Shown here: positions 1-64,000 of the stretch, piece after piece
How the letters are laid out: each line of letters opens with the position of its first letter
How positions within the stretch are numbered: position 1 is the first letter of the stretch
Origin: Candidatus Woesearchaeota archaeon
GTDB taxonomy: Archaea > Nanobdellota > Nanobdellia > Woesearchaeales > JABMPP01
Direction: 5' to 3'
Assembly (NCBI GenBank): GCA_018303405.1
Contig: JAGVYD010000013.1
Coordinates: forward strand, 1 to 64,000
Length of the DNA stretch: 64,000 bases
Notes under the pieces: model-generated
The model's database searches: none
Seen by the model: the letters and a program-made list of their open reading frames with translations, nothing else
What the model was told of the DNA's origin: nothing
Position numbers and translations under genes: made by a program

Positions 1-130
1 ATGTAAGGTCAAGGCACATAAGAACGCAGGCAGCTGAGCTGTTTTGTAGGCTGATAGCCTACAACATCGGCTATCGCCGATGGGATTTTCTACTAGGCCT
101 GTGGCTGGTGCATTCACCAAATTTTTTTTG
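1..130 (+). other. Hairpin-rich non-coding segment at the window edge
   Basis: No gene is visible. Three hairpins follow one another: an 8-bp stem with a 3-base loop (45-63), a 7-bp stem with a 4-base loop (65-82) and a 5-bp stem with a CATT loop (106-119). The last is followed at once by a run of eight T (122-129), as at the 3' end of a transcript. This may be the tail of an RNA or of a gene lying before the window; the sequence does not decide which. Confidence 0.35.
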
Positions 131-155
131 GATTCTTTGCATTGGTTCGCAAAAC

Positions 156-164
156 TATTTAAAA
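156..164 (+). promoter_or_regulatory. TATA box of purA
   Basis: TATTTAAAA lies 22-30 bases before the purA ATG at 186. That spacing is what an archaeal TATA box gives for a transcript starting at or just before the start codon, so the purA message is probably nearly leaderless. Confidence 0.55.
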
Positions 165-173
165 CACTCATGA

Positions 174-1472
<1,299 letters not shown>

Positions 1473-1571
1473 CGCAAGAGCAGCCCAGCCCATTTTTTTG
1501 CCGGTAATTTATGCCATGCTGAAGTAGTGTCCCATCCCCGCAGGCGGGTCTTGTCGAATTCCTTTCCTATA

Positions 1572-1736
1572 AGCTTAGTAGAAAAGTTTACGTTTTGCCA
1601 TCAATTCTGCGAGCATCTGGAAATAAGGCAGACAGCAGTTTTCAGAGTTCCATAGAGAAAACTGCCCTCGTGAATAAGATGCCCATGCGAGCCGATGGCA
1701 AAACCTGAGCCTTCAGGCGAAGTTTTCTGCTAAGCT
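1572..1736 (+). mobile_element. Mobile hairpin element, copy A (165 bp)
   Basis: Terminal inverted repeats at 1572-1585 and 1723-1736 (14 bp, one G-T pair) are abutted on both sides by the direct repeat TTCCTATA (1564-1571 and 1737-1744), which looks like a target-site duplication. Inside: an 11-bp stem 1592-1602/1694-1704, a helix with tandem G.A pairs (GCGAGCAT 1609-1616 with ATGCGAGC 1685-1692), a 9-bp hairpin with loop AGAGTTCCATAGA (1635-1665), and a small hairpin CCTGA-GCCT-TCAGG just after the 11-bp stem. Same architecture as the elements near 54616, 60291 and 63182. It has no ORF, so it would need an enzyme supplied in trans. Confidence 0.75.
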
Positions 1737-1750
1737 TTCCTATAGAAAAA

Positions 1751-1800
1751 TTTATATACTGGATTGAAATAAGTAAATGTTAATTTGTATGTTAATATAT
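1751..1800 (+). promoter_or_regulatory. Promoter region of the pilin genes
   Basis: Two TATA-like sequences are present: TTTATATA at 1751-1758, just past the end of element A, and TTAATATAT at 1792-1800. The second is better placed for a short leader carrying the GTGAGGGA ribosome-binding site just before the ATG at 1843. The first would give a leader of about 60 bases. Confidence 0.4.
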
Positions 1801-1842
1801 TATGATTATTAACAAACTACCTTTTTGATGTGAGGGATGTAA

Positions 1843-2349
1843 ATGAAAAAAAAAGGTCAAGCCGCGTTGGAATTTTTAATGACTTATGGTTGGGCGATTC
1901 TTGTTGTTCTTGTTGTCATTGGCGCATTGGCATATTTCGGTGTGTTGAATCCGAGTTTCCTGCTTCCGGAGAAATGCACCATGGGCCCAGGTATCACCTG
2001 CAAGGATTTTAATGTTGACAGCACTACAGACAGAATAACACTCAGTCTGCTCAATGGTCTTGGGAAAGATATTGTATTTACAATGGTGAATGCAACAAGC
2101 TCCTTCACACCACAGGGATGCGGCAATTCTTCATCAGAGGTGTGGAATATAACCACAAGAAGTCCTCCAAACCTCATCTTCTCAGGTGAAGAGTTCTTTG
2201 TTGATATCACCTGCAGTAAAGGCGCTTTTGGCATTAATCCCACCAGCAGCAAGCAGCAATGGCGGGTATCACTGACATATTACCAGACCGAGAGCGGCCC
2301 GGCTTTTACGCATGTAGCTGAGGGCGAACTCACTGCCAGAGTGGACTAA
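1843..2349 (+). CDS. Type IV pilin-like protein with class III signal peptide
   Basis: A 168-residue exported protein. The N-terminus MKKKG/QAALEF fits an archaeal class III signal peptide: prepilin-peptidase cleavage between Gly5 and Gln6 and Glu at +5 of the mature protein. A hydrophobic helix follows (about residues 13-33), then a cysteine-containing head with CTMGPGITC at about 46-54. Family knowledge: such proteins assemble through the N-terminal helix into pilus-like filaments or remain in the membrane. It heads a run of five pilin-like genes, and the next gene shares its first 45 residues almost exactly. The filament type cannot be named from sequence alone. Confidence 0.8.
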   Translation: MKKKGQAALEFLMTYGWAILVVLVVIGALAYFGVLNPSFLLPEKCTMGPGITCKDFNVDSTTDRITLSLLNGLGKDIVFTMVNATSSFTPQGCGNSSSEVWNITTRSPPNLIFSGEEFFVDITCSKGAFGINPTSSKQQWRVSLTYYQTESGPAFTHVAEGELTARVD

Positions 2350-2397
2350 TCATTTTTAGCATTTTTTTAACTTTTGAATTGTTAAATAGGGATTATC

Positions 2398-3033
2398 ATG
2401 GTAAAAAAAAGAGGCCAGGCAGCTTTAGAATTCTTAATGACTTATGGCTGGGCCATCTTGGTTGTCCTGGTGGTGATTGGCACACTGGCTTATTTTGGCG
2501 TGCTGAACCCAAGTTTCCTTCTCCCGGAGAAATGCACCCTGCAGCTTGGATTGTACTGCAAGGATCACAGGATTGACGCCGTTGACAAGTCTGTGAGGCT
2601 GATGCTCCAGAATGGCATTGGCCAGGGAATTATCATCACACGGCTGCGCGTTGCAGATGAAAAGGGCATTATCATGTGCGATTCCGGTGTTGGCAAGTTC
2701 ACATCCGAGCTTACCAAGCCAACCTGCAATGGGGTTGACTGCTCAGGATGCGGCAACCTGGACCCTGCCAGCCTGTTCACAGCTCCGGATGACAGCTATG
2801 TCGGGTGCAATCCATTGGCCAATTACAGGAAAACTTTCAACGGCATGCCCGGCTGGCATCTTGAAAACACCTACGATTCCACCATAAAGATACCATGCGA
2901 TAAAATGAGCCAGGCCGAGGGAAAGGCCAAGGTCAGGATGGATGTGGTTTATTTCTACGATGACAGCACCGCTGACTTTGAGCACACAATGCAGGGCGAG
3001 CTGCTTGCCAAGCTTGAGAAGCCTTTGGTATAA
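2398..3033 (+). CDS. Type IV pilin-like protein, paralogue of the preceding gene
   Basis: 211 residues. The N-terminus MVKKRG/QAALEF carries the class III cleavage site (Gly6/Gln7, Glu at +5) and a helix nearly identical to that of the gene at 1843, including the following FGVLNPSFLLPEKCT. The head domains differ: this one is longer, with several cysteines (CNGVDCSGC at about 116-124). A recent duplication followed by divergence of the surface part is the simplest reading. It lies 48 bases after its neighbour, so both are probably co-transcribed. Likely major or minor subunits of one filament. Confidence 0.8.
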   Translation: MVKKRGQAALEFLMTYGWAILVVLVVIGTLAYFGVLNPSFLLPEKCTLQLGLYCKDHRIDAVDKSVRLMLQNGIGQGIIITRLRVADEKGIIMCDSGVGKFTSELTKPTCNGVDCSGCGNLDPASLFTAPDDSYVGCNPLANYRKTFNGMPGWHLENTYDSTIKIPCDKMSQAEGKAKVRMDVVYFYDDSTADFEHTMQGELLAKLEKPLV

Positions 3034-3140
3034 ATACTTTAAAGCGCTTAATCATCAAATATTTATACTTCTTGCGCACCTTTGCACATTAGCCCGCAAC
3101 GCAGGAATATTTGTTGCACAAATTCACCGCATTTGGCACA

Positions 3141-3605
3141 ATGGCACGATCGCATCATAAAAAGAGGAAAAAGGCACCTGGTATCAATGCGCAGGTTTCC
3201 CTTGAGCATATCATGGTGGTAGCCATTGCCATGATTGTCCTTATTCCTGTTGTCTACCTTTTTTATTCCTATACCCAAAAGTCCACGGCAGAGGTAAATC
3301 TTGGCAGGATGTATACGATTGGCCGCAACATTGTGCACGACGCTGAATCCATCTATTATCTTGGGCCTCCTTCCAAGGTGACCCGGGAAGAAAACATGCC
3401 GGAAGGCGTGGTCAGCATCGAAATATTGCAGGACCCTTCTGTAACTGCATATGAGCTGGTTTTCCATTTGGCAGACGATAATTCAGTTGTCATCCCTGCC
3501 AATGTCCCGATAAATGGCACTTTCGGGGAGGAAAGCACTACAAAGGGGCTTAAGCTGATTGGCATACAGTCCATGGGCGGCTATGTCAATATAACTTTTG
3601 AATAA
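3141..3605 (+). CDS. Pilin-like protein, class III signal peptide
   Basis: 154 residues from the ATG at 3141; a TTG at 3111 would add ten residues and is less likely. A basic N-terminus (HHKKRKK) precedes NA/QVSLEH, a class III cleavage pattern with Gln at +1 and Glu at +5, then one hydrophobic helix and a small, mostly beta head with no cysteine pairs. A TATA-like AATATTTATAC at about 3058-3068 may give it its own promoter. Its place in the pilin run suggests a minor subunit. Confidence 0.7.
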   Translation: MARSHHKKRKKAPGINAQVSLEHIMVVAIAMIVLIPVVYLFYSYTQKSTAEVNLGRMYTIGRNIVHDAESIYYLGPPSKVTREENMPEGVVSIEILQDPSVTAYELVFHLADDNSVVIPANVPINGTFGEESTTKGLKLIGIQSMGGYVNITFE

Positions 3606-3634
3606 AGAAACTGCCACGCCCATCCACCAACAAA

Positions 3635-4123
3635 ATGCACAATCAATCCTATGCGCATTATCAGGGCAAAAAACCACGCAATTTTGAGGCAAACAGGCGC
3701 GGGCAGTCTGCATTTGAGCTTGTAATGGTAACAGGCCTCATGCTCGTAGTATTCACCACATTCTTCATTGTAATCACCAATAGCAGCATTTCAGCCAAAA
3801 AAGAGCGCGACACTCAGATACTCAGGGAAATTTCGCTGTTGATATCTGATGAAATCATATTGGCATCATCCTCTGAGGATGGCTACACCCGCACTTTCGA
3901 GGTGCCAGTTTCCATCGATGGAATAAATTTCACCGCCGAGCTGCACTATGACAATGATATCAAGAACCATAGTGAAGTCATAATCAAGTCTGTAAACAAC
4001 CCGATTGAAGTTGAAATTGTTGATATGGTGCAAAAGGATGTTGTGGGAACGATTGTCCAGGGCAGCAACACCATCCAAAAAAGGGACAATGTCGTGTGCC
4101 TGAATACCGCCGCATGCCCCTGA
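3635..4123 (+). CDS. Pilin-like protein, class III signal peptide
   Basis: 162 residues. A 23-residue basic leader ends in RRG/QSAFEL, with Gln at +1 and Glu at +5, followed by a hydrophobic helix (about residues 29-47) and a small head. The C-terminus has one cysteine pair, CLNTAAC. The gene starts 30 bases after the previous stop on the same strand, so it is probably part of the same transcription unit. Function beyond a membrane-anchored pilin-like subunit is not visible. Confidence 0.7.
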   Translation: MHNQSYAHYQGKKPRNFEANRRGQSAFELVMVTGLMLVVFTTFFIVITNSSISAKKERDTQILREISLLISDEIILASSSEDGYTRTFEVPVSIDGINFTAELHYDNDIKNHSEVIIKSVNNPIEVEIVDMVQKDVVGTIVQGSNTIQKRDNVVCLNTAACP

Positions 4124-4197
4124 TCTCCTGCGCTATGCGTGCACTGTGCGCTCATGCCTATCCTGGCAAGCGGATTATATATGAAGTGGATTATTGC

Positions 4198-4229
4198 CTG
4201 CCTGTTTTTGCCAAAGCCTGTTTTTGCCA
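4198..4229 (+). repeat. Short tandem repeat, two copies of a 15-16 bp unit
   Basis: The unit GCCTGTTTTTGCCAA occurs twice in a row in the 240-base gap between two pilin-like genes. A TATA-like AATATTAAAG follows at about 4241-4250. No gene of useful size lies in this gap. Confidence 0.5.
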
Positions 4230-4384
4230 AGCCAACCAAAAAAATATTAAAGCCTGCCATCTTTTGGGCTCAACAGCAGAGCATGTGGGTGCACCAGGGC
4301 CCAATATCCAGTCAATGTTGCATAAACCCTCACTACTGCCTGCCGAATGCCGGCATGCGATAAATGCAAACAGGCAATAATAAA

Positions 4385-4843
4385 ATGACAAGAGACAGGA
4401 CACTTAGCAGGAAAGCCCAAAACTGGGGCATGGATGTCATGATTGGGATTGGCATATTTGTTCTCGGCCTTGGCCTGTTCTTTTACATCGTTGACAAGAA
4501 ATCTGATGATGACAATGTCAGCGAGCTGCTGAGGGAAACGGAAAAGATGTCCCAGGCAATGGTTGCCTCAGAAATCAACATCAACAACCCCTGCGCTTTC
4601 ATCATCGGCAATAAAATCGACAAGCTAAAGCTTGAGCAATGCTCGCAGGATTACCCCTACAGCAAAATCCTGCTCGGAATCCGCAACGACTACTGCGTTT
4701 ACTTTGTCGACAAGGACGGCAACCTGATAAATATCTCCGCAGTGACCAACAAGTACGGCATTGGGTTCGGGAGCACGGACATAAATTATACTGTGCTGGA
4801 TGAATTCGGAATCCCGCAGGGCGCAGTGCCCTGCAGCACATAA
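4385..4843 (+). CDS. Pilin-like membrane protein with a C-terminal domain shared with the next gene
   Basis: 152 residues from the ATG at 4385; an in-frame ATG at 4364 adds seven. RKAQNWGMD resembles a class III processing region but lacks Glu at +5; a hydrophobic helix follows (about residues 19-36). The C-terminal half contains RNDYCVYFVDKDGNLINIS and ends IPQGAVPCST, and it matches the end of the protein at 4934 closely in pattern. The two are therefore paralogues in their outer domain though their N-termini differ. Probably minor pilus or membrane-surface subunits. Confidence 0.65.
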   Translation: MTRDRTLSRKAQNWGMDVMIGIGIFVLGLGLFFYIVDKKSDDDNVSELLRETEKMSQAMVASEININNPCAFIIGNKIDKLKLEQCSQDYPYSKILLGIRNDYCVYFVDKDGNLINISAVTNKYGIGFGSTDINYTVLDEFGIPQGAVPCST

Positions 4844-4933
4844 TCCATAACATTTAAAATCATGTACATATACAGTCCTTAATTGTGGCAGGATTGTCCG
4901 GTTTAATTTTGACAAAAGAGGCGCACGCATCCA

Positions 4934-5482
4934 ATGGCCAAGAGGAAAAGGGCATCTAAAATGAAAAAAGGAAAAACAATCTCAAAAGCAAAGCCCCAAG
5001 TCTTGCCAGCTGCTGGCAAAGTAGCCAGGAAGCCTGGCCTGAAAACCCTGTTGAACCCCATCATAGTCAGCATCATTGCAGTCTACTTCCTGATATTGGC
5101 AATCTACGTGATAAACGTGGCGCCCAAGAAAGTCATGCAGGAAAGCCTTGAGACAGACAAGGCCATAATGCTCAAAAGCATTGAGGAGGCCACTAACCCG
5201 GACCTTGCCGGCCAGGCATCAGCGCAAAACGTCATCACTTTCATCGTTGGCCAGGAAGTGGACAAGGATAAGCTCCAGGAATTCGCGCAGACAAAATATT
5301 CAGACCTTAAAAAACAGCTTGGCCTGACCAATGACTTTTGCATCCATTTCGAGGACCAGGATGGCAACCTCATAGACATTTCAGAGCTGACTGGGAGGCG
5401 GGGGGCAGGCATAGGAAGCCCTGAGCTTGAGTTCAATGTCATTGATGACCGGGGCAATCCAATTGCTGTAATGACCTGCTAA
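4934..5482 (+). CDS. Single-span membrane protein, paralogue of the previous gene
   Basis: 182 residues. A long basic N-terminus (about 35 residues, many Lys and Arg) precedes one membrane helix (about 41-62), then an extracytoplasmic domain. Its last 50 residues (NDFCIHFEDQDGNLIDIS, ending in a single Cys) align with the C-terminus of the preceding protein. There is no class III motif, so anchoring is by an ordinary helix. It lies about 90 bases downstream of its paralogue. A role in the pilus or cell surface is inferred from context only. Confidence 0.65.
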   Translation: MAKRKRASKMKKGKTISKAKPQVLPAAGKVARKPGLKTLLNPIIVSIIAVYFLILAIYVINVAPKKVMQESLETDKAIMLKSIEEATNPDLAGQASAQNVITFIVGQEVDKDKLQEFAQTKYSDLKKQLGLTNDFCIHFEDQDGNLIDISELTGRRGAGIGSPELEFNVIDDRGNPIAVMTC

Positions 5483-5534
5483 TCGAAAAGTATTTTAACC
5501 AGTTAATCATAATTTTTTAAAAAGAGGTGAAATA

Positions 5535-5765
5535 TTGGGAGTCATAAGCAAATTAATGACAAAGAAACAATATGAGATTGCCCTTCCGCTATACTACTGC
5601 GCATTTGCGATTTTCTTCAATATTTTCGGCCTGGCATCAATGTTTGCCCGTGATACACGCTCAGCCATAATCTACCTGCTGTCAGTGCTTTTCATGGGAA
5701 ATTTCCTCATGTTTGTCGGCTATCTCTACATCCTGCGCGATGTCAGGAAATGGGGATTTGAGTAA
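5535..5765 (+). CDS. Small two-helix membrane protein
   Basis: 76 residues, starting at a TTG. The start is fixed by a strong ribosome-binding site, AAAGAGGTGA (5521-5530), four bases upstream. Two hydrophobic segments (about residues 16-38 and 43-65) fill most of the protein. I do not recognise the family. It is the last plus-strand gene of the pilin block and may belong to that unit. Confidence 0.55.
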   Translation: MGVISKLMTKKQYEIALPLYYCAFAIFFNIFGLASMFARDTRSAIIYLLSVLFMGNFLMFVGYLYILRDVRKWGFE

Positions 5766-5852
5766 GAGTTTTGGATTTCCAATTTTCTCAGAATTTGGCC
5801 AAATGGTTTGTCAAAAGTACGCAGCACAATGTAGGCAAATGGGGGAGTTTCC

Positions 5853-6068
5853 TTATCCGGGCCTTTTCAGGGATTTTCCAGTTATGTGGTGGCCGAGGTT
5901 CTTGTAATTCATGAGGAGCAGCGATATCACTGCAATCCCAAAGCTTGTCCACAGCTCTCCCAATGGCCTTGAATAAAGTATGACGACAATCCTATAGACG
6001 GATAAAAGAAAAACAGCCGACGCAACCAGCTCAACCCAGTAATCAGCAACCTGTTTTTTAAGCCCCAT
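5853..6068 (-). CDS. Small membrane protein, unknown
   Basis: 71 residues with two hydrophobic stretches (about residues 12-31 and 40-56). A TATA-like AATTTATATAG lies 25-35 bases before the ATG, which supports both the strand and the start. No family recognised. It follows the S6e/aIF2-gamma operon on the same strand but has its own promoter. Confidence 0.5.
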   Translation of the reverse strand: MGLKKQVADYWVELVASAVFLLSVYRIVVILYSRPLGELWTSFGIAVISLLLMNYKNLGHHITGKSLKRPG

Positions 6069-6132
6069 GCTGCCAATGAATTCATCTTACTATATAAATT
6101 TTTTTTGGAAGAACACCAAAGCACGCCTGGCT

Positions 6133-7392
6133 TTATTTGAGGATTGTCCCAAATCCAATCAGCCTGAACCTTGTCCCAATCCTCCTTGAAATTGTGATTC
6201 TTGAGCTTTTCTCGGCGCAGACAGGAAGCTTCAGCTTGCAGTGTATCTGGTTTTTTCCCAGCTTGTCCACAATGCCGACAGTAGCTGCTGAATTGACATT
6301 AAGCATAAGGACTTCCCCCATCTTGATGGGCTCGACATTAAGCTCCTTCTCTGACCCAACAACCCTCTCCAACAGGTTGACGCCGAGATTGAACTCATAC
6401 CACACCTCAGGAAGCTTGCCGACCTTTCCAACGACATTCCCAGTCAGCTTGTCAGACTTGACAATTGAAGGGTCGAGGCTTGTAAGCACCCCCATCGAGC
6501 CGCCAGGGCTGATTTCCTTGGCTTCCTTCCCGCCGGTCACAATGCTCATGATTGTTGTCTTTATCGGCTTCCATACCTTCTGGTTTTTTTCCTCGACCAT
6601 CCTTCCAGGCCGAATCTCAATTTCGTCCCCTATCGTAAGCATGCCCTCTTTCAGCGTCCCGCCGAGGACGCCGCCTTTCAGGCCTTCTATGGCAGTGCCT
6701 GGCCTGTTGATGTCAAAGCTCCTCGCTACTAGCATGAGCGGGTCTTTTTTGCTGTCCCTGTTGGGAGTCTTGACGGTATCCTCGATCGCCTTGATCAGGA
6801 AGCCAATATTGATATTGTGCTGCGCTGTTATCGGCACAATGGGCACATTCTCATATCGCGTGCCCTTCAGGAATGCCTTAATCTGCTTAAAATTCCTGAC
6901 CGCATCGTCCCTTGACACAAGGTCTATCTTATTCTGCACAACCACAACATTCTCCACGCCCACAATGTCCAGGGCCATCAGGTGTTCCTGTGTCTGCGGC
7001 TGCGGGCACCTTTCATTTGCGGCAATGACAAGCAGGGCACCGTCCATGATTGTTGTCCCGGCAAGCATGGTTGCCATAAGCGATTCGTGGCCTGGCGCAT
7101 CCACGAAGCTGACTTTTCGTACAGCGACTGAATCTTTGCCGCAGTGCGGGCATTTTGCAGCTGTTGTGTAGCCTTCTGCATCATCTGTATCCGGGCATTT
7201 CCTGAAAACCGAATCAGCGTAACCAAGCCTTATCGTGATGCCCCTTTTGATTTCTTCAGAATGAGTGTCTGTCCACTTGCCGGAAAGCCTTTCCGTGAGC
7301 GTTGTCTTGCCGTGGTCAACATGCCCTACAAGCCCTATGTTTACTTCCGGCTGGCTGTTTTCAACGTCTGTGTGCTGCTTCTTCTTGACCAT
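6133..7392 (-). CDS. Translation initiation factor 2, gamma subunit (aIF2-gamma)
   Basis: The GTPase subunit of archaeal IF2, which brings initiator Met-tRNA to the small ribosomal subunit. 419 residues, normal length. G1 motif GHVDHGKT at residues 23-30, G3 DAPGH, G4 NKID, and a zinc knuckle (CPDT...CPHCG at about 66-84) typical of the gamma subunit. The last third holds the two beta-barrel domains. The ATG directly follows the stop codon of S6e; the S6e/aIF2-gamma pair is a conserved archaeal arrangement and implies co-transcription. The alpha and beta subunits are not in the window. Confidence 0.97.
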   Translation of the reverse strand: MVKKKQHTDVENSQPEVNIGLVGHVDHGKTTLTERLSGKWTDTHSEEIKRGITIRLGYADSVFRKCPDTDDAEGYTTAAKCPHCGKDSVAVRKVSFVDAPGHESLMATMLAGTTIMDGALLVIAANERCPQPQTQEHLMALDIVGVENVVVVQNKIDLVSRDDAVRNFKQIKAFLKGTRYENVPIVPITAQHNINIGFLIKAIEDTVKTPNRDSKKDPLMLVARSFDINRPGTAIEGLKGGVLGGTLKEGMLTIGDEIEIRPGRMVEEKNQKVWKPIKTTIMSIVTGGKEAKEISPGGSMGVLTSLDPSIVKSDKLTGNVVGKVGKLPEVWYEFNLGVNLLERVVGSEKELNVEPIKMGEVLMLNVNSAATVGIVDKLGKNQIHCKLKLPVCAEKSSRITISRRIGTRFRLIGFGTILK

Positions 7393-7920
7393 TTATTGCT
7401 TATCCTCTGGGGTTTTTTCCTCAGCCTTTTTCTCATGCTTGTGATGGTCGCCTTTCACATCCTTTCCAGCATGCTTTTCTACCTTTGCCTCGGCAGGTGC
7501 TTCCTTTGCTGGCGCAGCCTTTTCTTCCTTGGCATCCTCTGCTTTTTCAGCTTTTGGCTCCATGGGCTCCTTGCCCTGTTTTGTGACCTTGAGGTTGACT
7601 TGGGCTGTAAGGTCAAAAATTGTGTTCCCCGCAACCGACTTCCTTTTCCTGTCGCCGTATTCAATGTCGCGGACGCCGCTGCCTTTTGTGGAGAGAATCC
7701 TTTTTCTTGCTGTGCCGATGACATCCCTTCTCATCGGGAATCCGCAGTTGTCGCTTCCGCCTGTAATCATCATCTCATAGCCTGTCAGGCCGAACAATTC
7801 ACCTTTGACAGTGTCGCCAATCTTCATCCCAAAAAGGTTCTTAGAATCAGGGTCCTTTAGTTCCTTCTGGTAACTTTTGCCCGTTTTAGGGTCAGATATT
7901 ACAATTTTAAAATCAGCCAT
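7393..7920 (-). CDS. rps6e: 30S ribosomal protein S6e with a long charged tail
   Basis: Small-subunit ribosomal protein. The first 115 residues have S6e hallmarks: the N-terminal MADFKIVISDPKTGKSY, the GGSDNCGFPMRRDV segment, and RKRKSVAGNTI. A 55-residue Ala/Lys/Glu-rich tail follows, probably disordered, longer than in most archaeal S6e. I chose the ATG at 7920 because a GGAGG site lies ten bases upstream; an earlier ATG at 7929 sits one base from that site and would add MIC. Operon with aIF2-gamma. Confidence 0.93.
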   Translation of the reverse strand: MADFKIVISDPKTGKSYQKELKDPDSKNLFGMKIGDTVKGELFGLTGYEMMITGGSDNCGFPMRRDVIGTARKRILSTKGSGVRDIEYGDRKRKSVAGNTIFDLTAQVNLKVTKQGKEPMEPKAEKAEDAKEEKAAPAKEAPAEAKVEKHAGKDVKGDHHKHEKKAEEKTPEDKQ

Positions 7921-7989
7921 GCATATCATTCCTCCCGAGGACTGGACTCCAATGGAGCAGCCTCAGCGATACAAGGAAAAAACAAGCCC

Positions 7990-7997
7990 TTTAAAAA
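7990..7997. promoter_or_regulatory. Shared TATA element between S6e and Nog1
   Basis: TTTAAAAA lies 22-29 bases before the plus-strand ATG of nog1 (8019), ideal for a leaderless nog1 message. Read on the minus strand it can serve S6e, giving a leader of about 45 bases that carries the GGAGG site. A single near-palindromic TATA may drive both divergent units. Confidence 0.45.
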
Positions 7998-8018
7998 GGT
8001 TGGTGTATTTGCAAAAGC

Positions 8019-9005
8019 ATGAATTTTCAAACCCTGACAAAAGTTGAGAGCGCACAGTTTTACCTGGACACGGCATTCAGGAACGGCCAGCAGGCTGCAG
8101 TGCGGTTCAAGCTCCAGAACAAGCCGAGCCGGGATAAGCCGAGGCTGGACAGGACAAAAAATATGGAGTATGCCAGGGTCACTGCCATCAAGAACAGCAT
8201 GGTCAGCAGCCTGTCCACCATCTTAAAGTCATTCCCGGACATTTCCTCGCTGCCAACTTTCTACTATGAGCTTGTAAAAGTCACGCTGGATTACTACAGC
8301 CTGAAAAAATCCCTTGGCACCATGAACTGGGGCAGGGCAAAGGTTGAGGAGTTCTACAGGCAATACATCCCGAAAATCAGGTCTGCACGCGATTTCAGGC
8401 AGATGGAGGAATTCAGGAAGCAGTTTTTTGGCCGGGTCAGCAGCATATTTTACCAGATGGACAAGGCCTTCAAGTATCTTGAAAGCGCAAGAAAAACAAT
8501 GAAGGAATACCCGACAGTCAAGACAGAGACAAAGACTGTGGTGCTTGCGGGGTTTCCAAATGTCGGCAAGACAACCTTATTGTTCCGCCTGACCGGCTCA
8601 AGGCCCGAGATTGCCAATTATGCATTTACCACAAAACGAATCAACATTTCCTATTTCAGGGAAGGCGATGAAAGGATCCAGGTGCTTGACACACCTGGCA
8701 CTCTCAACAGGTTCAATAAGATGAACATGGTTGAAAAACAGGCTTACCTTGCCATGAAGCACTGCGCAGATGCATTTGTCTATGTCATTGACCCGACAGA
8801 GCCTTATCCAATAAAGGACCAGGAAAAATTGCTCAAAATGGTCAGGGGATTCAAGAAGCAGGTGATTGTCTATGTTTCCAAGACAGACATTGTCGAAAGC
8901 CCAATTGCGCAGGCTGCAGTGTCCAAATACCGTGCAGTGGCCGAGGCTGAAATTCTTAAAAAGGAGATTATGGGCGCTTTAGGTGCTTCTCTTAAGAGCC
9001 CATAA
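8019..9005 (+). CDS. Nog1-type GTPase, ribosome assembly
   Basis: A GTPase of the OBG/Nog1 family that acts in large-subunit assembly. 328 residues, a usual size for archaeal Nog1. The first 160 residues form the helical Nog1 N-domain (MNFQTLTKVESAQFYLDTAF; the charged NRxxRE-like surface). G1 GFPNVGKTT is near residue 178, G3 DTPGT follows, and a degenerate G4 (YVSKTDI) comes near 290. The C-terminal part is short and lacks the eukaryotic extension. It is divergent from S6e, which fits a translation-related locus. Confidence 0.9.
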   Translation: MNFQTLTKVESAQFYLDTAFRNGQQAAVRFKLQNKPSRDKPRLDRTKNMEYARVTAIKNSMVSSLSTILKSFPDISSLPTFYYELVKVTLDYYSLKKSLGTMNWGRAKVEEFYRQYIPKIRSARDFRQMEEFRKQFFGRVSSIFYQMDKAFKYLESARKTMKEYPTVKTETKTVVLAGFPNVGKTTLLFRLTGSRPEIANYAFTTKRINISYFREGDERIQVLDTPGTLNRFNKMNMVEKQAYLAMKHCADAFVYVIDPTEPYPIKDQEKLLKMVRGFKKQVIVYVSKTDIVESPIAQAAVSKYRAVAEAEILKKEIMGALGASLKSP

Positions 9006-9053
9006 CTCTCAGGCGGCCTAATTTTTGGCTCCTGAAAACTTCCCCTAATCCTG

Positions 9054-10118
9054 CTAATTCCCCTTTGCCTTTTCCATAAAGATTGTCCTGGTTGGGAAGG
9101 GGATATTGATTTTCTCTTTTTTCAGGGCATACCAGATTGCAGTTGTTACAGTGTCTTCAGTGTCGAGCTTTTCAGAGAATGATGGGACATAAAAATACAC
9201 CTTGAACTCAAGATAGTAATCAGCCATCTTATTAAAATTTACCCGTGGTTTGGGGTCATGCATTATGCCATTTATATTCTGCAGAGTCTGCAGAAGCACT
9301 CTCTTCACTTTGTGCGGGTCAGAGCCATAGTCAACGCCTATAGCAAGCGCAATCCGTATTGTCGGGTCTGGCCTGGCCAAATTGACTATCTTCATGTTGG
9401 ACAAAAGGTTATTGGGCATTATGATCTCCTCATTGTCAAATGTCTTGATTCTTGTGCTCCTGATTCCGATGTCTATGACCTGCCCTATTTCCCCCTGGTC
9501 AAGCTTCACATGATCGCCTACATTGAAATTCTTGTCAAGAATCAATGATATGCCGCCAAAGACATTGGCAAGGCTGTCTTTCAGCGCAAGGGACACAGCC
9601 AGGCCTAGCAGGCCAAGGCTTGCAAGGAACGGCCCAACCTGGACATCCCATTCAACCATCACAAAAAGAAAGCCGAGCATAATCACGAAAATCGAGATAA
9701 AGCTTTTCAGGAGCGGGAAAATTGTCCTTCCGTGCACTACGCCTGTGGGCCTGTACTTGTCGGTGAGCGCATTCATCGCCACATGGGTAATCACCATCAG
9801 CATGTGCGTTACCAGAATTATGAGAAGTGTGTTGATCCCATGGTTTGCCACCACCCCCACTGACTCCTCGAGGTTTAGCGGGAGCACTGCGAATTTAAGG
9901 CCCAATCCGGCTATGAGCAGGCTTATGGGCGTCTCAAGCTTTCTGACCAGCATTTCGTCAAGCCTTGACTTGTCCCTATGCACCATGCTTCCGACCAGGG
10001 TTTTCAGCAGGCTGAGAATCACATAGGCAATCACAAGGAAAAAGACAAAAACTATAAGCGATTTGGCATAGTCATTCTTTACCAGGATTTGAAGAAGGTC
10101 TGTGGTGCTTGCTGCCAT
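9054..10118 (-). CDS. mscS: Small-conductance mechanosensitive channel (MscS family)
   Basis: 354 residues. An N-terminal group of membrane helices is followed by the MscS pore helix and core: GLLGLAVSLALKDSLANVFGG (about 178-198), then the beta domain with NVGDHVKLDQGEIGQVIDIGIRST and EEIIMPN. The C-terminal alpha/beta domain ends normally. Family role: opens when membrane tension rises and releases solutes during osmotic downshock. A TATA-like TATATATATTTTA region lies about 25 bases before the ATG. Convergent with nog1. Confidence 0.9.
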   Translation of the reverse strand: MAASTTDLLQILVKNDYAKSLIVFVFFLVIAYVILSLLKTLVGSMVHRDKSRLDEMLVRKLETPISLLIAGLGLKFAVLPLNLEESVGVVANHGINTLLIILVTHMLMVITHVAMNALTDKYRPTGVVHGRTIFPLLKSFISIFVIMLGFLFVMVEWDVQVGPFLASLGLLGLAVSLALKDSLANVFGGISLILDKNFNVGDHVKLDQGEIGQVIDIGIRSTRIKTFDNEEIIMPNNLLSNMKIVNLARPDPTIRIALAIGVDYGSDPHKVKRVLLQTLQNINGIMHDPKPRVNFNKMADYYLEFKVYFYVPSFSEKLDTEDTVTTAIWYALKKEKINIPFPTRTIFMEKAKGN

Positions 10119-10200
10119 TATAAAAATTATTCTTGCAGGCTATATATATTTTATTCCCTATGCTAGAATGGTAAAAAATACTAAGTGAGAATTATGCCTT

Positions 10201-10737
10201 CTACTTTGCTGTCGGAGCATTTACAATTGTCTCAATTGTTGTCTTGCATGGCACCTTATGCGAGAACCTGATAAGCGCTTTTTTCGCAATGTCCAGGTGC
10301 TGCTTGTCAACAGACAATGAAACCATGGGCTTGCCTTCCTTGACCTGCGCGGCAAAGCCGATTGGCTTTCCAAACGACTTCTGCATTCCTGTGCTCATCC
10401 TGTCTGCTCCCGCCCCTGCAGCCAGTGGATTTTCCCTTAAGACATGGTGGGGATAAACCCTTATTTTCATGAAATAGCCGCTCTTGCCAAGCACTTTTTC
10501 GAGGAGCCTGTTGGAGCTTTGCCTGGCAGCCTCAATTGCATTGTGCCTCAGCTGGAAGCTTGACTTTGAAAGAAGGTTAAGCGTGTACTGGAATTTCCTG
10601 TTGGTTTCGCCCATGTTAAACCTGACTACCCTTATGTTCCTTGCTGTCCTGATAAAAGACTTCTGCCTGTATTTGGATATTCGCGTGTAAGGCCTTTCAA
10701 GCTTTCTGTATGCTACACCTTTTCTTAGTTTTGCCAT
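10201..10737 (-). CDS. rpl10e: 50S ribosomal protein L10e (uL16 family)
   Basis: Large-subunit protein near the A site and the elongation-factor region. 178 residues, the normal archaeal size. Recognisable segments: MAKLRKGVAYR at the start, YTRISKYRQKSFIRT, the HHVLRENPLAAGAGADRM loop (about 99-116, rich in small residues) and ALIRFSHKVP near the C-terminus. Its upstream region (10738-10880) folds into a compact multi-stem structure in the orientation of the transcript, a possible regulatory leader. Confidence 0.95.
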   Translation of the reverse strand: MAKLRKGVAYRKLERPYTRISKYRQKSFIRTARNIRVVRFNMGETNRKFQYTLNLLSKSSFQLRHNAIEAARQSSNRLLEKVLGKSGYFMKIRVYPHHVLRENPLAAGAGADRMSTGMQKSFGKPIGFAAQVKEGKPMVSLSVDKQHLDIAKKALIRFSHKVPCKTTIETIVNAPTAK

Positions 10738-10751
10738 AACGGTCTTGCCCC

Positions 10752-10870
10752 GTTAACAAGCGAATTAGTCTTGGAGGGGTCTCGCTTCGCTTCAACCCCT
10801 CAAACTCCGTGAGATATCATGTGAAGATATCCAAGTTAAGCGCAATCCAATATGCTATCCGCTTTGTTAG
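10752..10870 (-). promoter_or_regulatory. Structured leader candidate upstream of L10e
   Basis: An outer stem (10754-10762 with 10860-10869, nine pairs and one bulged T) encloses CTTGGA/TCCAAG (10770-10775/10830-10835), a 7-bp hairpin GAGGGGT/ACCCCTC (10774-10780/10795-10801; it shares two bases with the previous stem) and a 6-bp GATATC hairpin (10813-10831). A TATA-like ATTTTTAAA at about 10897-10905 could start a minus-strand transcript that reads through this fold into L10e. Autoregulation by ribosomal proteins through leaders is known; this particular leader is my inference. Confidence 0.35.
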
Positions 10871-11011
10871 TATTGCTTACTGGGAAAAATGGCCGCTTTA
10901 AAAATGTTGCTATGTTATAGCTTTTTGTGCGGCGGAGGCGGGAATACCGCAGCAGCACCCAATGTGCTGCAGATTTTCGCTGTTTTGTCACAGCTTCGAA
11001 CCCGCAAGGCA

Positions 11012-11042
11012 TTTGGGTATGCCGCCTCGTCTGGAGCGAGGT
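11012..11042 (+). repeat. 31-bp direct repeat, first copy
   Basis: This 31-base sequence, ending in the hairpin CCTCG-TCTGGAG-CGAGG, recurs without change at 11147-11177. The 104 bases between the copies are hairpin-rich. Confidence 0.8.
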
Positions 11043-11146
11043 GTCAAGAACTGCCTGCTAAAGCAGGCAGCGTGTTTGGATACTGCCTAAAAAGTGAGCA
11101 GTTCTTGAGCATGCTCAGAAATCGATATTCTTTCACCGAGTAATTG

Positions 11147-11177
11147 TTTGGGTATGCCGCCTCGTCTGGAGCGAGGT
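11147..11177 (+). repeat. 31-bp direct repeat, second copy
   Basis: Exact second copy of the sequence at 11012-11042, 135 bases downstream. It is followed by a T-rich run (11177-11188), so it may act as a terminator hairpin for a plus-strand RNA. Bases 11189-11426 hold no other structure I can see apart from the promoter of the next gene (a TATA-like ATATTTAAATAA near 11348). Confidence 0.8.
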
Positions 11178-11426
11178 CTTTCTTTTTTATTTCCAGAATT
11201 AATATGCCTTATCAATATAATTCCGAAGATATTTCGGGCCATGGCAAGAATCTGCATCTTAGCTAATAACATTCTATATCACCAACTTAACTTGCGCAAT
11301 GATACTTTCATTTTTGGCACAGGTTCTCCTTCGGCACTAATAGAAAAATATTTAAATAAGGTAAGTTATATGTGGCTATATTACAGTCAATACCAGTCGA
11401 AGTGTATATAAAAAGAGGTGAATTGA

Positions 11427-11930
11427 ATGAAGAAAGGTTCTTTAAGCCTGTCCGTTAATGCTATAGTTGTTCTTATTCTTGCCATAACAATGCTTGGGCT
11501 TGGATTAGGATTCATGAAAGGGATGTTTGGGAAGATGACTGAAAGGTTTGACACTGCTTCAGGCGCAGGTGACTTGACCAATCCTCCATCATCATCAAAT
11601 CCATTTACTGTATCTTCAAACCAGTTATCTGTTTCAAGAGGAACTACTACTTCAGTACAGGTCGCTTGGCTGAATGACCTGATTGCCCCAGCTTCACCGG
11701 ATCCAAACATTGTATGCGAGGACCAACTTGCAGCTGATCCTATAGGTGGCGGCAGATTGTTTGTAATTGGCCTCAACGCACGAAATAACATAGAGCAAAA
11801 CAAAATTGCGTCATGGAACGTCGGGGTGCAGGTTGATGAAACAGCGCTAGTAGGGGATGTCTATGCTTGCTCCATAGATGACGCTCAGGTTCCGCCAAAA
11901 TATGTGGACTTTATAGTAACTGTCAAATAA
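11427..11930 (+). CDS. Secreted or pilin-like surface protein
   Basis: 167 residues. The N-terminus MKKGSLSLSVNAIVVLILAI looks like a pilin or archaellin helix: a short basic leader, Gly, then a long hydrophobic helix to about residue 30. It lacks Glu at +5, so class III processing is uncertain. The rest is a beta-rich domain starting after a Ser/Pro-rich linker. GAGGTGA lies six bases before the ATG. It forms an operon with the small membrane protein 12 bases downstream. The gene at 12898 has a similar N-terminal helix. Confidence 0.65.
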   Translation: MKKGSLSLSVNAIVVLILAITMLGLGLGFMKGMFGKMTERFDTASGAGDLTNPPSSSNPFTVSSNQLSVSRGTTTSVQVAWLNDLIAPASPDPNIVCEDQLAADPIGGGRLFVIGLNARNNIEQNKIASWNVGVQVDETALVGDVYACSIDDAQVPPKYVDFIVTVK

Positions 11931-11942
11931 AGGTGATTCACG

Positions 11943-12164
11943 ATGAAAAAACGACTAACAGCAAGTGAGGAATTTGAGATTATGAAGCTTGTCCTGGACA
12001 AGTTTCTGTGGCTTGGCTTCATCATCATGGGCTTTGGAATGTGGTCAATGATTGCCGACACTGGCGAGACAATTGCAAAGGGGCTGGCTATTATGCTGGC
12101 AGGCGCAATCGTGCTTGTATTGTTCCTCATGCTCATTGTGAAGGAATACGAGATTATCAGGTAA
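11943..12164 (+). CDS. Small membrane protein with two helices
   Basis: 73 residues; two hydrophobic segments at about 22-38 and 44-66, with charged ends. AAGGTGA precedes the ATG by nine bases. It starts 12 bases after the surface protein at 11427 and is probably co-translated. A helper for that protein's membrane placement is possible but only inferred. No family recognised. Confidence 0.6.
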   Translation: MKKRLTASEEFEIMKLVLDKFLWLGFIIMGFGMWSMIADTGETIAKGLAIMLAGAIVLVLFLMLIVKEYEIIR

Positions 12165-12201
12165 ATTTTATTTTTTCTACTTCTTTTCTTTTTCCACTTT
12201 T

Positions 12202-12567
12202 TTATTTCACATACTCCACATTTGGCATGCCCTCAAAGTCTGAGTCTCCTGTTAAGAACTTAACTTTGTATTTTTGAGATATAACATAGCCAACTGCGTC
12301 TGGAATTGACAAATGTTTCTTCTTAACCTTCAGGCTTATAGCCTTTTTTATGTCCTCTAAGGTTACTTCCATTACAAAATCCTTGAACATGTCTGTATAT
12401 TTGTCCGCTATTTTGCTGCCAACCTCTTTCTTGAGGTTATAGTTTAGCTCTGCCATGTTGAATACGGTTGTAATGGCATGGGCATCCTTGTACTTTTCAT
12501 ATGAAAAGCTCCCTCTAATTATCTCAAAAAATGCATAGGTGTCAAAAAAATAGATTTGTTCACTCAT
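12202..12567 (-). CDS. vapC: VapC toxin, PIN-domain ribonuclease
   Basis: 121 residues from the ATG at 12567. PIN-domain acidic residues are visible: Asp in FFDTYAFFE near the start, Glu in FNMAELNY (about 41), Asp in IPDAVGYV (about 95) and Asp in LTGDSDFEG near the end. PIN toxins cut tRNA or other RNA in a metal-dependent way. The start ATG lies inside the last codons of vapB (ATGAGTGA, 8-base overlap), so translation is coupled to the antitoxin. A start at 12582 is possible but deeper inside vapB. Confidence 0.88.
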   Translation of the reverse strand: MSEQIYFFDTYAFFEIIRGSFSYEKYKDAHAITTVFNMAELNYNLKKEVGSKIADKYTDMFKDFVMEVTLEDIKKAISLKVKKKHLSIPDAVGYVISQKYKVKFLTGDSDFEGMPNVEYVK

Positions 12568-12781
12568 CCCAGGCTTCCTCATCTGATTCTTTCAGCATTT
12601 CCAGGGTGCTTTTTCTGAACTTCATCGTTCCGAATGCGTCTTTCAGGGTTCTGCTCTTCTTGGCCACTAAAAGCATGACAGTATCATCCTTGCCTATGCC
12701 TTCTGAGATCAGCTTTTCCTTGGGCAAAACCACTCCCAAGCTTCTCCCCCATTCCCTTACATTCGCCTCAACTTCAATCAT
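12560..12781 (-). CDS. vapB: VapB antitoxin, AbrB/SpoVT-type
   Basis: 73 residues. The first 45 form a swapped-hairpin AbrB domain (VREWGRSLGVVLPKE), which binds DNA and usually autoregulates the operon; the acidic C-terminus (ESDEEAWDE) would neutralise VapC. Gene order antitoxin-toxin with overlapping ends is typical. The upstream gap (12782-12897) holds promoters of both this pair and the divergent gene at 12898. Confidence 0.88.
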   Translation of the reverse strand: MIEVEANVREWGRSLGVVLPKEKLISEGIGKDDTVMLLVAKKSRTLKDAFGTMKFRKSTLEMLKESDEEAWDE

Positions 12782-12897
12782 AATATCACCTTTGATTATA
12801 TCAATATAATCATCCTTAATAAATCTTTCTGATAATATCCCGAAAATTTATCGCAGCAATCAAAATATATTTATACCACCGTGCCGCATGGAGGCGT

Positions 12898-13485
12898 ATG
12901 AGCAAAAAGGGCTTTGAGCTTTCAGCCAACTTTCTTGTCATTCTTATACTTTCCATTGTCATGTTCGGCTTTGGGATATACTTTACCAGGCAGATTATGG
13001 AAAGCAGCCGGGACATAACAGACAGAATTGATGACGATACCCTCAACAGGATGGAGGAGCTGCTAAACGACGGCTCCAGGGTTGTAATACCCTTTGACAC
13101 CAAGACCATAAGGCGCGGTGAAACCGCTGTTTTTGGCGTAGGCATACTCAACACACTGCAGGCGAACACGAATTTCAGGATTCAAACGCAGGACAACACC
13201 GGCGCTGTTGCCACAAGCCCTTACCAGGGGAATGCGCCAGACGGCACAGCCATCCCTCCCGCAGAGCTCAGCAAAATCGCCCTGCTTTATGACACAACAG
13301 CTGCCGGCAGGAATATCCGGAATAACGATAATCTAAAATATGCAATTGCCGCGAATGTCGCTAAGGATGCTCCTTCCGGGACCTACATCACTAATCTGGT
13401 TGTATTTTACGAAGACCCAGCCAATCCTGGCAGCTGGGTGGCTTACGGCGACCCGCTTTACAAGCTCTATATCGTGGTCCCTTGA
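12898..13485 (+). CDS. Membrane-anchored surface protein
   Basis: 195 residues. MSKKGFELSANFLVILILSI gives a short basic leader and a hydrophobic helix to about residue 30, similar in pattern to the gene at 11427; the remaining part is an extracytoplasmic, mostly beta domain. GGAGG stands four bases before the ATG and a TATA-like ATATATTTATACC at about 12867. No named family. A pilin-like or minor surface subunit is the best guess. Confidence 0.65.
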   Translation: MSKKGFELSANFLVILILSIVMFGFGIYFTRQIMESSRDITDRIDDDTLNRMEELLNDGSRVVIPFDTKTIRRGETAVFGVGILNTLQANTNFRIQTQDNTGAVATSPYQGNAPDGTAIPPAELSKIALLYDTTAAGRNIRNNDNLKYAIAANVAKDAPSGTYITNLVVFYEDPANPGSWVAYGDPLYKLYIVVP

Positions 13486-13618
13486 GCTTGGCTCCTTAAG
13501 CTGTGGAACAGAATGCATCACAGTCTTCTTTGCATAATTCGCATGCACTGCTGCAAATTCATCATATGTTTTTCTTGTCTGCCTTATCTCATCCATTTTC
13601 AGCCATCTTTTCTGAGAT

Positions 13619-14410
13619 TCAGGAATTCAATATTATGTCAGCAAAATGTTCAGGGTCCAGGCTTGCCCCGCCGACCAGAAATCCGTTTATTTCCCTTTGC
13701 GCAGAAAGCAGGGCGCAATTGTCCCTGTTCACGCTTCCGCCATAAATGATGATTGACATCCTTGATACCTGCCTTCCATATGCTGCCAATAATGCATTTC
13801 TGATAAAATTGTGCATTTCATTGGCCTCTTCAGGCGTTGCATTCTTCCCGGTGCCAATTGCCCAAACCGGCTCATAGGCGAGAATTACCTTTGGCACTTT
13901 TTTTCCATCTACCCCTTTCAGGCCTTCCCTGAGCTGCGTCCCAACCACCCTCTTTGCCATGCCTTTTTCCCGTTCATCCAGCGTTTCGCCTACGCAAAGG
14001 ACCGGCATCATCCTGTTTTCCAGGGCTGCAGCAACTTTCCTGTTTATGGTCGCGTTGTCCTCTTCAAGGATGTGCCTCCTTTCAGAGTGCCCCGCAAGGC
14101 AGAATTTTGCATCGAATTCAGCCAGCATCTCAGCCGATATTTCTCCAGTGAATGCGCCTTTTGGCTGGAAATGCATGTCCTGCGCGCCTATCATTATTTT
14201 TGTCCCGGCAGCTGCGCGCTGTGCGGCATAAAGCGAGGTGAATGGCGGGAAAACAATGATTTTTTTCTCGCGCCTTTTTTTTATAGGCCGTTCCCCGGCC
14301 CCTGACCCTTCCTTCTCCTTCATTATCCTCTTGAAATCCTTGAAGAACACATACGTCTCCTTAGCTGTCTTGTTCATTTTCCAGTTTGCAGCGATAATCA
14401 TGTCAGTCAT
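13619..14410 (-). CDS. tpiA: Triosephosphate isomerase
   Basis: Interconverts dihydroxyacetone phosphate and glyceraldehyde 3-phosphate. 263 residues from the ATG at 14410 (an upstream ATG at 14437 would add nine residues before the invariant start of the barrel). Catalytic residues are visible: Asn9 and Lys11 in NWKMN, His in AGHSERRH (about 106) and Glu in AYEPVWAIGTG (about 179), plus the phosphate loop GGSVN. The length and these motif forms match bacterial/eukaryotic enzymes; classic archaeal ones are near 225 residues. A basic, Gly/Glu-rich insert lies at about residues 30-50. No other glycolytic gene is nearby. Confidence 0.94.
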   Translation of the reverse strand: MTDMIIAANWKMNKTAKETYVFFKDFKRIMKEKEGSGAGERPIKKRREKKIIVFPPFTSLYAAQRAAAGTKIMIGAQDMHFQPKGAFTGEISAEMLAEFDAKFCLAGHSERRHILEEDNATINRKVAAALENRMMPVLCVGETLDEREKGMAKRVVGTQLREGLKGVDGKKVPKVILAYEPVWAIGTGKNATPEEANEMHNFIRNALLAAYGRQVSRMSIIIYGGSVNRDNCALLSAQREINGFLVGGASLDPEHFADIILNS

Positions 14411-14444
14411 TTGCCAATTCCTCGTCAAAGAATACAAATTTTCA

Positions 14445-15161
14445 CTATTTATGTTTTTTCCTTTTGCCTTCTTTGGCAGCAGAAAAGAGGCCGCCCAGTT
14501 TTTTCCCGAGCAGGAGCATGCCGATCCCGTAAATTATGGCCAGCAGGAAAACCATCATTCCGGTCCTGAAAAAAAAGCTTTCCGGGTACATCTCAATCAG
14601 GAGGTCGTCCATTGACAGCATCCATGTGTCGCCCTGGAAAAATGCGAGGTGGAACCTGCCAAACAATTCAGCAAAATCCCAGAATGATATTATCACAACA
14701 GCGGCCAGGCCGAGCACGGCATACCCTCCCGCGCGCAGGGACTTGCCGATTTTTTCCAGGCCTTTCTCCTTCCCAAGGGCAGAAACAAGCCAAAATCCCA
14801 TGGCAAATGCAAGCAGCACGCTCATTTTCTCTGCCACAAGGACATTCTGCACAATATTTTTCACATCAACCATGTGGAGCCTTTCCTTGAGCGTGTAGTA
14901 TTCCCCTGGCAGAATGTCAAATTCCTGGCCGTACCTGAAATAACTCAATATTTCGGAAGTTTGCTGCATATAGAATCTGGCAACTGCCGGGGTTTCCCTT
15001 TTGCTGAATTCATGAAAATAATATCCCTCGCTGAATGCTACAGCGTGGAATGCCAGTGTGTAGGAAAGCACGAAAAGGGAAACAGCCAGCACAACCATTG
15101 CTGTAAAAGATGAAACGCAGGTTTTTTGGCCCTTTGAGGATTCTCTCCTTTTTCCAGGCAT
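14445..15161 (-). CDS. Integral membrane protein, probably DUF1461/TIGR01906
   Basis: 238 residues with four predicted membrane helices (about 20-42, 115-135, 148-168 and 205-225). The order of helices, the external segment after helix 1 and the FHLAFFQGDTW...YPESFF motif before the last helix fit the DUF1461 family, whose function is unknown. It starts one base after the stop of the gene at 15163 and precedes tpiA on the same strand, so it belongs to the 14.4-19 kb minus-strand run. Confidence 0.7.
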   Translation of the reverse strand: MPGKRRESSKGQKTCVSSFTAMVVLAVSLFVLSYTLAFHAVAFSEGYYFHEFSKRETPAVARFYMQQTSEILSYFRYGQEFDILPGEYYTLKERLHMVDVKNIVQNVLVAEKMSVLLAFAMGFWLVSALGKEKGLEKIGKSLRAGGYAVLGLAAVVIISFWDFAELFGRFHLAFFQGDTWMLSMDDLLIEMYPESFFFRTGMMVFLLAIIYGIGMLLLGKKLGGLFSAAKEGKRKKHK

Positions 15162-15162
15162 A

Positions 15163-15654
15163 TTATCGTCTCCTGTTCCATGACATCTTCTTGATTATGT
15201 CGTCAACGCTTCCCGGGATGCCGCCACTTCCATCCTCATCATGCTTTTTCCCCTGGTGCTTTTTGCCGTGGCCTTTCTTATCCTCATCGTCTTCTATGGA
15301 CTCGAGGCCGAAGCCAGGCGGCATATGCGCCCGGAAAAGAGTTTTTGCAATTTCATCGTCATCAACTTTCTTGTATTTTTCCCCGAGCTTGTCATCTATT
15401 CCCTCATCCTTGCTCGAGAACTTCTCGTCCTTTTTCAGGAAATCCTCGTTTTCCTCATCCCTCTTCAGGTAATCATCGCCAAGGCTCTTGCCATCATCCC
15501 TGCCGTACATCTTTTCCTGGTGGTAGAGCACATCTTCTTCTTCATCCCCTCCGTGGCTGTGGCCCTGGTACTTGAACATGTCCTTGACTGCAGATGTAAG
15601 GGCATATTTTTTCGGGGAGAATTCATCTTCCTCTGATGGATGGTAGGCTGCCAT
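15163..15654 (-). CDS. Acidic, low-complexity protein of unknown function
   Basis: 163 residues, very rich in Asp, Glu and Lys, with no hydrophobic core, membrane segment or cysteine. Several D/E/K-rich runs suggest disorder. The C-terminus carries HGKKHQGKK-like basic patches. It is tightly placed between an unknown protein and the DUF1461 gene and is probably co-transcribed. I do not recognise a family. Confidence 0.6.
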   Translation of the reverse strand: MAAYHPSEEDEFSPKKYALTSAVKDMFKYQGHSHGGDEEEDVLYHQEKMYGRDDGKSLGDDYLKRDEENEDFLKKDEKFSSKDEGIDDKLGEKYKKVDDDEIAKTLFRAHMPPGFGLESIEDDEDKKGHGKKHQGKKHDEDGSGGIPGSVDDIIKKMSWNRRR

Positions 15655-15686
15655 GCCTTGATGGTCGGCAGGGGGTTTTATATTTT

Positions 15687-16997
15687 TTACCTTTTCTGGC
15701 CCGGCAGGACACTGATCTGGCTTTTGTACATGTCATTCAGGGTATAGCCCATCTGGTTCAGGTAGCCTTCCCACTCATGCAGCACATCGCTCCTGCGCTC
15801 GGCCCAGCCGAGATTGAGCGAATTGCTCATCAGTTTGAGCGCGCTGTCATATTCCTTGCTTTGCATCATTTCCCTCACATTTCGGATATGCCTGCTGTCA
15901 GCAGATTCGACAAGCTGGTTGAAAAAATTTTGTGTATAAGGAGAGGTGTACCATCCCACCACAGTCAAAAAAGCAAAGGTTGCCAGCTTTGCACGCCTAA
16001 TCCTGAACAGTCTCTCAAGATTCTCGCTGATTGTGGTCACAGCATCCTTTGGCAGCTCAGTATTCCCTGGATCATACAACGCTTCCCTCAGCTCATTTGC
16101 ATTTTCGCCGATATATCTCTCAAACCTTCTCTTGGCCCGGATGGATTTTCCCATTTTCAATGGATTCATGACAAATTCGGAGAGGCTTTTGTACTCCGGG
16201 AATGACGCCAATACCTCTTTGAGGCCCATGATGGCATGTTCATTCCTGCTTTTTCTCTCAGCCTCAATAAGGGCTTCTCCTTGCATAACCCTGCTTTGCC
16301 AGTATCCTGTGTCTGAAATTGTGCTGTAAGCGGCATTATCCTCCTGGCTGCCATGCTGCCTGACTATCTCCCTAATTTTCAAGGTGAAATTTTTTGGGTC
16401 AACAAGCCTGTCCAGCGATTTTCTTGGAATGATGGTCGCATATTCACTTCCTTGCCTTACATCAGCAGCAAAAATCCTGCTCCCTCCTCTGGAAACAATC
16501 CTGTCAATGCTCTCAGCGACAATAAAGCCTGACTTTGGGCTGTTGATCTCGGAGATATGCCGGACGTAGCATTGCACATTCTCAGCTTTTTCAAAGGCAT
16601 TCTTCCCCATGACATCACCGTCTATCAAGATGGCATTGACGCTTTCCTCAAGCAATGACCTGCCGGTGCTGATGTTGTTCACGAGGAGCGCATTTTGCGA
16701 TGCATACATCGCAGCATCTCCTGAGAGCGTGCTGTCAACCACAAATGGGTAAAACGCCCTGCCGAAAGCAAACTCTCCTGAAAATTCGGCCTCGCTCGCT
16801 ATTGGATATTCAGACTGCCAGGCAACTTCATTGCCAGAATAATGGCCTTTGTCTATGAAGACATACCTGCTCCCAAGGAGCGGCCTGTCCGAGCCAAATC
16901 TGCAGGCAACGACTTTAATGCCTTCTTCCCTTGCAAGAAAATTATCCTTGCCTCTATCAGTTCTCAGGTAAACATTCTTGCGCTCTGGCTCTGCCAT
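15687..16997 (-). CDS. Unknown 436-residue protein in the 14-19 kb operon
   Basis: Mostly soluble, mixed alpha/beta in the first 250 residues and helical after that, with one hydrophobic stretch (ATFAFLTVVGWY, about 350-365) that may touch the membrane. I chose the ATG at 16997, preceded by GGGTGAT six bases upstream; an ATG at 17012 directly abuts GGAG. No motif leads me to a family. Gene spacing to its neighbours is 21-36 bases, implying one transcript with the coiled-coil and secreted proteins upstream. Confidence 0.65.
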   Translation of the reverse strand: MAEPERKNVYLRTDRGKDNFLAREEGIKVVACRFGSDRPLLGSRYVFIDKGHYSGNEVAWQSEYPIASEAEFSGEFAFGRAFYPFVVDSTLSGDAAMYASQNALLVNNISTGRSLLEESVNAILIDGDVMGKNAFEKAENVQCYVRHISEINSPKSGFIVAESIDRIVSRGGSRIFAADVRQGSEYATIIPRKSLDRLVDPKNFTLKIREIVRQHGSQEDNAAYSTISDTGYWQSRVMQGEALIEAERKSRNEHAIMGLKEVLASFPEYKSLSEFVMNPLKMGKSIRAKRRFERYIGENANELREALYDPGNTELPKDAVTTISENLERLFRIRRAKLATFAFLTVVGWYTSPYTQNFFNQLVESADSRHIRNVREMMQSKEYDSALKLMSNSLNLGWAERRSDVLHEWEGYLNQMGYTLNDMYKSQISVLPGQKR

Positions 16998-17033
16998 GTG
17001 GCTATCACCCATCTCCAGATCTGCAGTCCAACT

Positions 17034-18191
17034 TTATTTCTGAGGCTTATTGAATACAGGCAATAACTGCAATTCTTGGGTTTCGCTTGTATATGCCTGC
17101 TTTGCAGGCTGGCCAACATCGCCGTACATTATTTTGCTGGCTTTCTGGCTCGTTCTTGATCGAATGCTGTTTATGATATTTCTTGTATCAAGCTGGGTGG
17201 AATGAACCTGCCTCATGTAGCTGTCTGCAAAAATTGGAATTCTTTCTTGCTGAGCAATCCTTGCCATGCTTTTGGTCAACGCACTGTTGGCAACCATAAA
17301 CTCATTCACTAGAAACGCAACAGAGTCGTAGCTTTCCATTGCACTTGATAATCCATCAAATGCCTTTTTGCTGGCAGTTAGATTAGTATCAATTTTTGCA
17401 GTCATTTCCAATTGGGAGGAAGTTTCTCCTATCGCAGAAGAATAAGTATCTATCCTTTCTGCAAGTTCTTCTCTGTAGTGTGCCAATAGATTCTTACCCA
17501 TCTCACAATTATCCATAGTTCCTTCATATGCTGTTAATTGCCGTTTCACCTTTAAGACTTCATCAGCCAGGTCACTGAATTCATGCTTCAGGGCCACACC
17601 CGCCTTTGATATTTTTTCCCGTTGGGGTAGACTATCATATCTAGATTTTAGTTCCATGCCCACTTGTGCATAGCTATCAAGGGCATCTTTCAGCTGTTCA
17701 ACATTATCAGCTGCCTGGCTCTGCATACTGTCAAGGTCTTTGATGTGCTCGCCGGCAGAGCTATAATCTCCCTGCCACTTTGTAACGTACTGCTCAAGCC
17801 TACCCACTTCATCAGTTGCCTTTGTAATCATTCTTGGCAAAGCTGATCCGGCTTTTTCATTCATTTTCCTGCTTGCCCATTTTCCTATAAGTGGAAGAGC
17901 GGACAGAAAACCATAGCCCCTATCACCAGTAACCATCCTGGAGCCGGCTGCATATTTACCAAAAGATTCCTCTGCTTTCCTGTTTTCATCGGCAAATCGT
18001 TCATACCTTGATGAAATTTCAACGCTATAGCTTTTGAATTTTTCTGCATGGTATGTGTCTCTGTTTAATGTCAACTCAACACTTTGAATTGGTTGTAATG
18101 CTTTGATTTTTTTCCTTGCCACAGCGAGCCTTTGCTCCAGGTTTGCATCCACTCCATCAATCTCAACTTTTTCCATTGTTTTTGCTTCCAT
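17034..18191 (-). CDS. Coiled-coil protein of unknown function
   Basis: 385 residues from the ATG at 18191, chosen because GGAGG lies nine bases upstream; a GTG at 18200 is too close to that site. Nearly all helical with long heptad-like regions (about 120-310) and one amphipathic hydrophobic segment, GFLSALPLIGKW, near residue 95. The overall pattern faintly recalls TelA-like proteins, but I see no defining motif, so I leave it unnamed. It follows the secreted protein at 18193 almost without a gap. Confidence 0.65.
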   Translation of the reverse strand: MEAKTMEKVEIDGVDANLEQRLAVARKKIKALQPIQSVELTLNRDTYHAEKFKSYSVEISSRYERFADENRKAEESFGKYAAGSRMVTGDRGYGFLSALPLIGKWASRKMNEKAGSALPRMITKATDEVGRLEQYVTKWQGDYSSAGEHIKDLDSMQSQAADNVEQLKDALDSYAQVGMELKSRYDSLPQREKISKAGVALKHEFSDLADEVLKVKRQLTAYEGTMDNCEMGKNLLAHYREELAERIDTYSSAIGETSSQLEMTAKIDTNLTASKKAFDGLSSAMESYDSVAFLVNEFMVANSALTKSMARIAQQERIPIFADSYMRQVHSTQLDTRNIINSIRSRTSQKASKIMYGDVGQPAKQAYTSETQELQLLPVFNKPQK

Positions 18192-18192
18192 C

Positions 18193-19041
18193 TTATTCAC
18201 CCCTCCACCATTTTCTTATCTGTTTCAGGCCTTCGGAGCCTGTTTCCATGATTATTTTCACAAGGCTGGCCTCATCCTGCCTTGGATTTTTTTCAGCGGA
18301 GAAGAAATTTGTGTCATAATATTTCCATTTGCCGTCGGAGAATACATACTCAACTGCGGTGTTCATGACTTTCCTGTCGCGGACATTCTTGAATTTGTCA
18401 AGCGCTCTGTACTCGACTTCCACAGTTGCCCTATTCCCGATGACATTAACGGATTTTCTTTGATAGAGAAACGTGTCACCCGGCAGCTTTTTTTCATGCT
18501 CAGCCCTGACTTTGTCCCACTCGCGGATAACATTGTCATACAAATGCAGTATCCTGAACCCTTCGTCTTGGGAATATTTTTGCCCATTTATCTCAGTCCA
18601 TCTGCTTCCTTTGGAGGCAAGGCTGTCAATATCGTTGCCCTTTATGGAAAATTCATATTGCTCCACAAACTCAAGGCCGTCAAGGTCATAGGAATAATGC
18701 ACATCTGCTGTCGCAGAATTACCATGCACGGATGTGACATCAGCTGACACGCCCTGCTTCAGCCCTAAATATGACGCTAGCCCCTTGCTCACCGAATCAG
18801 GAATGTCATAGGACATCCTGTTCTGGATCTGGTCTTCCAGCCGCATTTCATGGTATTTTCTTTCAACATAATTTGCGCCAGATTTTGCAGCATTCTGCAT
18901 CACATTCCATGATTTTTTCCCAAGGCTTTCGAGCAGGCCAGGCGCATGCTCTTTCACCTTCTCCTGAGAATAGCCTATCTGGGAATGGCCTATGGCAGAT
19001 GCGAACAGCACCAATCCAAGCAAAGCCTCTTTTGATTTCAT
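18193..19041 (-). CDS. Secreted protein, unknown
   Basis: 282 residues. An N-terminal signal sequence (MKSKEALLGLVLFASAIGHS) is followed by a soluble, Tyr- and charge-rich domain with no cysteines. The last 150 residues alternate short beta strands such as YVFSDGKWKYYD, a style seen in NTF2-like secreted domains; that is only a suggestion. It is the first gene of the minus-strand run ending at tpiA, so this run exports at least one product and contains one multi-span membrane protein. Confidence 0.6.
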   Translation of the reverse strand: MKSKEALLGLVLFASAIGHSQIGYSQEKVKEHAPGLLESLGKKSWNVMQNAAKSGANYVERKYHEMRLEDQIQNRMSYDIPDSVSKGLASYLGLKQGVSADVTSVHGNSATADVHYSYDLDGLEFVEQYEFSIKGNDIDSLASKGSRWTEINGQKYSQDEGFRILHLYDNVIREWDKVRAEHEKKLPGDTFLYQRKSVNVIGNRATVEVEYRALDKFKNVRDRKVMNTAVEYVFSDGKWKYYDTNFFSAEKNPRQDEASLVKIIMETGSEGLKQIRKWWRGE

Positions 19042-19226
19042 AAGAACTATGTTGCAGGGAGATTTAATGTGATTTACTGTGCAAAAATCGGAAAGATTTA
19101 GTTAATAACGAAAAAACCAATTAACATAGCAGAAATATTGCGGAATAATTAGCAATAATCGGAAATCTTCCGTTTATTTCAGAATAAAACAATCAATTTT
19201 GGGCATAGGTTAAATTTATTTTACAT

Positions 19227-19239
19227 ATAGCTTTATAAA
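19227..19239 (+). promoter_or_regulatory. Promoter of the glycosyltransferase/radical SAM operon
   Basis: ATAGCTTTATAA with its TATA core ends about 22 bases before the ATG at 19261, implying an almost leaderless message. The same 12 bases occur on the minus strand before the PurA paralogue (26387-26398). The rest of 19042-19226 is AT-rich with no gene. Confidence 0.6.
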
Positions 19240-19260
19240 TAAGTACACTTACTACTATTA

Positions 19261-20283
19261 ATGAGTAATAAAAAAACTGGACTAAGCATAGTAGTCCCAA
19301 CATTTAATCGGCCCGATAGCTTGGATAACCTGTTGCATTATTTATCTAACCAAAATGACCTTGGTTCTGAATTCGAAATCATTGTCGTGGATGATGGCTC
19401 GGAATCTGATTACCACGGAGTCATTTCTAAACATCAAAACCTCCCACTGGCATTTTACAAAAAGGAGCATAAGGGGCCAGGGGCTGCCAGAAATTTGGGG
19501 GTAGAATTATCCAGTTTCAGTGCCGTCTTATTTATCGATGATGATGTGATTCCAACAAATGGCCTTGTAGGGCAGCACATGAGGTCGCATCAGAGAAATC
19601 AGCCAGCGTATTCGATTTTGGGGGCCACTTATTTTCCGACTTCTGGGGGTGAAGTTATGGACAGACACGAATATCCAAATGGTGTCACTTTTCGCCTATC
19701 CGAGCAGTCCCCTCATTTCAAGGATCAGCAAGTGTTGGATTATACTTGGTTTATTACCTGCAATGTCTCTGTGGACAGGGAACGATTCCTCTCGGTCGGT
19801 GGATTTGACGAGAATTTTATTTTTCCAAATTATGAGGACATTGAGTTAGGATACAAACTTGAGGCCAGCGGGGTGCAATTGATATTCAGCAAGGAAGCTA
19901 GGGCATACCATCTCAATGTTCACTCCTTTGCAGAACGCAGTAGATGGGCGTATCAGAATGGATATTCCAAGGGCATAATGATTGGCCTTCATCCGGAACT
20001 GACAGATGAACTGATTCAATGCAGGAGATACGGTGTCGGCGAAAAAAATCTATTGGAGATGAGGACTGATCTGGTAAATGAAGAAGAAGTCATGGCAAAA
20101 GGCCTGGAACTTGAAAAAGCGCTCAGAGCGAATTCAAACCCACAGTTGATGCAGCAATTTGAACAGTTATGCAACGCATTTTATGCGCACCTTGAAGCAA
20201 GAGGGCTGCAAGACAGGCTAGGTGGTATGTATCGAGCACCGGGAATTTCGAAACCTACTGGTTTCCAAATACAACATAAATGA
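19261..20283 (+). CDS. Family 2 glycosyltransferase
   Basis: 340 residues. GT-A fold: SIVVPTFNRP at residues 8-17, VVDDGS (about 42-47), the metal-binding FIDDDV (about 98-103) and GGFDENFIFPNYEDIELGYKL (about 180-200) with the ED catalytic-base region. The 70-residue tail is helical and not part of the catalytic domain. No membrane helix, so it acts on a cytosolic acceptor. It leads a compact operon with two kinases and two radical SAM proteins; its donor and acceptor cannot be read from sequence. Confidence 0.9.
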   Translation: MSNKKTGLSIVVPTFNRPDSLDNLLHYLSNQNDLGSEFEIIVVDDGSESDYHGVISKHQNLPLAFYKKEHKGPGAARNLGVELSSFSAVLFIDDDVIPTNGLVGQHMRSHQRNQPAYSILGATYFPTSGGEVMDRHEYPNGVTFRLSEQSPHFKDQQVLDYTWFITCNVSVDRERFLSVGGFDENFIFPNYEDIELGYKLEASGVQLIFSKEARAYHLNVHSFAERSRWAYQNGYSKGIMIGLHPELTDELIQCRRYGVGEKNLLEMRTDLVNEEEVMAKGLELEKALRANSNPQLMQQFEQLCNAFYAHLEARGLQDRLGGMYRAPGISKPTGFQIQHK

Positions 20284-21151
20284 AATTGCAACTATCCAAA
20301 AAGTTGGCGGCAATACAAATCAGAATTATTTAGTGGCAGGTCCATCACAAAGGTATATATTGCGTGTTTCTAATCCTGCCAAGACTGAACAGGAGCTTGC
20401 ATTTGAAACTTCTGTGCTTGACCAATTGGCCAACGAGTTATTTGTGCACTTTGTGGCAAAACCAGTGCCGGATGTCCGCGGGAGCAAATATTCCTTAGCA
20501 CAAAATGGCGCATTAGTGACATTGTTCCAATTTGTCGAAGATGAATCAAATGGCTTTGCCTGGAACCCATCCCATCCCGATAAGGAATTTCTCGAAGATT
20601 TGGCAAGGAAAACTGCTATTTTGCACAGGAGCCTTGCTTTATGTCGGCCTGAAGGTCAAAAGGCATCTTTGGCAGAAAAATTCAGACGATACAAAGGCGG
20701 CCCTTATTTTGTCGATATTTTGGATGGCGAGAATCTGGTCCACACAGACCTGAGAATCAAAAACTTGGTCTTTCGATCCAATAAAGTCAAAACTATTCTT
20801 GACTTTGACGATATGACGCACGGCAATCAGCTATATGATCTTGCCAAAATTATAAAGGAAAATTTTGCGCTCAGGCAGGATTCGGGTGGGAGCCCCTTGC
20901 CACACTTTAATCTGGATGCAGCATCAGCATTTCTAAAAACATACCAGGAACTGAACGGCAGGGTGGATACAGAAAAAATCTATGAGCTGATGAAAGCCTG
21001 CATTGTTCATGTGCTTAATTTTTTGGAAGGGGACAATCCCCTTCCGCATGAGCAAAGGGAGTTTATACAAAAGCTGAACATCCTGCAAATGGATTATTTG
21101 GGCCAGGCCAAAATAAAAAATGATATTATGGGTGTTTTCCGTGAACAGTGA
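20222..21151 (+). CDS. APH-fold small-molecule kinase (first of two)
   Basis: 309 residues starting at a GTG, with a 62-base overlap into the glycosyltransferase gene. Features of the aminoglycoside/homoserine/choline kinase fold: a Gly-rich loop GGNTNQNY (about 29-36), catalytic HTDLRIKN (HxDxxxxN, about 175-182) and metal-binding ILDFDD (about 193-198). The family phosphorylates a hydroxyl on sugars, amino acids or alcohols; the substrate here is unknown. Tight overlap on both sides indicates translational coupling within the operon. Confidence 0.85.
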   Translation: MVCIEHREFRNLLVSKYNINEIATIQKVGGNTNQNYLVAGPSQRYILRVSNPAKTEQELAFETSVLDQLANELFVHFVAKPVPDVRGSKYSLAQNGALVTLFQFVEDESNGFAWNPSHPDKEFLEDLARKTAILHRSLALCRPEGQKASLAEKFRRYKGGPYFVDILDGENLVHTDLRIKNLVFRSNKVKTILDFDDMTHGNQLYDLAKIIKENFALRQDSGGSPLPHFNLDAASAFLKTYQELNGRVDTEKIYELMKACIVHVLNFLEGDNPLPHEQREFIQKLNILQMDYLGQAKIKNDIMGVFREQ

Positions 21152-22145
21152 AACTATTGAGGCCTGTTACGGATTGGATGTTGTTAATTCCCGGGATTTA
21201 AGTACTGGGCACACTAACCAGACGCGATTACTTACCACTGGAGACGGAAAAAAATTCATAATGAGGATTTACAATAAGAGGCAGCCCGTGGATATCATAT
21301 CGAGGGAACATGGCCTACTTAAACATTTTTCATCCAATTTTGCATACAATGTCCCCCATTTGCTGCCTAATCGGCAAGGAGGAACACTTTCCAAGTCAGG
21401 CGATTTGCAGTATGCAATCTATCCGTACATCCCATCTTCGCAAAGCCCATATGTCATACTGCAACCATCGAAAAAAATAATTCATGAAATCTCAAAATTA
21501 TCTGCCAGCTTCGCGGCCAGGGCCGCTGAGTATCCAATCCCTCATACCAATGAAATTATTTTGGAGTTGCAGTCCTACAAAAATAGACTGATAGCATACC
21601 TTGCCGGCATGCGTCAGGAAAACCATAACACCCCTCTATTTAATGGGAATTTAGCAAATCGAAATGAATTTTTCATGAATAATATCGAAGATTTAGTAAG
21701 AATGTTTACAGGTTACACCCCGAGCTCTGTCGCACATACAGACCAGCGGAAGGACAATTTTATATTTTCACCAGGAGATGAAATAACTGGTTTGCTGGAT
21801 TTCGGAAATAGCATGCTTGCAAGCCCGTGGTACGATATAGCATTTACACTTAAAGAGCATACCCTGCCTCAGGAGATTAGCGCTGACTTCAACTATGCCC
21901 TGCTTCACGAGTTTCTCACTGCATTCCACCAAGCCTTTGAATCAAAGGGAGTGAATATCAAAACCGACCAGGAATTACTAGTGCCTTTTATGCGGCTTTC
22001 CGCATTGAGATGCTTATCCTGGCTCTTGCAGGACAGAACCCACACACCTGAATACAGAGAGCAGCTTCAGGATTGGATATATAGGCAGGCGGAATTATTG
22101 GTGCACGAAAAAACAACCAGAGGGATTATTGGGAGGCTGAGATAA
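21120..22145 (+). CDS. APH-fold small-molecule kinase (second of two)
   Basis: 341 residues. It has the same signature set as its neighbour: Gly-rich GHTNQTRL (about 30-37), catalytic HTDQRKDN (about 202-209) and LLDFGNS (about 219-225). It overlaps the end of the first kinase by 32 bases; GTG codons at 21132 and 21141 are alternative starts. The two kinases are only distantly alike, so they probably act on different substrates or steps and are not a recent duplication. It overlaps the next gene by one base. Confidence 0.85.
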   Translation: MILWVFSVNSETIEACYGLDVVNSRDLSTGHTNQTRLLTTGDGKKFIMRIYNKRQPVDIISREHGLLKHFSSNFAYNVPHLLPNRQGGTLSKSGDLQYAIYPYIPSSQSPYVILQPSKKIIHEISKLSASFAARAAEYPIPHTNEIILELQSYKNRLIAYLAGMRQENHNTPLFNGNLANRNEFFMNNIEDLVRMFTGYTPSSVAHTDQRKDNFIFSPGDEITGLLDFGNSMLASPWYDIAFTLKEHTLPQEISADFNYALLHEFLTAFHQAFESKGVNIKTDQELLVPFMRLSALRCLSWLLQDRTHTPEYREQLQDWIYRQAELLVHEKTTRGIIGRLR

Positions 22146-23419
22146 TGATATCCCTTATAAACTCCCCAACAGGAAAGAGCACAATACGGCAATGCGCAGG
22201 GGGACTAGGGTTTGGAAGCAACGAGGAATCAATCTTCCCGCCGATAGATTTGATGTATTTTGCAAGTGAGATAAGGAAAGAGCAGGATGTGGCAATCCTG
22301 GATTGTGATGCGCAGAGTATTCCTAAAACAAGGGCACTGGAATTGATTGCTGAATCGGATGGAGCGATAATTAATGTATCCCTCCCAACAATACATGAAG
22401 ATATGGATTTTATCAGGGCAGCGTCTGATGTTACAAATGTGCTGCCACAGACATCAATCACCCACAAGCCAATTTTAGAACAAATTTTTGAGGATACAGG
22501 TGTTAATCGCATAATTGTTGGGAAGCCTATCACGGATATCAACAGAATTCTCCGTGGAGAAGACACCTCTGTGGCAAAATATGTCAATGGCAGGCTAAGA
22601 CTTGATAAGGTTGTCTATTTCCCTGCTTTCGACAAGTTGGCGTTGCCAGCCAGGGATTTAATTGACAGCACTCTTTATTTCTACAATTCCCTTGGAAAGC
22701 CTTCAACTGTCATCTACACCGGACTGGGTTGTCCGCACCCCTGCAGGTTTTATTGCCCTTATCCCTCAGGCGAAGGGACCATATGGATAAGCCGCAGTGC
22801 CCAGGGCATTTTCTCAGAAATCAATGATGCCATGAAAACCGGCAGCAACTCGTTCTACTTTAAGGATACTTTGTTTACCAGTGATCGCGCAAGAGTAATG
22901 GACTTGTCCAGGCTGCTTGTGGCAAATCAAGCCAAGATCAGATGGTGGTGCGAAACACGAGCAGACCAGCTGGATGAACAGCTCATGGAATCTATGAGGG
23001 AATCAGGTCTTGCAGGTTTGAACCTCGGGATTGAGTCAGGTGATGAGGTTGTCCGGCGCACCAAAACCAAGAATGGTCTAAGCGATAGCAAAATTGATGC
23101 TGTTATAAGGTCAGCAGATAAGCTGGGAATAAAGTACGCTTTCCTTGTGATGGTTGGGCATCCCGCTGAGACTCCAGAAACAACCCAGGCTACCTTGGAT
23201 ATTGTGAAAAGGTATCATCCATTTGAAGTTGGCATATGCTATGCGACACCCTACCCCGGTACCGGACTTTATACATTGGCCGAATCCAAGGGGTGGCTGG
23301 TGGATAGGGATCTGTCCCATTATGACGGTCGCACCCCTGTTATGCGAACGGATAACATGTCAATTGCAGACATGAAACTATTTTATAATCAATTAAATCA
23401 AATGAGGACTAGAAGATGA
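22145..23419 (+). CDS. B12-binding-type radical SAM protein with an unusual cluster motif
   Basis: 424 residues. The N-terminal 150 residues resemble the B12-binding-like domain that precedes many radical SAM enzymes. The radical SAM region follows, but the cluster cysteines are C196-PHP-C200-RFY-C204, spacing CX3CX3C instead of CX3CX2C. Later signatures (LNLGIESGDE, MVGHPAETPE) match the AdoMet-binding barrel of this class. It therefore looks like a real member with an altered cluster loop. Typical roles are methyl transfer, rearrangement or tailoring of natural products; the actual reaction is unknown. Confidence 0.82.
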   Translation: MISLINSPTGKSTIRQCAGGLGFGSNEESIFPPIDLMYFASEIRKEQDVAILDCDAQSIPKTRALELIAESDGAIINVSLPTIHEDMDFIRAASDVTNVLPQTSITHKPILEQIFEDTGVNRIIVGKPITDINRILRGEDTSVAKYVNGRLRLDKVVYFPAFDKLALPARDLIDSTLYFYNSLGKPSTVIYTGLGCPHPCRFYCPYPSGEGTIWISRSAQGIFSEINDAMKTGSNSFYFKDTLFTSDRARVMDLSRLLVANQAKIRWWCETRADQLDEQLMESMRESGLAGLNLGIESGDEVVRRTKTKNGLSDSKIDAVIRSADKLGIKYAFLVMVGHPAETPETTQATLDIVKRYHPFEVGICYATPYPGTGLYTLAESKGWLVDRDLSHYDGRTPVMRTDNMSIADMKLFYNQLNQMRTRR

Positions 23420-24312
23420 CAGAAAATGTAAAACCGGTACACATACTTGATTTGGAGCTTACAAATTATTGCAACGCTGACTGCGTTTTTTGCCCTAGGG
23501 ACAGCCTTGGAAGGCAGACCGGCTTAATGAGCCGCGAGACTTTGGATGCAATTATTGAGAATATTGACGGATTTGACTTCAGGTCCATAAACCTGTCCGG
23601 GTTTGGTGAGCCCTTGTTGAATAAGAAAATATGGGAGTTTGTGCGCCTGATTAAATCATCCAATGATTCGCCACTTGTGCTTGTCACGAATGGCGCATTG
23701 ATGCATGAGGATGCAGCCCGATTTATTTTGGATACTGGCATTGATGAGGTTAGAGTTAGCTACAATGGCAGCAGTGAGGAAATCTATAATGCCATGATGA
23801 AAAGGCTGGATTATCACGCCACAACTGCGAATGTGCTTGGTTTAATCCGGACAAAAGGAGCAAGGCAGAAGCCTGTTGTCTCTATCAACACAGTTGCAAC
23901 GGACTACAATACCAGAGACCTTAACAACCTTATCAATTTCTGGACTGAACACGGTGCTGACAAGATTGTGGTTCACCAATGTCACAATCGCGGTGGCTAT
24001 CTCCCGGACATGAACATTAGGGAGGACATAATTCGCGAAGTTGTACAAGGTGAACGGGCTGATATCAAACCTCAAATACAGCAGTTTCCAACCGAGATAA
24101 ACTGCAAGCTCTACAACGAACAGATCTTTGTAGCTTGGAATGGAAAAGTGCTTCTTTGCTGCAACGACCTAGAGGGGGGATATGTTTTAGCAGATATAAC
24201 ATCACAAAATATAAAAGAGATATTGCATATAAAGGGACAATATAAGGATCTGCCAGCAATGCCAGCCTTATGTCAGGATTGCCAATATCATCCAATACAG
24301 ACAAAGAGATGA
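23416..24312 (+). CDS. Radical SAM protein with SPASM-like C-terminus
   Basis: 298 residues. Canonical cluster motif C19-NAD-C23-VF-C26, then LSGFGEPLLN and VTNGAL, the usual AdoMet-contacting strands. The C-terminus has further cysteines (CKLYNEQ, CCNDLE, CQDCQY) arranged like a SPASM/twitch auxiliary-cluster domain. Such enzymes modify peptides, sugars or cyclitols, for instance by dehydrogenation. The start overlaps the previous stop by four bases, and the end overlaps the HAD gene (ATGA). Confidence 0.88.
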   Translation: MTENVKPVHILDLELTNYCNADCVFCPRDSLGRQTGLMSRETLDAIIENIDGFDFRSINLSGFGEPLLNKKIWEFVRLIKSSNDSPLVLVTNGALMHEDAARFILDTGIDEVRVSYNGSSEEIYNAMMKRLDYHATTANVLGLIRTKGARQKPVVSINTVATDYNTRDLNNLINFWTEHGADKIVVHQCHNRGGYLPDMNIREDIIREVVQGERADIKPQIQQFPTEINCKLYNEQIFVAWNGKVLLCCNDLEGGYVLADITSQNIKEILHIKGQYKDLPAMPALCQDCQYHPIQTKR

Positions 24313-24977
24313 AAATCATGAAAAAACTGGTTTTGTGGGATATTGACGGAACAATACTGACAGACGGAGGTGCCGGACATAGGGCATTTGAAAAGGCAAT
24401 AGGGTCTTTCCTTAATTTGGCCAAAATAAGGCATGTGCGCAAAGCCGGCAAGACAGACCCGGCAATTATCAGAGAAATGCTCATGGCTAATGGCTATGAC
24501 CATGGGCAAATTGATGTCACCTCCAAATTGCTGAATGAGTACGCAAAATATTTTGCAGAAGAATTTTCAAAGGCAAAGGATGCCAAGCTCATCTCAAATT
24601 CCTATGACGCTGTCACGGCACTGGCAGGAAATGGGGACTGTGTGCAGGGGCTGGTAACGGGAAATCTTAAGTCTATTGCGCTGGATAAAATGAGAAAATT
24701 TGGCTTAATTGCTTACCTCGCTGATGGTGGCTTTGGCTCTGATTCTGATGAGCGAAACGCTATTGCGGAAATAGCGGTAAAACGTTTTCGGAAGAAATAC
24801 CCTGACATTGCGGAGATTTTTCTGGTTGGAGATACTCAGAGCGATATCAGGGCAGGTAAGCATATTGGAGCAATAGTAATTGCTGTCGGAACCGCAGAAA
24901 AAAGGGCAGAATTTGAGGCGGCTGGTGCTGATTTTATAATGGGTAACTTAAAAGAAATATCACAAATCATCAAATAG
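24309..24977 (+). CDS. HAD-family phosphatase
   Basis: 222 residues from the ATG at 24309, which overlaps the preceding TGA by four bases. HAD motifs: I WDIDGTIL with the nucleophile Asp near residue 10, II LVTGN, III a Lys in the region of LDKMRKFG, IV GDTQSD. The helical cap after motif I is of the phosphoglycolate/beta-phosphoglucomutase type. It probably removes phosphate from an intermediate made by the kinases in this operon; that link is inferred. Last gene of the operon. Confidence 0.88.
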   Translation: MKIMKKLVLWDIDGTILTDGGAGHRAFEKAIGSFLNLAKIRHVRKAGKTDPAIIREMLMANGYDHGQIDVTSKLLNEYAKYFAEEFSKAKDAKLISNSYDAVTALAGNGDCVQGLVTGNLKSIALDKMRKFGLIAYLADGGFGSDSDERNAIAEIAVKRFRKKYPDIAEIFLVGDTQSDIRAGKHIGAIVIAVGTAEKRAEFEAAGADFIMGNLKEISQIIK

Positions 24978-25041
24978 AAGCAGTTTCTCCTTTTTTGAAA
25001 GCCTCTTTGTCACACGCCTTGTCATTTTTATTTCATGTATA

Positions 25042-26307
25042 TTATTTCATGTATATTGTTTCACCCCTGGATGGACCGGTGGTTATCATATGCACAGGCC
25101 GGTTTGTAGATGACTGAATGAAATCCACAAAATAACGGGCTTGTGACGGAAGCTTTGATGCATCGGTCATCCCTCTAGTCGATGATTTCCATCCTGGAAT
25201 ATGCTCATATACCGGGTTTGCCTTTTCCAGCAGAGCCCTATTTGGGGTGAACTCGTCCACTCTGTTGCCATCGATTTCGTAGGCAACGCACACCGGAATC
25301 TCATGGAATTGATCCAAAATGTCCAAATGAGTGAGCGCCAACTTGTTGAAGCCTGCAGCATCCACAGAGTATTTTAGTGCAAGCATATCCAATCCACCTA
25401 TTCTTCTGGGTCTCTTTGTTGTTGCCCCATACTCATTGGCAATTTGCTTGATATGTTCTGCAACATCCCCGAAAATCTCAGTGACAAATGGGCCGCTACC
25501 GACACATGTTTCATATGTCTTCACCACACCGACTATGTTTTCAAACTTGTCTGGTGGAATTCCCTCATAAATGCTAACTCCAGCAGGCACTGTGGTGGAT
25601 GAAGTTACATATGGGTATACACCTAAGTTGATATCTCTCATAGTGCCAAGCTGCCCCTCGAATAGCACATTTTTTCCGGCATTGATTGCATTCTTAAGCA
25701 AAGTTTTTGTATCCGTTACATGGGGAAGAAGCCTCTCCCTCCACTGTCTGGCGCTGTCAACAATATACCCCAAATCACCTTCCCAATTATACAACCCTGC
25801 AAGAATTTTCTTTTTGGTTGCAATCTGTTCAGATAGTTTCTCATAGAAACTACGTTCGTCCAGAAGGTCAAAAAATTTCAGCGCTTCACGCGTCATCACA
25901 TCTGCATAAGCAAACCCAACCCCTTTTTTTGTTGTGCCTATCCTATTTTCTTGCCTCTCTCTCATCTCATCGAGAACCTGATGAAACGGAAGCAAGACAT
26001 TTGCATCCCGTGAGATCAGCATATTTTCAGTGCTGAAGCCGGCATCGTTGAGCATTTGCATCTCCTTCAATATACTTTCAGGATTTACAACCATGCCTGA
26101 TCCAAGAATTGTTATTACTGATGCATGAAATATTCCTGAAGGGATAAGATGCACGATATACTCTTTATTGCCAAAGGTTACTGTATGCCCTGCATTGTCC
26201 CCTCCTTGATACCTGACATTATAATCAAAACGAGATGATAATTCATCTACTACTCTCCCCTTGCCCTCGTCCCCATACTGGGCGCCTGCAATTATTGTAA
26301 CTCCCAT
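25042..26307 (-). CDS. Divergent adenylosuccinate synthetase (second PurA)
   Basis: 421 residues. GDEGKGR at 12-18 keeps catalytic Asp13, and NAGHT keeps His41. Two conserved loops differ from the standard enzyme: GTTKKGVGFAYAD in place of [13 protein letters not shown], and TTKRPRRIGGLD in place of [12 protein letters not shown], while the arginines that bind aspartate remain. The fold and chemistry (GTP-driven amide-type ligation of aspartate) are probably kept, but the nucleotide or phosphate substrate may differ. It faces the GT/kinase/radical SAM operon and has the same 12-base promoter sequence, so it may serve that pathway. Confidence 0.85.
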   Translation of the reverse strand: MGVTIIAGAQYGDEGKGRVVDELSSRFDYNVRYQGGDNAGHTVTFGNKEYIVHLIPSGIFHASVITILGSGMVVNPESILKEMQMLNDAGFSTENMLISRDANVLLPFHQVLDEMRERQENRIGTTKKGVGFAYADVMTREALKFFDLLDERSFYEKLSEQIATKKKILAGLYNWEGDLGYIVDSARQWRERLLPHVTDTKTLLKNAINAGKNVLFEGQLGTMRDINLGVYPYVTSSTTVPAGVSIYEGIPPDKFENIVGVVKTYETCVGSGPFVTEIFGDVAEHIKQIANEYGATTKRPRRIGGLDMLALKYSVDAAGFNKLALTHLDILDQFHEIPVCVAYEIDGNRVDEFTPNRALLEKANPVYEHIPGWKSSTRGMTDASKLPSQARYFVDFIQSSTNRPVHMITTGPSRGETIYMK

Positions 26308-26386
26308 TCATTCCCCCTGTCCTAAATATTCTGTTTTCCCAAACCAAAAACAACTGCAAAACTCAATCTATAATAATGAACAATAT

Positions 26387-26398
26387 CTTATAAAGCTA
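26387..26398 (-). promoter_or_regulatory. Promoter element of the PurA paralogue
   Basis: On the minus strand this reads ATAGCTTTATAA, identical to the promoter of the operon at 19261. It lies about 80 bases before the ATG, which leaves a leader of about 55 bases with GGGGGAA shortly before the start. A nearer TATA-like sequence, AATATTTAG (about 26320-26328), is an alternative. Confidence 0.45.
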
Positions 26399-26551
26399 TC
26401 TGTTTTTACTATTGTTGCATAGTTGCATTTTTTTCATACCGGATAGGTGACATATTCAATGAGAATCGGCCATATCAAAAGGGGCTATTCCAGTAAAATC
26501 CATATACTTCAATCCGCAAAGCATAAATACCCGCTTAAATTCTTTAATCGC

Positions 26552-27022
26552 ATGGCAAAACAGCAGGTAAGCAGGGACACTCCGCTGGCAGAGCTGACGC
26601 TCCGCCGGTATGAGCGGCCTTTTGACCTCAAAAAAAGGGAGCTTGTCAAGAAATTGTGCCTGAGCCTGGGGCTGCTGAATCCCGGAGACTCAAGGGATGT
26701 CATAGTGGACGTCCTTGTCGTGATTTTGGAGTCAAGGAAAACGGGGCAGCCGCTCACATCCGGCGAAATTACTGAAAAAGTTGTGCAAAGCAGGAAGCAG
26801 GAAAAGCTGAAGCTGCTCGGCATAGCGCATTCAAACATAAGGCGCCAGATTTCAAGGCTCAGGAAGCTTTACCTTGTTGAAAAATCAAAGAATCGTTATC
26901 GCATCGCTGAAAATGGGATGCTGCTGGAGGCATTTGCAGAGAAAGTCCAGGATTTTGTCCTGCCCGCAATTGTGAACAGGGTCAGGGATTACCTAAGGCA
27001 GGTTGATGATGAATTCTCATAG
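26552..27022 (+). CDS. Winged-helix DNA-binding protein
   Basis: 156 residues from the ATG at 26552, chosen because a TATA-like CATAAATACCC lies about 25 bases upstream; an in-frame ATG at 26447 would add 35 poorly conserved-looking residues. Residues 55-130 resemble a winged helix: EITEKVVQSRKQEKLKLLGIAHSNIRRQISRLRKLYLVEKSKNRY reads as a helix-turn-helix followed by a wing. The C-terminal 35 residues form a helix that could dimerise. Probably a transcription regulator; its target is not known. Confidence 0.6.
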   Translation: MAKQQVSRDTPLAELTLRRYERPFDLKKRELVKKLCLSLGLLNPGDSRDVIVDVLVVILESRKTGQPLTSGEITEKVVQSRKQEKLKLLGIAHSNIRRQISRLRKLYLVEKSKNRYRIAENGMLLEAFAEKVQDFVLPAIVNRVRDYLRQVDDEFS

Positions 27023-27072
27023 GATGCTGAAAAATTCTTGATTATTTCCTGATCTTCTTGATTATTCCCTAA

Positions 27073-27870
27073 TTATTTTTTGTCCAAAGCCCTTAGGGCA
27101 TTCAATGCCATGAAATGCCGTGCCCAGTTCAGGTACAAGAGCAAAAGCACAAGGTAAGAGAATACAAAGGCCATTTCAGGCAGCTTCTCCAGCAGGTTGC
27201 CAATCCATGATATCATGACAAGCATCAGCCATGCAATAAAAATTCCAGGCAGAATGTAATCCCAGCTTTTGGCCAGCCGCCAGCATGCTTTCATCCCGTC
27301 GGCAAATTTCTTTTGGCTTGCCAATCCGAATACAAATGCAGCATAGGCATAGAAAAAAACCAGCATGACACCTGCGCCAATGACCGGTATTGCATTTGGA
27401 TTGAGGGTTTTTTCAAAGAGCAATGCCATCGACCCTATCAATCCCAGCATGATAAACTTGAAAATGCCAAGCAGCAGCGCTGTCCTGCCAAGCTGGATCC
27501 GTGACTGGCCTTTCGCCCCGGCATTCCTGAAATACGCCTGAAGAATAAAAGCCCTCCAAAACATCCAGTTAATCAGGATTAAAATCAGGCCAATAATGCC
27601 AATTGCCTTTATCTGGGTGACGCTTGCAGCCAGCTGGGCAATCAATTCAGGGGACTGCACATCAGGATTTTGCTCGAATGCATTCATGGCCCCGAATGCC
27701 TGGTCAGTCATGACAAAAAAAAGGATAATTATCAAAAAGAAGATAGAGTAGCCAAGAACATCGAGCCCGAGATTTTTCAGGAACGGCTCCCTGAATCTCC
27801 AGCTCTCAAGGAATGAGGATTTTAGCCCCTGAAGGAATCCATGTGCTGCCTTTGCTTTTCTTTTTGCCAT
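27073..27870 (-). CDS. Polytopic membrane protein, unknown
   Basis: 265 residues with six hydrophobic helices and a basic N-terminus (MAKRKAKAA). The pattern resembles DUF-type channel or permease-like proteins with no known transport motif. It starts four bases after the stop of the 719-residue surface protein and closes the long minus-strand surface operon, so a role in export or anchoring of those proteins is possible but unproven. Confidence 0.6.
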   Translation of the reverse strand: MAKRKAKAAHGFLQGLKSSFLESWRFREPFLKNLGLDVLGYSIFFLIIILFFVMTDQAFGAMNAFEQNPDVQSPELIAQLAASVTQIKAIGIIGLILILINWMFWRAFILQAYFRNAGAKGQSRIQLGRTALLLGIFKFIMLGLIGSMALLFEKTLNPNAIPVIGAGVMLVFFYAYAAFVFGLASQKKFADGMKACWRLAKSWDYILPGIFIAWLMLVMISWIGNLLEKLPEMAFVFSYLVLLLLYLNWARHFMALNALRALDKK

Positions 27871-27874
27871 AAAA

Positions 27875-30028
27875 CTAAATTAATTGCGGCTTTAATAAAT
27901 CTTTGTTATTGCTGTATTGCATGCAGAACTCCAAATGGTCAGCAGCCCTTCCAATCTCAGAATACCATGCTGGCAGGCCTTCATTTGTTGTTTTTACCAC
28001 AACTGTGTTATAATCAAGGTAATTGTCCGGAACATCAAGCTCCGCGGACACCCCTCCAACCATAATCAGGCTGACTTCCACATCTTCAGGGGGGAAGGTG
28101 TAGCCTCCAAATGATTCGCTGTCGGCAAAATAAGTGTGCGGCGAATCCTCTGGGAATTCCAGGTAAAGCTGCGCTTCAATCAGGTACTTGCCCGGCGCGA
28201 GCCTTAATTTCCCGGCCGAGCCCGGCCTGAAATCCCTCACAACATCCTCCCATGTATTCTCATCAGCAGTAAGCCTTGTGACTTTGAGCTCTGAAAGTTT
28301 TTGCCCCGCATGCATGTCAGCTGCCGGGCCAGACAGTTCACAGCTGGCATCGTCGCCAGGCAATGTCAGGTAAGTGGTGTCATAAATCTGCGCCTTGATG
28401 TCATATTCCTTGAGCGGAACCATGGTGTACTCAATCTCTATTCCCTCCTGGTCTTCAAACTGCTCAGAATTGAAAAGGTAATTCGCGCCCATGAACTGCG
28501 GATGCCTTAGCATGACAAGCCCATTGCTGCAAATCGGGAATTTTCCCAAAACTTTTGAATTTGCCTCTGAATAGCCTATGTTGCAAATCCCTGCATTTGG
28601 CGTGCATTGGTATTCAACTGTGGCGCCTGAAATCTTGTTGTTTGGCAAAAGCGAGTTTTTCAATGTTATCTGTATGGGCGGTGTTTGCGGCTGCCCTGGG
28701 TCGCAGTCCAGCAATCCCGGGACTGGCGATGGCACCTCATCATCAGTTTCAAGGGCCAAGTCGCCTGTTTCTGAAATCCTGGGCCAGTTGTCTGCAACAA
28801 CAACAAGTATTGGGAACTGGAAAAGATACTCCTGGCCTTCCTGCTGGTCGTAGATGGTGACAATAAGCGGGAAGGCGAAGCTGTACTGGAACCTGTAAGT
28901 GGTCAGGCATTCGTCTGAAAACGGGTTGCCTGAATCAACTGAAACTGGCGGCTCAAGGATTCCGCTCCTGCCCCACAATCCATTTATCCCGAATGCGAGC
29001 AATGGCTTTGCCTCAAAATCAACTGCAAATTCACTATACTGGTCTTCTGTAATGTTCAGTATCATTCCCGTGAAGAAATTATTCTGCGCCGCCCTGAGGA
29101 AGTCGTCATACTCCTCTGTCTGCAGCACCCTGAGCCTCTCATAATCTGTGTGGTTGATTCGCATGTAAGGGATGTTGTCAGTAAGCATGTACTGGAAATT
29201 ATCCACGACCTGCGCCATGTTCCACCTGGTCTTTTCATTGCACCCTTCCGTGACAAGGCCATAATGCCTCGGCGGCAATTCCTCTGGCGTCTTGCCTTCA
29301 TAGCCAACCATGATGCTGTCCAGCACAGCCCTTTCAAAAATCACGTCGTTTGCTTCCTTGTAAAGGATGTCAGCAGCCAGCTGGTAGACTTTTTTCAGCT
29401 TGACATTAACCTCCCCCCTGAAAAAATTCAGGTCATTTGTCTCGCCTTGCCGTGTGACTTTCAATGGATAATCAAGGTTCACAACAACATTCTGTTCAGT
29501 AATGTCAACTCTTGAGCTGATTGTCCCGAGCTCCTCAACCTCAAATCCCTGCGCTTCCATGCTTTCAAACCCTTCCAGGCATTCGCCGATATGCGCATTG
29601 ACATACCTTTCAATCTGGCTCTGGACAGAATAGTCAGCAGGGGCTTCCTTGTAAAGCAAGGGGACGTTTTCAATAGTGGGCAGACCGTTCTTGTGGAAAA
29701 TCCAGTAGGGCACAAAAACCCCGTCAACAGCCTCGACAAGGTTACCCGGGCTTGACCCTGATGGCTGCTCAAACCTGGGGGAATTCACATCAACCCAGCC
29801 GCCGTGCAAACCTAATTGCACAATTGCCTTTTGCGCTGCCTGGCTTGCGCACCGCGACACAAAATTATCCAATGGCTGGAGCGACAGCGGAACCTGTGTA
29901 ACAACTGGAAAATTCACATTAAGGTCCTCCTCTGCCCTGTAAGTCCTGAAATAGAAGAATAGCGCGCTGCTGAAAAGCAGGACTATTGCAATTATGATAA
30001 ATACAGTTATCTGGCCTCTTTTTTTCAT
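27875..30028 (-). CDS. Large surface protein with pilin-like N-terminus
   Basis: 717 residues from the ATG at 30028. MKKRGQITVFIIIAIVLLFS is a short basic leader plus a single hydrophobic helix, after which nearly 690 residues lie outside the cell. The outside part is rich in beta segments, has scattered cysteines (CDPGQPQ, CTPNAGICNIGY) and several N-glycosylation-type sequons. RGQI resembles class III processing but without Glu at +5. It is part of an operon of six or seven surface proteins. Confidence 0.65.
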   Translation of the reverse strand: MKKRGQITVFIIIAIVLLFSSALFFYFRTYRAEEDLNVNFPVVTQVPLSLQPLDNFVSRCASQAAQKAIVQLGLHGGWVDVNSPRFEQPSGSSPGNLVEAVDGVFVPYWIFHKNGLPTIENVPLLYKEAPADYSVQSQIERYVNAHIGECLEGFESMEAQGFEVEELGTISSRVDITEQNVVVNLDYPLKVTRQGETNDLNFFRGEVNVKLKKVYQLAADILYKEANDVIFERAVLDSIMVGYEGKTPEELPPRHYGLVTEGCNEKTRWNMAQVVDNFQYMLTDNIPYMRINHTDYERLRVLQTEEYDDFLRAAQNNFFTGMILNITEDQYSEFAVDFEAKPLLAFGINGLWGRSGILEPPVSVDSGNPFSDECLTTYRFQYSFAFPLIVTIYDQQEGQEYLFQFPILVVVADNWPRISETGDLALETDDEVPSPVPGLLDCDPGQPQTPPIQITLKNSLLPNNKISGATVEYQCTPNAGICNIGYSEANSKVLGKFPICSNGLVMLRHPQFMGANYLFNSEQFEDQEGIEIEYTMVPLKEYDIKAQIYDTTYLTLPGDDASCELSGPAADMHAGQKLSELKVTRLTADENTWEDVVRDFRPGSAGKLRLAPGKYLIEAQLYLEFPEDSPHTYFADSESFGGYTFPPEDVEVSLIMVGGVSAELDVPDNYLDYNTVVVKTTNEGLPAWYSEIGRAADHLEFCMQYSNNKDLLKPQLI

Positions 30029-30049
30029 GTTCATCTTGATTCTCCCAAG

Positions 30050-31273
30050 CTAACAGTCGCCAAGCGCATGCCCTGGCAGTGCAGTTACCCAGCCGCACCC
30101 GCCGCTTCCGCTGCAAAAGTTCAGGCAGCGCTCCTGCCCGTTGTTGTAGCTGCTTCCGGACTTTGCCTGCACGCAAATTGTGTCATACCTGCACGGCTTG
30201 CCCTGGCAATAAATCGCATCCGTTGCATCATTCATCTGCTTGGCAATGCCGAACAAGTACCATTTCCTGTTTGCGGTGTATGACTGCACTGCAGCATTTG
30301 CAGCAAGGCGGTAAACATAATCGGATTTGCAGCTGTTCGTCAGCCAGATATCCCATGTTGAGTCAGCAACCGGGAAAATCCTGACTTCTATCTCATAATT
30401 GTAAGTCTCATCATCAACCTGCTGCATCCGCCCGGCAAGCCTTACCGAGTCAGCATCCATCTGGGCAAAGTAAGCATTGAGGTCCAATGTAGGGATGTCG
30501 CCGTATGGCCCAACTGCAGGCAACAAGCCATAATGCGCAGGGTTGCTCCCGACTCCTGTCCTGAACACTCTTGCCCCTCCCATTTTTGTGAAATCCTCAT
30601 TTGTATCCTTGCAGGCTGACTGCAGCAATCCTATGCCACCCAACCCAATGCTCTTCACAACAGGGTCGAGCAAATTCTGGATAAATGGAGTAATAATGCT
30701 GCGGATTGCCGATGACAAAGGGGCTTGATTATATTTTACTGGTGCAGCAGCCGGAGGGGTAACAGGGACGGGTTCGAGCGGAGCCAATGGATCCTCAGAC
30801 GATAATTCGACTGTTCCAACAATCGGGGGCATTTCACCGCTTAGAGTTGGGCTTTCAGCAGTGCCGGCAGTGGACTCAGGGGTTAGCACATTTGCGTCAT
30901 AGTAATATGCATTAGCTTCTTCCATTGATGAAAATCCGCCAGGCGCAGTGCTTGCTGGCGATGCCTGCTGTGATGCGGCAGGTGGCGTTTCAACCACTGC
31001 TCGTGTCGCAGCAGCTTGTCCGGCAGTATAGCTTTGCTGGGCATGAGCTGACATCATTTGTCCACTGTACGAAGATGTTGAACCGCTGGCTGTTCCAGTT
31101 GACGGTATTGCAGGGGCAGGGCTGTTTCCTCCAAATATATTATTGACGTAGTTACTCACACCACTAATTCTCCAAGCGCCCTGTGCCATTCCTGCAAGAG
31201 GCATGCACAGGAAAACTATTATCACAACACTTGCAAGCACAATTCTCCTTCCATTTCTTGCGTTATTTATCAT
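30050..31273 (-). CDS. Secreted cysteine-containing protein
   Basis: 407 residues from the ATG at 31273, six bases after the previous stop. A basic N-terminus (NNARNGRR) and a hydrophobic signal (IVLASVVIIVFLCMPLAG) give export. Residues 45-190 are Ala/Ser/Pro/Thr-rich and probably extended. The last third is compact with at least seven cysteines (CQGKPC, CVQAKS, CLNFCSGSGGC) that likely form disulphides. A cell-surface role is inferred; no family recognised. Confidence 0.6.
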   Translation of the reverse strand: MINNARNGRRIVLASVVIIVFLCMPLAGMAQGAWRISGVSNYVNNIFGGNSPAPAIPSTGTASGSTSSYSGQMMSAHAQQSYTAGQAAATRAVVETPPAASQQASPASTAPGGFSSMEEANAYYYDANVLTPESTAGTAESPTLSGEMPPIVGTVELSSEDPLAPLEPVPVTPPAAAPVKYNQAPLSSAIRSIITPFIQNLLDPVVKSIGLGGIGLLQSACKDTNEDFTKMGGARVFRTGVGSNPAHYGLLPAVGPYGDIPTLDLNAYFAQMDADSVRLAGRMQQVDDETYNYEIEVRIFPVADSTWDIWLTNSCKSDYVYRLAANAAVQSYTANRKWYLFGIAKQMNDATDAIYCQGKPCRYDTICVQAKSGSSYNNGQERCLNFCSGSGGCGWVTALPGHALGDC

Positions 31274-31278
31274 CTTTC

Positions 31279-34200
31279 TCAGCAATCCGTCAGCCCGCAA
31301 ATGTCTCCGTCAGGCGGCGTTGCCATGTCAGGCAAGGGCGCTGCTGCGGCACTGTCCAATCCCTCATATCTATTGATCATGTCCTGGGTATCGCTAATCC
31401 TGTCCAGATAATTACCCGCATCAAGCATTGCATAAAGATAACAATATGGCTCATAGGCCAGCCCACCTGTCGGGCAAAGTATCAATTCACCGCCAATTGC
31501 CTCCATTATTTTCTGGACCAAATAATTTACAACAAGCGAGGTAATATAACTCATGACAGCAGATGCCAATAATTGGATTAAGGCCGAGCCCGCATTCGAG
31601 TAAATGCAGCTGAACTCCTCGCTCAGCCTTTGGCACTGCATGTCCTTGCCCATCAATGCCTGTTGCCTTATGCAATAATCCTCAGCAGTGAGAACTGTCT
31701 TTTTCATCTGGAAATATGTATAAAATCCGGTCAGGCAAGTTGGAATCTGGATTGAAGAAAGCCAAATATTCTCTCGAGGGTCTGGGCTGCCAGCTAAAAG
31801 TCCGGCGACGGGAACTCCGCCTGGCAGGACAGTGTCAACGCCCATTGCACTCATTCCAACTCCTGCAATATTAGAACCCTGGCATGTTGCCATCTCGCAC
31901 CAGAATTTGACTTTGTAGACGTCGAGGGGATGAATTGGGCTCCACCATTTCCACGCAAAGAAAAAAACTGACCTTATCGAATCCCCGATAAACGGCATCC
32001 AGCCGGCAACCAAGGATGCAGTAGCACTAATCATGAGCGCCATTGCCCCTGCCTTGCATGCCGGCACAATGAAATCGAGAATCTTCTTGAAATTGTTTGC
32101 CCATCTCTTGGCTGTTTCAATCTCATCTGCATGGTCAGCTATTTTCTTGAAATTCTGCTGCCCGATGTTGACGCCAATCTTTTGCCTTAGCGTGAAAGTG
32201 AATGACTCGTTCTCAAGCTCTACGCTGTTGGTATAGACCTGGGTCGCATCGCCATTTGTTATTTCAAACTGGCAGTTGACTTTTATTTCAGTGTTATCCT
32301 CATCCTTGAGCCAGTCCTCTTCAAGTGCGGGCAATTTCAGGGTGAAGAATATTTTGTGCCTTTCCTCGCCTGTTGACGCGTCCCCGATATAGTTGTTGAC
32401 GCTCCATTCAGTCCCCAGTGTTTGCCCGGGGTATTGCTCGGAAGTGCATTTCCTCGGCCTGAAGAGGAATACTTCCAGGTCTGGCGGGGGGGATGCGCCT
32501 GTATCCTCGCTGAGCTCGGCAACAATTTTTGTCCTGAATCCGTTTTGCGGGGCAAAGCTCGGCTTCAAAAGGTTCCTGTTGATTGATTTCGGCGAAACGC
32601 CTGTCTCGTCATCAACATTGACAATCCAGTATTGGTCAGGTGTTATTGCGCCTCCTTCCCTGTAAACCTCCAGCAGCCCGAAAACATTGTCCTGCTGGCT
32701 GTGTTTGTAATTGCCCGCAACGTCCTCGGTTGAAATGTAAAGCTTGTTGGGCGGGTTTCCTGATTCCGGGTTGTAATTCTGGAAATTCCAGACACATTCC
32801 CATGTATCAGCTTCAATCGCGCTCATTGTGCAGGAATCAGCCTCGGCATATGAGTCAGCGCCTGCGCCCTCATTGAAATTCTTGTTAAGGTCCTTTGTCC
32901 TCAGCATTGTCTTGCCGGGGGAAATGCCGGACAATGCCTCCTCTATTTTTGCAGTAATCCTTACTGAATGCCTCCTCACTGACTGGGGGAAGTCATCCTG
33001 GCTGTTCACAATTTCAACTGACTTGAATTTCGGGGCTGTCTTGTCGACATAGAGGTCTGCATCTCCTGTGCCCGGGCCGTTTCCAAAATCATCCACTGCG
33101 GAAATCTCAACTGTGAACGGATTCCCATCCGGAATCCCGCCTGCGCCCATGTCGTCCAATGACATGCCCGTGGATGCATCATCATCCCCATACCACTGCG
33201 CCCTATATCCTCCTGTGTTTGCTGATTGCTCGTAAACCCTTGTTGGGTTGGGATATGCGTCAAAATTGGCAGTGACCCTTTCCACATCTGAAATCAAGGA
33301 CGCAGAAATTGTGGAGGATATTGTGTTATTCTCGCGGTTAATGTAATATCTGTCATCAAGCGGATCATAATGGTTTGATATAATCAGGGTATCATCTACA
33401 TAAGGCGATTGTGATGCAGCAACTGTCACGCTTGCAGATTCATTGTTGCCAGCAACATCAAAAATATTGATGTAAACCTGCTTGCCAAAGCAGTCAGTGT
33501 CAACTGTGCCAATCCCTGTTGATGCGGTTCCCCAAGTGCAGGTCACTTCTCCGGGATATCCTGGATTTTCTTCGCAGGTTGTAGCAGCTATGCCCTCCCC
33601 TGTTCCCATGTGGCAGTCAGGGCCTTTGGCATATGCCCTTGCGTTTCCTGTTTCTGGCAGTATCCCTGAAGTCTCGTCCCTGGCAATTGTTGTGATCTTC
33701 AGCTTGCCTCCCCTTGACAAGGAAGCAAGGTTGGTTATTTCCGGAATCTGCACAAAGCTCGGCGGCAAATTGTCCAGCTGGGCCTCACAGCCATCCAGTT
33801 CTGCGCATGCAGCATCCTGCAAAATCGGATTGCCTGCATCATCCGCGCCAGTCACTGTGAAAACAACAATGCTTCCATCGCTTCCTGCAACCTCAACATT
33901 CTCGAACTCGCATTCCCATACTCCTGGCACAGAGTTGCCTTTCTGGGCACAGGACTTGATGGACTGTGACACAACGCTGTGCCCCGGGCTCGTTGCCTCG
34001 AGGTGCACATTCTTGTCGCCAAACCCTGAAACACCGCTCAATTCCAGGGGGTCTGAGTCGTTCAGCAAAACCAGGATGGAATTTTCCGTAGCCTTGAGCA
34101 TGTTGATTGTGCCTTTTCTCATAATGCCTTTGATTACAGGCGCAGAATTGTCAAGCTCGTCCTGCGGCATTTCGCTCAATGTCCAGAAATCAGCGTCGCT

Positions 34201-35370
34201 GAACTCATTGCCCTTTAGGTCAGCAACCTTGACGCCCATAGGCTTTGTCTTGTCGCCAGTCCCAACAGTTATTTGCCAGGTCAATTCATACTTGTGCGCA
34301 ATTTCAGTCAGCCGCACAGCCCCTCTCAACTCATCTTCATCAATGTTAAGGTAGTTTGCATCCAGAAGCGGGTTGGCAATTCCCTCATCATCTGTAAAAT
34401 TGGCCTTTACAACAATTGCCTGCCCGAAGCTCACATAATCAGTACTGCTTATTGGGTCGCCGATTACAGTCCCGATTGATTTTTCAAAGCCGCCAGGCCT
34501 TGGAACCGGCTTTGGCGTTTTCAGGTCCAGGAAATAATTGCCGGCCAGGCATGACTGCGCCTGCGCCTGTCCCAATTTGTCATCTGCATCAACGCAGATT
34601 GACACTTCCTCAGAGAACTCCGCCCCGAAATCAGAGATCAGTTCTGTCCTGGGAATCCTCAATGTCTTATTTCCAGCTGGAATCTGGCTGCAGCCAGTGT
34701 TCAAATCTGCCAGGTCCTGGGTGTATTCCTCAGATGAGACCGGGTCATCTGCTTCAGCAATTGTCAGCCTGACTTCATTCAATCCAGCGCATTCCTGCCC
34801 TGTAGCGCCTGAAAATGCCCTGTCGCCAGAGCCATCATTGTAGGTTATTGACAGATAGCCGGGCGGTATGAGCTGCGTCGCAGATTTTATGCTCATAACA
34901 GGCGGTTGGGTGTCCACATAAAAATAAAATCCCTGGCTCGCGATCAATGTCTCGGGCGCCCTGGACAATTCCTGGTAAAGGTTGACATATCCCTCATTCT
35001 CGCCCGGGCTCCATGTGCTGACCGGCGCCTGCGCGTAATCGCACATCATGTAACCGGGGTATTTTACAGAGTTTGCGCATGATTCGCCCGCCCCTCCATA
35101 GGAAAGCAATGTGGTTGGCAAATAAATCGCCAAATATCCTTTTTTGAGCGCCGCAACTTCATCGACAACTGCGTGCGTCCTCACAACAATGTAATCATCA
35201 GGCAGCATCACATTGCTGTCCCTGTGATTATTGAAGTTGGCGTCCTCAGAGCCATAAACTTCCACTGCCCTTATATTCCCTCCGCCAAGGGCAAATGAGC
35301 TGTAGAATGGCAAGCTAATGATAAGGGCAATCATAAACGCTGCAACTTCCCTCAATCCTCTCGAATCCAT
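31279..35370 (-). CDS. Giant surface protein (1363 residues)
   Basis: An N-terminal signal (MDSRGLREVAAFMIALIISL) precedes about 1000 residues of repeated beta-sandwich-like domains, with recurrent DTQPP, DNSAP, DNLPP and DKTAP transitions that mark Ig-like domain boundaries. The C-terminal 250 residues contain hydrophobic segments (AGAMALMISATASLV and others) and many cysteines, so this end may be membrane-embedded. AGAGG precedes the ATG, and a TATA-like TATATATTA lies just upstream (about 35406). Likely an S-layer-like or adhesion protein. Confidence 0.65.
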   Translation of the reverse strand: MDSRGLREVAAFMIALIISLPFYSSFALGGGNIRAVEVYGSEDANFNNHRDSNVMLPDDYIVVRTHAVVDEVAALKKGYLAIYLPTTLLSYGGAGESCANSVKYPGYMMCDYAQAPVSTWSPGENEGYVNLYQELSRAPETLIASQGFYFYVDTQPPVMSIKSATQLIPPGYLSITYNDGSGDRAFSGATGQECAGLNEVRLTIAEADDPVSSEEYTQDLADLNTGCSQIPAGNKTLRIPRTELISDFGAEFSEEVSICVDADDKLGQAQAQSCLAGNYFLDLKTPKPVPRPGGFEKSIGTVIGDPISSTDYVSFGQAIVVKANFTDDEGIANPLLDANYLNIDEDELRGAVRLTEIAHKYELTWQITVGTGDKTKPMGVKVADLKGNEFSDADFWTLSEMPQDELDNSAPVIKGIMRKGTINMLKATENSILVLLNDSDPLELSGVSGFGDKNVHLEATSPGHSVVSQSIKSCAQKGNSVPGVWECEFENVEVAGSDGSIVVFTVTGADDAGNPILQDAACAELDGCEAQLDNLPPSFVQIPEITNLASLSRGGKLKITTIARDETSGILPETGNARAYAKGPDCHMGTGEGIAATTCEENPGYPGEVTCTWGTASTGIGTVDTDCFGKQVYINIFDVAGNNESASVTVAASQSPYVDDTLIISNHYDPLDDRYYINRENNTISSTISASLISDVERVTANFDAYPNPTRVYEQSANTGGYRAQWYGDDDASTGMSLDDMGAGGIPDGNPFTVEISAVDDFGNGPGTGDADLYVDKTAPKFKSVEIVNSQDDFPQSVRRHSVRITAKIEEALSGISPGKTMLRTKDLNKNFNEGAGADSYAEADSCTMSAIEADTWECVWNFQNYNPESGNPPNKLYISTEDVAGNYKHSQQDNVFGLLEVYREGGAITPDQYWIVNVDDETGVSPKSINRNLLKPSFAPQNGFRTKIVAELSEDTGASPPPDLEVFLFRPRKCTSEQYPGQTLGTEWSVNNYIGDASTGEERHKIFFTLKLPALEEDWLKDEDNTEIKVNCQFEITNGDATQVYTNSVELENESFTFTLRQKIGVNIGQQNFKKIADHADEIETAKRWANNFKKILDFIVPACKAGAMALMISATASLVAGWMPFIGDSIRSVFFFAWKWWSPIHPLDVYKVKFWCEMATCQGSNIAGVGMSAMGVDTVLPGGVPVAGLLAGSPDPRENIWLSSIQIPTCLTGFYTYFQMKKTVLTAEDYCIRQQALMGKDMQCQRLSEEFSCIYSNAGSALIQLLASAVMSYITSLVVNYLVQKIMEAIGGELILCPTGGLAYEPYCYLYAMLDAGNYLDRISDTQDMINRYEGLDSAAAAPLPDMATPPDGDICGLTDC

Positions 35371-35426
35371 GTTTTTCCTCTTGCCCGCTCTCTTTATCCT
35401 GATTTAATATATATGGTTTGCGCTGT

Positions 35427-38400
35427 TTAGCTCAATGGCACGCCAAACCTGTATGGCCCGTAATTTGAGCATGCAATGCTTGTCTTGCAGGCCACAATCA
35501 TGAAATAATACTCTGTTCCGGGCTCAAGCGCTACAAGGGTTGCTGAATGCACCTTGGATGTGCCTGATGCTGATGCAATTGTTCCCTCCCAAATCCCGAC
35601 TGCCTTTCCGTACCTGATGCTTCCGGTTGACAATTCATCCGTGTTCCAGTTTATTGTAGTGGTAATTCCGGGGATAGCGCTCATGCTGTTGACCCTTGCG
35701 CCTGGCCTTGCCTGGAGCCTCAGCCTAGCGGTCATGTCCGGCCATGCCTCCTGCATGATGTCAAAGTCTGTTCCAGTGGCAAGGTAGTAGCCATCGCAAA
35801 CAAGCGTGCCCTGCCCCTGGCTTGACATGTTGTACCTTTCAATTGAATTGCAGACATAGGTTGTCAAATTATCATAGCTTACGACAACATACTTGTCTTC
35901 ATCCGGAGTCCCCTGCTTGTCCCTGACCCTTCCAACAATTGTCTTGTCGCCAACATGGATTGTGTAAAACTTGTCGAATACAAACACATCAGTCGGGACA
36001 TTGGCGGATGAAATGAACAATCCACGCACCCAGTTGATGACAGTCTTGACAGGGCTTGTCAGGAAGCCGAGGAATGCCTCGAGCCTTGTAGGCGCCCCCA
36101 AATCCATGCCAACATTGTTGTAAATTATCATCTCATAATTATTGTCATACCATACTTTCCTGGCTGCATCGCAGTTGTCAAACCCTTCTGCGCCCTTGCC
36201 GTCGCAAACTCCGGCAAAATTCCTTCCAACCGTGCTCTTCAGGTAATCTGAGGCATTGCTTACATTATTTATTGATGTTCCCACTGCAACCTTAAACCTG
36301 TTGTTGTCGTTTGTGTCATTGTACTGCAAGACACAGAAATTATTTGTGGGCGCTATGTTCCTGGGGCTCCCGACACCGCTCAGGTAATCATGCAGGCTCT
36401 TCGGCGTTCCAGCATCAAATTCCACATCATAGTCAATATAATTCAATGTATTCTCATAGCTGTCGCAATAGATTGAATAATCCACAATTTTCTGCTCTGC
36501 TGTGAAGTTTAGCATCTTAGCTGCAATCAACCCTGTCCTTGTTGTCCAGTTGCCATTGTTGCATGCATGGTCATAGAAATACCTGAAATTGCCATTTGTG
36601 CAGCCTCTTCCATCCAGATAAATTGAGCTAAATGTATCATAGTCATAATCATATTGGGCTTTCCTCTCAGCCTCATACCTGCTCCTTGGCAGGAAGCATT
36701 GCCCGGCCCCTGCGCAGTAATCATAAGTCAGGTCTGACCAGTCATATCTCTTGACTGCGTTCTGCCAATTTCCTGCCTGGCATATCCATAGTCTTTCAAA
36801 CCCGGGCAAAGGTAAGGAGCGATTGAGCAAATCAAATTCATTAGTGCAATTATTCCCTGTCCAGCAGGAATCAACGCCTTTGCAGCAGGAGCTCATTGTT
36901 GAGGAATTGTACAGCAGGTATTCCTCCACTTTTATTTCTTCATGCAAGCTCATGGGAAGGTATGCATCATGGTAATCGGGTGCATAAGCGCATGCACTGT
37001 AATTTTCAAATCTCCTGGTCTGGTCCTGCCAGAAACCTTTGCCAATGTCAAGGCTTGCCTGCTCTGCAATTGGCCCAAGGTCATTGTTGGCGACAAAAAT
37101 TGCATAGTCATAATATGACAGCATTTTTCCCACTTCAGGGAAATGTATTGTCTGGCCGCAATTGTAAACAGCCCCTCTCACTCCAGCGCTTGCCGAGGAC
37201 AGCTGGCCGGCTGTTGCATCTGTAATCGTGCAAATATTATCAGAGAGCAGGTTCCTATAAATGATTGAAGCGTATTCATAGCCTTTTGTGGTTATTTCCG
37301 TAACTCCGCTGCCAGTTTTCGTAGTCTGGTTGGTCTGTTCACTCAAGGCTTCAATGTAAGTTGGGTTCCCAGTCAAATCAACTGTCCTATTATCCTGCCT
37401 GTAGAAGAAATTTTCGAAGTTCCTTGTCTTGGAAATCATGCTCCTCAGGCCTGATAATGCCGGGGCATCGCCGCGTTCCCTGAACCCGAGCAATCCAATG
37501 AACCAGTTCCACATCCTTTTCGCAAATCCAGTTGGCTGGCCAGGCGCAGTGATTGCATCATCTGTGCTCACAACAAGGATGCCAGTCTCAAAGTCCCACA
37601 TCACTTTCCTGGCACGGCCGGCATAAGACGCATCAATCTCGCAATCAGCCAGCCCTTTTCCTGCAGCAGAGTCGCAGGCATTGGGGAAATTTGCCATGAT
37701 TATCTTCAGGTCACCTTCAATCATCGTATGGATGGAAAATGCCGGGTCATCCAGGGCTCCCGGCGGGCTGAATGCAAAGGTAATCTGCCTGTTGCCCAAA
37801 TTGTAATAGGTGCATACGGGCGTGGCAGTGCCATGGTAAAGTTTCATTATCCTGGAAACATTGCTCATATTGTTGCATGCAAATGTGAAATTCGCATCAG
37901 CGCCATAGGCCTTTTCAGTGACGTTCAGCAATGTAATTGCAGCGAGATGCGTCAAAGTTGTCCATTCGCCGGACAGGCAGTAATATTTTCCTTGTACTGC
38001 ACCTGTCGCTACACATCCAGCAGGCGAAGTTCCTCGTGCAGTTATCCAACATTTGTTTTGTTCAAGACAATAACCATACTCCGATAAGTCATACGCATCC
38101 TTGCGGTAAACCTTGCTCCAGTCTGAGTATAGTTGCACATACTCGCCAGTTGGCAATCCGACATTCGGATAAGTGACAGTGGCATTCAGCCTGCATACAT
38201 AAGTCTCTGCTCTGCCCTGGTCATATGGGCTGAACAATGATTCTGGCCTGCTTCCTGCTCCAATAAATTCATCCTGGGTAAAATTAGTGACATCGGAATT
38301 CCATCCTCCGACACATTTCCTTCCATTCCAGCATTTGTCAGAAGGGCAGCATCCATCAGGGGAGCTGGTGCCGAAAGGCAGGTGGGCCTCTGTTTCAAGC

Positions 38401-41400
38401 ATGGCAGAATACTCCCACGGCACGGTCAGGTTGTTGAAATCGTACTTGAAGCTGCAATTGGCAAAATTCCTAAACCCACCCAAAGTTTCATTCCAGAAAT
38501 ACATGGCAAAATACGCTGCAGGCGGCACAGCCGGGCTGGTTTCCCAAACAGGCGTTTCAGCAGGCGGCGCAGTATTCAAGATTGCAAACATATCCACATC
38601 CCTGTCCTCTGGGACAGCATAATTTTCCAGGCAATTGAACCATCTTGTATAATCCAATGGCTTGGGCGGCAGGTCATATTCAAAGCTCCTGACGCTGTAT
38701 TCAGCTGCAAGAACAGGGCAAAGGTCATTTGCTGATCCAACATTCCGATAAAATGCGCCCAGGAAATATGATTTGTCAAGGTGCTTTTCCAGGAGGGCAG
38801 TTATTCTCTTGGCCCCTGATTTTTGGATAAATATCGTATCATAGAATTTGGGCTGTGCAACCAATGGCTCAAGGTCATATGTTGCTGCCCCTCCGCTTGA
38901 CAATTCAGCCGGCAAGCCAACAGGGGAGCCATCATTGTAGTAATCCTGGAAATCCTGAGTGTACTTTTCAACATAGGAAGTATCCATGCCTCTATCCAAT
39001 CTTGTCCGGTAGTCTATTGGCGCATTGCTTATCAGGATTATCCTTGTTATATTGTTGTAGCCGATGCTCTTTATCCTGTGCCTTGTGTTGAGGTTTTGCG
39101 CATTATGGTAGCCCCCTGCATCAGTCCTTGGCGTGAAATCCCTTCTGGTGCGCCTTGGCGGGCCGTTATTGTCATTGTTGTAGCCAACACCAAGAATCTC
39201 GTCCATAAATTCGCTTACAATGAAATCCTGCGGGTCGCCGGGCAGCATAAGCTCATTCCCGAGGCTGGGATTTGCATTCAGTGATTTGTTAAGCAATACT
39301 CCTGCAATTATCGTGTTTGTCTCAGCATTCCGATAAACACAAGTGATTTCTTTGTCAATTGGGCAGGTTCCCGCAGCGTTCTTTGCAAAGCAATCAGCGC
39401 TGTCGCACACAACTGTGAAATCAGCATAGCCTAATTCCTCACCGAGCTCAAGCATGTTCGCAAGCAGGTATTTAGTCCTTGATTCCCAATTGTCAGGCCG
39501 GGGCGATGCAAGGCAGTACTTATCATTCGAAATTTCTCCCATGAAATAGCATCCCTCCAGCAGGGTCCCGCTGCTCGCATCAGTATAGCTCTGCCAGCAT
39601 TGCCCCTGGGTTGGGCAGTATTGCCATTCATCCGCATCTGGTGTTGTATTGTACCAATGCTTTTTCAGGAACGGTATGCTCCAGTTTGTCCAGTCAAATA
39701 CCTTGTCGGCATTCTGGTCTTCAGCCAAGCACACCGGGAACGGCTCGCTAGAGTGGGTATTGCGGTAATCATCTCCGGAGAGAACATTAACGCATGCTGA
39801 GCCGTCCCAGCATTCTGTGGCTTGGCAACAACCAAAATTAAAATCCGATTTTAGGAATGGCAATGGGTCTTCTGGATTCTTATTTCCCTGTATTTTGACA
39901 AGGTTGAAGCCGTCTGCATAAATATCGCCTGTGCCGCTCGGGCTGGTGATTAAGAATATCTTGGCAACTGCTGCGCCTGGATTGGTCCTGAACCTGACAT
40001 TCTTCCTGATCCACTGGCCTTTTTTGCCAGCCATGTTTGCTTCAGTTATGTAGTAATCATTTGCATCTGTGTTTAGGATTGTGTATTCATGGTTTGTCCC
40101 GATTCCGCTTAACTGCACTTGCCTGTGCAGTTCCCATGTGCCAGTCAAGGCCGCGCTTACAGGGACATAGACATAAACCGAGGCTTCGTACTCTGTGTTT
40201 CCCTCAACAGGTATGTCAATTGTCCTGATGCCTCCATAATCTGAAGGGTCACTGATGGTTATTCTCACTGCAGAACTGCCGAACTGGCTTTCAGGGTAAA
40301 TTGACTGGGGGCTTGGTATGAATGCATCATATTCTGGCAGGGACACAATTGGCCGTGGCGAGCCTTGGATAATCCATCCTGGTATGTCAACTCCCTGCCT
40401 GCAGCAGACAGCAATTGTTGCATCCGGGTCAGTTGTGTCGCATGAGGCAACATGCGAATCGCTTTCCTTATACAGCTTGGCGACACAGTCATATCCCTCA
40501 TTCAATGGGCATCCATCTGCAGTTACCTCGCCGACAAAATTTCCGCATTGGACATTGCTTACAGCGCTCCCGAAATTTACAGGGCCATAACCTGCTCCGT
40601 CATAATCATTCTGCGCAGCATGCGCGCCGCTGGCTTTGACGCTCGGCAAACTCGGATCGAATATCCTGAGGACAGTGCCTCCATCATTGGGCAATTCAGG
40701 ATCCCGCGCAACGCCTTCGCAGCAGGCAACAAGATTGTAGTCAGCTGCATATTCACCTGGATGAGCGCTGTAAATGTCATAAGGCAGAATCTGCCTGTTC
40801 CTGATATCACTGGTTGCATGGCTGCCATCATCCCATATCCTGAAAACAGAATTCAATTCAGGGCAAGGGCTTCCGCTTGCGTCATCCCTTATATCACAGC
40901 TCAATGTCTGCCCTGTCTGGGGAGGCAAAGTGTAATGCACTCTAATCTTGATGTGGTCAACCATCGCTATTTTAACCTGGCCTGACAATTTCACAGAAAC
41001 AGCAATCCCGAAGCTTGGCGAATTCACAATAGCAGGTGTCAGGCTTGCGGCGCCCCACATGTCAACAGCGCTGCCATACTTGACAATAAGGTCACTTCCA
41101 GAAAATGTCCATGCAGCCGGGTCAGCTTTGTTGTTTCCTGTTATGACATTGTTCACAACCAGCCTGACATCATTGTCATAAACATAAGGTGTTCCGGTAT
41201 TGCTTCTCCTTTCTATCCATGCCTCTACTCCTGTTATTACCGCTGTGTCCGGGATGGCAAGCCCAAAATCAGTGAGCTTGAGATAATGTGTAACCTCATA
41301 AAAAGTTTGAGGAGTTGCAGGCGAATGTACACCTAATACCCACATATTATCTGAGAACTTTGCATTGTCCGGGGTAAGCCAAACTCTTGTCCCAATGCTG

Positions 41401-41558
41401 GGATCGTCTGTTATTACTGCTGCGGCCAGGCCATCCCTGTAATCTGCTGCAACTGTCTCTAATCCGGAAAACAGAAAAAACAGGGCAAATGACATCAGAA
41501 CAAGACTCCTTGGCCTAAGCAAAACCTTTCTGTATTCACTGTTTCTGCTTTTACTCAT
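35427..41558 (-). CDS. Giant cysteine-rich surface protein (2043 residues) with three long internal repeats
   Basis: An N-terminal signal (SLVLMSFALFFLFSGLETVAA) is followed by an adhesion-like region and then three repeats of roughly 450-500 residues. Each opens with a CC-x(3-5)-CW-x-G-x(2-3)-C block (CCQATECWDGSAC, CCPSDKCWNGRKC, CCKGVDSCWTGNNC), followed by YC...QC-[WF] and an AxxLN[FV]T-like helix region. The last 90 residues form a fibronectin type III-like domain (TELEPGTEYYFMI type). Such architecture suggests binding to cells or polymers. It is by far the largest gene here and sits inside a surface-protein operon. Confidence 0.7.
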   Translation of the reverse strand: MSKSRNSEYRKVLLRPRSLVLMSFALFFLFSGLETVAADYRDGLAAAVITDDPSIGTRVWLTPDNAKFSDNMWVLGVHSPATPQTFYEVTHYLKLTDFGLAIPDTAVITGVEAWIERRSNTGTPYVYDNDVRLVVNNVITGNNKADPAAWTFSGSDLIVKYGSAVDMWGAASLTPAIVNSPSFGIAVSVKLSGQVKIAMVDHIKIRVHYTLPPQTGQTLSCDIRDDASGSPCPELNSVFRIWDDGSHATSDIRNRQILPYDIYSAHPGEYAADYNLVACCEGVARDPELPNDGGTVLRIFDPSLPSVKASGAHAAQNDYDGAGYGPVNFGSAVSNVQCGNFVGEVTADGCPLNEGYDCVAKLYKESDSHVASCDTTDPDATIAVCCRQGVDIPGWIIQGSPRPIVSLPEYDAFIPSPQSIYPESQFGSSAVRITISDPSDYGGIRTIDIPVEGNTEYEASVYVYVPVSAALTGTWELHRQVQLSGIGTNHEYTILNTDANDYYITEANMAGKKGQWIRKNVRFRTNPGAAVAKIFLITSPSGTGDIYADGFNLVKIQGNKNPEDPLPFLKSDFNFGCCQATECWDGSACVNVLSGDDYRNTHSSEPFPVCLAEDQNADKVFDWTNWSIPFLKKHWYNTTPDADEWQYCPTQGQCWQSYTDASSGTLLEGCYFMGEISNDKYCLASPRPDNWESRTKYLLANMLELGEELGYADFTVVCDSADCFAKNAAGTCPIDKEITCVYRNAETNTIIAGVLLNKSLNANPSLGNELMLPGDPQDFIVSEFMDEILGVGYNNDNNGPPRRTRRDFTPRTDAGGYHNAQNLNTRHRIKSIGYNNITRIILISNAPIDYRTRLDRGMDTSYVEKYTQDFQDYYNDGSPVGLPAELSSGGAATYDLEPLVAQPKFYDTIFIQKSGAKRITALLEKHLDKSYFLGAFYRNVGSANDLCPVLAAEYSVRSFEYDLPPKPLDYTRWFNCLENYAVPEDRDVDMFAILNTAPPAETPVWETSPAVPPAAYFAMYFWNETLGGFRNFANCSFKYDFNNLTVPWEYSAMLETEAHLPFGTSSPDGCCPSDKCWNGRKCVGGWNSDVTNFTQDEFIGAGSRPESLFSPYDQGRAETYVCRLNATVTYPNVGLPTGEYVQLYSDWSKVYRKDAYDLSEYGYCLEQNKCWITARGTSPAGCVATGAVQGKYYCLSGEWTTLTHLAAITLLNVTEKAYGADANFTFACNNMSNVSRIMKLYHGTATPVCTYYNLGNRQITFAFSPPGALDDPAFSIHTMIEGDLKIIMANFPNACDSAAGKGLADCEIDASYAGRARKVMWDFETGILVVSTDDAITAPGQPTGFAKRMWNWFIGLLGFRERGDAPALSGLRSMISKTRNFENFFYRQDNRTVDLTGNPTYIEALSEQTNQTTKTGSGVTEITTKGYEYASIIYRNLLSDNICTITDATAGQLSSASAGVRGAVYNCGQTIHFPEVGKMLSYYDYAIFVANNDLGPIAEQASLDIGKGFWQDQTRRFENYSACAYAPDYHDAYLPMSLHEEIKVEEYLLYNSSTMSSCCKGVDSCWTGNNCTNEFDLLNRSLPLPGFERLWICQAGNWQNAVKRYDWSDLTYDYCAGAGQCFLPRSRYEAERKAQYDYDYDTFSSIYLDGRGCTNGNFRYFYDHACNNGNWTTRTGLIAAKMLNFTAEQKIVDYSIYCDSYENTLNYIDYDVEFDAGTPKSLHDYLSGVGSPRNIAPTNNFCVLQYNDTNDNNRFKVAVGTSINNVSNASDYLKSTVGRNFAGVCDGKGAEGFDNCDAARKVWYDNNYEMIIYNNVGMDLGAPTRLEAFLGFLTSPVKTVINWVRGLFISSANVPTDVFVFDKFYTIHVGDKTIVGRVRDKQGTPDEDKYVVVSYDNLTTYVCNSIERYNMSSQGQGTLVCDGYYLATGTDFDIMQEAWPDMTARLRLQARPGARVNSMSAIPGITTTINWNTDELSTGSIRYGKAVGIWEGTIASASGTSKVHSATLVALEPGTEYYFMIVACKTSIACSNYGPYRFGVPLS

Positions 41559-41573
41559 TCTTTGGATTCCTTA

Positions 41574-43208
41574 TCAGCTCAATCCTTCAAAGCTTGGGTT
41601 GGTAATGAGATTGAATGATTGTTTTTTGGCAAGGCCAGGCTCGCAGGAGCAGGATGCCGGGTCAAGTTCGCAGCTCTCGCCATGCTGTACAGCAGTGCAG
41701 AAATTATCCACGCACATGCTCCCCCCTAAAGCAGGGCAAAGGTTGCAGTCATTGTTTGTCTCACATTCGACAACGTCAAATGATGGATTGCTTGCTGACT
41801 GGCCTCCCCACCAATTGTTGTCAGCAAAGCTTCCTGTGAATGCAGTGGCTGTTCCAACAGACCGTGTGCCTAAATAAGCAACATTGCACATTGGCTCAAA
41901 GAGATATTCTGCCGTGCTTGTCCCTCCGGCAGCGGTTTTCCCTATTCCGAGCATGTATTCATAATTATCACCTGGTGCAGGAGACTGGTCGCAGAAATTC
42001 TTGCCGGCAATGCCGGTATTTAGTATGCATGAAAACAGGAAGGTCCAGTCAGGCGACTGCCCTGCAGTGCCTGTGTACAATGAATTTACCTTTATTTTCA
42101 AGGTGTCAGACAAAGCTATTTTATTGTCAGATGCATCGTTCAGGTCATCATAAGTGATTGCAGGCGCTGAAATATCAACTGGCGCGCAAAATCCGCCGCC
42201 AATGTTTGTCCCGCCTTTGCTTGATGTCCAACCCAAGTTTGCAGTCCCTGTGCAGGCATCATTGCCCCCGCACCTGATGAAATTCCTGCCTTGCACCCCG
42301 GCAACTGTCATTATGCCTCCTGCATTTGTTGCCCCTGGGTCAGGGTTGCCTGAATTCTTATTGCATGCCGGGTCGCCGTCCGCTGTTGACTGGTCAGAGC
42401 ATTGATAGAATCCAGAGCCTGTGCAAACGCCATAAGTTGTTCCCTGCTGGGCCAATGAGCCGCACATGCTTCCCCTTGTGCCATCGCATCGCGTGCATGT
42501 GTCTAATCCGCCATCCCCATTTGTATCAGTGCAAAAATTTGGTATTACCCCTCCTGTGCATTCAGCACCTGAAGTGCACGGGTTTCCATCTGTTTCGCAG
42601 GAAAGGTCAGCCAGGTCAATAAACCCGTCGCCATCATTGTCATTTCCATCGCCGCAGGCAGCAGCGCTGCTTTCCGGAAGCTCGCACAAAATGCCAGAGT
42701 CAGTTGTCACGTCATTGCAGTCATGGTGAGGGCAGCCGTTGCAGGTGTTTTGGCACGTATTTTTTTTATCAACGCATGCATTGGCTGAATAGGTTCCTTT
42801 TGGGTCGCATAAAGGGTAGACATCAGAGCCATAAGATGCCGAGCACAGGCCATCCTTGTCCCCGCACACGCCATCGCTGGGTGTTCTCTGGTCGCCTGAC
42901 TTATACCCATTTTGAACAATGCCACCCATAGGGTCACCTGGCCCGCTGTCAGAACAATAAAAAGTCCCACCCTCTGCAGCACCGCACCCTGTTCCCAATG
43001 GGGCATTGACACATTGCCCGGAGCAACTAAGCGGCGGCCAACAAAAAACAGGCCATTCGCATCTCTGGCAAAGATAAGCATCACAATCTGCCTGTGAATT
43101 GCATTGGACGCCTTGCGCAGGCTTTGGCGTGCCCGCCAAAGTGACAGTTATCACTGTTAACAGAAATAAAATAGTCACTAGCCGCGACTTTAACTTGTAT
43201 ATTTTCAC
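41574..43208 (-). CDS. Secreted cysteine-rich protein with calcium-type repeats
   Basis: 544 residues if started at the GTG at 43208, which puts the basic patch KIYKLKSR directly before the signal helix; an ATG at 43244 lies very near the presumed TATA box (about 43253-43265) and is less likely. About 40 cysteines lie in the mature protein. CGDGNDNDGDGFIDLAD (about 185-201) is a thrombospondin-3/dockerin-like calcium-binding motif. The rest consists of small disulphide-rich units. It precedes the 2043-residue protein by 15 bases. Confidence 0.6.
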   Translation of the reverse strand: MKIYKLKSRLVTILFLLTVITVTLAGTPKPAQGVQCNSQADCDAYLCQRCEWPVFCWPPLSCSGQCVNAPLGTGCGAAEGGTFYCSDSGPGDPMGGIVQNGYKSGDQRTPSDGVCGDKDGLCSASYGSDVYPLCDPKGTYSANACVDKKNTCQNTCNGCPHHDCNDVTTDSGILCELPESSAAACGDGNDNDGDGFIDLADLSCETDGNPCTSGAECTGGVIPNFCTDTNGDGGLDTCTRCDGTRGSMCGSLAQQGTTYGVCTGSGFYQCSDQSTADGDPACNKNSGNPDPGATNAGGIMTVAGVQGRNFIRCGGNDACTGTANLGWTSSKGGTNIGGGFCAPVDISAPAITYDDLNDASDNKIALSDTLKIKVNSLYTGTAGQSPDWTFLFSCILNTGIAGKNFCDQSPAPGDNYEYMLGIGKTAAGGTSTAEYLFEPMCNVAYLGTRSVGTATAFTGSFADNNWWGGQSASNPSFDVVECETNNDCNLCPALGGSMCVDNFCTAVQHGESCELDPASCSCEPGLAKKQSFNLITNPSFEGLS

Positions 43209-43349
43209 ATTACCAACCCACTCTAGCAAAATAAGCCAAATCATACCAATTTTATATATAAATATTGTGATTTATGGTATATGCAAATTTATAAATTATA
43301 TAATCTCATTTTGTAGAAAAGTTGCCATAGCCGCACAAGAATTATTTTT

Positions 43350-44831
43350 TTAATTATGCCTGATGCAGGCTACTCTACCGAGCGCATGAGACTCAGTTCG
43401 GAAATTCTGAATGTCATTTGCTAACACATAATATTGTGCGTTGAGTGCATCATCACTCACCAAGAAATATCGAATTCCAGTAGATACACCCACTGCTTGC
43501 ATTGGATATTGCGTCAAATCATGTAATGAAGCAAGATCATAATCAAAACCGAATTCATTTTTGCATGCATTCTTTTTTGTGGCTAAATCAGTATTCGAGG
43601 GGTAGTCTCCCTTTACCGTGAATCTCAATGGTGCTCCTTTGTATATGCATGCAATTCTGCCGGTATAACCATTATGAAAAGACATTCCATTTATCTTAAG
43701 AATTACTCCCACATCCTCATCTATATCAACAGCAGTCCACGCATTTGCACCATTAGTTGTATCTTCCATCTTTACAAAATATCCTGGTGGAGAAACATCC
43801 TGCTGATATGCAGCAATTTCAAGCGCATTGGCAATTGTATATTCACTGCCGAATCCTATGTTTGGATCAGGGTTTGCGCAAATTGATGCCTTATTGGCAG
43901 TTGTTCCAGAATAATCCGCCCTTTCTGTATACCTAATCAGAGGCTTTATTGGATAGTGGAATGCACCGTTTATTTGAACGCCATTGGCGTCTATAGTTAT
44001 TGCCTGGGAAACAACACAGGTTATATCTCTCTTCCTTGTTCCAGTTGTATACACATCTACACATGTCCTTGATTCGCTTGATTGGCAAGCATATTGACTA
44101 TTAATATTCCCATCGCAGGTGTCGCTATCTCCAACAGACACAAGTTGCATGGCTCCGTAAACATCCGCATCAGCAGTGCCAACATAAATTGTCCCAATCG
44201 CTTCCAAATTATGGGTTGGCGTTGCTGTCCCAACCCCGACACTGCCTAAATTATAATAAACATTCAGACCATTCCTTGTCCACGATGCCTTGCTTGAGAT
44301 TTCAGTGTCAACATATTTCTTGCTTGCGGCAGAATTGTCAGTGCCGGGAACATCAGGCACGCCTGTAATGTCACCTGCAACTTGAAGCGTTGAGCCTACC
44401 TGCAATGCCCCTGCTATAAGCGCACTTCCGCCAACTCTCAATCGCTGCGCGCCTGCTGCTGTGCCAATGACCAATGCATTCGTGCCGCCAGTCAATTCAA
44501 TGTTGCCAGTTGTTTTTGTCGCGCCACCGATATTCAGGACATAAGAAGCATCCGGCGCAATATTGATCCCCAATTTTGCAGATTGAAGATTGCCGGTAAA
44601 CACTCCTGACGAGCCAGCCAAGGCGCCAGTCAGTGTTGTCGTGCCAGCAACTGTCATTGCGCCCTGCAGTGTCGTGCCAGTCTGCACTGTTAAATCGGGA
44701 AATACATAGCCTGTTCCTGATGCAGTCCCTCCACTTATCTCATTCAAAGTATGCCCCTGCGGCGCAACAGCAACGCCCACAGCAATGGCTAGCACTGCAA
44801 AGAAAACAATAAGCTGCCTAATCATCCTCAT
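43350..44831 (-). CDS. Tail-fibre-like surface protein
   Basis: 493 residues from the ATG at 44831, supported by AAGGTGG before it and a TATATATA box about 45 bases upstream. After a signal helix (IRQLIVFFAVLAIAVGVAV) come Gly/Thr/Ala-rich short repeats (TVAGTTTLTGAL style) and the motif GSVGVGTATPTHNLEAIG, found in trimeric fibre and adhesin stalks. The C-terminal 250 residues form a cysteine-containing head. A related protein is encoded at 52859 on the other strand. Probably a trimeric adhesin; partner unknown. Confidence 0.65.
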   Translation of the reverse strand: MRMIRQLIVFFAVLAIAVGVAVAPQGHTLNEISGGTASGTGYVFPDLTVQTGTTLQGAMTVAGTTTLTGALAGSSGVFTGNLQSAKLGINIAPDASYVLNIGGATKTTGNIELTGGTNALVIGTAAGAQRLRVGGSALIAGALQVGSTLQVAGDITGVPDVPGTDNSAASKKYVDTEISSKASWTRNGLNVYYNLGSVGVGTATPTHNLEAIGTIYVGTADADVYGAMQLVSVGDSDTCDGNINSQYACQSSESRTCVDVYTTGTRKRDITCVVSQAITIDANGVQINGAFHYPIKPLIRYTERADYSGTTANKASICANPDPNIGFGSEYTIANALEIAAYQQDVSPPGYFVKMEDTTNGANAWTAVDIDEDVGVILKINGMSFHNGYTGRIACIYKGAPLRFTVKGDYPSNTDLATKKNACKNEFGFDYDLASLHDLTQYPMQAVGVSTGIRYFLVSDDALNAQYYVLANDIQNFRTESHALGRVACIRHN

Positions 44832-44893
44832 TATTATATCCACCTTGCCATGCCTTGCATGGGAATAAGAAGTATATATATTTTTTGCAAGAA

Positions 44894-45106
44894 TCATGCA
44901 TCATCAAGCAGATTCTTCACTTTCACTTCTGTTAACGATTCTGTGGAGAGCTTTTTGCTGGCATCTAAAAATTCTACTCCCAGAATTTTTCCCTTGTCAT
45001 CCTCATCTATGGTGGTAAAGTCGTCAAGCTTCCTGTTTTTTCCGACTTTTTCCTTCCTGAACCGAATGTACAGAGCATGGGCCTCTTTGTCATAGCTGAT
45101 TTCCAT
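44894..45106 (-). CDS. DUF2283 family protein
   Basis: 70 residues. The pattern MEISYDKEAHALYIRF...DEDDKGKILGVEFLDAS is typical of DUF2283, small beta proteins of unknown role often found beside toxin-antitoxin genes. It begins one base after the stop of the nucleotidyltransferase gene and is the third member of that transcription unit. Confidence 0.8.
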   Translation of the reverse strand: MEISYDKEAHALYIRFRKEKVGKNRKLDDFTTIDEDDKGKILGVEFLDASKKLSTESLTEVKVKNLLDDA

Positions 45107-45107
45107 T

Positions 45108-45671
45108 TTACAGCAGCCTTATCCCATCCTTGAGAATTGATTTTACTATTGCATCTTTCTTATTATTATAAAACAGCTTTTTGCCGAAATAGTGCATTTC
45201 AATGTTTTTACCATAAACAACCTCAAGTCTGGAGACGAAAGAGTCTATTGGGTCTTTGCTAATGTTTTTGCTGTGAACAATTGCAATATCCACATCAGAA
45301 TCTACATTATATATCAGCTTGGCAAATGAGCCAAAAAGATGCACTTCAATTCCCTTCATCCTGCTGAGATTGTCAGTCAAGTCCATTAGCAGGCAGTAAA
45401 CATTGAATGGCATTTCCCTCATTTCCTTATACTGGCTTGAGCACATCGCTATGATTTTCTTGCCTTCTTCATTTTCAAAATTTACAGAGTAAAAATTACC
45501 CTCTTTTTTCAATATTGAGGAATTTAACAGGCGAAACAGGGCATTGTCCAAAGGAACATTGTTAAGACCAATTTTTTCCTTAATCTCATTCCTGTTATGC
45601 CTTGAACCCGGTGATACGCTGAATAGTGTCATTATCTTGAAGCAATCAGGGGTAAATGCCGGGTTAATCAT
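45108..45671 (-). CDS. MNT-type nucleotidyltransferase with N-terminal winged helix
   Basis: 187 residues. The first 80 resemble a helix-turn-helix/winged-helix domain. The nucleotidyltransferase motif HLFGSFAKLIYNVDSDVDIAIV (about 117-138, GS...DxD) marks a minimal MNT domain. In HEPN/MNT systems the MNT protein is the antitoxin and AMPylates the HEPN toxin. Its ATG overlaps the HEPN-like gene by four bases, and a DUF2283 gene follows. Confidence 0.82.
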   Translation of the reverse strand: MINPAFTPDCFKIMTLFSVSPGSRHNRNEIKEKIGLNNVPLDNALFRLLNSSILKKEGNFYSVNFENEEGKKIIAMCSSQYKEMREMPFNVYCLLMDLTDNLSRMKGIEVHLFGSFAKLIYNVDSDVDIAIVHSKNISKDPIDSFVSRLEVVYGKNIEMHYFGKKLFYNNKKDAIVKSILKDGIRLL

Positions 45672-46159
45672 CTTTTTGCCTCCAATAATATATCCATCTT
45701 AGCGATAAATGGCTCGACTTTATTGTTCAGAAATTTTTGCGCTCTTGCCCTGTACTCTGATTTCATGTAATTGCTGCCGGTAAAATATTGAGTTTTCGTT
45801 CTCTCTCTTTTAGCCTCAGCCAGGTCATTTGCCATATGGATAAATTCATTGTGGCCTGCTTCTAAGAGTTTTATTATCCCCTTATTGTCAATTAGCCCTC
45901 TTAGCGCCTTAATAGTTGTGGAATGAACTTGCACATCTATTTTTATTTTGTATGCTTTGGCCAGAAAAAGCTTAGTTATGTCATGCATGGCATAATAACC
46001 AGAAATTATGCTCCATCTTGGAAATTCTTGAATGATAAACCTGCAATGCTGCAGATTGTCTTTATAGGAATGAAAAAAGAAATTTACATAACGCTCCTTT
46101 TCCAATTCCCCAATCCTGCTGACTTTGCCTTCCCTTAGCAAAATCTCAATTTTTACCAT
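45668..46159 (-). CDS. HEPN-domain-like protein, probable toxin
   Basis: 163 residues from the ATG at 46159; a longer frame to 46249 crosses the operator and is unlikely. The helical region GYYAMHDITKLFLAKAYKIK...HSTTIKALRGLI has the HEPN pattern. I do not see a clear RX4-6H catalytic motif, so activity is uncertain. It overlaps the MNT gene by four bases. The start codon lies inside one copy of a duplicated 16-bp palindrome, so expression is probably autoregulated. Confidence 0.72.
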   Translation of the reverse strand: MVKIEILLREGKVSRIGELEKERYVNFFFHSYKDNLQHCRFIIQEFPRWSIISGYYAMHDITKLFLAKAYKIKIDVQVHSTTIKALRGLIDNKGIIKLLEAGHNEFIHMANDLAEAKRERTKTQYFTGSNYMKSEYRARAQKFLNNKVEPFIAKMDILLEAKR

Positions 46160-46169
46160 TTTTTTGGTA
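46154..46169 (-). promoter_or_regulatory. Operator palindrome, start-codon copy
   Basis: TACCATTTTTTTGGTA, a 16-bp palindrome that contains the HEPN gene's ATG (46157-46159). The identical sequence lies 41 bp upstream at 46195-46210. Two identical sites four helical turns apart around the promoter fit cooperative repression. Confidence 0.7.
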
Positions 46170-46194
46170 TATATATCTTTTTGTTTAAATACTT

Positions 46195-46210
46195 TACCAT
46201 TTTTTTGGTA
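46195..46210 (-). promoter_or_regulatory. Operator palindrome, upstream copy
   Basis: The second identical TACCATTTTTTTGGTA. The DNA between the copies (46170-46194) holds the likely TATA sequence (GTATTTAAAC on the minus strand), so repressor bound to both sites would cover the promoter. Confidence 0.7.
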
Positions 46211-46266
46211 TATTAAATACCTTATAATGACTTGAAATGACGCACTCAAGAAAATATGGAATTAAT

Positions 46267-46455
46267 TCACTGCTCCATATTCTTCCATTCCTCGATGTTA
46301 TGCACTTTCATCGTGCAGAATTTCTTGCCTTCCCAGTAGACCCAGCAGGAATCGCCGAACTTGTCCCATCTAAGGCAGCCAACGCAAACCGGGGCGCCAG
46401 GCTGCTTTGCCCTGTGCTCCTTCTTCTTCCCCTCTTTTTTCTTCGCTTTCGCCAT
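46267..46455 (-). CDS. Small basic protein with cysteine pattern
   Basis: 62 residues. A Lys-rich N-terminus precedes CVGCLRWDKFGDSC...FC, four cysteines that could bind zinc. It starts six bases after the stop of the gene at 46461 and is probably in the same small operon as the nucleotidyltransferase at 46670. No family recognised. Confidence 0.55.
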   Translation of the reverse strand: MAKAKKKEGKKKEHRAKQPGAPVCVGCLRWDKFGDSCWVYWEGKKFCTMKVHNIEEWKNMEQ

Positions 46456-46460
46456 TTTAA

Positions 46461-46673
46461 TCAGCCAAACAGCCTCTTATACTCAGCAACGCTATTAATT
46501 CCGAAAAGGCTCATTAATTTCCGCTTGCCGTTCGGAGCCTGAGCAAGTTTCCTTATCATTCTCATCCTTTTGCTAATCTGCGCATCAATAAACTCATTGT
46601 GGGCTTCTTTCCAGCCGGGATTGGACTTAACATAGTTTGCCCATCTTGTCACTTGGTTATCCTCCTTTATCAT
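46461..46673 (-). CDS. Small partner protein of a nucleotidyltransferase
   Basis: 70 residues, helical and basic, with no cysteine and no membrane segment. Its ATG overlaps the stop of the nucleotidyltransferase gene by four bases, the usual spacing of a toxin-antitoxin pair. The sequence is too short to place in a family; HEPN-like or antitoxin-like are both possible. Confidence 0.6.
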   Translation of the reverse strand: MIKEDNQVTRWANYVKSNPGWKEAHNEFIDAQISKRMRMIRKLAQAPNGKRKLMSLFGINSVAEYKRLFG

Positions 46674-47227
46674 AGCCTGTACCTTCTTATCATGCTTTTT
46701 ATCTTCCCTATCTCATCCTCATCAATATCATCTGAATAAACAATTCTTAAATGTTTCGCATCTGACATGTCCTTGTCAGATTTCAAGTACTCTTCCTTGA
46801 AGGCAATATTGGCATTGACCGAGCTGAACCATACCGGCAGGCCAGTAAATTTGATTTTTTGCCTGGTGGAAATCTGGTAAGCATCAATAATGTCCTTTGC
46901 AAACTTGACTTCCATTTCCGGCACCAAAATCTTTCTTTTAATATAGCGGATGCTATTCCCCCCGAGAAGGTAATCAAATATTTCAGCAGCATCCTCACTC
47001 TGCACGCATTCAAAGCCTTTTCTTTCCAAGTCCCTGTGCAATATGCCGAATTTTTTAGCAGTGATCTTCTCAATTATCATGTCAATATCCTCTGTGCCCC
47101 TTGATCTCCCTGAAGCTATTGCAACAAAACCTGACACAATTATATATTTGCAGTGCCTTTCCACCACTCTGCAGAAATCAATGCAAAATTTATCAAGAAT
47201 ATTCCTTTTTTTTACTTGCCTGTCCAT
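46670..47227 (-). CDS. Nucleotidyltransferase-fold protein (AbiEii/DUF6036-like)
   Basis: 185 residues from the ATG at 47227, with a TATA-like ATATTTAAATA about 25 bases upstream. VSGFVAIASGRSRGTEDIDMII (about 32-53) fits the loose GG...R.T.DiD motif of AbiEii/DUF6036-type nucleotidyltransferases more than the canonical GS...DxD. Coupled to a 70-residue gene by a four-base overlap, so a toxin-antitoxin or defence pair is likely. Two GGTATTAT boxes lie just before the TATA. Confidence 0.7.
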   Translation of the reverse strand: MDRQVKKRNILDKFCIDFCRVVERHCKYIIVSGFVAIASGRSRGTEDIDMIIEKITAKKFGILHRDLERKGFECVQSEDAAEIFDYLLGGNSIRYIKRKILVPEMEVKFAKDIIDAYQISTRQKIKFTGLPVWFSSVNANIAFKEEYLKSDKDMSDAKHLRIVYSDDIDEDEIGKIKSMIRRYRL

Positions 47228-47291
47228 GCCAGATTCAATCAATGAAGATATTTAAATATTGGTATTATACTATTTATCGGTATTATGTTAT

Positions 47292-47328
47292 TTTACCTCA
47301 CTCTTGCGCCGTCCTTCACCTTCTCAAC
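47292..47328 (-). repeat. 37-bp direct repeat, duplicated end of metG
   Basis: Exact copy of the last 11 codons and stop of metG (47422-47458), lying 130 bp downstream of them in the direction of the gene. It is not part of any reading frame of its own. Confidence 0.85.
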
Positions 47329-47421
47329 CTAACCTTTCTCTAGAGAAAGGTTAGAATCCAAAGAGTCGTCGCCTGCGGAAACTTCGTTTCCTTGGCTCCA
47401 GGCTTTGCTTCGCAAAGCAAA
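47329..47421 (-). other. Hairpin-rich 93-bp insert after metG
   Basis: Sits between the two 37-bp repeats. It begins with a perfect 26-bp palindrome (47328-47353, twelve pairs around TA), followed by GGAAAC-TTC-GTTTCC and GCTTTGC-TTC-GCAAAGC (47403-47419). No ORF. It could terminate metG transcription or be the remnant of an insertion that duplicated its target. Confidence 0.6.
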
Positions 47422-47422
47422 T

Positions 47423-49564
47423 TTACCTCACTCTTGCGCCGTCCTTCACCTTCTCAACTTTAATCTCTTCCTTATCTGTCTTAAAAACTTTTCCATTGCA
47501 TGTCGGCTTCCCATCAACAATTCTCATCTCAATCTGCTGGAAATCCTTGAAGCTCAGAATATTGTTGGCATCATCTGGCTCTGCTCCATCAATGTAAACC
47601 TGGTCGCCTGGCTCGCTTTCCTCTGCAAATAGCACTCCGACTTCCTCCCCGTCGTCGCCTGCCAAAAGCATTGCCTCGCTTTCCACGCCCCTCAATTTAT
47701 TCCTTTCCAGGTTTGTGACTATGCACAATTTCTTTCCCAGCAGGGAGTCATTTGTGTAATGCCCCCTTAATCCGGCAACAATCCTTCTTTGCTCTGTTCC
47801 TAAATCAATTTTCAGAAGCAGCAATTTGTCGGCATTTGGGTGGTTTTCAACTGACATCACCTGCCCAACTTTGACATTTAACCTTGAAAATGTTATGCCT
47901 TCATCCTGTTTCGGCGATTCGTCTTCCATTTTTTCCCCCCCAAAAACCTCAAGCTTTTCATCGTCAATTTTTTTGATAATGATTTCAGCCCTGCTGATTT
48001 TGCAGGAAGCCAGGGTATCATTCAGGTTGCCCCACTCCAGCCCCTCCAGGCCAAGCTGCTCTTCCAGCCGCCTTGAAAATTCCGGGAGTATCGGCTTGAC
48101 CAGGATGCTGACATCCTTCACAATGTTCGCCACGCTATTCAGCACCTTGTGCGCGCCTTCCTTGTCCTCCTTGACCATTTTCCACGGCGCATTGTCCTGC
48201 ATATACTTGTTGCCCTGGCTGGATGCATTCAGTATCAGCTTGACAGCTTCGCGGAAATCAAGGTTGCCGTATGCATCCTGGATTTTATCATAATTTTTTC
48301 TCAGCCCTGCAATGAAATCACTGTCCAGGCCGCTGCCTATCTGAGACTGGAAAGAGACATTCAGCATGCTCAATGCCCTGTATGCAAGATTTGCAATGTT
48401 CGCCACCAGCTCATTGTTTATCCTTTCATGGAAGTCCTTGAAATTCAAGTCAATGTCCGACAGCTTCTTGCTGAGGTTTGAGGCATAATAATACCTGAGG
48501 AACCCTGCGTCATAATGCTCAAGGAACTGCCTTGCCGTGAGGAAAGTCCCCCTTGACTTCGACATCTTTTCCCCGTTCACTGTCAGGAAGCCGTGCACAA
48601 ACAGGCTTGTAGGCATGTTAAAATCAGCAGCATGCAGAAGCGCTGGCCAGAACAGGTAGTGGAAGTATATAATGTCCTTCCCGATAAAATGGATAATCTC
48701 GGCATCCTCGCTTTTCCAGTAATCCTTCTCGGCATCCAGCCCGTTTTCCCTTGCGTAATTTTCCGTGGAGGCAATGTAGCCAATTGGCGCGTCCAGCCAG
48801 ACATAATAATACTTGTCCTCTTCGCCCGGTATCTTGAAGCCGAAATAAGGGCCGTCCCTTGAGATGTCCCAGTCCTTTAAACCTTCTTTAATCCAGTTCA
48901 GCACAAAATTCCTGACCTCATCCTGCAGGCTCTTGTTTTCCTTCAGCCATTTTTCCAGCATCCCTGAAAGCGAACTCAATTTGAAGAAATAATGGACAGA
49001 TTTTTTCCTTGCCGGCGTATTTTTGCATAACACGCAATAAGGGTCAACAAGCTCTATAGTGGCATAGGCGGAATTGCATTTCTCGCAGACATCCCCGTAC
49101 TGGTCCTCTGCCCCGCACTTGGGGCATTTTCCCTTCACGAAACGGTCAGGCAAAAACCTCTTGTCTGTTTCGCAGTAGGCCAATTCAACTTCCTTGGTGT
49201 AAATCAGGCCTTTTTTCTTTGCAGACTCGAAAAAATAATCAGAATATTTCTTGTTTTCAGGAGAATTGGTGGAATAATAGCTGTCGAAGTGTATCTGAAA
49301 GTCAGCAAAATCCCTCGTGTGCTCTTCATAGTATTTTGCAATCAGTTCTTCAGGTGTAATGCCCTGCTTTTCAGCATTTATCTGGATTGGCGTTCCGTGG
49401 GTGTCATCAGCGCAGCAGAATATTGCATCTTTTCCAATGAGCTTCAGGAACCGAACATAGACATCGGTCTGTATATACTCTACAAGATGGCCTATGTGGA
49501 TCGGGCCGTTTGCATACGGCAAGGCAGCGGTTACAAGTGTCCTTTTTCGCTTAGTTGGCGCCAT
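47423..49564 (-). CDS. metG: Methionyl-tRNA synthetase with C-terminal tRNA-binding domain
   Basis: Charges tRNA-Met. 713 residues: Rossmann core with HIGH at 23-26 and KMSKS near 332, the zinc-binding insert (CPKCGAEDQYGDVCEKC, about 142-158) and anticodon-binding helices, then an EMAP/Trbp111-like OB domain (about 590-690, FSRLNVKVGQVMSVENHPNADKL type). In many archaea the OB domain is a separate gene; here it is fused. The last 11 codons are duplicated downstream (47292-47328). Confidence 0.96.
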   Translation of the reverse strand: MAPTKRKRTLVTAALPYANGPIHIGHLVEYIQTDVYVRFLKLIGKDAIFCCADDTHGTPIQINAEKQGITPEELIAKYYEEHTRDFADFQIHFDSYYSTNSPENKKYSDYFFESAKKKGLIYTKEVELAYCETDKRFLPDRFVKGKCPKCGAEDQYGDVCEKCNSAYATIELVDPYCVLCKNTPARKKSVHYFFKLSSLSGMLEKWLKENKSLQDEVRNFVLNWIKEGLKDWDISRDGPYFGFKIPGEEDKYYYVWLDAPIGYIASTENYARENGLDAEKDYWKSEDAEIIHFIGKDIIYFHYLFWPALLHAADFNMPTSLFVHGFLTVNGEKMSKSRGTFLTARQFLEHYDAGFLRYYYASNLSKKLSDIDLNFKDFHERINNELVANIANLAYRALSMLNVSFQSQIGSGLDSDFIAGLRKNYDKIQDAYGNLDFREAVKLILNASSQGNKYMQDNAPWKMVKEDKEGAHKVLNSVANIVKDVSILVKPILPEFSRRLEEQLGLEGLEWGNLNDTLASCKISRAEIIIKKIDDEKLEVFGGEKMEDESPKQDEGITFSRLNVKVGQVMSVENHPNADKLLLLKIDLGTEQRRIVAGLRGHYTNDSLLGKKLCIVTNLERNKLRGVESEAMLLAGDDGEEVGVLFAEESEPGDQVYIDGAEPDDANNILSFKDFQQIEMRIVDGKPTCNGKVFKTDKEEIKVEKVKDGARVR

Positions 49565-49749
49565 TTCGCATCAAAATGGCTAAAAAGGCGCAACTTTAAA
49601 AAATTAATGAGTTTCCGGCACAAATTTTCAGATGCTAAGATAACATGGCCAGGAGGTGAGAAAAGAAAAAGATGATGAAATCTTATCCTGACTGGTGGTC
49701 TTGTCAATCAAAAGGAAAAATAATAAAAAAGAAAAAATCGATGAGAATT

Positions 49750-49941
49750 TTATTTGCGTTTTGCCTTGCCGACTTTTGGGTGTGTTGCCGGGCTTTTGAA
49801 GCAGCACTGTAAGGCTGTTTTCCCAGAACCACACGGGCACGGCTCGGATTTGCCGCAGCACTGCACATATTTTTTCTTTGAGCCGCACGGGCATAGTGCC
49901 ATCAGCTTCTCGTACATTGTCATATTTTTTGCTTTACCCAT
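49750..49941 (-). CDS. Small protein with two SEC-C zinc motifs
   Basis: 63 residues. Two SEC-C motifs occur back to back: CPCGSKKKYVQCC (about 17-29) and CPCGSGKTALQCC (about 35-47). This zinc-binding motif is best known from the SecA C-terminus and from many small proteins of unknown role. Apart from a basic tail (GKAKRK) nothing else is present. GGAGGGG lies five bases before the ATG. The 185-base gap to metG holds no gene I can support. Confidence 0.85.
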   Translation of the reverse strand: MGKAKNMTMYEKLMALCPCGSKKKYVQCCGKSEPCPCGSGKTALQCCFKSPATHPKVGKAKRK

Positions 49942-50070
49942 TATTCCCCTCCTTTATTTAACAAACATGCAGGCTTCAAACTGCCGTTTATTAACCATTG
50001 TTATCTCACAGCAATAGAACCTATTTAAAGGTTATCATTTGCAAAAATAGAAACAAAATGGCAACAATTA

Positions 50071-50490
50071 TCAATCATCATCGCCATCATCCTTTGCCCC
50101 TTTCTCCTTCATCTTCTTGGTGACATCAATGTTTGCGCTGCAATGGCCGCACCTGAACCTCAGGGTTTCAACGCCTTCAATTTTTTTCCTTTTGAACTGG
50201 GCTTCAGCTTCGCCTGGTTTTTTGCACTCCGGGCATGTGTATTGTGCCTCTGCTGTCAGGCTTTCCTCATATTCCTTTTTCTCGAGTGTGTACTTGCATG
50301 CAGGGCACGTGTACTCCTTTGCCCTTATCCTTACTTTTCCAGATTCGTCCCTCGGCTTTCCCATCAGTTCTTTTTTGCATTTCGGGCATTTCTGCTTGTA
50401 CACCCAGCAAACGACTTTTCCGTCGCCAACTGCCCTTCTTGTAAAATAGATTAAGTCATCCACGCTGTCTGGAAATTTCACCATTGTCAT
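50071..50490 (-). CDS. Zinc-ribbon protein with three CxxC sets
   Basis: 139 residues. Cys pairs CPKCKK, CPACKY, CPECKK and CGHCSAN give at least two zinc ribbons, between Lys/Glu-rich linkers, and the C-terminus ends in DDGDDD. No catalytic domain is visible. Its start overlaps the stop of the membrane-anchored gene at 50487 by four bases (ATGA), so they form one unit. A nucleic-acid or protein-binding role is probable. Confidence 0.7.
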   Translation of the reverse strand: MTMVKFPDSVDDLIYFTRRAVGDGKVVCWVYKQKCPKCKKELMGKPRDESGKVRIRAKEYTCPACKYTLEKKEYEESLTAEAQYTCPECKKPGEAEAQFKRKKIEGVETLRFRCGHCSANIDVTKKMKEKGAKDDGDDD

Positions 50491-50720
50491 CGCCTCAAAT
50501 TTGTCAGGTTGCTTTCGTTTGCTGCTGGAAGCCAGTCCTTTTGGGCCGCCTCACTGGCCACTCCCGCGACATTCTTGCCTGTCCCCTTTACCCATGACCA
50601 GAATTTGCCGAGGAAAGTCGCCCTGTCTTCAGGGTTGTCCATGTCAAGGTCGTTTATCCTGACAATCATGAATCCCCCAATCAGCATGAATACGACAACA
50701 ACCATCCATACTTTTACCAT
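50487..50720 (-). CDS. Small single-span membrane protein
   Basis: 77 residues from the ATG at 50720 (MVKVWMV); an upstream ATG at 50732 adds MEAK. One N-terminal helix (about residues 3-20), then a soluble acidic segment. It is coupled to the zinc-ribbon gene by overlap. No family recognised. Confidence 0.55.
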   Translation of the reverse strand: MVKVWMVVVVFMLIGGFMIVRINDLDMDNPEDRATFLGKFWSWVKGTGKNVAGVASEAAQKDWLPAANESNLTNLRR

Positions 50721-50794
50721 TTTCGCCTCCACCTAAACAATGATGCATTATTCATTATGGCCCCTGTAATATTTTGCCGCCAATCAATTCTGGC

Positions 50795-51403
50795 TCAGAG
50801 CTCTCTAAACTCATTTATCATATTGATGACGCCCTCCTTTATAAATTCTGCCGCAATTGCAACCAGGACAAGCCCGAGCACCCTTGACAAGACTTCAATC
50901 ATCCTTTCGCCAAAAAAGTTCTTGATTTTTTCTGAGAAAATCAGCATTAGCCATGTTATGGCAAGCACAAGAAGCGATGCAATGACCGGCGGCCAATACC
51001 CGAATTTCTGGGAAAGCACGATAACTGTTGTCATTGCGCCTGGCCCTGTCAGCAATGGTGTCCCAATCACCACTGCGGCAATCTTATGCACCTTGTCCCT
51101 TTTGCTGAACTCCCAGCCAAACAGCATCTGCACCCCCAATATCAGAAGTATGATGCCTCCTGCAACAATAAAGCTGGCAAAGCTTATCCCCAAAAGGCTA
51201 AGCAGCAGCAATCCGGAGAACAGGAAAACAAGCAAAAGCCCCAATGCGACCAGGACGGCAATCAGGGCTTCCTTTGCCCGTTCTTTCTCCTTCAGGCCCT
51301 GTGTCAATGGCAGGAACACTGCCAATGACATGAACGGATCTATGATTATGAACAGTGCCGTGAAAGACTTTATCACTGCGCTGAGGAACGGGTCAATTGC
51401 CAT
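50795..51403 (-). CDS. MarC-family integral membrane protein
   Basis: 202 residues with six membrane helices. Family patterns: IIDPFMSLAVFLPLT (about 20-34), the IVAGGIILLILGVQML helix and PLLTGPGAMTTVIVLS (about 115-130). Bacterial MarC proteins were once linked to multidrug resistance, but their real role is unclear. Divergent from the methyltransferase at 51500. Confidence 0.88.
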   Translation of the reverse strand: MAIDPFLSAVIKSFTALFIIIDPFMSLAVFLPLTQGLKEKERAKEALIAVLVALGLLLVFLFSGLLLLSLLGISFASFIVAGGIILLILGVQMLFGWEFSKRDKVHKIAAVVIGTPLLTGPGAMTTVIVLSQKFGYWPPVIASLLVLAITWLMLIFSEKIKNFFGERMIEVLSRVLGLVLVAIAAEFIKEGVINMINEFREL

Positions 51404-51499
51404 TTGGGCAATTATCCCGCTGTGGTTTTTATATTTTATCTATCTATGCCCAAATAACAAAAAAACAACTTTTATAACACTCAACAATATCCTCCGGCC

Positions 51500-51994
51500 A
51501 TGACATACTACGACACAATCGCTTCAGGCTATGACACTCTTTACAAGGAAGAGCAGCTCGCAAAGCTAAAGCTGACACTGAAGTATCTTCATATCAGAAA
51601 CATTGACCTTGTCCTCGATGTAGGCTGCGGCACTGCCTTTGCAGCAAAGGAAATCCCGGCAAAATACATTGGCATAGACCCTTCATTTGGCATGCTGGAG
51701 CAGAATAACGGAAAGGATATTCTTGTGCAGGGTCAGGCAGAAAACATGCCGTTCAAGACCCGGCAATTCAATGTTGTAATCGCATTAACTTCGGTGCATA
51801 ATTTTGCCGACATTGAAAAAGGCATAAATGAAATGCTCAGGGTCGGGAAAGGCAGGTTCGCAATCTCAGTTCTCAAGAAAAGCGCGCATCTTGAAAAAAT
51901 AGAATCCATCCTGCACAGGAACTTCAGGATGGTAAGGATGATTGAGGAGGACAAGGACTTTGTCTTTATCTGCTCAACATACAATCTTCTATAG
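51500..51994 (+). CDS. Class I SAM-dependent methyltransferase
   Basis: 164 residues. Motif I VLDVGCGTAFAAKE (about 38-51), motif II-like YIGIDPSFGM, and a post-I region with VVIALTSVHNF (about 92-102). The substrate is not evident; the small size and lack of a target-recognition domain suggest a small molecule or tRNA. TATA-like TTTTATAAC about 25 bases before the ATG; leaderless. Confidence 0.8.
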   Translation: MTYYDTIASGYDTLYKEEQLAKLKLTLKYLHIRNIDLVLDVGCGTAFAAKEIPAKYIGIDPSFGMLEQNNGKDILVQGQAENMPFKTRQFNVVIALTSVHNFADIEKGINEMLRVGKGRFAISVLKKSAHLEKIESILHRNFRMVRMIEEDKDFVFICSTYNLL

Positions 51995-52053
51995 AAAAAT
52001 ATATATATAAACTTAGCAGTAAAAGGCATATTATATTAAAAAAGAGGGTGGAC

Positions 52054-52818
52054 ATGGTCAGGCCAGAGATTGTTGAATACATTGAAAAAGAGCTTGAAAA
52101 AGGGTTTCACATAGAGGAAATCAAGCGCGCATTGCTTTCTGTTGGCCATGAGGCGCAGCACGTTGAGGAGGCTGTCCTGCACGTCCATTCCAAGAGACAG
52201 GCACGGCAGCGCAAGCGAACAGCCCTCATAATACTCATCCCTGTTCTCATAATCCTGATTTTATTGCTCGTTGTGAACCTGATGCGGCAGCAGGAAAAAA
52301 ATGATTTCCTGGACCAGATAGGCGGCGGGACGCAAACTCCGGCTGACAACATTCCAGATGCAGGAGAGGAGCCTCGGGAAACAATTCCCGGGCAGGGAAC
52401 TGTAACAGCGCCGCCAGAAGCCATAGGCGCGCCAACAGACGCTGAAAATCTTGACTTGGCCTTGACGCATGGTGATATCTCTTATTGCAACAAAATTGTG
52501 GACCCAATAGTGAAGGAAATCTGCACAACTACGCTTAACCCGCCGCAGCGTGAAGTGCCGGCATACGCTGAATCAGATTCACTCCTGCTGGACTCTGCAT
52601 TCACAACCGGTGATATTTCCAAATGCGATGGCATTGTGGACAATTCAACAAGGGAAATATGCACAAGCACGCTTAAGCCGCAGGAAACTGCTGTCAGTGA
52701 ATTTGCCGAGCAGGACTCCATCAATTTCGACAATGCCCTGGCAAACTCGGATAAAACCTATTGCAATAATATACATGATGAGGCCCTGAAGCAGACATGC
52801 CTGGGCATGCTTGGATAA
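52054..52818 (+). CDS. Membrane protein with a three-fold cysteine repeat
   Basis: 254 residues from the ATG at 52054 (GAGGGTGG just before it). An N-terminal soluble helical domain (about 1-45) and one membrane helix (about 55-80) are followed by a Pro/Thr-rich linker and three repeats of about 45 residues with the pattern GDISYCNKI...EIC...L. Each repeat has two cysteines that could form one disulphide. Topology puts the repeats outside. Unknown family; the pattern suggests a small helical repeat module. Confidence 0.65.
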   Translation: MVRPEIVEYIEKELEKGFHIEEIKRALLSVGHEAQHVEEAVLHVHSKRQARQRKRTALIILIPVLIILILLLVVNLMRQQEKNDFLDQIGGGTQTPADNIPDAGEEPRETIPGQGTVTAPPEAIGAPTDAENLDLALTHGDISYCNKIVDPIVKEICTTTLNPPQREVPAYAESDSLLLDSAFTTGDISKCDGIVDNSTREICTSTLKPQETAVSEFAEQDSINFDNALANSDKTYCNNIHDEALKQTCLGMLG

Positions 52819-52822
52819 GTAA

Positions 52823-52833
52823 AATATATATAT
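52823..52833 (+). promoter_or_regulatory. TATA box of the surface protein at 52859
   Basis: AATATATATATG lies about 26 bases before the ATG at 52859. This placement argues against the longer frame that starts at 52832, inside the TATA box. Confidence 0.55.
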
Positions 52834-52858
52834 GACATCAGCCAGAGGTTTGTTTAAC

Positions 52859-54358
52859 ATGGTCAGTTTAAAGAGGTGGGTTCGTGCGTTCAGTATTTCT
52901 GTGTTCTTGATAGCCTTATTTTCCCAATATATACTTGCAGCCGGCACTCATACTTGCGCAGAAGTGGGCCTGAATCCGTGCACCGGTGATATTGCTTCAA
53001 GTGGAACCATTTCTGCCGGCACCCAGCTTATATCACCTGATATCATGACTAATACTCTTTATGCAGGTACATCAGTTACATCTCCACGTTTGGGATGCAC
53101 TGGAACATCATCCATGTGCTTTACAGCAGGTGTTACTGGAGCGAGTTCTTCAGCTGCGTTATGGAGCTATGCACAGGGAGGTGCATGGACTGCCAAATTG
53201 CTTGGAGCAGCCGGGGCCGATGTCCTTATTGGCCAAAAATTAGCAGTTGGCAATCCCAGTGCCGTTCATCCAACTAATGCCTTGGAAGTTTATGGTACAG
53301 CAAAAATTAATAATGGTGTAATCAGCGTGCCGGGCGCAAAATTCGGAGTCGGGACATTGACACCGACAGCAGAGCTTGATGTCGTTGGCCTTGCGCGGGC
53401 TCAAAGGCTAAGGGTAACAAGCACTTCGACTCTGGCAGGCTGGCCGGCTGTATTCATTGAAGAACAATCTCCGGGAACATCATATAGGTATGCATTGGCT
53501 GCTTCTGCAGGCGGCGGTGCAAGCAGTGGGGCATCTTCCATCGCGATACGCGGAGACAGTCTAAGCAACGCGCCTGGCGCAACAACAGGCGGAAGAAATA
53601 TTGGGGGTTATTTTTCAGCGTCAGGCAATACCTTCAATAGGGGAGTTGAAGTAAATGTGCCTTATGACACAAACAACTTTGCAATATATTCAGGCGGCGC
53701 AGCCAAATCATTTTTCAGCGGGGATATCGGGCTTGGCACAACTTCTCCAGAGCCAGGCAGCAAGCTGACCATTGAAGGTGGAGATGCCACAATAAGGGAT
53801 GGAAAACTTGTCCTGACAAAAGTGAAGACTCTTACAGATGCGGATGGCGATGGGTATTATGTACCTGGCGTCTCCGGAGTGGATGTAACAACTATCACGG
53901 GTTCAGGCTTGACAACCACCACAATTCCGAGCGGAATCACAGTTAACCCAGGGGATGATTTATATGATTGTCAGGATTCTTACTTTCCAACCATAACCTC
54001 ATCACGCATTCACAAAAATTCTGAATATTGGAAAAGAGTGTCGGTTGGAGGGGCAGTGCCAGCATCCCCTTTAGATGATATCAACTGCGATGGTTCGACG
54101 AGCAAGCTGACAGAGCGCTCAATCACTGCCGGTAGTAATTGTGTTTGCTGCGAGACAAAACCGGACAAATACAAGCTGGTGCGCGATATCGACACAGATG
54201 AAGCAAAACTCATAAGGCATATTTGTGTCTCAGCTCCCTGTGATAAATGTAATGATCCTTTTCATGAAGCCTATACTTTCTGTGCGACATATGCAGCGGA
54301 GGCGCAAAGCTTAGGGACATTGGGTACATGCAATCAGCTGAATGATTATTATCAATAA
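52859..54358 (+). CDS. Tail-fibre-like surface protein, paralogue of the one at 43350
   Basis: 499 residues. Signal helix (about residues 10-27), Thr/Ser/Gly-rich stalk repeats (GTSVTSPRLGC, FGVGTLTPTAELDVVG) and a middle GGGASSGASSIAIRG segment resemble trimeric fibre stalks. The last 130 residues form a cysteine-rich head (CDKCND, CVCCETK). The GVGT-x-PT-x-x-L-x-V-x-G motif is shared with the protein at 43350. The stalks match better than the heads, so they may bind different targets. Confidence 0.65.
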   Translation: MVSLKRWVRAFSISVFLIALFSQYILAAGTHTCAEVGLNPCTGDIASSGTISAGTQLISPDIMTNTLYAGTSVTSPRLGCTGTSSMCFTAGVTGASSSAALWSYAQGGAWTAKLLGAAGADVLIGQKLAVGNPSAVHPTNALEVYGTAKINNGVISVPGAKFGVGTLTPTAELDVVGLARAQRLRVTSTSTLAGWPAVFIEEQSPGTSYRYALAASAGGGASSGASSIAIRGDSLSNAPGATTGGRNIGGYFSASGNTFNRGVEVNVPYDTNNFAIYSGGAAKSFFSGDIGLGTTSPEPGSKLTIEGGDATIRDGKLVLTKVKTLTDADGDGYYVPGVSGVDVTTITGSGLTTTTIPSGITVNPGDDLYDCQDSYFPTITSSRIHKNSEYWKRVSVGGAVPASPLDDINCDGSTSKLTERSITAGSNCVCCETKPDKYKLVRDIDTDEAKLIRHICVSAPCDKCNDPFHEAYTFCATYAAEAQSLGTLGTCNQLNDYYQ

Positions 54359-54405
54359 TCTTTTTCTCCATAACTTTTTTATATTCTCTTCCCTTTAGCC
54401 CCTTC

Positions 54406-54600
54406 ATGCCTTCCCCGACAGACGAACAGATTGCGCAGCTGCTTCCCTTCCTGAAACATACCAATCCCCATCTCAGCGAGGAAGAGCTGGTTGTGCTTGC
54501 AAAGAAAATGCTTTCCATGCCGGCTACGCCGGATGAAACTTCCTCAGACAAGCCCCTGTCAGAAATGATGGAAGGGGCAGAAGATAAAGTTGATTCTTAG
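54406..54600 (+). CDS. Small acidic protein
   Basis: 64 residues, helical, no cysteine or membrane segment. A TATA-like TTTTTATATT (about 54374-54383) supports transcription. Downstream lies mobile element B. No function visible. Confidence 0.45.
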   Translation: MPSPTDEQIAQLLPFLKHTNPHLSEEELVVLAKKMLSMPATPDETSSDKPLSEMMEGAEDKVDS

Positions 54601-54615
54601 GTTTGTCGCTTTTTG

Positions 54616-54779
54616 GGCTGTGTTGAAAATATTTGTTTTGGCACCATTAATGCGAGCGTCCAATCCTAATTAATTAACAAGCAAAGGAGATTGCAAGAGG
54701 AATTTGCTTTATCATTGCACACCTAAACACGCGAGCCGGTGCCAAAACCGAGGCGAAAGCCGAGATTTTCAACACAGCT
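54616..54779 (+). mobile_element. Mobile hairpin element, copy B (164 bp)
   Basis: Inverted ends 54616-54630 and 54765-54779 (GGCTGTGTTGAAAAT and its complement, terminal G-T) are abutted exactly by GCTTTTTG (54608-54615 and 54780-54787). The inner 11-bp stem is GTTTTGGCACC/GGTGCCAAAAC (54635-54645/54738-54748). Next comes GCGAGCGT paired with ACGCGAGC through tandem G.A (54652-54659/54729-54736). The central hairpin is AAGCAAA/TTTGCTT with a different loop, so this copy lacks the GGTTCCAGA-like loop of A, C and D. The last small hairpin is GGC-GAAA-GCC. Confidence 0.75.
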
Positions 54780-54834
54780 GCTTTTTGCCTCAAAAAACAA
54801 AGCTTTATATATCAATCATTATTTTTATAACGAT

Positions 54835-55401
54835 ATGGTTAAAAAATTATCAATAGAAAACGCACTCGAGCCATTTCTGGGCAGGCCGGGCGAGTCAATC
54901 CATCTGGCCAGCGTAGCCAGGGAAATCAACCAGCCTTACCCCACTGTTCGGCTCTGGTTGAACGAGCTTGCCGCTCGCGGCATTCTGGGAAAAAAGTTTG
55001 TCGGGAGGCTGACCACATATCATCTGAATCTTGGGCATCCCAATCTTATTGATTATCTGCTGGTGGCCGAGCAGCGCCGGCTGATTAGGAAGTGCACAGA
55101 TGACTTGTTGATGAGGGAAGCGGTAAAGCTTCTTCGCCAGGCACTGCCGGAAAACGCGCCCATTGTCATTTTTGGCTCTGCCACTGTTTCATTTAAAAAG
55201 GCAAATGATGTTGATTTGCTGGTAGCGGCCAAAATCAAAGAGCCTTCCATAAACGAAATCTCCGGCACCATAAACAAAAAAATCCACTTAATCAATGTCA
55301 CAAGCCTTGATGGTGTTTCCAGGCCGCTAAAGGGTGAAATTGTCAAGCATCATGCAATAATCAATGGGCATTATGGTGTTCTGAGGTGGATGCTATCGTA
55401 A
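54835..55401 (+). CDS. MNT-type nucleotidyltransferase with winged-helix N-terminus (pair 2)
   Basis: 188 residues from the ATG at 54835; a longer frame reaches into element B and is unlikely. A TATA-like GCTTTATATATC precedes it by about 25 bases. Winged helix in residues 1-70, then IVIFGSATVSFKKANDVDLLV (about 112-132) with the GS...DxD nucleotidyltransferase motif. It overlaps the HEPN-like gene that follows. Probably the antitoxin of a HEPN/MNT pair, with gene order reversed compared with 45108/45668. Confidence 0.8.
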   Translation: MVKKLSIENALEPFLGRPGESIHLASVAREINQPYPTVRLWLNELAARGILGKKFVGRLTTYHLNLGHPNLIDYLLVAEQRRLIRKCTDDLLMREAVKLLRQALPENAPIVIFGSATVSFKKANDVDLLVAAKIKEPSINEISGTINKKIHLINVTSLDGVSRPLKGEIVKHHAIINGHYGVLRWMLS

Positions 55402-55874
55402 GCTTGGCGTGGTGCGCAAGGCAGCGCAGGGGAATCAGACTGGTCGAGCCTAATGATAACCTTTCACGGGAATATGAGTCCACTGCCGATGAAACTCTGC
55501 AAATACTCAGGGGCATTAAGGGAAAGTCAAATATTTGGCTGGCAACAACTAAATATTATACGGAATATTTTGCCATATATTCCCTTCTCATGAAAATTGG
55601 CATAAAATGCGAAATGCATGACTGCACTATTGCTGTCTGCTCCTTTCTCGAAGAGAATGGCACAATCCCTGTTGGTTATTCCAATATCCTTAATGAAGAC
55701 AAGCAGCTCCGCATTGATAACCAATATTACCTGAAGAACAGGAAAGTGGAAGTCAGCTATAATGGCCTGGCCGAATTTGTGCTCAGAATAAAGGACATCA
55801 ATCTGAGGCTTTCACCAGAGCAGATTGGCAGGATAAGGAAACAATTGAGTACTATGCTCCTCAAGGAGGGATAA
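55386..55874 (+). CDS. HEPN-domain-like protein (pair 2)
   Basis: 162 residues; overlaps the preceding MNT gene by 16 bases. The helical block YYTEYFAIYSLLMKIGIKCEMHDCTIAV (about 58-85) fits the HEPN pattern of the toxins paired with MNT proteins. I do not see the full RX4-6H motif. It starts with an ATG inside the end of the MNT gene, so translation is coupled. Confidence 0.7.
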   Translation: MDAIVSLAWCARQRRGIRLVEPNDNLSREYESTADETLQILRGIKGKSNIWLATTKYYTEYFAIYSLLMKIGIKCEMHDCTIAVCSFLEENGTIPVGYSNILNEDKQLRIDNQYYLKNRKVEVSYNGLAEFVLRIKDINLRLSPEQIGRIRKQLSTMLLKEG

Positions 55875-55969
55875 TCCCATCGATTTGCGAATCAACAATG
55901 TTTTTCTAAAGCTTTATAAACAACCATGCCTTTTATATGTTACTATACAGTAGATACATAGAGGGCGCT

Positions 55970-57394
55970 ATGCGGCAAAATACAATAATAAGCATGATAT
56001 CTGCTTTGATAATTGCAGTATTGTTGACAGGCAGTGCCATGGCAATTTCCATGACGCCAGGCACAATTGAAGTGAAAGCACAGCTTGGCCAGCCAGCAAC
56101 TGCAAAAATTCTTGTATCCAATGAAGACACAACAGACATCCTCAATGTTCAGATGTCGCACACCGGCCTGAATGGGTTCATTGTATCATTCAGCCCGTCA
56201 TTCTTTGCTCTGCCTGCCAATTCCGGCAGGGAAGTTGGGATTACATTGACTCCGCCAGGCAATGCCGACCTCCAGGATTATTCAGGGCTAATCACTGCCG
56301 GGAATTCCAGCCTGTTCACTTCCAATACCATAATCGCATCTGTGAATGCAATGCTTTCAATTGAAAATGTCGATGTGAAGTTTGGCGACACAGAGGTCAA
56401 CAATATCAGGGAGGGGGAAATAATCAGCGCAGATGCCGAGCCAGGCATGCCGCTTGAATTCAAGGTGAGGCTGCGAAATGAATTTCCAACAGCAACCAGC
56501 TCTGACACAGGCCAGCTCAGGAATGTATTCTTCAGGGTCACAATAGTTGACCTCGGGGATGAGGGCGACATTGACCTTGAGTCAGAGGATTTTGAGCTTC
56601 CTATCCAGGATGCAAAGTCCAAAACGCTGTATTACACAGTCCCGTTAATGATTGAAGAGGGCAGCTATGATGTTGAGGTTTATGCAGAGGGAACAGACGG
56701 CGACGGCATAATCCACTCCGAGGCCTGGCAGCTCAGGCTGGACCTCAGCAAGGACGCCCATGATGTCAGGATACTCAATGAAGGGCTTTCAACTGCAATT
56801 GTTGACTGCACCCGCAAAACAGCGCTGGCATATGACCTGGTGAATGTCGGCAGCAGCGACGAGAGGCAGGTGTTTGCCAAAGTGGAGAACAGCGAGCTGG
56901 GAATCAGGCAAATTACAGGGCCTTTCATACTTGATGCAAACCTTGACTCGCCAATAAACAGCATACCACAAAGCTTCAGCCTCACAATCCCGCAAACCGC
57001 CAAGCCAGGAAAGTATCGCCTTGACCTGAGGGCTTATTATTTGACCAATCTTGTCAGCTCTGTGAAGCTGGTTGACCTCGAGGTCAGGAAATGCAGCACA
57101 GCAGGGCCTGAAGACACCGGCTCCGGCAGCCAGGATTCAGCGGGGCAGGAAGAGCCAGGCAGCACAGCACAGGAAAATGCCCAGCAGGGAACACAGGAAG
57201 AGGGCCTTTCCGAGCAGTTTCCAGGCATAAACCTGGATGATGCAGCAATCGCAGATGTGGTTGACACATCAGCAGTCCCGAAAGAAAATAATGGCAGCCT
57301 GAAATCATTGGTTGCCCTCGCAGGCCTTAACATTTTCATATTATTGGTCATCATTTTTGTCATTTACAGGCTTATTGCCTTTGTTCGAAAATAA
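55970..57394 (+). CDS. Surface protein with C-terminal membrane anchor
   Basis: 474 residues from the ATG at 55970. Signal peptide ending near SAMA, then several beta-sandwich domains with an Ig-like profile, a Ser/Gln/Glu-rich linker and a C-terminal membrane helix (about 445-470) with a basic tail. The first mature domain resembles bacterial/archaeal TPPP-like and alpha-galactosidase NEW3-type domains. The later domains match those of the next gene. Probably a wall or sheath protein. Confidence 0.65.
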   Translation: MRQNTIISMISALIIAVLLTGSAMAISMTPGTIEVKAQLGQPATAKILVSNEDTTDILNVQMSHTGLNGFIVSFSPSFFALPANSGREVGITLTPPGNADLQDYSGLITAGNSSLFTSNTIIASVNAMLSIENVDVKFGDTEVNNIREGEIISADAEPGMPLEFKVRLRNEFPTATSSDTGQLRNVFFRVTIVDLGDEGDIDLESEDFELPIQDAKSKTLYYTVPLMIEEGSYDVEVYAEGTDGDGIIHSEAWQLRLDLSKDAHDVRILNEGLSTAIVDCTRKTALAYDLVNVGSSDERQVFAKVENSELGIRQITGPFILDANLDSPINSIPQSFSLTIPQTAKPGKYRLDLRAYYLTNLVSSVKLVDLEVRKCSTAGPEDTGSGSQDSAGQEEPGSTAQENAQQGTQEEGLSEQFPGINLDDAAIADVVDTSAVPKENNGSLKSLVALAGLNIFILLVIIFVIYRLIAFVRK

Positions 57395-57509
57395 GGCTTC
57401 GAAAATAAGGCCATGGTCAATAAAAAACGTAACTACTGACCAATGCTAAAATATGCAAAGCTTTTTAAACAATCCGAGCTTTGCAATGCGTCCGGGGGTG
57501 CACTATAAA

Positions 57510-59120
57510 ATGACACTTAAGAAAATCGCATCAGCAATTATTGCTATACTGGCCCTGTTCACAACTTTGTATTTTGCATCAGCTGAAATCAATATCCCTT
57601 CCCAGGCATGGCCCGAAGACACACAGCACACACTCAACCTTAAATCCTATTTTCCAGGTGACGCTGTCAATTTCGGCGTGGCAACAGAGCCTTCCAGCAT
57701 AACCCTGACTTTCAACCAGGCAACAGGAGTCGTGACATTCACCCCTGAGCCAAATTTCAACGGAGTCAGGCAGGTAATATTCAATGCAATAAACCAGAGC
57801 AACACCACCCAGTCATATTCTTCAAATGAAGTGAGCCTGACAGTCACCGCAGTTTCAGATGGGCCAGTTATCACATCCACCGCAGACACAACTGCAGAGC
57901 CAAACACGCTGTACCAATACCAGGTCAGCGCATCAGACCCGGATGGCAATACTTTGTCTTACAGCCTGACGCAATTTCCAGGGGGCATGGCAATCTCAAG
58001 CTCAGGCCTGATAAGCTGGACGCCTGAAATTGAAGGCAGCTATGATGTCACAGTCAGGGTTTCAGACGGCTCGCAATCTGTTACACAATCCTATTCCATT
58101 GATGTGAAAGTGCAGGGCAAGCTTGTCATCAGGGACATAGAAGTGAAAGTCGATGACAAGAGGCAGACTGGCCTTGATGACGGCGACAGGGTCAGCAGGG
58201 AGGCAAAGCCCGGCTCTGATATAACAATTGATGTCGAGGTTGAAAACCTCTACACAAGAAGCCAGGACATCAAGATAACAGACGTGGAAATAACAGTCAG
58301 GATAGAGGATGTAGATGACGGCGATGACCTGGAAGAGACTGGCAACACATTCGATTTGTCAGCCGACAGGACAAAGACCCAGAAGTTCACATTCCAAATC
58401 CCGACATTGGTCGACGATGGAGATTACGACCTTGTAATCGAAGTCGAAGGGGACGATGAGGAAACAGGCAGGGCATACAGGGAAACCGCAACACTGACAA
58501 TAGAGGTTGACAAGGACAGGCATGCACTGGTCATAACCAAGGCAGCGCTTACCCCTGAAACCATAACCTGCCAGAAAACAGCATCGCTCAGCGTTGAGGT
58601 CACCAACCTTGGCTCAGAAGATGAAGACGACGTAAAAATCGAGCTTACTGCCTCATCCTTTGGCTACAGCACGGCCGATGAGGAAATTGAGCTGCTTGAG
58701 GGAAATGATGAGGATGCAATCTTCAGGAAAACATATGCAATCAATGCGGCAACGCTTCCTGAGGGGATTTACCCAATCACGGTCAAGGCATATTATGACG
58801 GCGACAACCTGGAAGACGCAAAAATCGTCAGCCTGAATGTTGAGAAATGCGGCTCGTCAGCCAGCACCTCCTCATCAGGCACAGGCAGCCAGGCACAGCC
58901 AGGCAACAATAACCAGCCTTCAACTTCACAGCCAGGCGGAATCAGGGTTGAATACACGCCTTCAATTCCAACAGGCGGAGTCACAGCTGTGCCAGTTGGC
59001 CAATCAGCCAGCTCAGATGCAAAAGATGCCCTGTACGTTGCTTTGCTCCTGCTGGTGGTCTTGATAATACTCGCCGTCGCAATTTACATCTTTAAATTGG
59101 CCTTTGGAAAGAAGGAATAA
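57510..59120 (+). CDS. Surface protein with He_PIG-type Ig domain and C-terminal anchor
   Basis: 536 residues from the ATG at 57510 (CGGGGGTGCAC upstream). Signal peptide, a beta domain, then an Ig domain of the He_PIG type (YQYQVSASDPDGNTLSYSL ... GLISWTP, about 140-200), followed by repeated acidic beta domains, a Ser/Gln/Pro-rich linker and a C-terminal helix (about 505-530). The domain with the HALVITKAALTPETITCQKT pattern corresponds to the one in the preceding protein, so the two genes are a tandem duplication with a different N-terminus. Confidence 0.7.
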   Translation: MTLKKIASAIIAILALFTTLYFASAEINIPSQAWPEDTQHTLNLKSYFPGDAVNFGVATEPSSITLTFNQATGVVTFTPEPNFNGVRQVIFNAINQSNTTQSYSSNEVSLTVTAVSDGPVITSTADTTAEPNTLYQYQVSASDPDGNTLSYSLTQFPGGMAISSSGLISWTPEIEGSYDVTVRVSDGSQSVTQSYSIDVKVQGKLVIRDIEVKVDDKRQTGLDDGDRVSREAKPGSDITIDVEVENLYTRSQDIKITDVEITVRIEDVDDGDDLEETGNTFDLSADRTKTQKFTFQIPTLVDDGDYDLVIEVEGDDEETGRAYRETATLTIEVDKDRHALVITKAALTPETITCQKTASLSVEVTNLGSEDEDDVKIELTASSFGYSTADEEIELLEGNDEDAIFRKTYAINAATLPEGIYPITVKAYYDGDNLEDAKIVSLNVEKCGSSASTSSSGTGSQAQPGNNNQPSTSQPGGIRVEYTPSIPTGGVTAVPVGQSASSDAKDALYVALLLLVVLIILAVAIYIFKLAFGKKE

Positions 59121-59130
59121 AAAAGCATAA

Positions 59131-59145
59131 GCTTTATTATAATAA
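59131..59145 (+). promoter_or_regulatory. Promoter before the mini-ORF and the 59212 gene
   Basis: TTTATTATAATAAA (about 59131-59145) lies about 20-30 bases before the ATG at 59162, so transcription probably starts close to it and runs through the mini-ORF into the 59212 gene. Confidence 0.45.
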
Positions 59146-59161
59146 ACAGAAAGCCATCATT

Positions 59162-59215
59162 ATGGCATTTGAAGTTTATGCATTTGAAGTTTATGCATTT
59201 GAAGTGATAAAATGA
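59162..59215 (+). CDS. 17-codon mini-ORF made of a tandem repeat
   Basis: Encodes MA(FEVYA)2FEVIK: two and two-thirds copies of a 15-base tandem repeat (59165-59205), in frame. Its stop TGA (59213-59215) overlaps the ATG of the following gene (59212-59214) by three bases. An ATG of this kind, starting near a probable transcript start, suggests a translated leader that couples to the gene behind it. It may also be only a repeat that happens to be open. Confidence 0.4.
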   Translation: MAFEVYAFEVYAFEVIK

Positions 59216-59679
59216 CAAGCACAAACCCATCTGCACAATGGCAGCCAGGCAGGAATTATCTGGTCTCATTTGAGAATTGGAGTGACCAGGTTAAGGTAAC
59301 TCCGGAAACTAAAGCGTTGCTTGAAAAAATTCTATTGGGAAAACTGGGCGGCGATACAGATGAGGGCGAGTCATTTAGGCAGGGTCTTATGGGCATTGCA
59401 GGGGCAAACTACAGTTTTGCCAGACTTGGTCTGCAGGGCCGTGCATATTTTGAAAATCCCGATGGTGTCTTCTATATTGAGAGTAAGGGAACTGATATTG
59501 GCGGGGTTGTATCATCTGCTTACGATGTTTATGTTAATGTAAGGGCCTTGGGGATTCCGCAGTTTAGAGATGCCCCTTCACCTGGCGCATATCATGCGAA
59601 AATGAGCTTGAAGATCAGGGGGCTGCCAGTTGAGCCAAGCCATATTGAAGGGCACCATTCACATATTGATCTGCATTAA
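59212..59679 (+). CDS. Unknown cytosolic protein
   Basis: 155 residues, soluble, no cysteines. No motif that I recognise. The C-terminus is His-rich (HIEGHHSHIDLH), which may bind metal. It overlaps the end of the convergent tyw3 gene by 21 bases. Confidence 0.6.
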   Translation: MTSTNPSAQWQPGRNYLVSFENWSDQVKVTPETKALLEKILLGKLGGDTDEGESFRQGLMGIAGANYSFARLGLQGRAYFENPDGVFYIESKGTDIGGVVSSAYDVYVNVRALGIPQFRDAPSPGAYHAKMSLKIRGLPVEPSHIEGHHSHIDLH

Positions 59680-60246
59680 TTTTTTTAATTCCATTACAGC
59701 ATTTTCCAGCCTTTTTATCCTCAGAAAATTCTTTTTCAGCTTGTCATTTGCCTCTGCAACAAGCCGTTCCATGTAACCGTTTTCCACAAGCATTTTCCCC
59801 CTGTCGGCAATAATTGCATCAATGACCTCTGTGCCTGCTGCTTCAACAATTATTCTTTTTCCTATCCCAATGATTCCCGCCCGCTTCAATCCAGCATTAT
59901 TGCAAACCTCAAGGAATTCCTTTGCATGCTCAATTGTCCTTGCGCAGACATGCACAATCATCGGCTCTGCCTTGAGCCAGACTGGATAGTCAGGAATCCT
60001 TTCAATGCTTTTCATCAAGTCAGCAAATTCAACAGGCTCGTGCGATACAAATATCCATGTTGTCTGGTTTTTCCTTTCCCCGGGCTTGCCGTACAGCATT
60101 ACCCTTCCCGCGCAGGAGCTTGTGGTGTAATAATCCGGCAGGGCATTTATTTTGCCAAGCAGGTTCTTTATCTGCCCGTCAATCCCGCCTTTCTTGCTTT
60201 TGTCCTTCCGCGCCAAAAGCAGTTTTTTCTCGTGCTCAAATGCCAT
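59659..60246 (-). CDS. tRNA wybutosine-synthesising protein 3 (Tyw3)
   Basis: 195 residues. Tyw3/SSO0622 family: N4-methylation of 7-aminocarboxypropyl-demethylwyosine at position 37 of tRNA-Phe. Hallmarks are TTSSCAGR (about 41-48), the GER...W.FVSHE region, and CARTIEHAKEFLEVCNNAGLKRAGIIGIGKR. Normal family length. A 15-bp palindrome, GGAACATAATGTTCC (60254-60268), lies between its ATG and the TATA-like sequence GCTTTTATA (about 60270), a possible operator. Confidence 0.88.
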   Translation of the reverse strand: MAFEHEKKLLLARKDKSKKGGIDGQIKNLLGKINALPDYYTTSSCAGRVMLYGKPGERKNQTTWIFVSHEPVEFADLMKSIERIPDYPVWLKAEPMIVHVCARTIEHAKEFLEVCNNAGLKRAGIIGIGKRIIVEAAGTEVIDAIIADRGKMLVENGYMERLVAEANDKLKKNFLRIKRLENAVMELKKLMQINM

Positions 60247-60253
60247 TGCTGAT

Positions 60254-60268
60254 GGAACATAATGTTCC
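60254..60268 (-). promoter_or_regulatory. Palindrome upstream of tyw3
   Basis: GGAACAT-A-ATGTTCC is a perfect 7-1-7 palindrome eight bases before the ATG and just inside the TATA box, at the expected transcription start. It is well placed to be a repressor site. Confidence 0.45.
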
Positions 60269-60290
60269 TATAAAAGCTTAATCAGTTTTT

Positions 60291-60456
60291 CTTTGCGCAA
60301 AAAAGGCTGTTGTGCCGCCAATTATGCGAAGCTAATGTTTAGCGTTGTCATGCAATTTTCGAGGTTCCAGATAGAAAATTGCAATTAAAAATCTGCTTTC
60401 AAGCTGAGCCGGCGGCACAGCCGAAGCGATAGCTGAGTCTGAGTTTTTGCACAGAG
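60291..60456 (+). mobile_element. Mobile hairpin element, copy C (about 166 bp)
   Basis: End arms CTTTGCGCAAAAA (60291-60303) and TTTTTGCACAGAG (60444-60456), imperfect. No clear flanking direct repeat, so it is probably older. The inner stem is GTGCCGCC/GGCGGCAC (60312-60319/60411-60418) plus GCTG/CAGC. GCGAAGCT pairs with AGCTGAGC through tandem G.A. The central hairpin GCAATTTTC/GAAAATTGC encloses GAGGTTCCAGATA (60352-60382). The last hairpin is AGC-GATA-GCT. It lies upstream of tyw3, in the opposite orientation to both flanking genes. Confidence 0.65.
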
Positions 60457-60468
60457 ACAATAAAAGAA

Positions 60469-61293
60469 TTATTTATCCTTATGGTGGTTTCCATGTGGCT
60501 TCTCATCAATCATCTGCTTCATCTTTTCAGTGAATAATTTTGCTTCCTTGTAGTATCTCTCAAACTCCTCGCCGGTAATCTCCTTGATTTCCCTGTGCAC
60601 AATCATCTTGGAGATCTTGTAGAAATTCGCCATAATTGAAGCATATTTTGGCTCAAGCTTTCCGGGCCTGACAAGCACCCTGTGCATCAAATCGCTGACA
60701 TGCGACGGGGTCGGCGGGATTTCGCCGTGCTTCATGAGCACAGCGTGCGCTGAATCAATGACCGCCCAGTAAAGGTCAATGGTTGCCTGAAGCAGGTGCC
60801 ACCTTGAGCTCAAAAGGCTTCTCGGCGCCATTTCATAATACCCGTAAATCGCCTCAGGGCTTGGCCTGATCCGGCCCTGGTACAATAAAATCTGCATTGG
60901 CGTAAAAAACCCATGGTCAATAATCGCAACACCCTCTCTCAGTATATTCATGCCCAGCGGGTCGCCGCTGCGCATGTACTGCCAGAAGCTCGAGAATTTT
61001 ATTGTCGTCACGTGAATCCTTTTTGAGACATTCGCGACTATCTTCTCAGTAATCAGCCTGTAGGCCTCTGTAACATCTTGGTCAATCACCAGGCTTGTGT
61101 CATCCACCACAACAAGAATGTCAACGTCATTGCCTTCCTTTCCCCTCGACGTGCTGCCAAACAGCACAACCGCCTTGAGAAAAGTACCGAATTCCTTGTG
61201 CATCTTGGCCGTGAATGAATAAGCAAGGTCCAAGTCATGCTTGTGGTACTTCTCAAGGTTTGGGTTTACTTTCTTGGTTGTCTTGAAATCCAT
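60469..61293 (-). CDS. MNT-HEPN fusion protein
   Basis: 274 residues. The N-terminal 130 hold a nucleotidyltransferase domain with VLFGSTSRGKEGNDVDILVVV (about 43-63), the complete GS...DxD motif. The C-terminal half (about 150-250) is helical with a HEPN-like arrangement (LLSSRWHLLQATIDLYWAVIDSAHAVLMKHG). Elsewhere in this window these two domains are separate genes, so here toxin and antitoxin-like parts appear joined. The function may have shifted from a toxin system to regulation. Confidence 0.72.
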   Translation of the reverse strand: MDFKTTKKVNPNLEKYHKHDLDLAYSFTAKMHKEFGTFLKAVVLFGSTSRGKEGNDVDILVVVDDTSLVIDQDVTEAYRLITEKIVANVSKRIHVTTIKFSSFWQYMRSGDPLGMNILREGVAIIDHGFFTPMQILLYQGRIRPSPEAIYGYYEMAPRSLLSSRWHLLQATIDLYWAVIDSAHAVLMKHGEIPPTPSHVSDLMHRVLVRPGKLEPKYASIMANFYKISKMIVHREIKEITGEEFERYYKEAKLFTEKMKQMIDEKPHGNHHKDK

Positions 61294-61434
61294 TTATATT
61301 CCTCTTTTTCCCCAGTGACAGATTTCCATTTACCCCTATAGAATCATTAAGGCGGAGCATATATTAAGTTTTTTAACTCTTTAAGAATGGTTAATTGGAA
61401 AAGCATATAATATAGGCAAAGTACTTTGCTGTGC

Positions 61435-62262
61435 ATGGCAACCTTTGATGAAATATACAACGCTTTTCAGAGCATGACAAAAGCCATGGATGTCCTCACA
61501 GTGCTGGAGGGCCAGCGCAGCACAGCCAGGCTGGCAATCCATGAAAATCGCGTTGGCAAAATCCAGGATTTTTGCAGCAGCAATGGCCTCCACTCAATCC
61601 TTTCCTCGCAAAAAATCCAAATGGCCTTTCTCGGCCCGTATTCCTCCAAAGGGAAAAGGACTAAGGGGGAGGGGCATTATTTTGCCTACATCTCAAGGCA
61701 TCCATCACATTGCGAGGCTGCCAAGGCATTGGAGGAAAAAGGAGACCATGTTGGGCTGGGCGCTGCCTTGGGCTATCCTTCATGCTGCATCAAGTTTTTT
61801 GCAAATAATTTTGCCGAGGAATCAAAAAAGCTGAATGATTTTGTCCTTCCAGCTTGGCATAATTCTGCGGGCAATGCATTCCCTATCCATAACAATATTT
61901 TTGGCAGGTATTTTGATGCAGGATTGCTGCCGCACTGCCCGCATAGCTTTGATTGCAGCCATTCTGCGAAAATTGGCAGGGACAGGATTGCGCTGTTGCA
62001 TAAACACGATCCTGGGGTTGCAAATCAATTTCTGGGCATACTGGACTCTGCGGCTATTTACGCAGATGGAAACGTTATCTTGCTTTTGGGCGCAAAGGAG
62101 AACGCCGGCATTTTGCACTATAAAGATGTGCTGCCAACAGAGAATAACAGCCTGGCAAGGCAGCTAAGCAAAAGTAAAAAAATTAAGTTCACTCCGCGCC
62201 TTGCCTTTGTTGTGGGCAGCCAGAAATACAGCTACCCCCTTGCGTTGTTTTCCAGGCCCTGA
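61435..62262 (+). CDS. DUF483 family protein
   Basis: 275 residues from the ATG at 61435 (a start at 61426 adds three). GLGAALGYPSCCIKFF (about 105-120) and HCPHSFDCSHSAKIGRDR (about 165-182) give a Cys/His cluster characteristic of DUF483, an archaeal family of unknown function that may bind metal or a cofactor. A TATA-like ATATAATATAGG lies 25 bases upstream. Confidence 0.72.
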   Translation: MATFDEIYNAFQSMTKAMDVLTVLEGQRSTARLAIHENRVGKIQDFCSSNGLHSILSSQKIQMAFLGPYSSKGKRTKGEGHYFAYISRHPSHCEAAKALEEKGDHVGLGAALGYPSCCIKFFANNFAEESKKLNDFVLPAWHNSAGNAFPIHNNIFGRYFDAGLLPHCPHSFDCSHSAKIGRDRIALLHKHDPGVANQFLGILDSAAIYADGNVILLLGAKENAGILHYKDVLPTENNSLARQLSKSKKIKFTPRLAFVVGSQKYSYPLALFSRP

Positions 62263-62320
62263 TTTTTGCAAAGTGAAATATTTTGCAAAATGATATAAAT
62301 TATGCCGTTCTAAGGATTGC

Positions 62321-63115
62321 ATGCAAATGGACAAGCTTGGCATGCGGTTTTATCCGGAAATGCAGGGGGAATTTGACCGCCTGGTGTCAGAGCCCGCCCG
62401 CCAAATCGAGGCAAAACGGCACCTTGATTATGAGACCCTGAACTGCTTTCTGATTGCATTTGACCACACATTATACAACCAATTCAAGCGGCTGGGCAGG
62501 GATCCTGCTGAAATAAGGAAGCTGCCGCACGGATTCGGGCTCCTTGAGTGGTGGCTTGCATTGGTTGAGAGATCGCCTGGCTATTTTGAAATTGGCCTTG
62601 GCCATATATCCCCTGGCGATTTTAGGGAAGGTAATGGCACGCTTGAATACCCTGCTAATTATCCGTCTGGGCACTTTATCAAAATGCGGCACCAGGATAT
62701 TGTTTACACAAGGCAAGTCAATTCAAATGAATCCGGGCCCTATGAGGCAGACACCCTTTTGATTGCCAGGCCCGAACATGATGACACTGTGTTGCTGAGG
62801 TATGCCGCTGTTCCTTTCAAATTCGCCAAAATCCAGGAGCATGAGTCAAACCTTGTCGGTGCGCTTGAAATTAACTGGCCAAGAAAACAGCCGGATTTGC
62901 TGGACCTTGGCGTCACCGATGTGAGGCTGGATTATCGTGCATTCAGGATTGGCGACAATGCCCTTATGGTCACATCGCAGCCATTGGAGGCCGTGTCTGA
63001 CCAGAACCTTCGCAAGCACGTGAACAGGATGGCAATAGAATTAGGCCTGATCCTGCAGTCCATTGGCGCGCATCTGGGGAGGGAATACACTTACTTGAAG
63101 CCTGTTAATTCTTGA
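62321..63115 (+). CDS. Unknown protein
   Basis: 264 residues, soluble, mixed alpha/beta. A TATA-like ATGATATAAAT lies about 25 bases before the ATG. No motif leads to a family. The C-terminal half (about 130-240) reads as a compact alpha/beta domain. It follows the DUF483 gene on the same strand, but with its own promoter. Confidence 0.6.
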   Translation: MQMDKLGMRFYPEMQGEFDRLVSEPARQIEAKRHLDYETLNCFLIAFDHTLYNQFKRLGRDPAEIRKLPHGFGLLEWWLALVERSPGYFEIGLGHISPGDFREGNGTLEYPANYPSGHFIKMRHQDIVYTRQVNSNESGPYEADTLLIARPEHDDTVLLRYAAVPFKFAKIQEHESNLVGALEINWPRKQPDLLDLGVTDVRLDYRAFRIGDNALMVTSQPLEAVSDQNLRKHVNRMAIELGLILQSIGAHLGREYTYLKPVNS

Positions 63116-63181
63116 TCATTTGCCAGCTCTTGATAGATAGGTACCGATGCATTGGAATTCTGTGCATCATCCCATCATTCA

Positions 63182-63344
63182 GGCTCTGTCCAGAGACTTG
63201 GTTTTGGCATCAATTTTGTGAGACTTATCAATTCTTACATAAGGCATTTTTCGCGGTTCCAGAGAGAAAAATGCAATTTCTTCCTGGAGTTGAAGGCGAA
63301 CAGATGCCAAAACTCGAGCCGAAGGCGAGATTCTGGACAGAGCC
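63182..63344 (+). mobile_element. Mobile hairpin element, copy D (163 bp)
   Basis: Perfect 13-bp inverted ends GGCTCTGTCCAGA (63182-63194) and complement (63332-63344), abutted exactly by CATCATTCA (63173-63181 and 63345-63353). The inner 11-bp stem is GTTTTGGCATC/GATGCCAAAAC (63201-63211/63303-63313). GTGAG/CGAAC-type pairing with tandem G.A follows. The central hairpin GCATTTTTC/GAAAAATGC encloses GCGGTTCCAGAGA (63244-63274). The last hairpin is GCC-GAA-GGC. Best-preserved copy. Confidence 0.8.
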
Positions 63345-63410
63345 CATCATTCATAAACATTTTTATAGTCACTTGCCTTTTGAACTCCTACGGAATCAGA
63401 GGAGCCAACA

Positions 63411-63782
63411 CTGATTTTTGTCTATAATGCAGACCGCAGTCTTTTGTCTGGCCTGAAAAACATGATGGAAAAAGCCATGCCTTCGCATCATTATCCCTGC
63501 AGATTGTACGGATTGACATCTGCATCCAGCCAGCAGAAAAAGGAATGGAAAGATTTCGTGAAAAAGCTTGACCTCCATTCAGAGTTCATGCATCGGGACG
63601 AATTCATGAAGAAATATAACATCCCCAATGCAGAGTTTCCAGCTGCATACATGCAGACAGGCACAACTGTCACTCTTTTTATCACGAGCATGGAGATAAA
63701 TGAGTGCGGTACTTTGGCGGACCTCAAAAGGCTGGTCAACAAAAGCCTGCCTGAAGTCCTTGGGGAAAGCAAGGATTATTGA
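63411..63782 (+). CDS. Conserved hypothetical protein with a non-AUG start
   Basis: About 124 residues. The reading frame before the first TTG (63444) already encodes a typical family start, LIFVYNADRSLLSGLKN, and GAGGAG (63399-63404) lies six bases before CTG 63411 and nine before ATT 63414. Translation therefore seems to begin at CTG or ATT. The body (HHYPCRLYGLT...EWKDFVKKL) matches a widespread small family of unknown function. Confidence 0.7.
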   Translation: MIFVYNADRSLLSGLKNMMEKAMPSHHYPCRLYGLTSASSQQKKEWKDFVKKLDLHSEFMHRDEFMKKYNIPNAEFPAAYMQTGTTVTLFITSMEINECGTLADLKRLVNKSLPEVLGESKDY

Positions 63783-63793
63783 GTTATTGGGGC

Positions 63794-64000
63794 TTATTTC
63801 ATGAAAATTCCGATGTGTGTCCCATTAATGTAGAAAGAGTTTATCTTCTTCATCTGGTTTGGCTGGTATTCAAAGCCATAGACCATCAGCAGGGCATCAT
63901 CCTTCATTTCTTTCAGGAGCTTGTCCTCCATGCCCCTGTGGAACGGCCGGTCCGGGTTGATAAACAGGACATCATACGCCCCCATATGGTGCTCCTCAAA
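63794..64000 (-). CDS. C-terminal part of a protein running out of the window, probable methyltransferase
   Basis: The frame stays open to the end of the window (69 codons seen, no clear start). DVLFINPDRPFHRGMEDKLLKEMKDDALLMVYGFEYQP resembles the late part of a class I methyltransferase, where a strand with an acidic residue is followed by a helix and a strand. An ATG at 63985 is internal. The identification is tentative because motif I is outside the window. Confidence 0.55.
   Translation of the reverse strand, partial: FEEHHMGAYDVLFINPDRPFHRGMEDKLLKEMKDDALLMVYGFEYQPNQMKKINSFYINGTHIGIFMK

Follow-up and report, generated by a model that had tools for sequence, protein, structure and literature searches.

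Base-pair-fixed integration at a core promoter is recognized for a few eukaryotic retroelements, such as some yeast elements. The ISH1 and IS903 groups of the IS5 family generate duplications of 8–9 bp, while the bcr1 repeats of the Bacillus cereus group are approximately 155 bp long, have duplicated flanks, and exhibit a fold supported by paired changes; we know of no promoter register for bcr1 repeats. Prokaryotic MITEs are characterized in a review (PMC10969869) as short, non-coding elements with terminal inverted repeats, duplications, and many copies. Their targets are given there as A/T-rich intergenic DNA, and the review never uses the word TATA. For the yeast element Ty3, a second source (PMC8632968) describes a narrow integration window upstream of genes, which is set by the transcription machinery.

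The window analyzed here is a 64-kb stretch of DNA from the 1.6-Mb genome of a Woesearchaeota archaeon, in which copies A–D of a hairpin element are encountered (Table 1). We consider it probable that these are MITE-like IS5-type elements of approximately 164 bp that integrate at a fixed register relative to BRE/TATA promoters.

Hairpin elements in the window

Copy A has a purA-like gene on one side and a gene with a class III signal peptide on the other, and the interval 1564–1744 consists of this copy together with both of its duplications. The sequence-only reading had reported exact direct repeats placed immediately against the ends of copies A, B and D, and all three pairs are indeed present. 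In agreement with this, a blind scan of the entire window for direct repeats of 7–10 bp that are separated by 60–400 bp and directly enclose an inverted repeat yielded three places only, which are the duplications of A, B and D. The same reading described copy C as having no target-site duplication, which also holds, since its ends are flanked by the differing sequences AATCAGTTT and AATAAAAGA. Given its decayed ends, it is plausible that copy C is simply an older insertion.

Table 1. Hairpin elements, target-site duplications and TATA-like sequences in the 64-kb window
Feature	Position	Strand	Basis or remark
Element copy A, 165 bp	1572..1736	+	blastn family and model R1 match
Target-site duplication of A, left, TTCCTATA	1564..1571	.	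exact repeat
Target-site duplication of A, right, TTCCTATA	1737..1744	.	exact repeat
BRE/TATA-like promoter at A, GAAAAATTTATATA	1745..1758	+	TATA start 6 bp outside duplication
Element copy B, 164 bp	54616..54779	+	blastn and model R1 match
Target-site duplication of B, left, GCTTTTTG	54608..54615	.	exact repeat
Target-site duplication of B, right, GCTTTTTG	54780..54787	.	exact repeat
TATA-like TTTATATA at B	54804..54811	+	16 bp outside duplication; departs from the 6-bp register
Element copy C, 170 bp	60289..60458	+	model R1 match; without duplication; ends decayed
TATA-like TTTTATAG at C, facing left	60268..60275	-	13 bp from element end (15 expected)
Element copy D, 163 bp	63182..63344	+	blastn and model R1 match
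Target-site duplication of D, left, CATCATTCA	63173..63181	.	exact repeat
Target-site duplication of D, right, CATCATTCA	63345..63353	.	exact repeat
BRE/TATA-like promoter at D, TAAACATTTTTATA	63354..63367	+	TATA start 6 bp outside duplication

Other repeats were also encountered in the window. Positions 1846–2565 are occupied by tandem genes whose starts (KKGQAALEFLMTYGWAILVVLVVIG) resemble class III signal peptides and which share a 162-nt stretch that is 77% identical. At 11012–11177, a 31-bp direct repeat (TTTGGGTATGCCGCCTCGTCTGGAGCGAGGT) flanks approximately 104 bp containing TCAAGAACTGCCTGC..., which is found again within the inserts that L006 and L026 carry in their loops; this is a second dispersed repeat, different from the hairpin elements. 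The same layout can be observed at 47292–47458, where a perfect 37-bp direct repeat surrounds 93 bp of hairpin-rich sequence.

Copy number, duplications and movement

Copies A, B and D served as blastn queries, and a covariance model (R1) was built from 27 copies of the window's genome. With 63 R1 matches in this genome, the elements constitute a multi-copy family. Eight of the matches were unused (3 opposite-strand repeats of listed copies and 5 partial or weak pieces) and copy C was kept outside the statistics, leaving a set of 54 copies, hereafter the own copies. R1 matches are also present in 10 of 38 other genomes of the order, where 7 of 73 were unused, yielding 66 relatives' copies. R1 evidently under-counts the family, because one further genome (G029) has seven exact end motifs without an R1 match; at the three G029 loci among the matches listed, the opposite end is found approximately 163 bp away. 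The elements are non-coding, have ends like GGCTCTGTNNNAAA, and mostly measure 160–166 bp. Nearly all copies are between 144 and 219 bp, with terminal inverted repeats whose arms pair, as is typical of MITEs, and the longer forms (219 bp; 249–305 bp) owe their size to insertions into the hairpin loop. The nearest relative resides within the same genome for 115/118 copies, which fits elements multiplying within a lineage.

Repeats of at least 7 bp were found within 3 bp of the ends of 34 of the 54 own copies and 45 of the 66 relatives' copies, as compared to approximately 0.4% of pairings in a control in which left and right flanks were taken from different copies (own copies; the relatives were alike). 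In strict register, exact duplications of 7–10 bp, mostly 9 bp, are present in 23/54 own copies (8 bp in 8, 9 bp in 14, and 10 bp in 1) and in 29/66 relatives' copies (7 bp in 1, 8 bp in 3, and 9 bp in 25), with the other 31 and 37 copies, respectively, having 0–3 bp. The 8-bp duplication is found in family A and copy B, and 9 bp in most others. The elements thus share target-site duplications with MITEs and the 8–9 bp length with the IS5 family. It had been proposed from copies A, B and D that the repeats differ between copies, are identical within each, and indicate that the elements move. The former pattern extends genome-wide and into related genomes with a near-fixed length of 8–9 bp, and movement is supported by duplications far above the control as well as by the same-genome nearest relatives. 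Transposase-driven insertion is the best reading of these observations.

At locus L134 of genome G024, the order is CGAGAATAA, a 249-bp element, CGAGAATAA, a 163-bp element, CGAGAATAA, and then the promoter-like GAAAGAATTAAATA. With one 9-mer occurring three times around the two elements, the second insertion must have gone into the site already used by the first, and it is this tandem that comes closest to an empty site. A comparison of flanks among the collected loci returned self-overlaps only and no empty sites, the gene beside copy D has no relative in genome_contigs from which one might be identified, and the comparison genomes are no closer to the window's genome than order level. Stacked elements, approximately 9 bp apart, also exist at L244 (1801–2123) and L071 (G000:C3:32263–32538, in the window's genome), and in both stacks it is the better-preserved copy that adjoins the promoter.

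Spacing to the promoter and its possible causes

The distance to the promoter was scored without fitting, using an outward TATA-like octamer with at least 7 of 8 matches, whose start was measured from the duplication edge, and control windows of the same width at 20–188 bp. A TATA start 5–7 bp outside the duplication is present in 49/54 own copies (controls: mean 2.5, maximum 7), in 50/66 relatives' copies (mean 3.4, maximum 9), and, among the matches listed, in 27/31 further elements of Woesearchaeota and Nanoarchaeota (mean 2.0, maximum 7). The start is exactly at 6 bp in 33/54, 43/66 and, again among the matches listed, 26/31. A fixed distance to the core promoter, as in Ty3-like promoter targeting, is therefore evident in all three sets. 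This register is the most striking property of the family, and the sequence-only reading does not mention it. The further elements were obtained from genome_contigs by ends and length only. This search returned at least 115 stretches, 80 of them with titles, which include 34 archaeal elements in 33 loci of approximately 26 genomes (judged by eye from accession prefixes); three of the 34 were already among the relatives, leaving 31 new ones. Bacterial elements of similar ends and length provided a negative control, as only 2/47 among the matches listed exhibit the TATA register and 29/47 have TA on both sides. The bacterial records concerned (L220–L299) come from Pseudomonas, Halomonas and Planctomycetota, among others, and their mostly TA-flanked elements represent a MITE type of their own. 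Among the 35 untitled stretches of the at least 115, an exact 9-bp duplication occurs in 4, all of which (4/4) have a TATA start at 6 bp, and 0/18 with a 2–3 bp repeat have one at 5–7 bp.

Base counts from the duplication edge follow RNAANN-TTTAWAWA on the promoter side, which we take to be the archaeal BRE and TATA box, and the other side is without such a motif. Across the 120 copies, the promoter side is 5' in 47, 3' in 47, both in 5 and neither in 21, so there is no orientation bias. No archaeal transposon in register with TATA is described in the open-licence papers searched, and within that literature the promoter register would appear to be undescribed for archaea. Based upon these features, the elements are most likely non-autonomous, MITE-like DNA transposons moved in trans by an IS5-family DDE transposase. 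Staggered cuts 9 bp apart (8 bp in some subfamilies) would create the duplication, which lies directly upstream of the BRE, with its outer edge 6 bp before the first T of TATA and the element in either orientation. The integration complex presumably either attaches to TFB/TBP already seated at the promoter or recognizes the BRE-TATA sequence, and the element would thereby land beside a promoter without breaking it. Copy B and the 21/120 copies with no TATA at 5–7 bp on either side count against this explanation. So do the failure of the locus comparisons to reveal an empty allele and, as described below, the lack of matches to five transposase families in the window's genome, the lack of R1 matches in the G008 genome and the halophile IS5 element L346, whose clear duplication is not in the TATA register.

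The register might also arise after insertion, if elements landed untargeted between genes and selection kept only those copies at a fixed TATA distance, either because the element end serves as an upstream activating site that tolerates no other spacing or because insertion elsewhere is deleterious. Among own copies without a recognizable duplication, 18/20 have TATA at 2–9 bp, a proximity that selection could also maintain, and there is little intergenic space, the far side having a median of 29 bp. However, uniform landing predicts approximately 13% of copies in a 4-bp window at 5–8 bp, which is far under the numbers observed at 5–7 bp, and short intergenic space alone is therefore insufficient. 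Furthermore, the register is common to both orientations and to very different element sequences, and one 9-bp site was used twice at L134, all of which makes this scenario rather unlikely. It is conceivable, if doubtful, that neither TFB nor TBP is needed and that the transposase itself reads BRE-TATA DNA. A preference for certain sequence motifs is common among transposases and a clear motif is apparent in the promoter-side base counts, but it is restricted to one side of the duplication, whereas a symmetric dimer would arguably prefer a palindrome.

Conservation of the fold raises an entirely different scenario, in which a structured RNA gene gave rise to the copies and conservation concerns the fold, not transposition. 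Alignment A4 comprises 74 matches at E <= 1e-7, from relatives and other genomes, among 86 loci. In A4, 96.6% of cells pair and double changes exist in 33/35 pairs, with shuffles and slides nowhere near these values. The arms vary between copies yet pair within each copy, the mean identity between copies being 52%. The RNA scenario also draws upon a small GAG-flanked hairpin found on the 3' side only and upon the lead of G-U over A-C, 46 to 23 across all helices. However, G-U amounts to approximately 2% of cells, and A4 was fitted to R1, a model built from other copies that favors G-U; the lead of 32 to 9 in the inner helices possibly stems from this bias. The terminal stem has as many G-U as A-C mismatches (14:14), and the two remain close (28:20) when counted by distinct context in the 111/120 copies of suitable length, as expected of DNA. 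There were also 0 matches to Rfam families at gathering score in the 64-kb window, and an RNA gene would leave both the duplications and the register unexplained. We accordingly judge an RNA origin to be highly improbable and read the pairing as mainly a DNA-level feature, which transposition itself or the copying of one arm from the other would maintain, although some role as RNA is conceivable.

IS5-type elements and other known systems

A search for five transposase families covered 39 genomes, and PF13610 (IS6), PF01609 (IS4/IS5), PF00872 (IS256), PF12762 (IS1595) and PF13737 had no match in the window's genome, which is approximately 95% complete. A scan of the collected loci for paired ends returned the 249–305 bp forms only, and among these loci a long pair of terminal inverted repeats is present in L187 alone. 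One relative (G008), which has an IS5 element and 0 R1 matches, encodes a transposase above the NCBIfam IS5 cut-off within a 1,019-bp element. This element has perfect 18-bp ends (GGCTAATATGAAACCCTC), which partly match the end motif of the hairpin elements, together with a 9-bp duplication (AAATAGAAG) and a flank (GCAAGATTTTTAAATA) with TATA at 6 bp. As it is a single element, the partner transposase cannot be proven from G008. Relatives of P0001 were absent from viral_contigs and present in 137 archaeal and bacterial plasmid records; in the 12 of these 137 that were inspected, archaeal plasmids carry IS5 elements with GGCTCTGTTGAAAT or GGCTCTGTAGAAAA at their ends, the same motif as that of the hairpin elements. 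The halophile element L346 exhibits a clear 8-bp duplication without the TATA register. The Methanomethylovorans element L340 has a duplication of approximately 9 bp, in which 2 positions mismatch, and is bordered by A/T-rich DNA to its left and right alike. Because of the G008 element and the IS5 ends on archaeal plasmids, IS5-type action upon the hairpin elements seems likely. That one common transposase serves all subfamilies is an assumption, since two-thirds of the copies' sequence differs in A4.

A register of this kind in an archaeal DNA element suggests that the TBP/TFB-promoter complex could serve as a platform for incoming elements in a second domain of life. The order of duplication, 6 bp and TATA is a rule that can be tested directly. 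In uncultured Woesearchaeota, whose promoters are otherwise known from prediction only, the elements would serve as promoter markers, and they might point to a means of placing DNA next to archaeal promoters while leaving these unbroken.

Among known systems, IS903 of the IS5 family has similar ends and a 9-bp duplication, whereas the bcr1 repeats are bacterial and have a shorter duplication than the hairpin elements. The archaeal IS5 family (ISHla2-like; NCBIfam NF033579) resembles the hairpin elements in its ends and in the 8-bp duplication of L346, but it carries a transposase gene, and its halophile examples lack a TATA register wherever this could be judged. Prokaryotic MITEs, as portrayed in the review, have the same build, and it is the TATA register which sets the hairpin elements apart. 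Ty3 is distinct in being an LTR retrotransposon that is directed to RNA polymerase III promoters by TFIIIB. Contact between integrase and the transcription machinery is proven for Ty3 and presumed for the hairpin elements. We see an even chance that TBP/TFB positions a DPANN IS5-type DNA transposon to the base pair, which would constitute an archaeal counterpart of Ty3 and TFIIIB.

Follow-up and report, generated by a model that had tools for sequence, protein, structure and literature searches.

Four hairpin elements lie in the window, by which we mean the whole 64,000-nt stretch of DNA analysed here. They probably represent a non-autonomous, MITE-like mobile element that has a conserved fold, integrates upstream of promoters and relies on machinery supplied in trans. 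Computational comparison showed that compensatory changes preserve a strand-specific fold in distant genomes, and that insertions fall immediately upstream of BRE/TATA promoters, at a spacing that hardly varies.

An earlier, sequence-only reading had noticed an 11-bp stem that keeps pairing while its sequence changes, and had attributed this to a folded RNA or a cruciform recognised by a protein. The observation was right and strong; the interpretation needs replacing. What escaped that reading is that the elements have transposed: they end in inverted repeats, are bordered by 9-bp target-site duplications and insert in a promoter-directed way.

Hairpin elements in the window

The four copies (A, B, C and D) were all on the + strand, with covariance-model scores of 87 to 107 bits. 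Copy B (GGCTGTGTTG...CAACACAGC, 163 bp) occupied positions 54616-54778, and the covariance model matched 54616-54779 at 94.3 bits. From the ends inward, the fold began with an outer stem, P1, of about 15 bp (14 bp in copy B, 54617-54630 with 54765-54778, 14/14 complementary), which constitutes the terminal inverted repeats and brings both element ends together. P2 followed, the 11-bp stem of the earlier reading, present at 54635-54645 (GTTTTGGCACC) and 54738-54748 (GGTGCCAAAAC) and supported by sequence and covariation. Inward of P2 were a 5' bulge, AATTnT, a helix, P2b, with GA facing GA (54652-54659, GC-GA-GCGT, and 54729-54736, ACGC-GA-GC, both assigned from GA/GA conservation), a variable middle and a central hairpin, P4 (54679-54709), which covaried in 96 copies from foreign genomes. 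A small hairpin, P3 (54749-54764, C-GA-GGC-GAAA-GCC-GA-G), which likewise carried tandem GA, separated P2 from P1 on the 3' side and had no counterpart on the 5' side. The outer stem and P3 extend the element beyond the part that had been recognised earlier.

Copy B was flanked by a left target-site duplication at 54607-54615 (CGCTTTTTG), 8/9 identical to the right duplicate at 54779-54787 (TGCTTTTTG). A TATA box on the + strand (TTTATATA, 54804-54811) lay 25 nt past the element edge, about one helical turn beyond the usual distance, and 31 nt before an ATG at 54835. Copy A lay at 1572-1736 and copy D at 63182-63344. Copy A had a 9-bp duplication (TTTCCTATA) at 1563-1571 and 1736-1744 and a TATA box at 1751-1758; copy D had one (CATCATTCA) at 63173-63181 and 63345-63353 and a TATA-like sequence (TTTTTATA) from 63360. 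Copy C (about 60296-60446, 92.2 bits) had a degenerate outer stem and no clear target-site duplication.

A search for the four stems quoted in the earlier reading located all of them on the + strand: at 1597 in copy A (GTTTTGCCATC / GATGGCAAAAC), at 54640 in copy B, at 60314 in copy C (GTTGTGCCGCC / GGCGGCACAGC) and at 63206 in copy D (GTTTTGGCATC / GATGCCAAAAC), with 91-92 nt separating the paired hexamers in every copy. The central hairpin had been said to vary in the same way. This was confirmed, each stem with its partner, for copies A (GCAGTTTTC), C (GCAATTTTC) and D (GCATTTTTC), but copy B carries a different central stem, AAGCAAA / TTTGCTT. Elsewhere in the window, an exact 14-bp tandem duplication (TTCGAAAATAAGGC) was seen at a gene end (57384-57411).

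Covariation and strand specificity

In 51 copies from the source genome, 96.5% of 2,215 cells were paired and 37/44 pairs showed two-sided changes; there were 299 two-sided cells, compared to a shuffle mean of 82 and to 16-38 with a slid partner. The 96 foreign copies gave a similar picture: 94.6% of cells paired, two-sided changes in 43/44 pairs, and 1,052 two-sided cells compared to 302 shuffled and 139-234 slid. Because both alignments had been fitted to the model, they were checked in two ways. An alignment by MAFFT, which is blind to structure, retained 86 two-sided cells versus 7-17 with a slid partner. A tree-based test followed the logic of R-scape: 25 null alignments were generated by re-placing the substitutions on a FastTree tree. 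Of the 44 structural pairs in the foreign copies, 28 scored above all null values, and not one of the roughly 12,700 remaining column pairs did. The covariation thus withstood the alignment of more copies, the check by which the earlier reading had said it could be refuted.

Tandem GA/GA in P2b was present in 136/147 copies (47/51 own, 89/96 foreign). Where it was lost, five foreign copies had GA facing TC, and in P3 twelve foreign copies had TC facing GA; both combinations form ordinary Watson-Crick pairs. With tree-based covariation, retained GA motifs and the same fold in 28 genomes, the claim that pairing rather than sequence is under selection was upheld.

Well-paired columns held 71 G-U cells versus 23 A-C cells, a ratio of about 3:1 that is indicative, since cells share descent. 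Both this excess and the GA motifs tell the two strands apart, so that it is one defined strand, the one shown, that folds. Fold energy favoured neither strand; z-scores for the + strand as RNA were -2.3 to -5.0. A pseudoknot between the apical loop and the following strand is not claimed: its mean was 5.9 bp compared to 4.9 bp shuffled in the source genome, and 4.5 compared to 4.4 bp in the others.

Dispersal of the element

With a blastn-type search and a covariance model trained on 14 near-identical copies, we placed the element at no fewer than 53 sites in the source genome, which comprises 1.6 Mb in 23 contigs; this is a lower bound, as a divergent copy (GGCGCTGTAGAAAATC, L193:3634-3796, G000:C14:63133-63295) was unlisted by the covariance model. 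The usual length was 160-165 bp, without coding sequence. Flanks matched over 9 bp at 8/9 or better in 63% of 147 places, versus 2% with exchanged flanks as a null. Because terminal inverted repeats and 9-bp duplications accompany dispersal in many copies, the copies are transposed elements. The element is short (about 163 bp), gene-less and multi-copy, has terminal inverted repeats, perfect ones included, and makes a fixed-length duplication; apart from a known parent, it satisfies the formal definition of a MITE.

Subfamilies differed in sequence (GGCTTTGCCCG..., GGCTCTGTCCAG..., GGCTTAGTAG..., GGCTGTGTTG... and several single copies). Some copies took a 219-bp form with two extra hairpins inside the apical loop. 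A second hairpin repeat (TTGACA...TGTCAAGAACCACCGGTCAGA) was seen in the source genome at L006/L010 (G000:C9:265217-265521), at L009 and in the flanks of L015 and L017, and some element copies had an insertion of similar sequence in their apical loop. In one copy (L025, G000:C21:18643) the 5' outer stem was missing, yet a 9-bp duplication lay flush with the element, resembling an insertion truncated at its 5' end.

With a second covariance model, 28/145 genomes of the same order, from many families, proved to be carriers. When 378 genomes were sampled from the class, matches were confined to the same order. As far as searched, the element is restricted to this one archaeal order. A strict sequence match among named records was found in only one Candidatus Woesearchaeota MAG, and viral contigs had zero matches to the strict element pattern. 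An Rfam search returned nothing above the gathering threshold, and its low-scoring matches (GIR1, snoRNAs) were due to chance. The family is therefore MITE-like and absent from Rfam, and it has two unusual properties: conservation of structure and promoter-targeted integration.

End types recurred among several genomes. In G142 (L079, L106-L124), the outer 10 bp of P1 varied among copies and mostly still paired, while P2 did not differ among the 19 copies compared; two different end types were combined in one hybrid copy (L121). In G127 (L167-L176, L196-L204), about 20 elements with ends GGCTCTGTAGAAAATG had interiors of 199-536 bp. These interiors consisted of nested hairpins with recurring modules and shared the layout with a 3'-side hairpin as well as the TATA distance.

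Insertion upstream of promoters

When flanks were aligned at the element edge, a sharp TATA-like peak appeared 15-19 nt outside, on either side. TTTAWA occurred at 13-18 nt in 68/125 copies, compared to 2/125 at a control distance of 60-65 nt; it lay on the 3' side in 30 copies and on the 5' side in 42. Flanks aligned on the TATA box proved to be archaeal promoters, with an A-rich BRE at -6 to -3, the TATA box itself and, at +27 to +32, an ATG/initiator, an arrangement like that of leaderless genes.

In G127, the TATA box was exactly 15 nt away in 16/18 elements with the same ends and other interiors (one element being counted from both strands), the distance comprising the 9-bp duplication, 6 bp and then the TATA box. 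The near-fixed distance points to targeting, as selective removal of harmful insertions would not predict such constancy. Targeting is probably mediated by TFB/TBP.

Candidate mobilising enzymes

In the source genome, G127, G142, G091 and others, element-like ends enclosed no transposase and no autonomous copy came to light, which counts against the explanation we prefer. Orphan ends in the source genome were only relics, another copy or chance matches, and a search of relatives for GGCTCTGTAGAAAATG led only to more elements without genes, to relics or to chance neighbours, one of the latter being a methylase gene close to such an end (L167). As the assemblies are incomplete, a parent IS may be missing.

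Several enzyme families were set aside as mobilisers. Transposase_mut (PF00872), of IS256, was absent from the source genome, as was PF03400, of IS1, which occurred in 6/145 genomes and only 2 carriers. DDE_Tnp_1 (PF01609) was likewise absent and showed no association in a joint model. The source genome had one lone Y1/HUH transposase gene, with no element and no inverted repeats in its surroundings; Y1 co-occurred weakly with the element (p = 0.009) and was not significant beside RT and IS6 in the joint model. In G078 and G125 (L188, L189), many IS1-like transposase fragments were seen at contig ends, with an apparent end GGAAGTGTTATC.

Two families were associated with the element. IS6 (PF13610) co-occurred with it, 10/19 IS6 genomes being carriers (p = 4e-4), and reverse transcriptase (RT) genes were present in 16/28 carriers compared to 20/117 other genomes (p = 4e-5). 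The two associations were independent of each other in the joint model of 145 genomes. Because genomes share descent and some are simply rich in mobile genes, we treat both as leads and not as an identification. The RT co-occurrence is what was observed with respect to a SINE-like retroelement, whose RNA intermediate would be copied by such an enzyme in trans. IS6 was absent from the source genome, and the IS6 ends that were seen (GGGCAAAGTCAACT) are unlike those of the element. The source genome had two RT genes, at contig ends (L251:2-889 and L252:4126-5004); they are related, share an N-terminal part, run into the contig ends and are group II / UG-like by profile. Beside one of them was a long ATPase gene (L251:916-3747; PIN and PilT-like by eye), apparently interrupted by an intein.

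Mechanism and alternative explanations

We favour a mobile element whose integration machinery would be supplied in trans and guided to promoters, probably via bound TFB/TBP. Its substrate may be a folded single strand, either ssDNA or RNA copied back; with such a substrate, pairing rather than sequence would be selected. That the folded strand is needed for mobilisation is suggested by an outer stem that joins the ends, by sequence that varies while pairing stays, and by the absence of any promoter position fitting a standard transcript. Against this dependence stand the fixed 9-bp duplication, typical of double-stranded DDE transposition, which needs no folded strand, and fold energies that favour neither strand. 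An ordinary MITE of an IS missing from the assembly would account for such duplications and for the terminal repeats, with a DDE transposase acting on double-stranded ends and the interior fold being a by-product or serving stability only. The end types common to several genomes and the co-occurrence of IS6 transposases are also in its favour. The interior (P2, P2b, P4 and P3), however, lies outside the terminal repeat, and its covariation extends over genomes from many families; a common interior would not be expected if MITEs had arisen separately from different IS. The IS6 ends that were seen also differ from the element's, and the source genome has no IS6. We consider an ordinary MITE unlikely, though it deserves serious weight.

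The remaining explanations concern the fold itself. If the copies were a host non-coding RNA family, dispersed in the way of a mobile element and useful to the cell through the folded RNA, they would show the RNA-like covariation, tandem GA, G-U excess and fold-energy z-scores reported above. This reading would not readily account for copies that precede the TATA box in both orientations (30 in one, 42 in the other), a position from which the adjoining promoter does not transcribe the element. There was also no Rfam match, and unsystematic inspection revealed no conserved promoter of the element's own. The folded RNA of the earlier reading is thus without direct support as a discrete RNA gene, and a host function seems improbable. 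Template-switch (quasipalindrome) correction, which copies one arm onto the other, could produce compensatory change without selection for pairing, and the fast-changing but mostly paired outer 10 bp of P1 in G142, next to an invariant P2, are what it would leave. Such correction would also erase conserved unpaired parts, yet the AATTnT bulge, the tandem GA and the hairpin confined to the 3' side are all retained from one genome to another; we give it little credence. Long inverted repeats could extrude as a double-stranded cruciform and serve as a protein binding site, but a symmetrical cruciform should be indifferent to strand, whereas here the GA motifs are confined to a single strand and the ratio of G-U to A-C cells is three to one. 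This part of the earlier interpretation is highly improbable. For the favoured mobile element, the boldest version would be a new archaeal mode of transposition, in which TFB/TBP would bring an element without genes to promoters, its folded single strand (DNA, or RNA copied back) being recognised through its structure, and a 9-bp duplication would be left behind; we put this forward tentatively, as a possibility that could well prove wrong.

Comparison with known systems

Many structured intergenic hairpins and strand-specific folding are also features of REP/BIME sequences with RAYT (Y1/HUH) transposases, and the source genome has a lone Y1 gene. To our knowledge, REP mobilisation leaves no 9-bp duplication, and the duplications seen here rule against membership. 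Integron attC sites are folded single strands recognised by structure rather than sequence. For such sites one would expect tandem cassettes behind an integron integrase and no target duplication; the dispersed copies with 9-bp duplications, forming no cassette array, do not match that class.

Prokaryotic MITEs (Correia, ERIC and BOX; in archaea, those of Sulfolobus and haloarchaea) are likewise short and gene-less, with terminal inverted repeats, target-site duplications and many intergenic copies, and their transcripts are predicted to form stable stem-loops (PMC10969869). What sets the present element apart from known MITEs is that many families of one order share its internal fold, maintained by covariation, that it inserts ahead of BRE/TATA at an almost constant spacing, and that no parent IS was found. 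A literature search of partial coverage found no description of MITEs in DPANN archaea.

In targeting, the element is like retrotransposons that are aimed at transcription factors. Ty3 integrates at TFIIIB in a narrow window upstream of the promoter, near TBP/TFIIB-family factors (PMC8632968), and retrotransposons are known to target tRNA genes (PMC5006619). A narrow promoter-upstream window and a 'harmless' site in a compact genome are shared features. Those retrotransposons are autonomous and of LTR or LINE type, whereas the element described here is 165 bp, gene-less and archaeal and lies at promoters of protein genes; as far as tested, it appears unrelated to Ty3 though alike in targeting. 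If our reading is true, the element would provide a clear case of archaeal promoter-targeted integration, parallel to yeast Ty3/TFIIIB, in compact DPANN genomes where harmless insertion sites are rare. The near-constant 15-nt TATA distance makes targeting directly testable, and element copies mark promoters across uncultured genomes. Conservation of pairing, and not of end sequence, in a mobile element asks for an unknown enzyme, and if the folded strand is the substrate of transposition, the element would be more than a variant of the known MITEs.

Follow-up and report, generated by a model that had tools for sequence, protein, structure and literature searches.

Miniature elements of uncultured Woesearchaeota share their ends with an IS903-like insertion sequence and lie at a fixed distance upstream of TATA boxes

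Elements of about 164 bp with inverted ends and 9-bp target duplications were found at a fixed distance upstream of TATA boxes in genomes of Woesearchaeota, and their ends matched those of an IS5-family, IS903-like insertion sequence of 883-895 bp. The reading favoured here, to which a probability of roughly 85% is given, is that these elements are mobilised in trans by the IS903-like transposase, which is steered to promoters. The elements are miniature inverted-repeat transposable elements (MITEs) of uncultured Woesearchaeota without a transposase of their own: they are short, lack ORFs, carry terminal inverted repeats and target duplications, occur in many copies and have their ends in common with an autonomous element.

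The window, that is, the whole stretch of 64,000 nucleotides that was analysed, holds four MITE copies and one end of the insertion sequence:

1..99: right end of an autonomous IS5-family insertion sequence, the contig beginning inside the element
85-99, - strand: end repeat of this insertion sequence
100..108: its target duplication TGTGGCTGG, repeated at the other end, on contig C17
1564..1571, no strand: left target duplication TTCCTATA of copy 1572
1572..1736, + strand: MITE copy, AGCTTAGTAG subfamily
1737..1744, no strand: right target duplication TTCCTATA of copy 1572
1745..1759, + strand: BRE-like GAAAAA, then TATA box TTTATATA, outside copy 1572 (the first)
54608..54615, no strand: left target duplication GCTTTTTG of copy 54616
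54616..54779, + strand: MITE copy, GGCTGTGTTGAAAAT subfamily
54780..54787, no strand: right target duplication GCTTTTTG of copy 54616
60289..60456, + strand: MITE copy, the most worn of the four
63173..63181, no strand: left 9-bp target duplication CATCATTCA of copy 63182
63182..63344, + strand: MITE copy, subfamily A, with end inverted repeats, structured core and 3' hairpin
63201-63211/63303-63313: P2 stem of copy 63182
63345..63353, no strand: right 9-bp target duplication CATCATTCA of copy 63182
63354..63367, + strand: BRE-like TAAACA and TATA box TTTTTATA, adjoining the outer side of the right target duplication (from the sequence and the family-wide profile)

The initial annotation had described four elements at these places with a set order of parts, and both were confirmed in the sequence. 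The range that it gave for the last copy, 63173-63353, encloses the target duplication, the duplications themselves being left unstated. Exact direct repeats flank three of the four copies (1572, 54616 and 63182), and inspection of the flanks revealed none at the copy at 60289-60456. All four lie between recognisable genes. Elsewhere in the window, a 77% direct repeat (1846-2007 versus 2404-2565) stems from two neighbouring ORFs, the first of which gave no Pfam match, and a viral scan with the first window protein also returned no match.

The size of the family was established with covariance model R1, built from ten copies, which found about 55 distinct places in the 1.6-Mb woesearchaeal genome, nearly all of them full-length; with copy 63182 as the query, 58 matching pieces were obtained in its own assembly. 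The fetched loci were also scanned blindly for ends that match and are bordered by identical words, which yielded 80 end pairs with target duplications (a few being repeats of one element through overlapping loci), the duplications almost all 8-10 bp long with a clear mode at 9 bp. At one locus two members stand side by side and the word cgagaataa is present three times. Once reoriented and aligned, subfamilies GGCTCTGTCCAGAGA, GGCTTTGTCCGAAAAG, GGCTTAGTAGAAAAG, GGCGCTGTAGAAAAT and others were seen to have length, order of parts and fold in common. Copies of 219 bp also exist, in which about 55 added bases form an extra hairpin within the loop of the central hairpin, and two own-genome copies (L006:1501-1805 and L009:1501-1718) contain additional hairpin sequence within the element. 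Among 59 genomes, each from a different family, R1 detected full-length relatives in 15, the own genome counted among them, with up to 33 full-length copies in a single relative. A second model, R2, built from 54 diverse members, gave matches in 128 of 353 genomes of the host's order, representing 92 of 220 genera; draws made across the class and the phylum yielded just two matching genomes from other orders. Distant blastn searches found no family element in phages or plasmids, and one pattern match on a viral contig was set aside as chance, the covariance model lending it no support. The initial annotation had staked the family on such a search of the genome and its relatives, to be given up if further copies were lacking or their stems unpaired; copies were plentiful and, as described below, their stems kept pairing in 94% of cells. 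Its view of the elements as mobile, intergenic and ORF-less, with near-constant length and a conserved fold, is borne out by the copies, their duplications and the covariation.

The autonomous partner was located via paired end patterns. Complete insertion sequences were recovered at 883 bp (genome G045), 889 bp (locus L198; ends 15/15, duplication 9/9) and 895 bp (locus L196; duplication 9/9). The named genomes encoding its transposase belong to Ca. Woesearchaeota, together with one labelled Nanoarchaeota. From the own genome it is known only from contig ends and one relic: single end repeats occur near the ends of contigs C2, C7, C8, C11, C13 (window 85-99), C16 and C17, as they do many times in genome G024, and the assemblies probably break at these repeats because a long repeat begins there. 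C8 and C16 share the 9-bp duplication CAATGCTAA across one copy of the insertion sequence, and C17 and C13 share the 9-bp duplication TGTGGCTGG across another copy; this flank, at window 1-108, shows C17 of the same assembly to be the neighbour of the window contig. When eight genomes were searched with PF01609, the insertion sequence of the own genome escaped detection because contigs break within it.

Like IS903B, which scored 356 bits on NCBIfam model NF033579, the L196 transposase lay above the cut-off of 140 (150.6 bits), that of locus L154 falling below it (120.4 bits); the partner transposase also matched DDE_Tnp_1 with 45 bits against a cut-off of 23. The partner thus combines an IS5-family DDE transposase with the 9-bp duplication and GGCTTTGTTGAA-type ends of the IS903 group, and, judged by its ends, duplication and NF033579, it is IS903-like and may belong to the IS903 clade. 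Ends, cut and enzyme family agree with IS903B, since the latter has such ends and a 9-bp duplication. That this transposase would also move the MITEs is suggested by the identity of their ends and by equal target duplications. The closest annotated relatives, IS5 elements on euryarchaeal plasmids (L290-L292), gave no resolved pair of ends and duplication.

The placement of the elements was assessed by scoring a TATA-like word at bases 12-19 outward from the element. Such a word was present about 15 bp outside one end in 97 of 121 copies (mode at the 16th base), on the left only in 46, on the right only in 41 and on both sides in 10, and was missing from this place in 24. Control windows of equal width contained it in 7-21 of the 121, and shuffled flanks in 15 on average. 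When the word list fixed on these copies was then applied to a separate set from other genomes, TATA was found in 34 of 38 (controls 2-7). Read outward, the duplication takes up bases 1-9; it is followed on one side by an A-rich, BRE-like stretch at bases 10-15 and by TTTAWATA at bases 16-23. ATG peaks at bases 46-48, matching expectation for leaderless archaeal genes. The orientation of the element relative to the promoter is random. In the window, copies 1572 and 63182 have a clear TATA at the expected spacing, and that of copy 54616 lies about 25 bp beyond the right end, off the usual place. This fixed position, the most striking feature of the family, had gone unnoticed, leaving the initial description incomplete.

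The same spacing was observed for the insertion sequences themselves, on own-genome contigs C2, C7, C8 and C17 and in genomes G045 and G004, the latter copy being placed ahead of an apparent tRNA gene. With flanks paired through their duplications, all five G024 copies for which both flanks are known have TATA on the expected side. Furthermore, a 1.73-kb element with family ends (L141:1847-3578) keeps the same promoter distance. Because insertion sequences and this larger element obey it as well, the spacing rule is a property of the machinery of transposition, not of what lies inside the MITE. Such fixed spacing is the behaviour of promoter-targeted transposons of the TnGBS kind. The cargo of the 1.73-kb element is a nucleotidyltransferase (MntA-like) and HEPN gene pair, likely a toxin-antitoxin cargo.

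Steering to promoters may or may not involve the transcription machinery. Slightly less than an even chance is given to the transposase simply reading DNA, through a preference for an asymmetric AT-rich sequence located 10-23 bp from the cut (AAA followed by TTTAWATA); promoters would then be hit merely for containing this sequence, with no role for a transcription factor. The preference is sharp at the level of single bases, so that the motif alone would suffice, and once the strict BRE+TATA motif is required, promoter context has little to add: leaderless starts follow 23 of 36 insertion sites and 45 of 100 background motifs (p = 0.08). With a looser TATA core, however, 52 of 78 insertion sites were followed at the appropriate spacing by a gene start, against 31% of background TATA cores (p = 5e-10), and the spacing resembles that of TnGBS at sigma-A promoters, where contact with a factor has been proposed (PMC3942029). 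The data are compatible with factor contact as well as with BRE/TATA DNA being read directly.

The MITE has five helices: P1, formed by the paired element ends; P2, a stem of 8-11 bp; P3, in which GC-GA-AGC faces GCT-GA-GC with tandem GA mismatches; P4, the central hairpin; and P5, a small hairpin GAGCnnnnGCGA. In a model-fitted alignment, which is biased towards the structure, pairing was kept in 94.0% of cells, 40 of 42 pairs had changes on both sides, and 602 double changes were observed against 175 after shuffling; sliding the partners by one to three columns reduced pairing to 30-39%. RNAalifold, supplied with the first MAFFT alignment, recovered P1, P2 and P4 from all copies together, along with the pairs GC/GC and AGC/GCT within P3; for the two main subfamilies separately, it gave P1, P2 and P4 in one, and P1, P2 and a variant centre in the other. 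Tandem GA is present on both P3 strands in 44 of 54 members. A kink-turn reading of this motif was dropped when inspection by eye found the standard three-base bulge absent beside the GA pairs. Rfam gave no match for the window at gathering scores or for five copy-bearing loci at E up to 1, in keeping with the initial statement that no described family with this fold was known.

The P2-P4 core also occurs without family ends, at loci L251-L253, L255, L256 and L259, and inside a repeat of about 240 bp with other ends (GTATTAGGCT):

L251:1460-1573: solo core
L252:1484-1595: solo core
L253:1462-1573: solo core, TATA box upstream
L256:1473-1596: solo core
L259:1530-1653: solo core
L065:1501-1607: core inside the ~240-bp repeat
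L079:1501-1606: core inside the ~240-bp repeat

One solo core sits between two close co-directional ORFs. In genome G130 (L243-L247, L260), nine equal-scoring cores adjoin a GGCTTCATCC end, and all nine are located where a contig terminates; the six that were read are identical, and this is a longer repeat with the core near one end. Because it occurs both without the family ends and inside another repeat, the core is either a separate module or an older layer.

These occurrences, solo and inside another repeat, together with the TATA box upstream of the L253 core, would be expected if the P2-P4 core were a dispersed functional or regulatory RNA riding in transposon ends, the solo cores being its working genes. 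Strong covariation, the tandem GA mismatches and loop motifs kept across the order point in the same direction, but the promoters beside MITE copies point outward, the orientation is random and an Rfam match is absent. Moreover, template switching can give hairpin DNA paired changes without selection. A standing GA mismatch in an otherwise changeable helix speaks against simple arm-correcting mutation being the sole cause. On balance, the RNA interpretation is considered unlikely.

Under mobilisation in trans with steering to promoters, an IS5-family DDE transposase would recognise the GGCTnTGTnnnAAAAT ends, act in trans on the MITEs and cut with a 9-bp stagger. It would be steered either by direct reading of BRE/TATA or by contact with bound TFB/TBP, the cut probably falling at about -45 to -37, immediately upstream of the BRE, so that promoter and gene stay whole; such gene-sparing placement would allow the elements to spread without breaking genes. 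The interior fold may, more tentatively, be selected as DNA or RNA structure, a DNA role (single-stranded folding, end synapsis) being somewhat likelier because orientation is random and the promoter points away. The fuller proposal, that the archaeal transposase targets via TFB/TBP and that the covarying core is a functional module captured by several transposons, is advanced with the odds against it.

Loose insertion followed by the persistence of promoter-sparing copies only is very improbable. Insertions into genes are costly in compact genomes and the window copies are all intergenic, but purifying selection cannot place copies of both orientations with a precision of about two bases and on a single side only, a spacing that recent, almost identical copies and complete insertion sequences show as well. 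The attribution of the ends to an IS6 or IS1595 style, made in the initial annotation on a loose resemblance (GGCTnTGT), is almost certainly wrong: both families duplicate 8 bp, with an IS6-family DDE or an ISXO2-like transposase respectively, whereas here 9 bp are duplicated, autonomous elements with these ends carry an IS5-family transposase, and models of IS6 or IS1595 gave no score.

Taken singly, MITEs, IS5 elements and transposons targeted to promoters are all known. The literature searched contained neither their combination, an IS5-type element with MITEs at a fixed TATA distance and a core that covaries across the order, nor any archaeal or IS5-family case of promoter targeting; it included few subscription papers, and absence from it is weak evidence. 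In this family, the constant spacing between a DNA transposon and archaeal core promoters is clear and can be counted; its insertion sites could be used to locate the real promoters of uncultured archaea, and it may provide a gene-sparing insertion tool. It also allows a test of whether archaeal TBP/TFB act as landing marks in the way that the related factors do for Ty3, and a TFB/TBP-guided archaeal transposase, if true, would be a counterpart of Ty3 and TnGBS. The fold kept order-wide in a gene-less element is a separate puzzle from targeting.

Folding prokaryotic MITEs such as Correia and bcr1 (PMC10969869, PMC2267715) are likewise small, intergenic, multi-copy and ORF-less; unlike them, the present family keeps one multi-helix fold with tandem GA across an order, and its core recurs elsewhere. 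With IS903 of the IS5 family the partner has in common the 9-bp duplication (PMC9769513) and NF033579, and its ends are comparable (GGCTTTGTTGAATAAATC in IS903, GGCTCTGTTGAAAATC in the archaeal element); on plasmid Rts1, IS903B has ends GGCTTTGTTGAATAAATC and duplication GACACAACG. However, IS903B is 1057 bp long against 883-895 bp, the archaeal transposase is only distantly like it (34% over 92 residues), and the archaeal insertion sequence, unlike IS903, is placed upstream of TATA boxes. Ty3 is guided to RNA polymerase III genes with base-level precision by TBP and a TFIIB relative (PMC8632968), but it is a retrotransposon that integrates 2-3 bp ahead of the start site, and factor contact, proven there, is possible for the archaeal DNA transposon. 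Closest in behaviour are TnGBS, ISLre2 and ISKra4, which insert 15-17 bp upstream of the sigma-A -35 box (PMC3942029), likewise a fixed distance upstream of a promoter element. Those elements use Mutator-like transposases at bacterial sigma promoters, mostly in one orientation, whereas the partner described here has an IS5-type transposase in place of a Mutator-like one with a targeting motif, lies at TATA boxes and is randomly oriented; because its transposase belongs to the IS5 family, the archaeal family is TnGBS-like in behaviour and not a member of that group.
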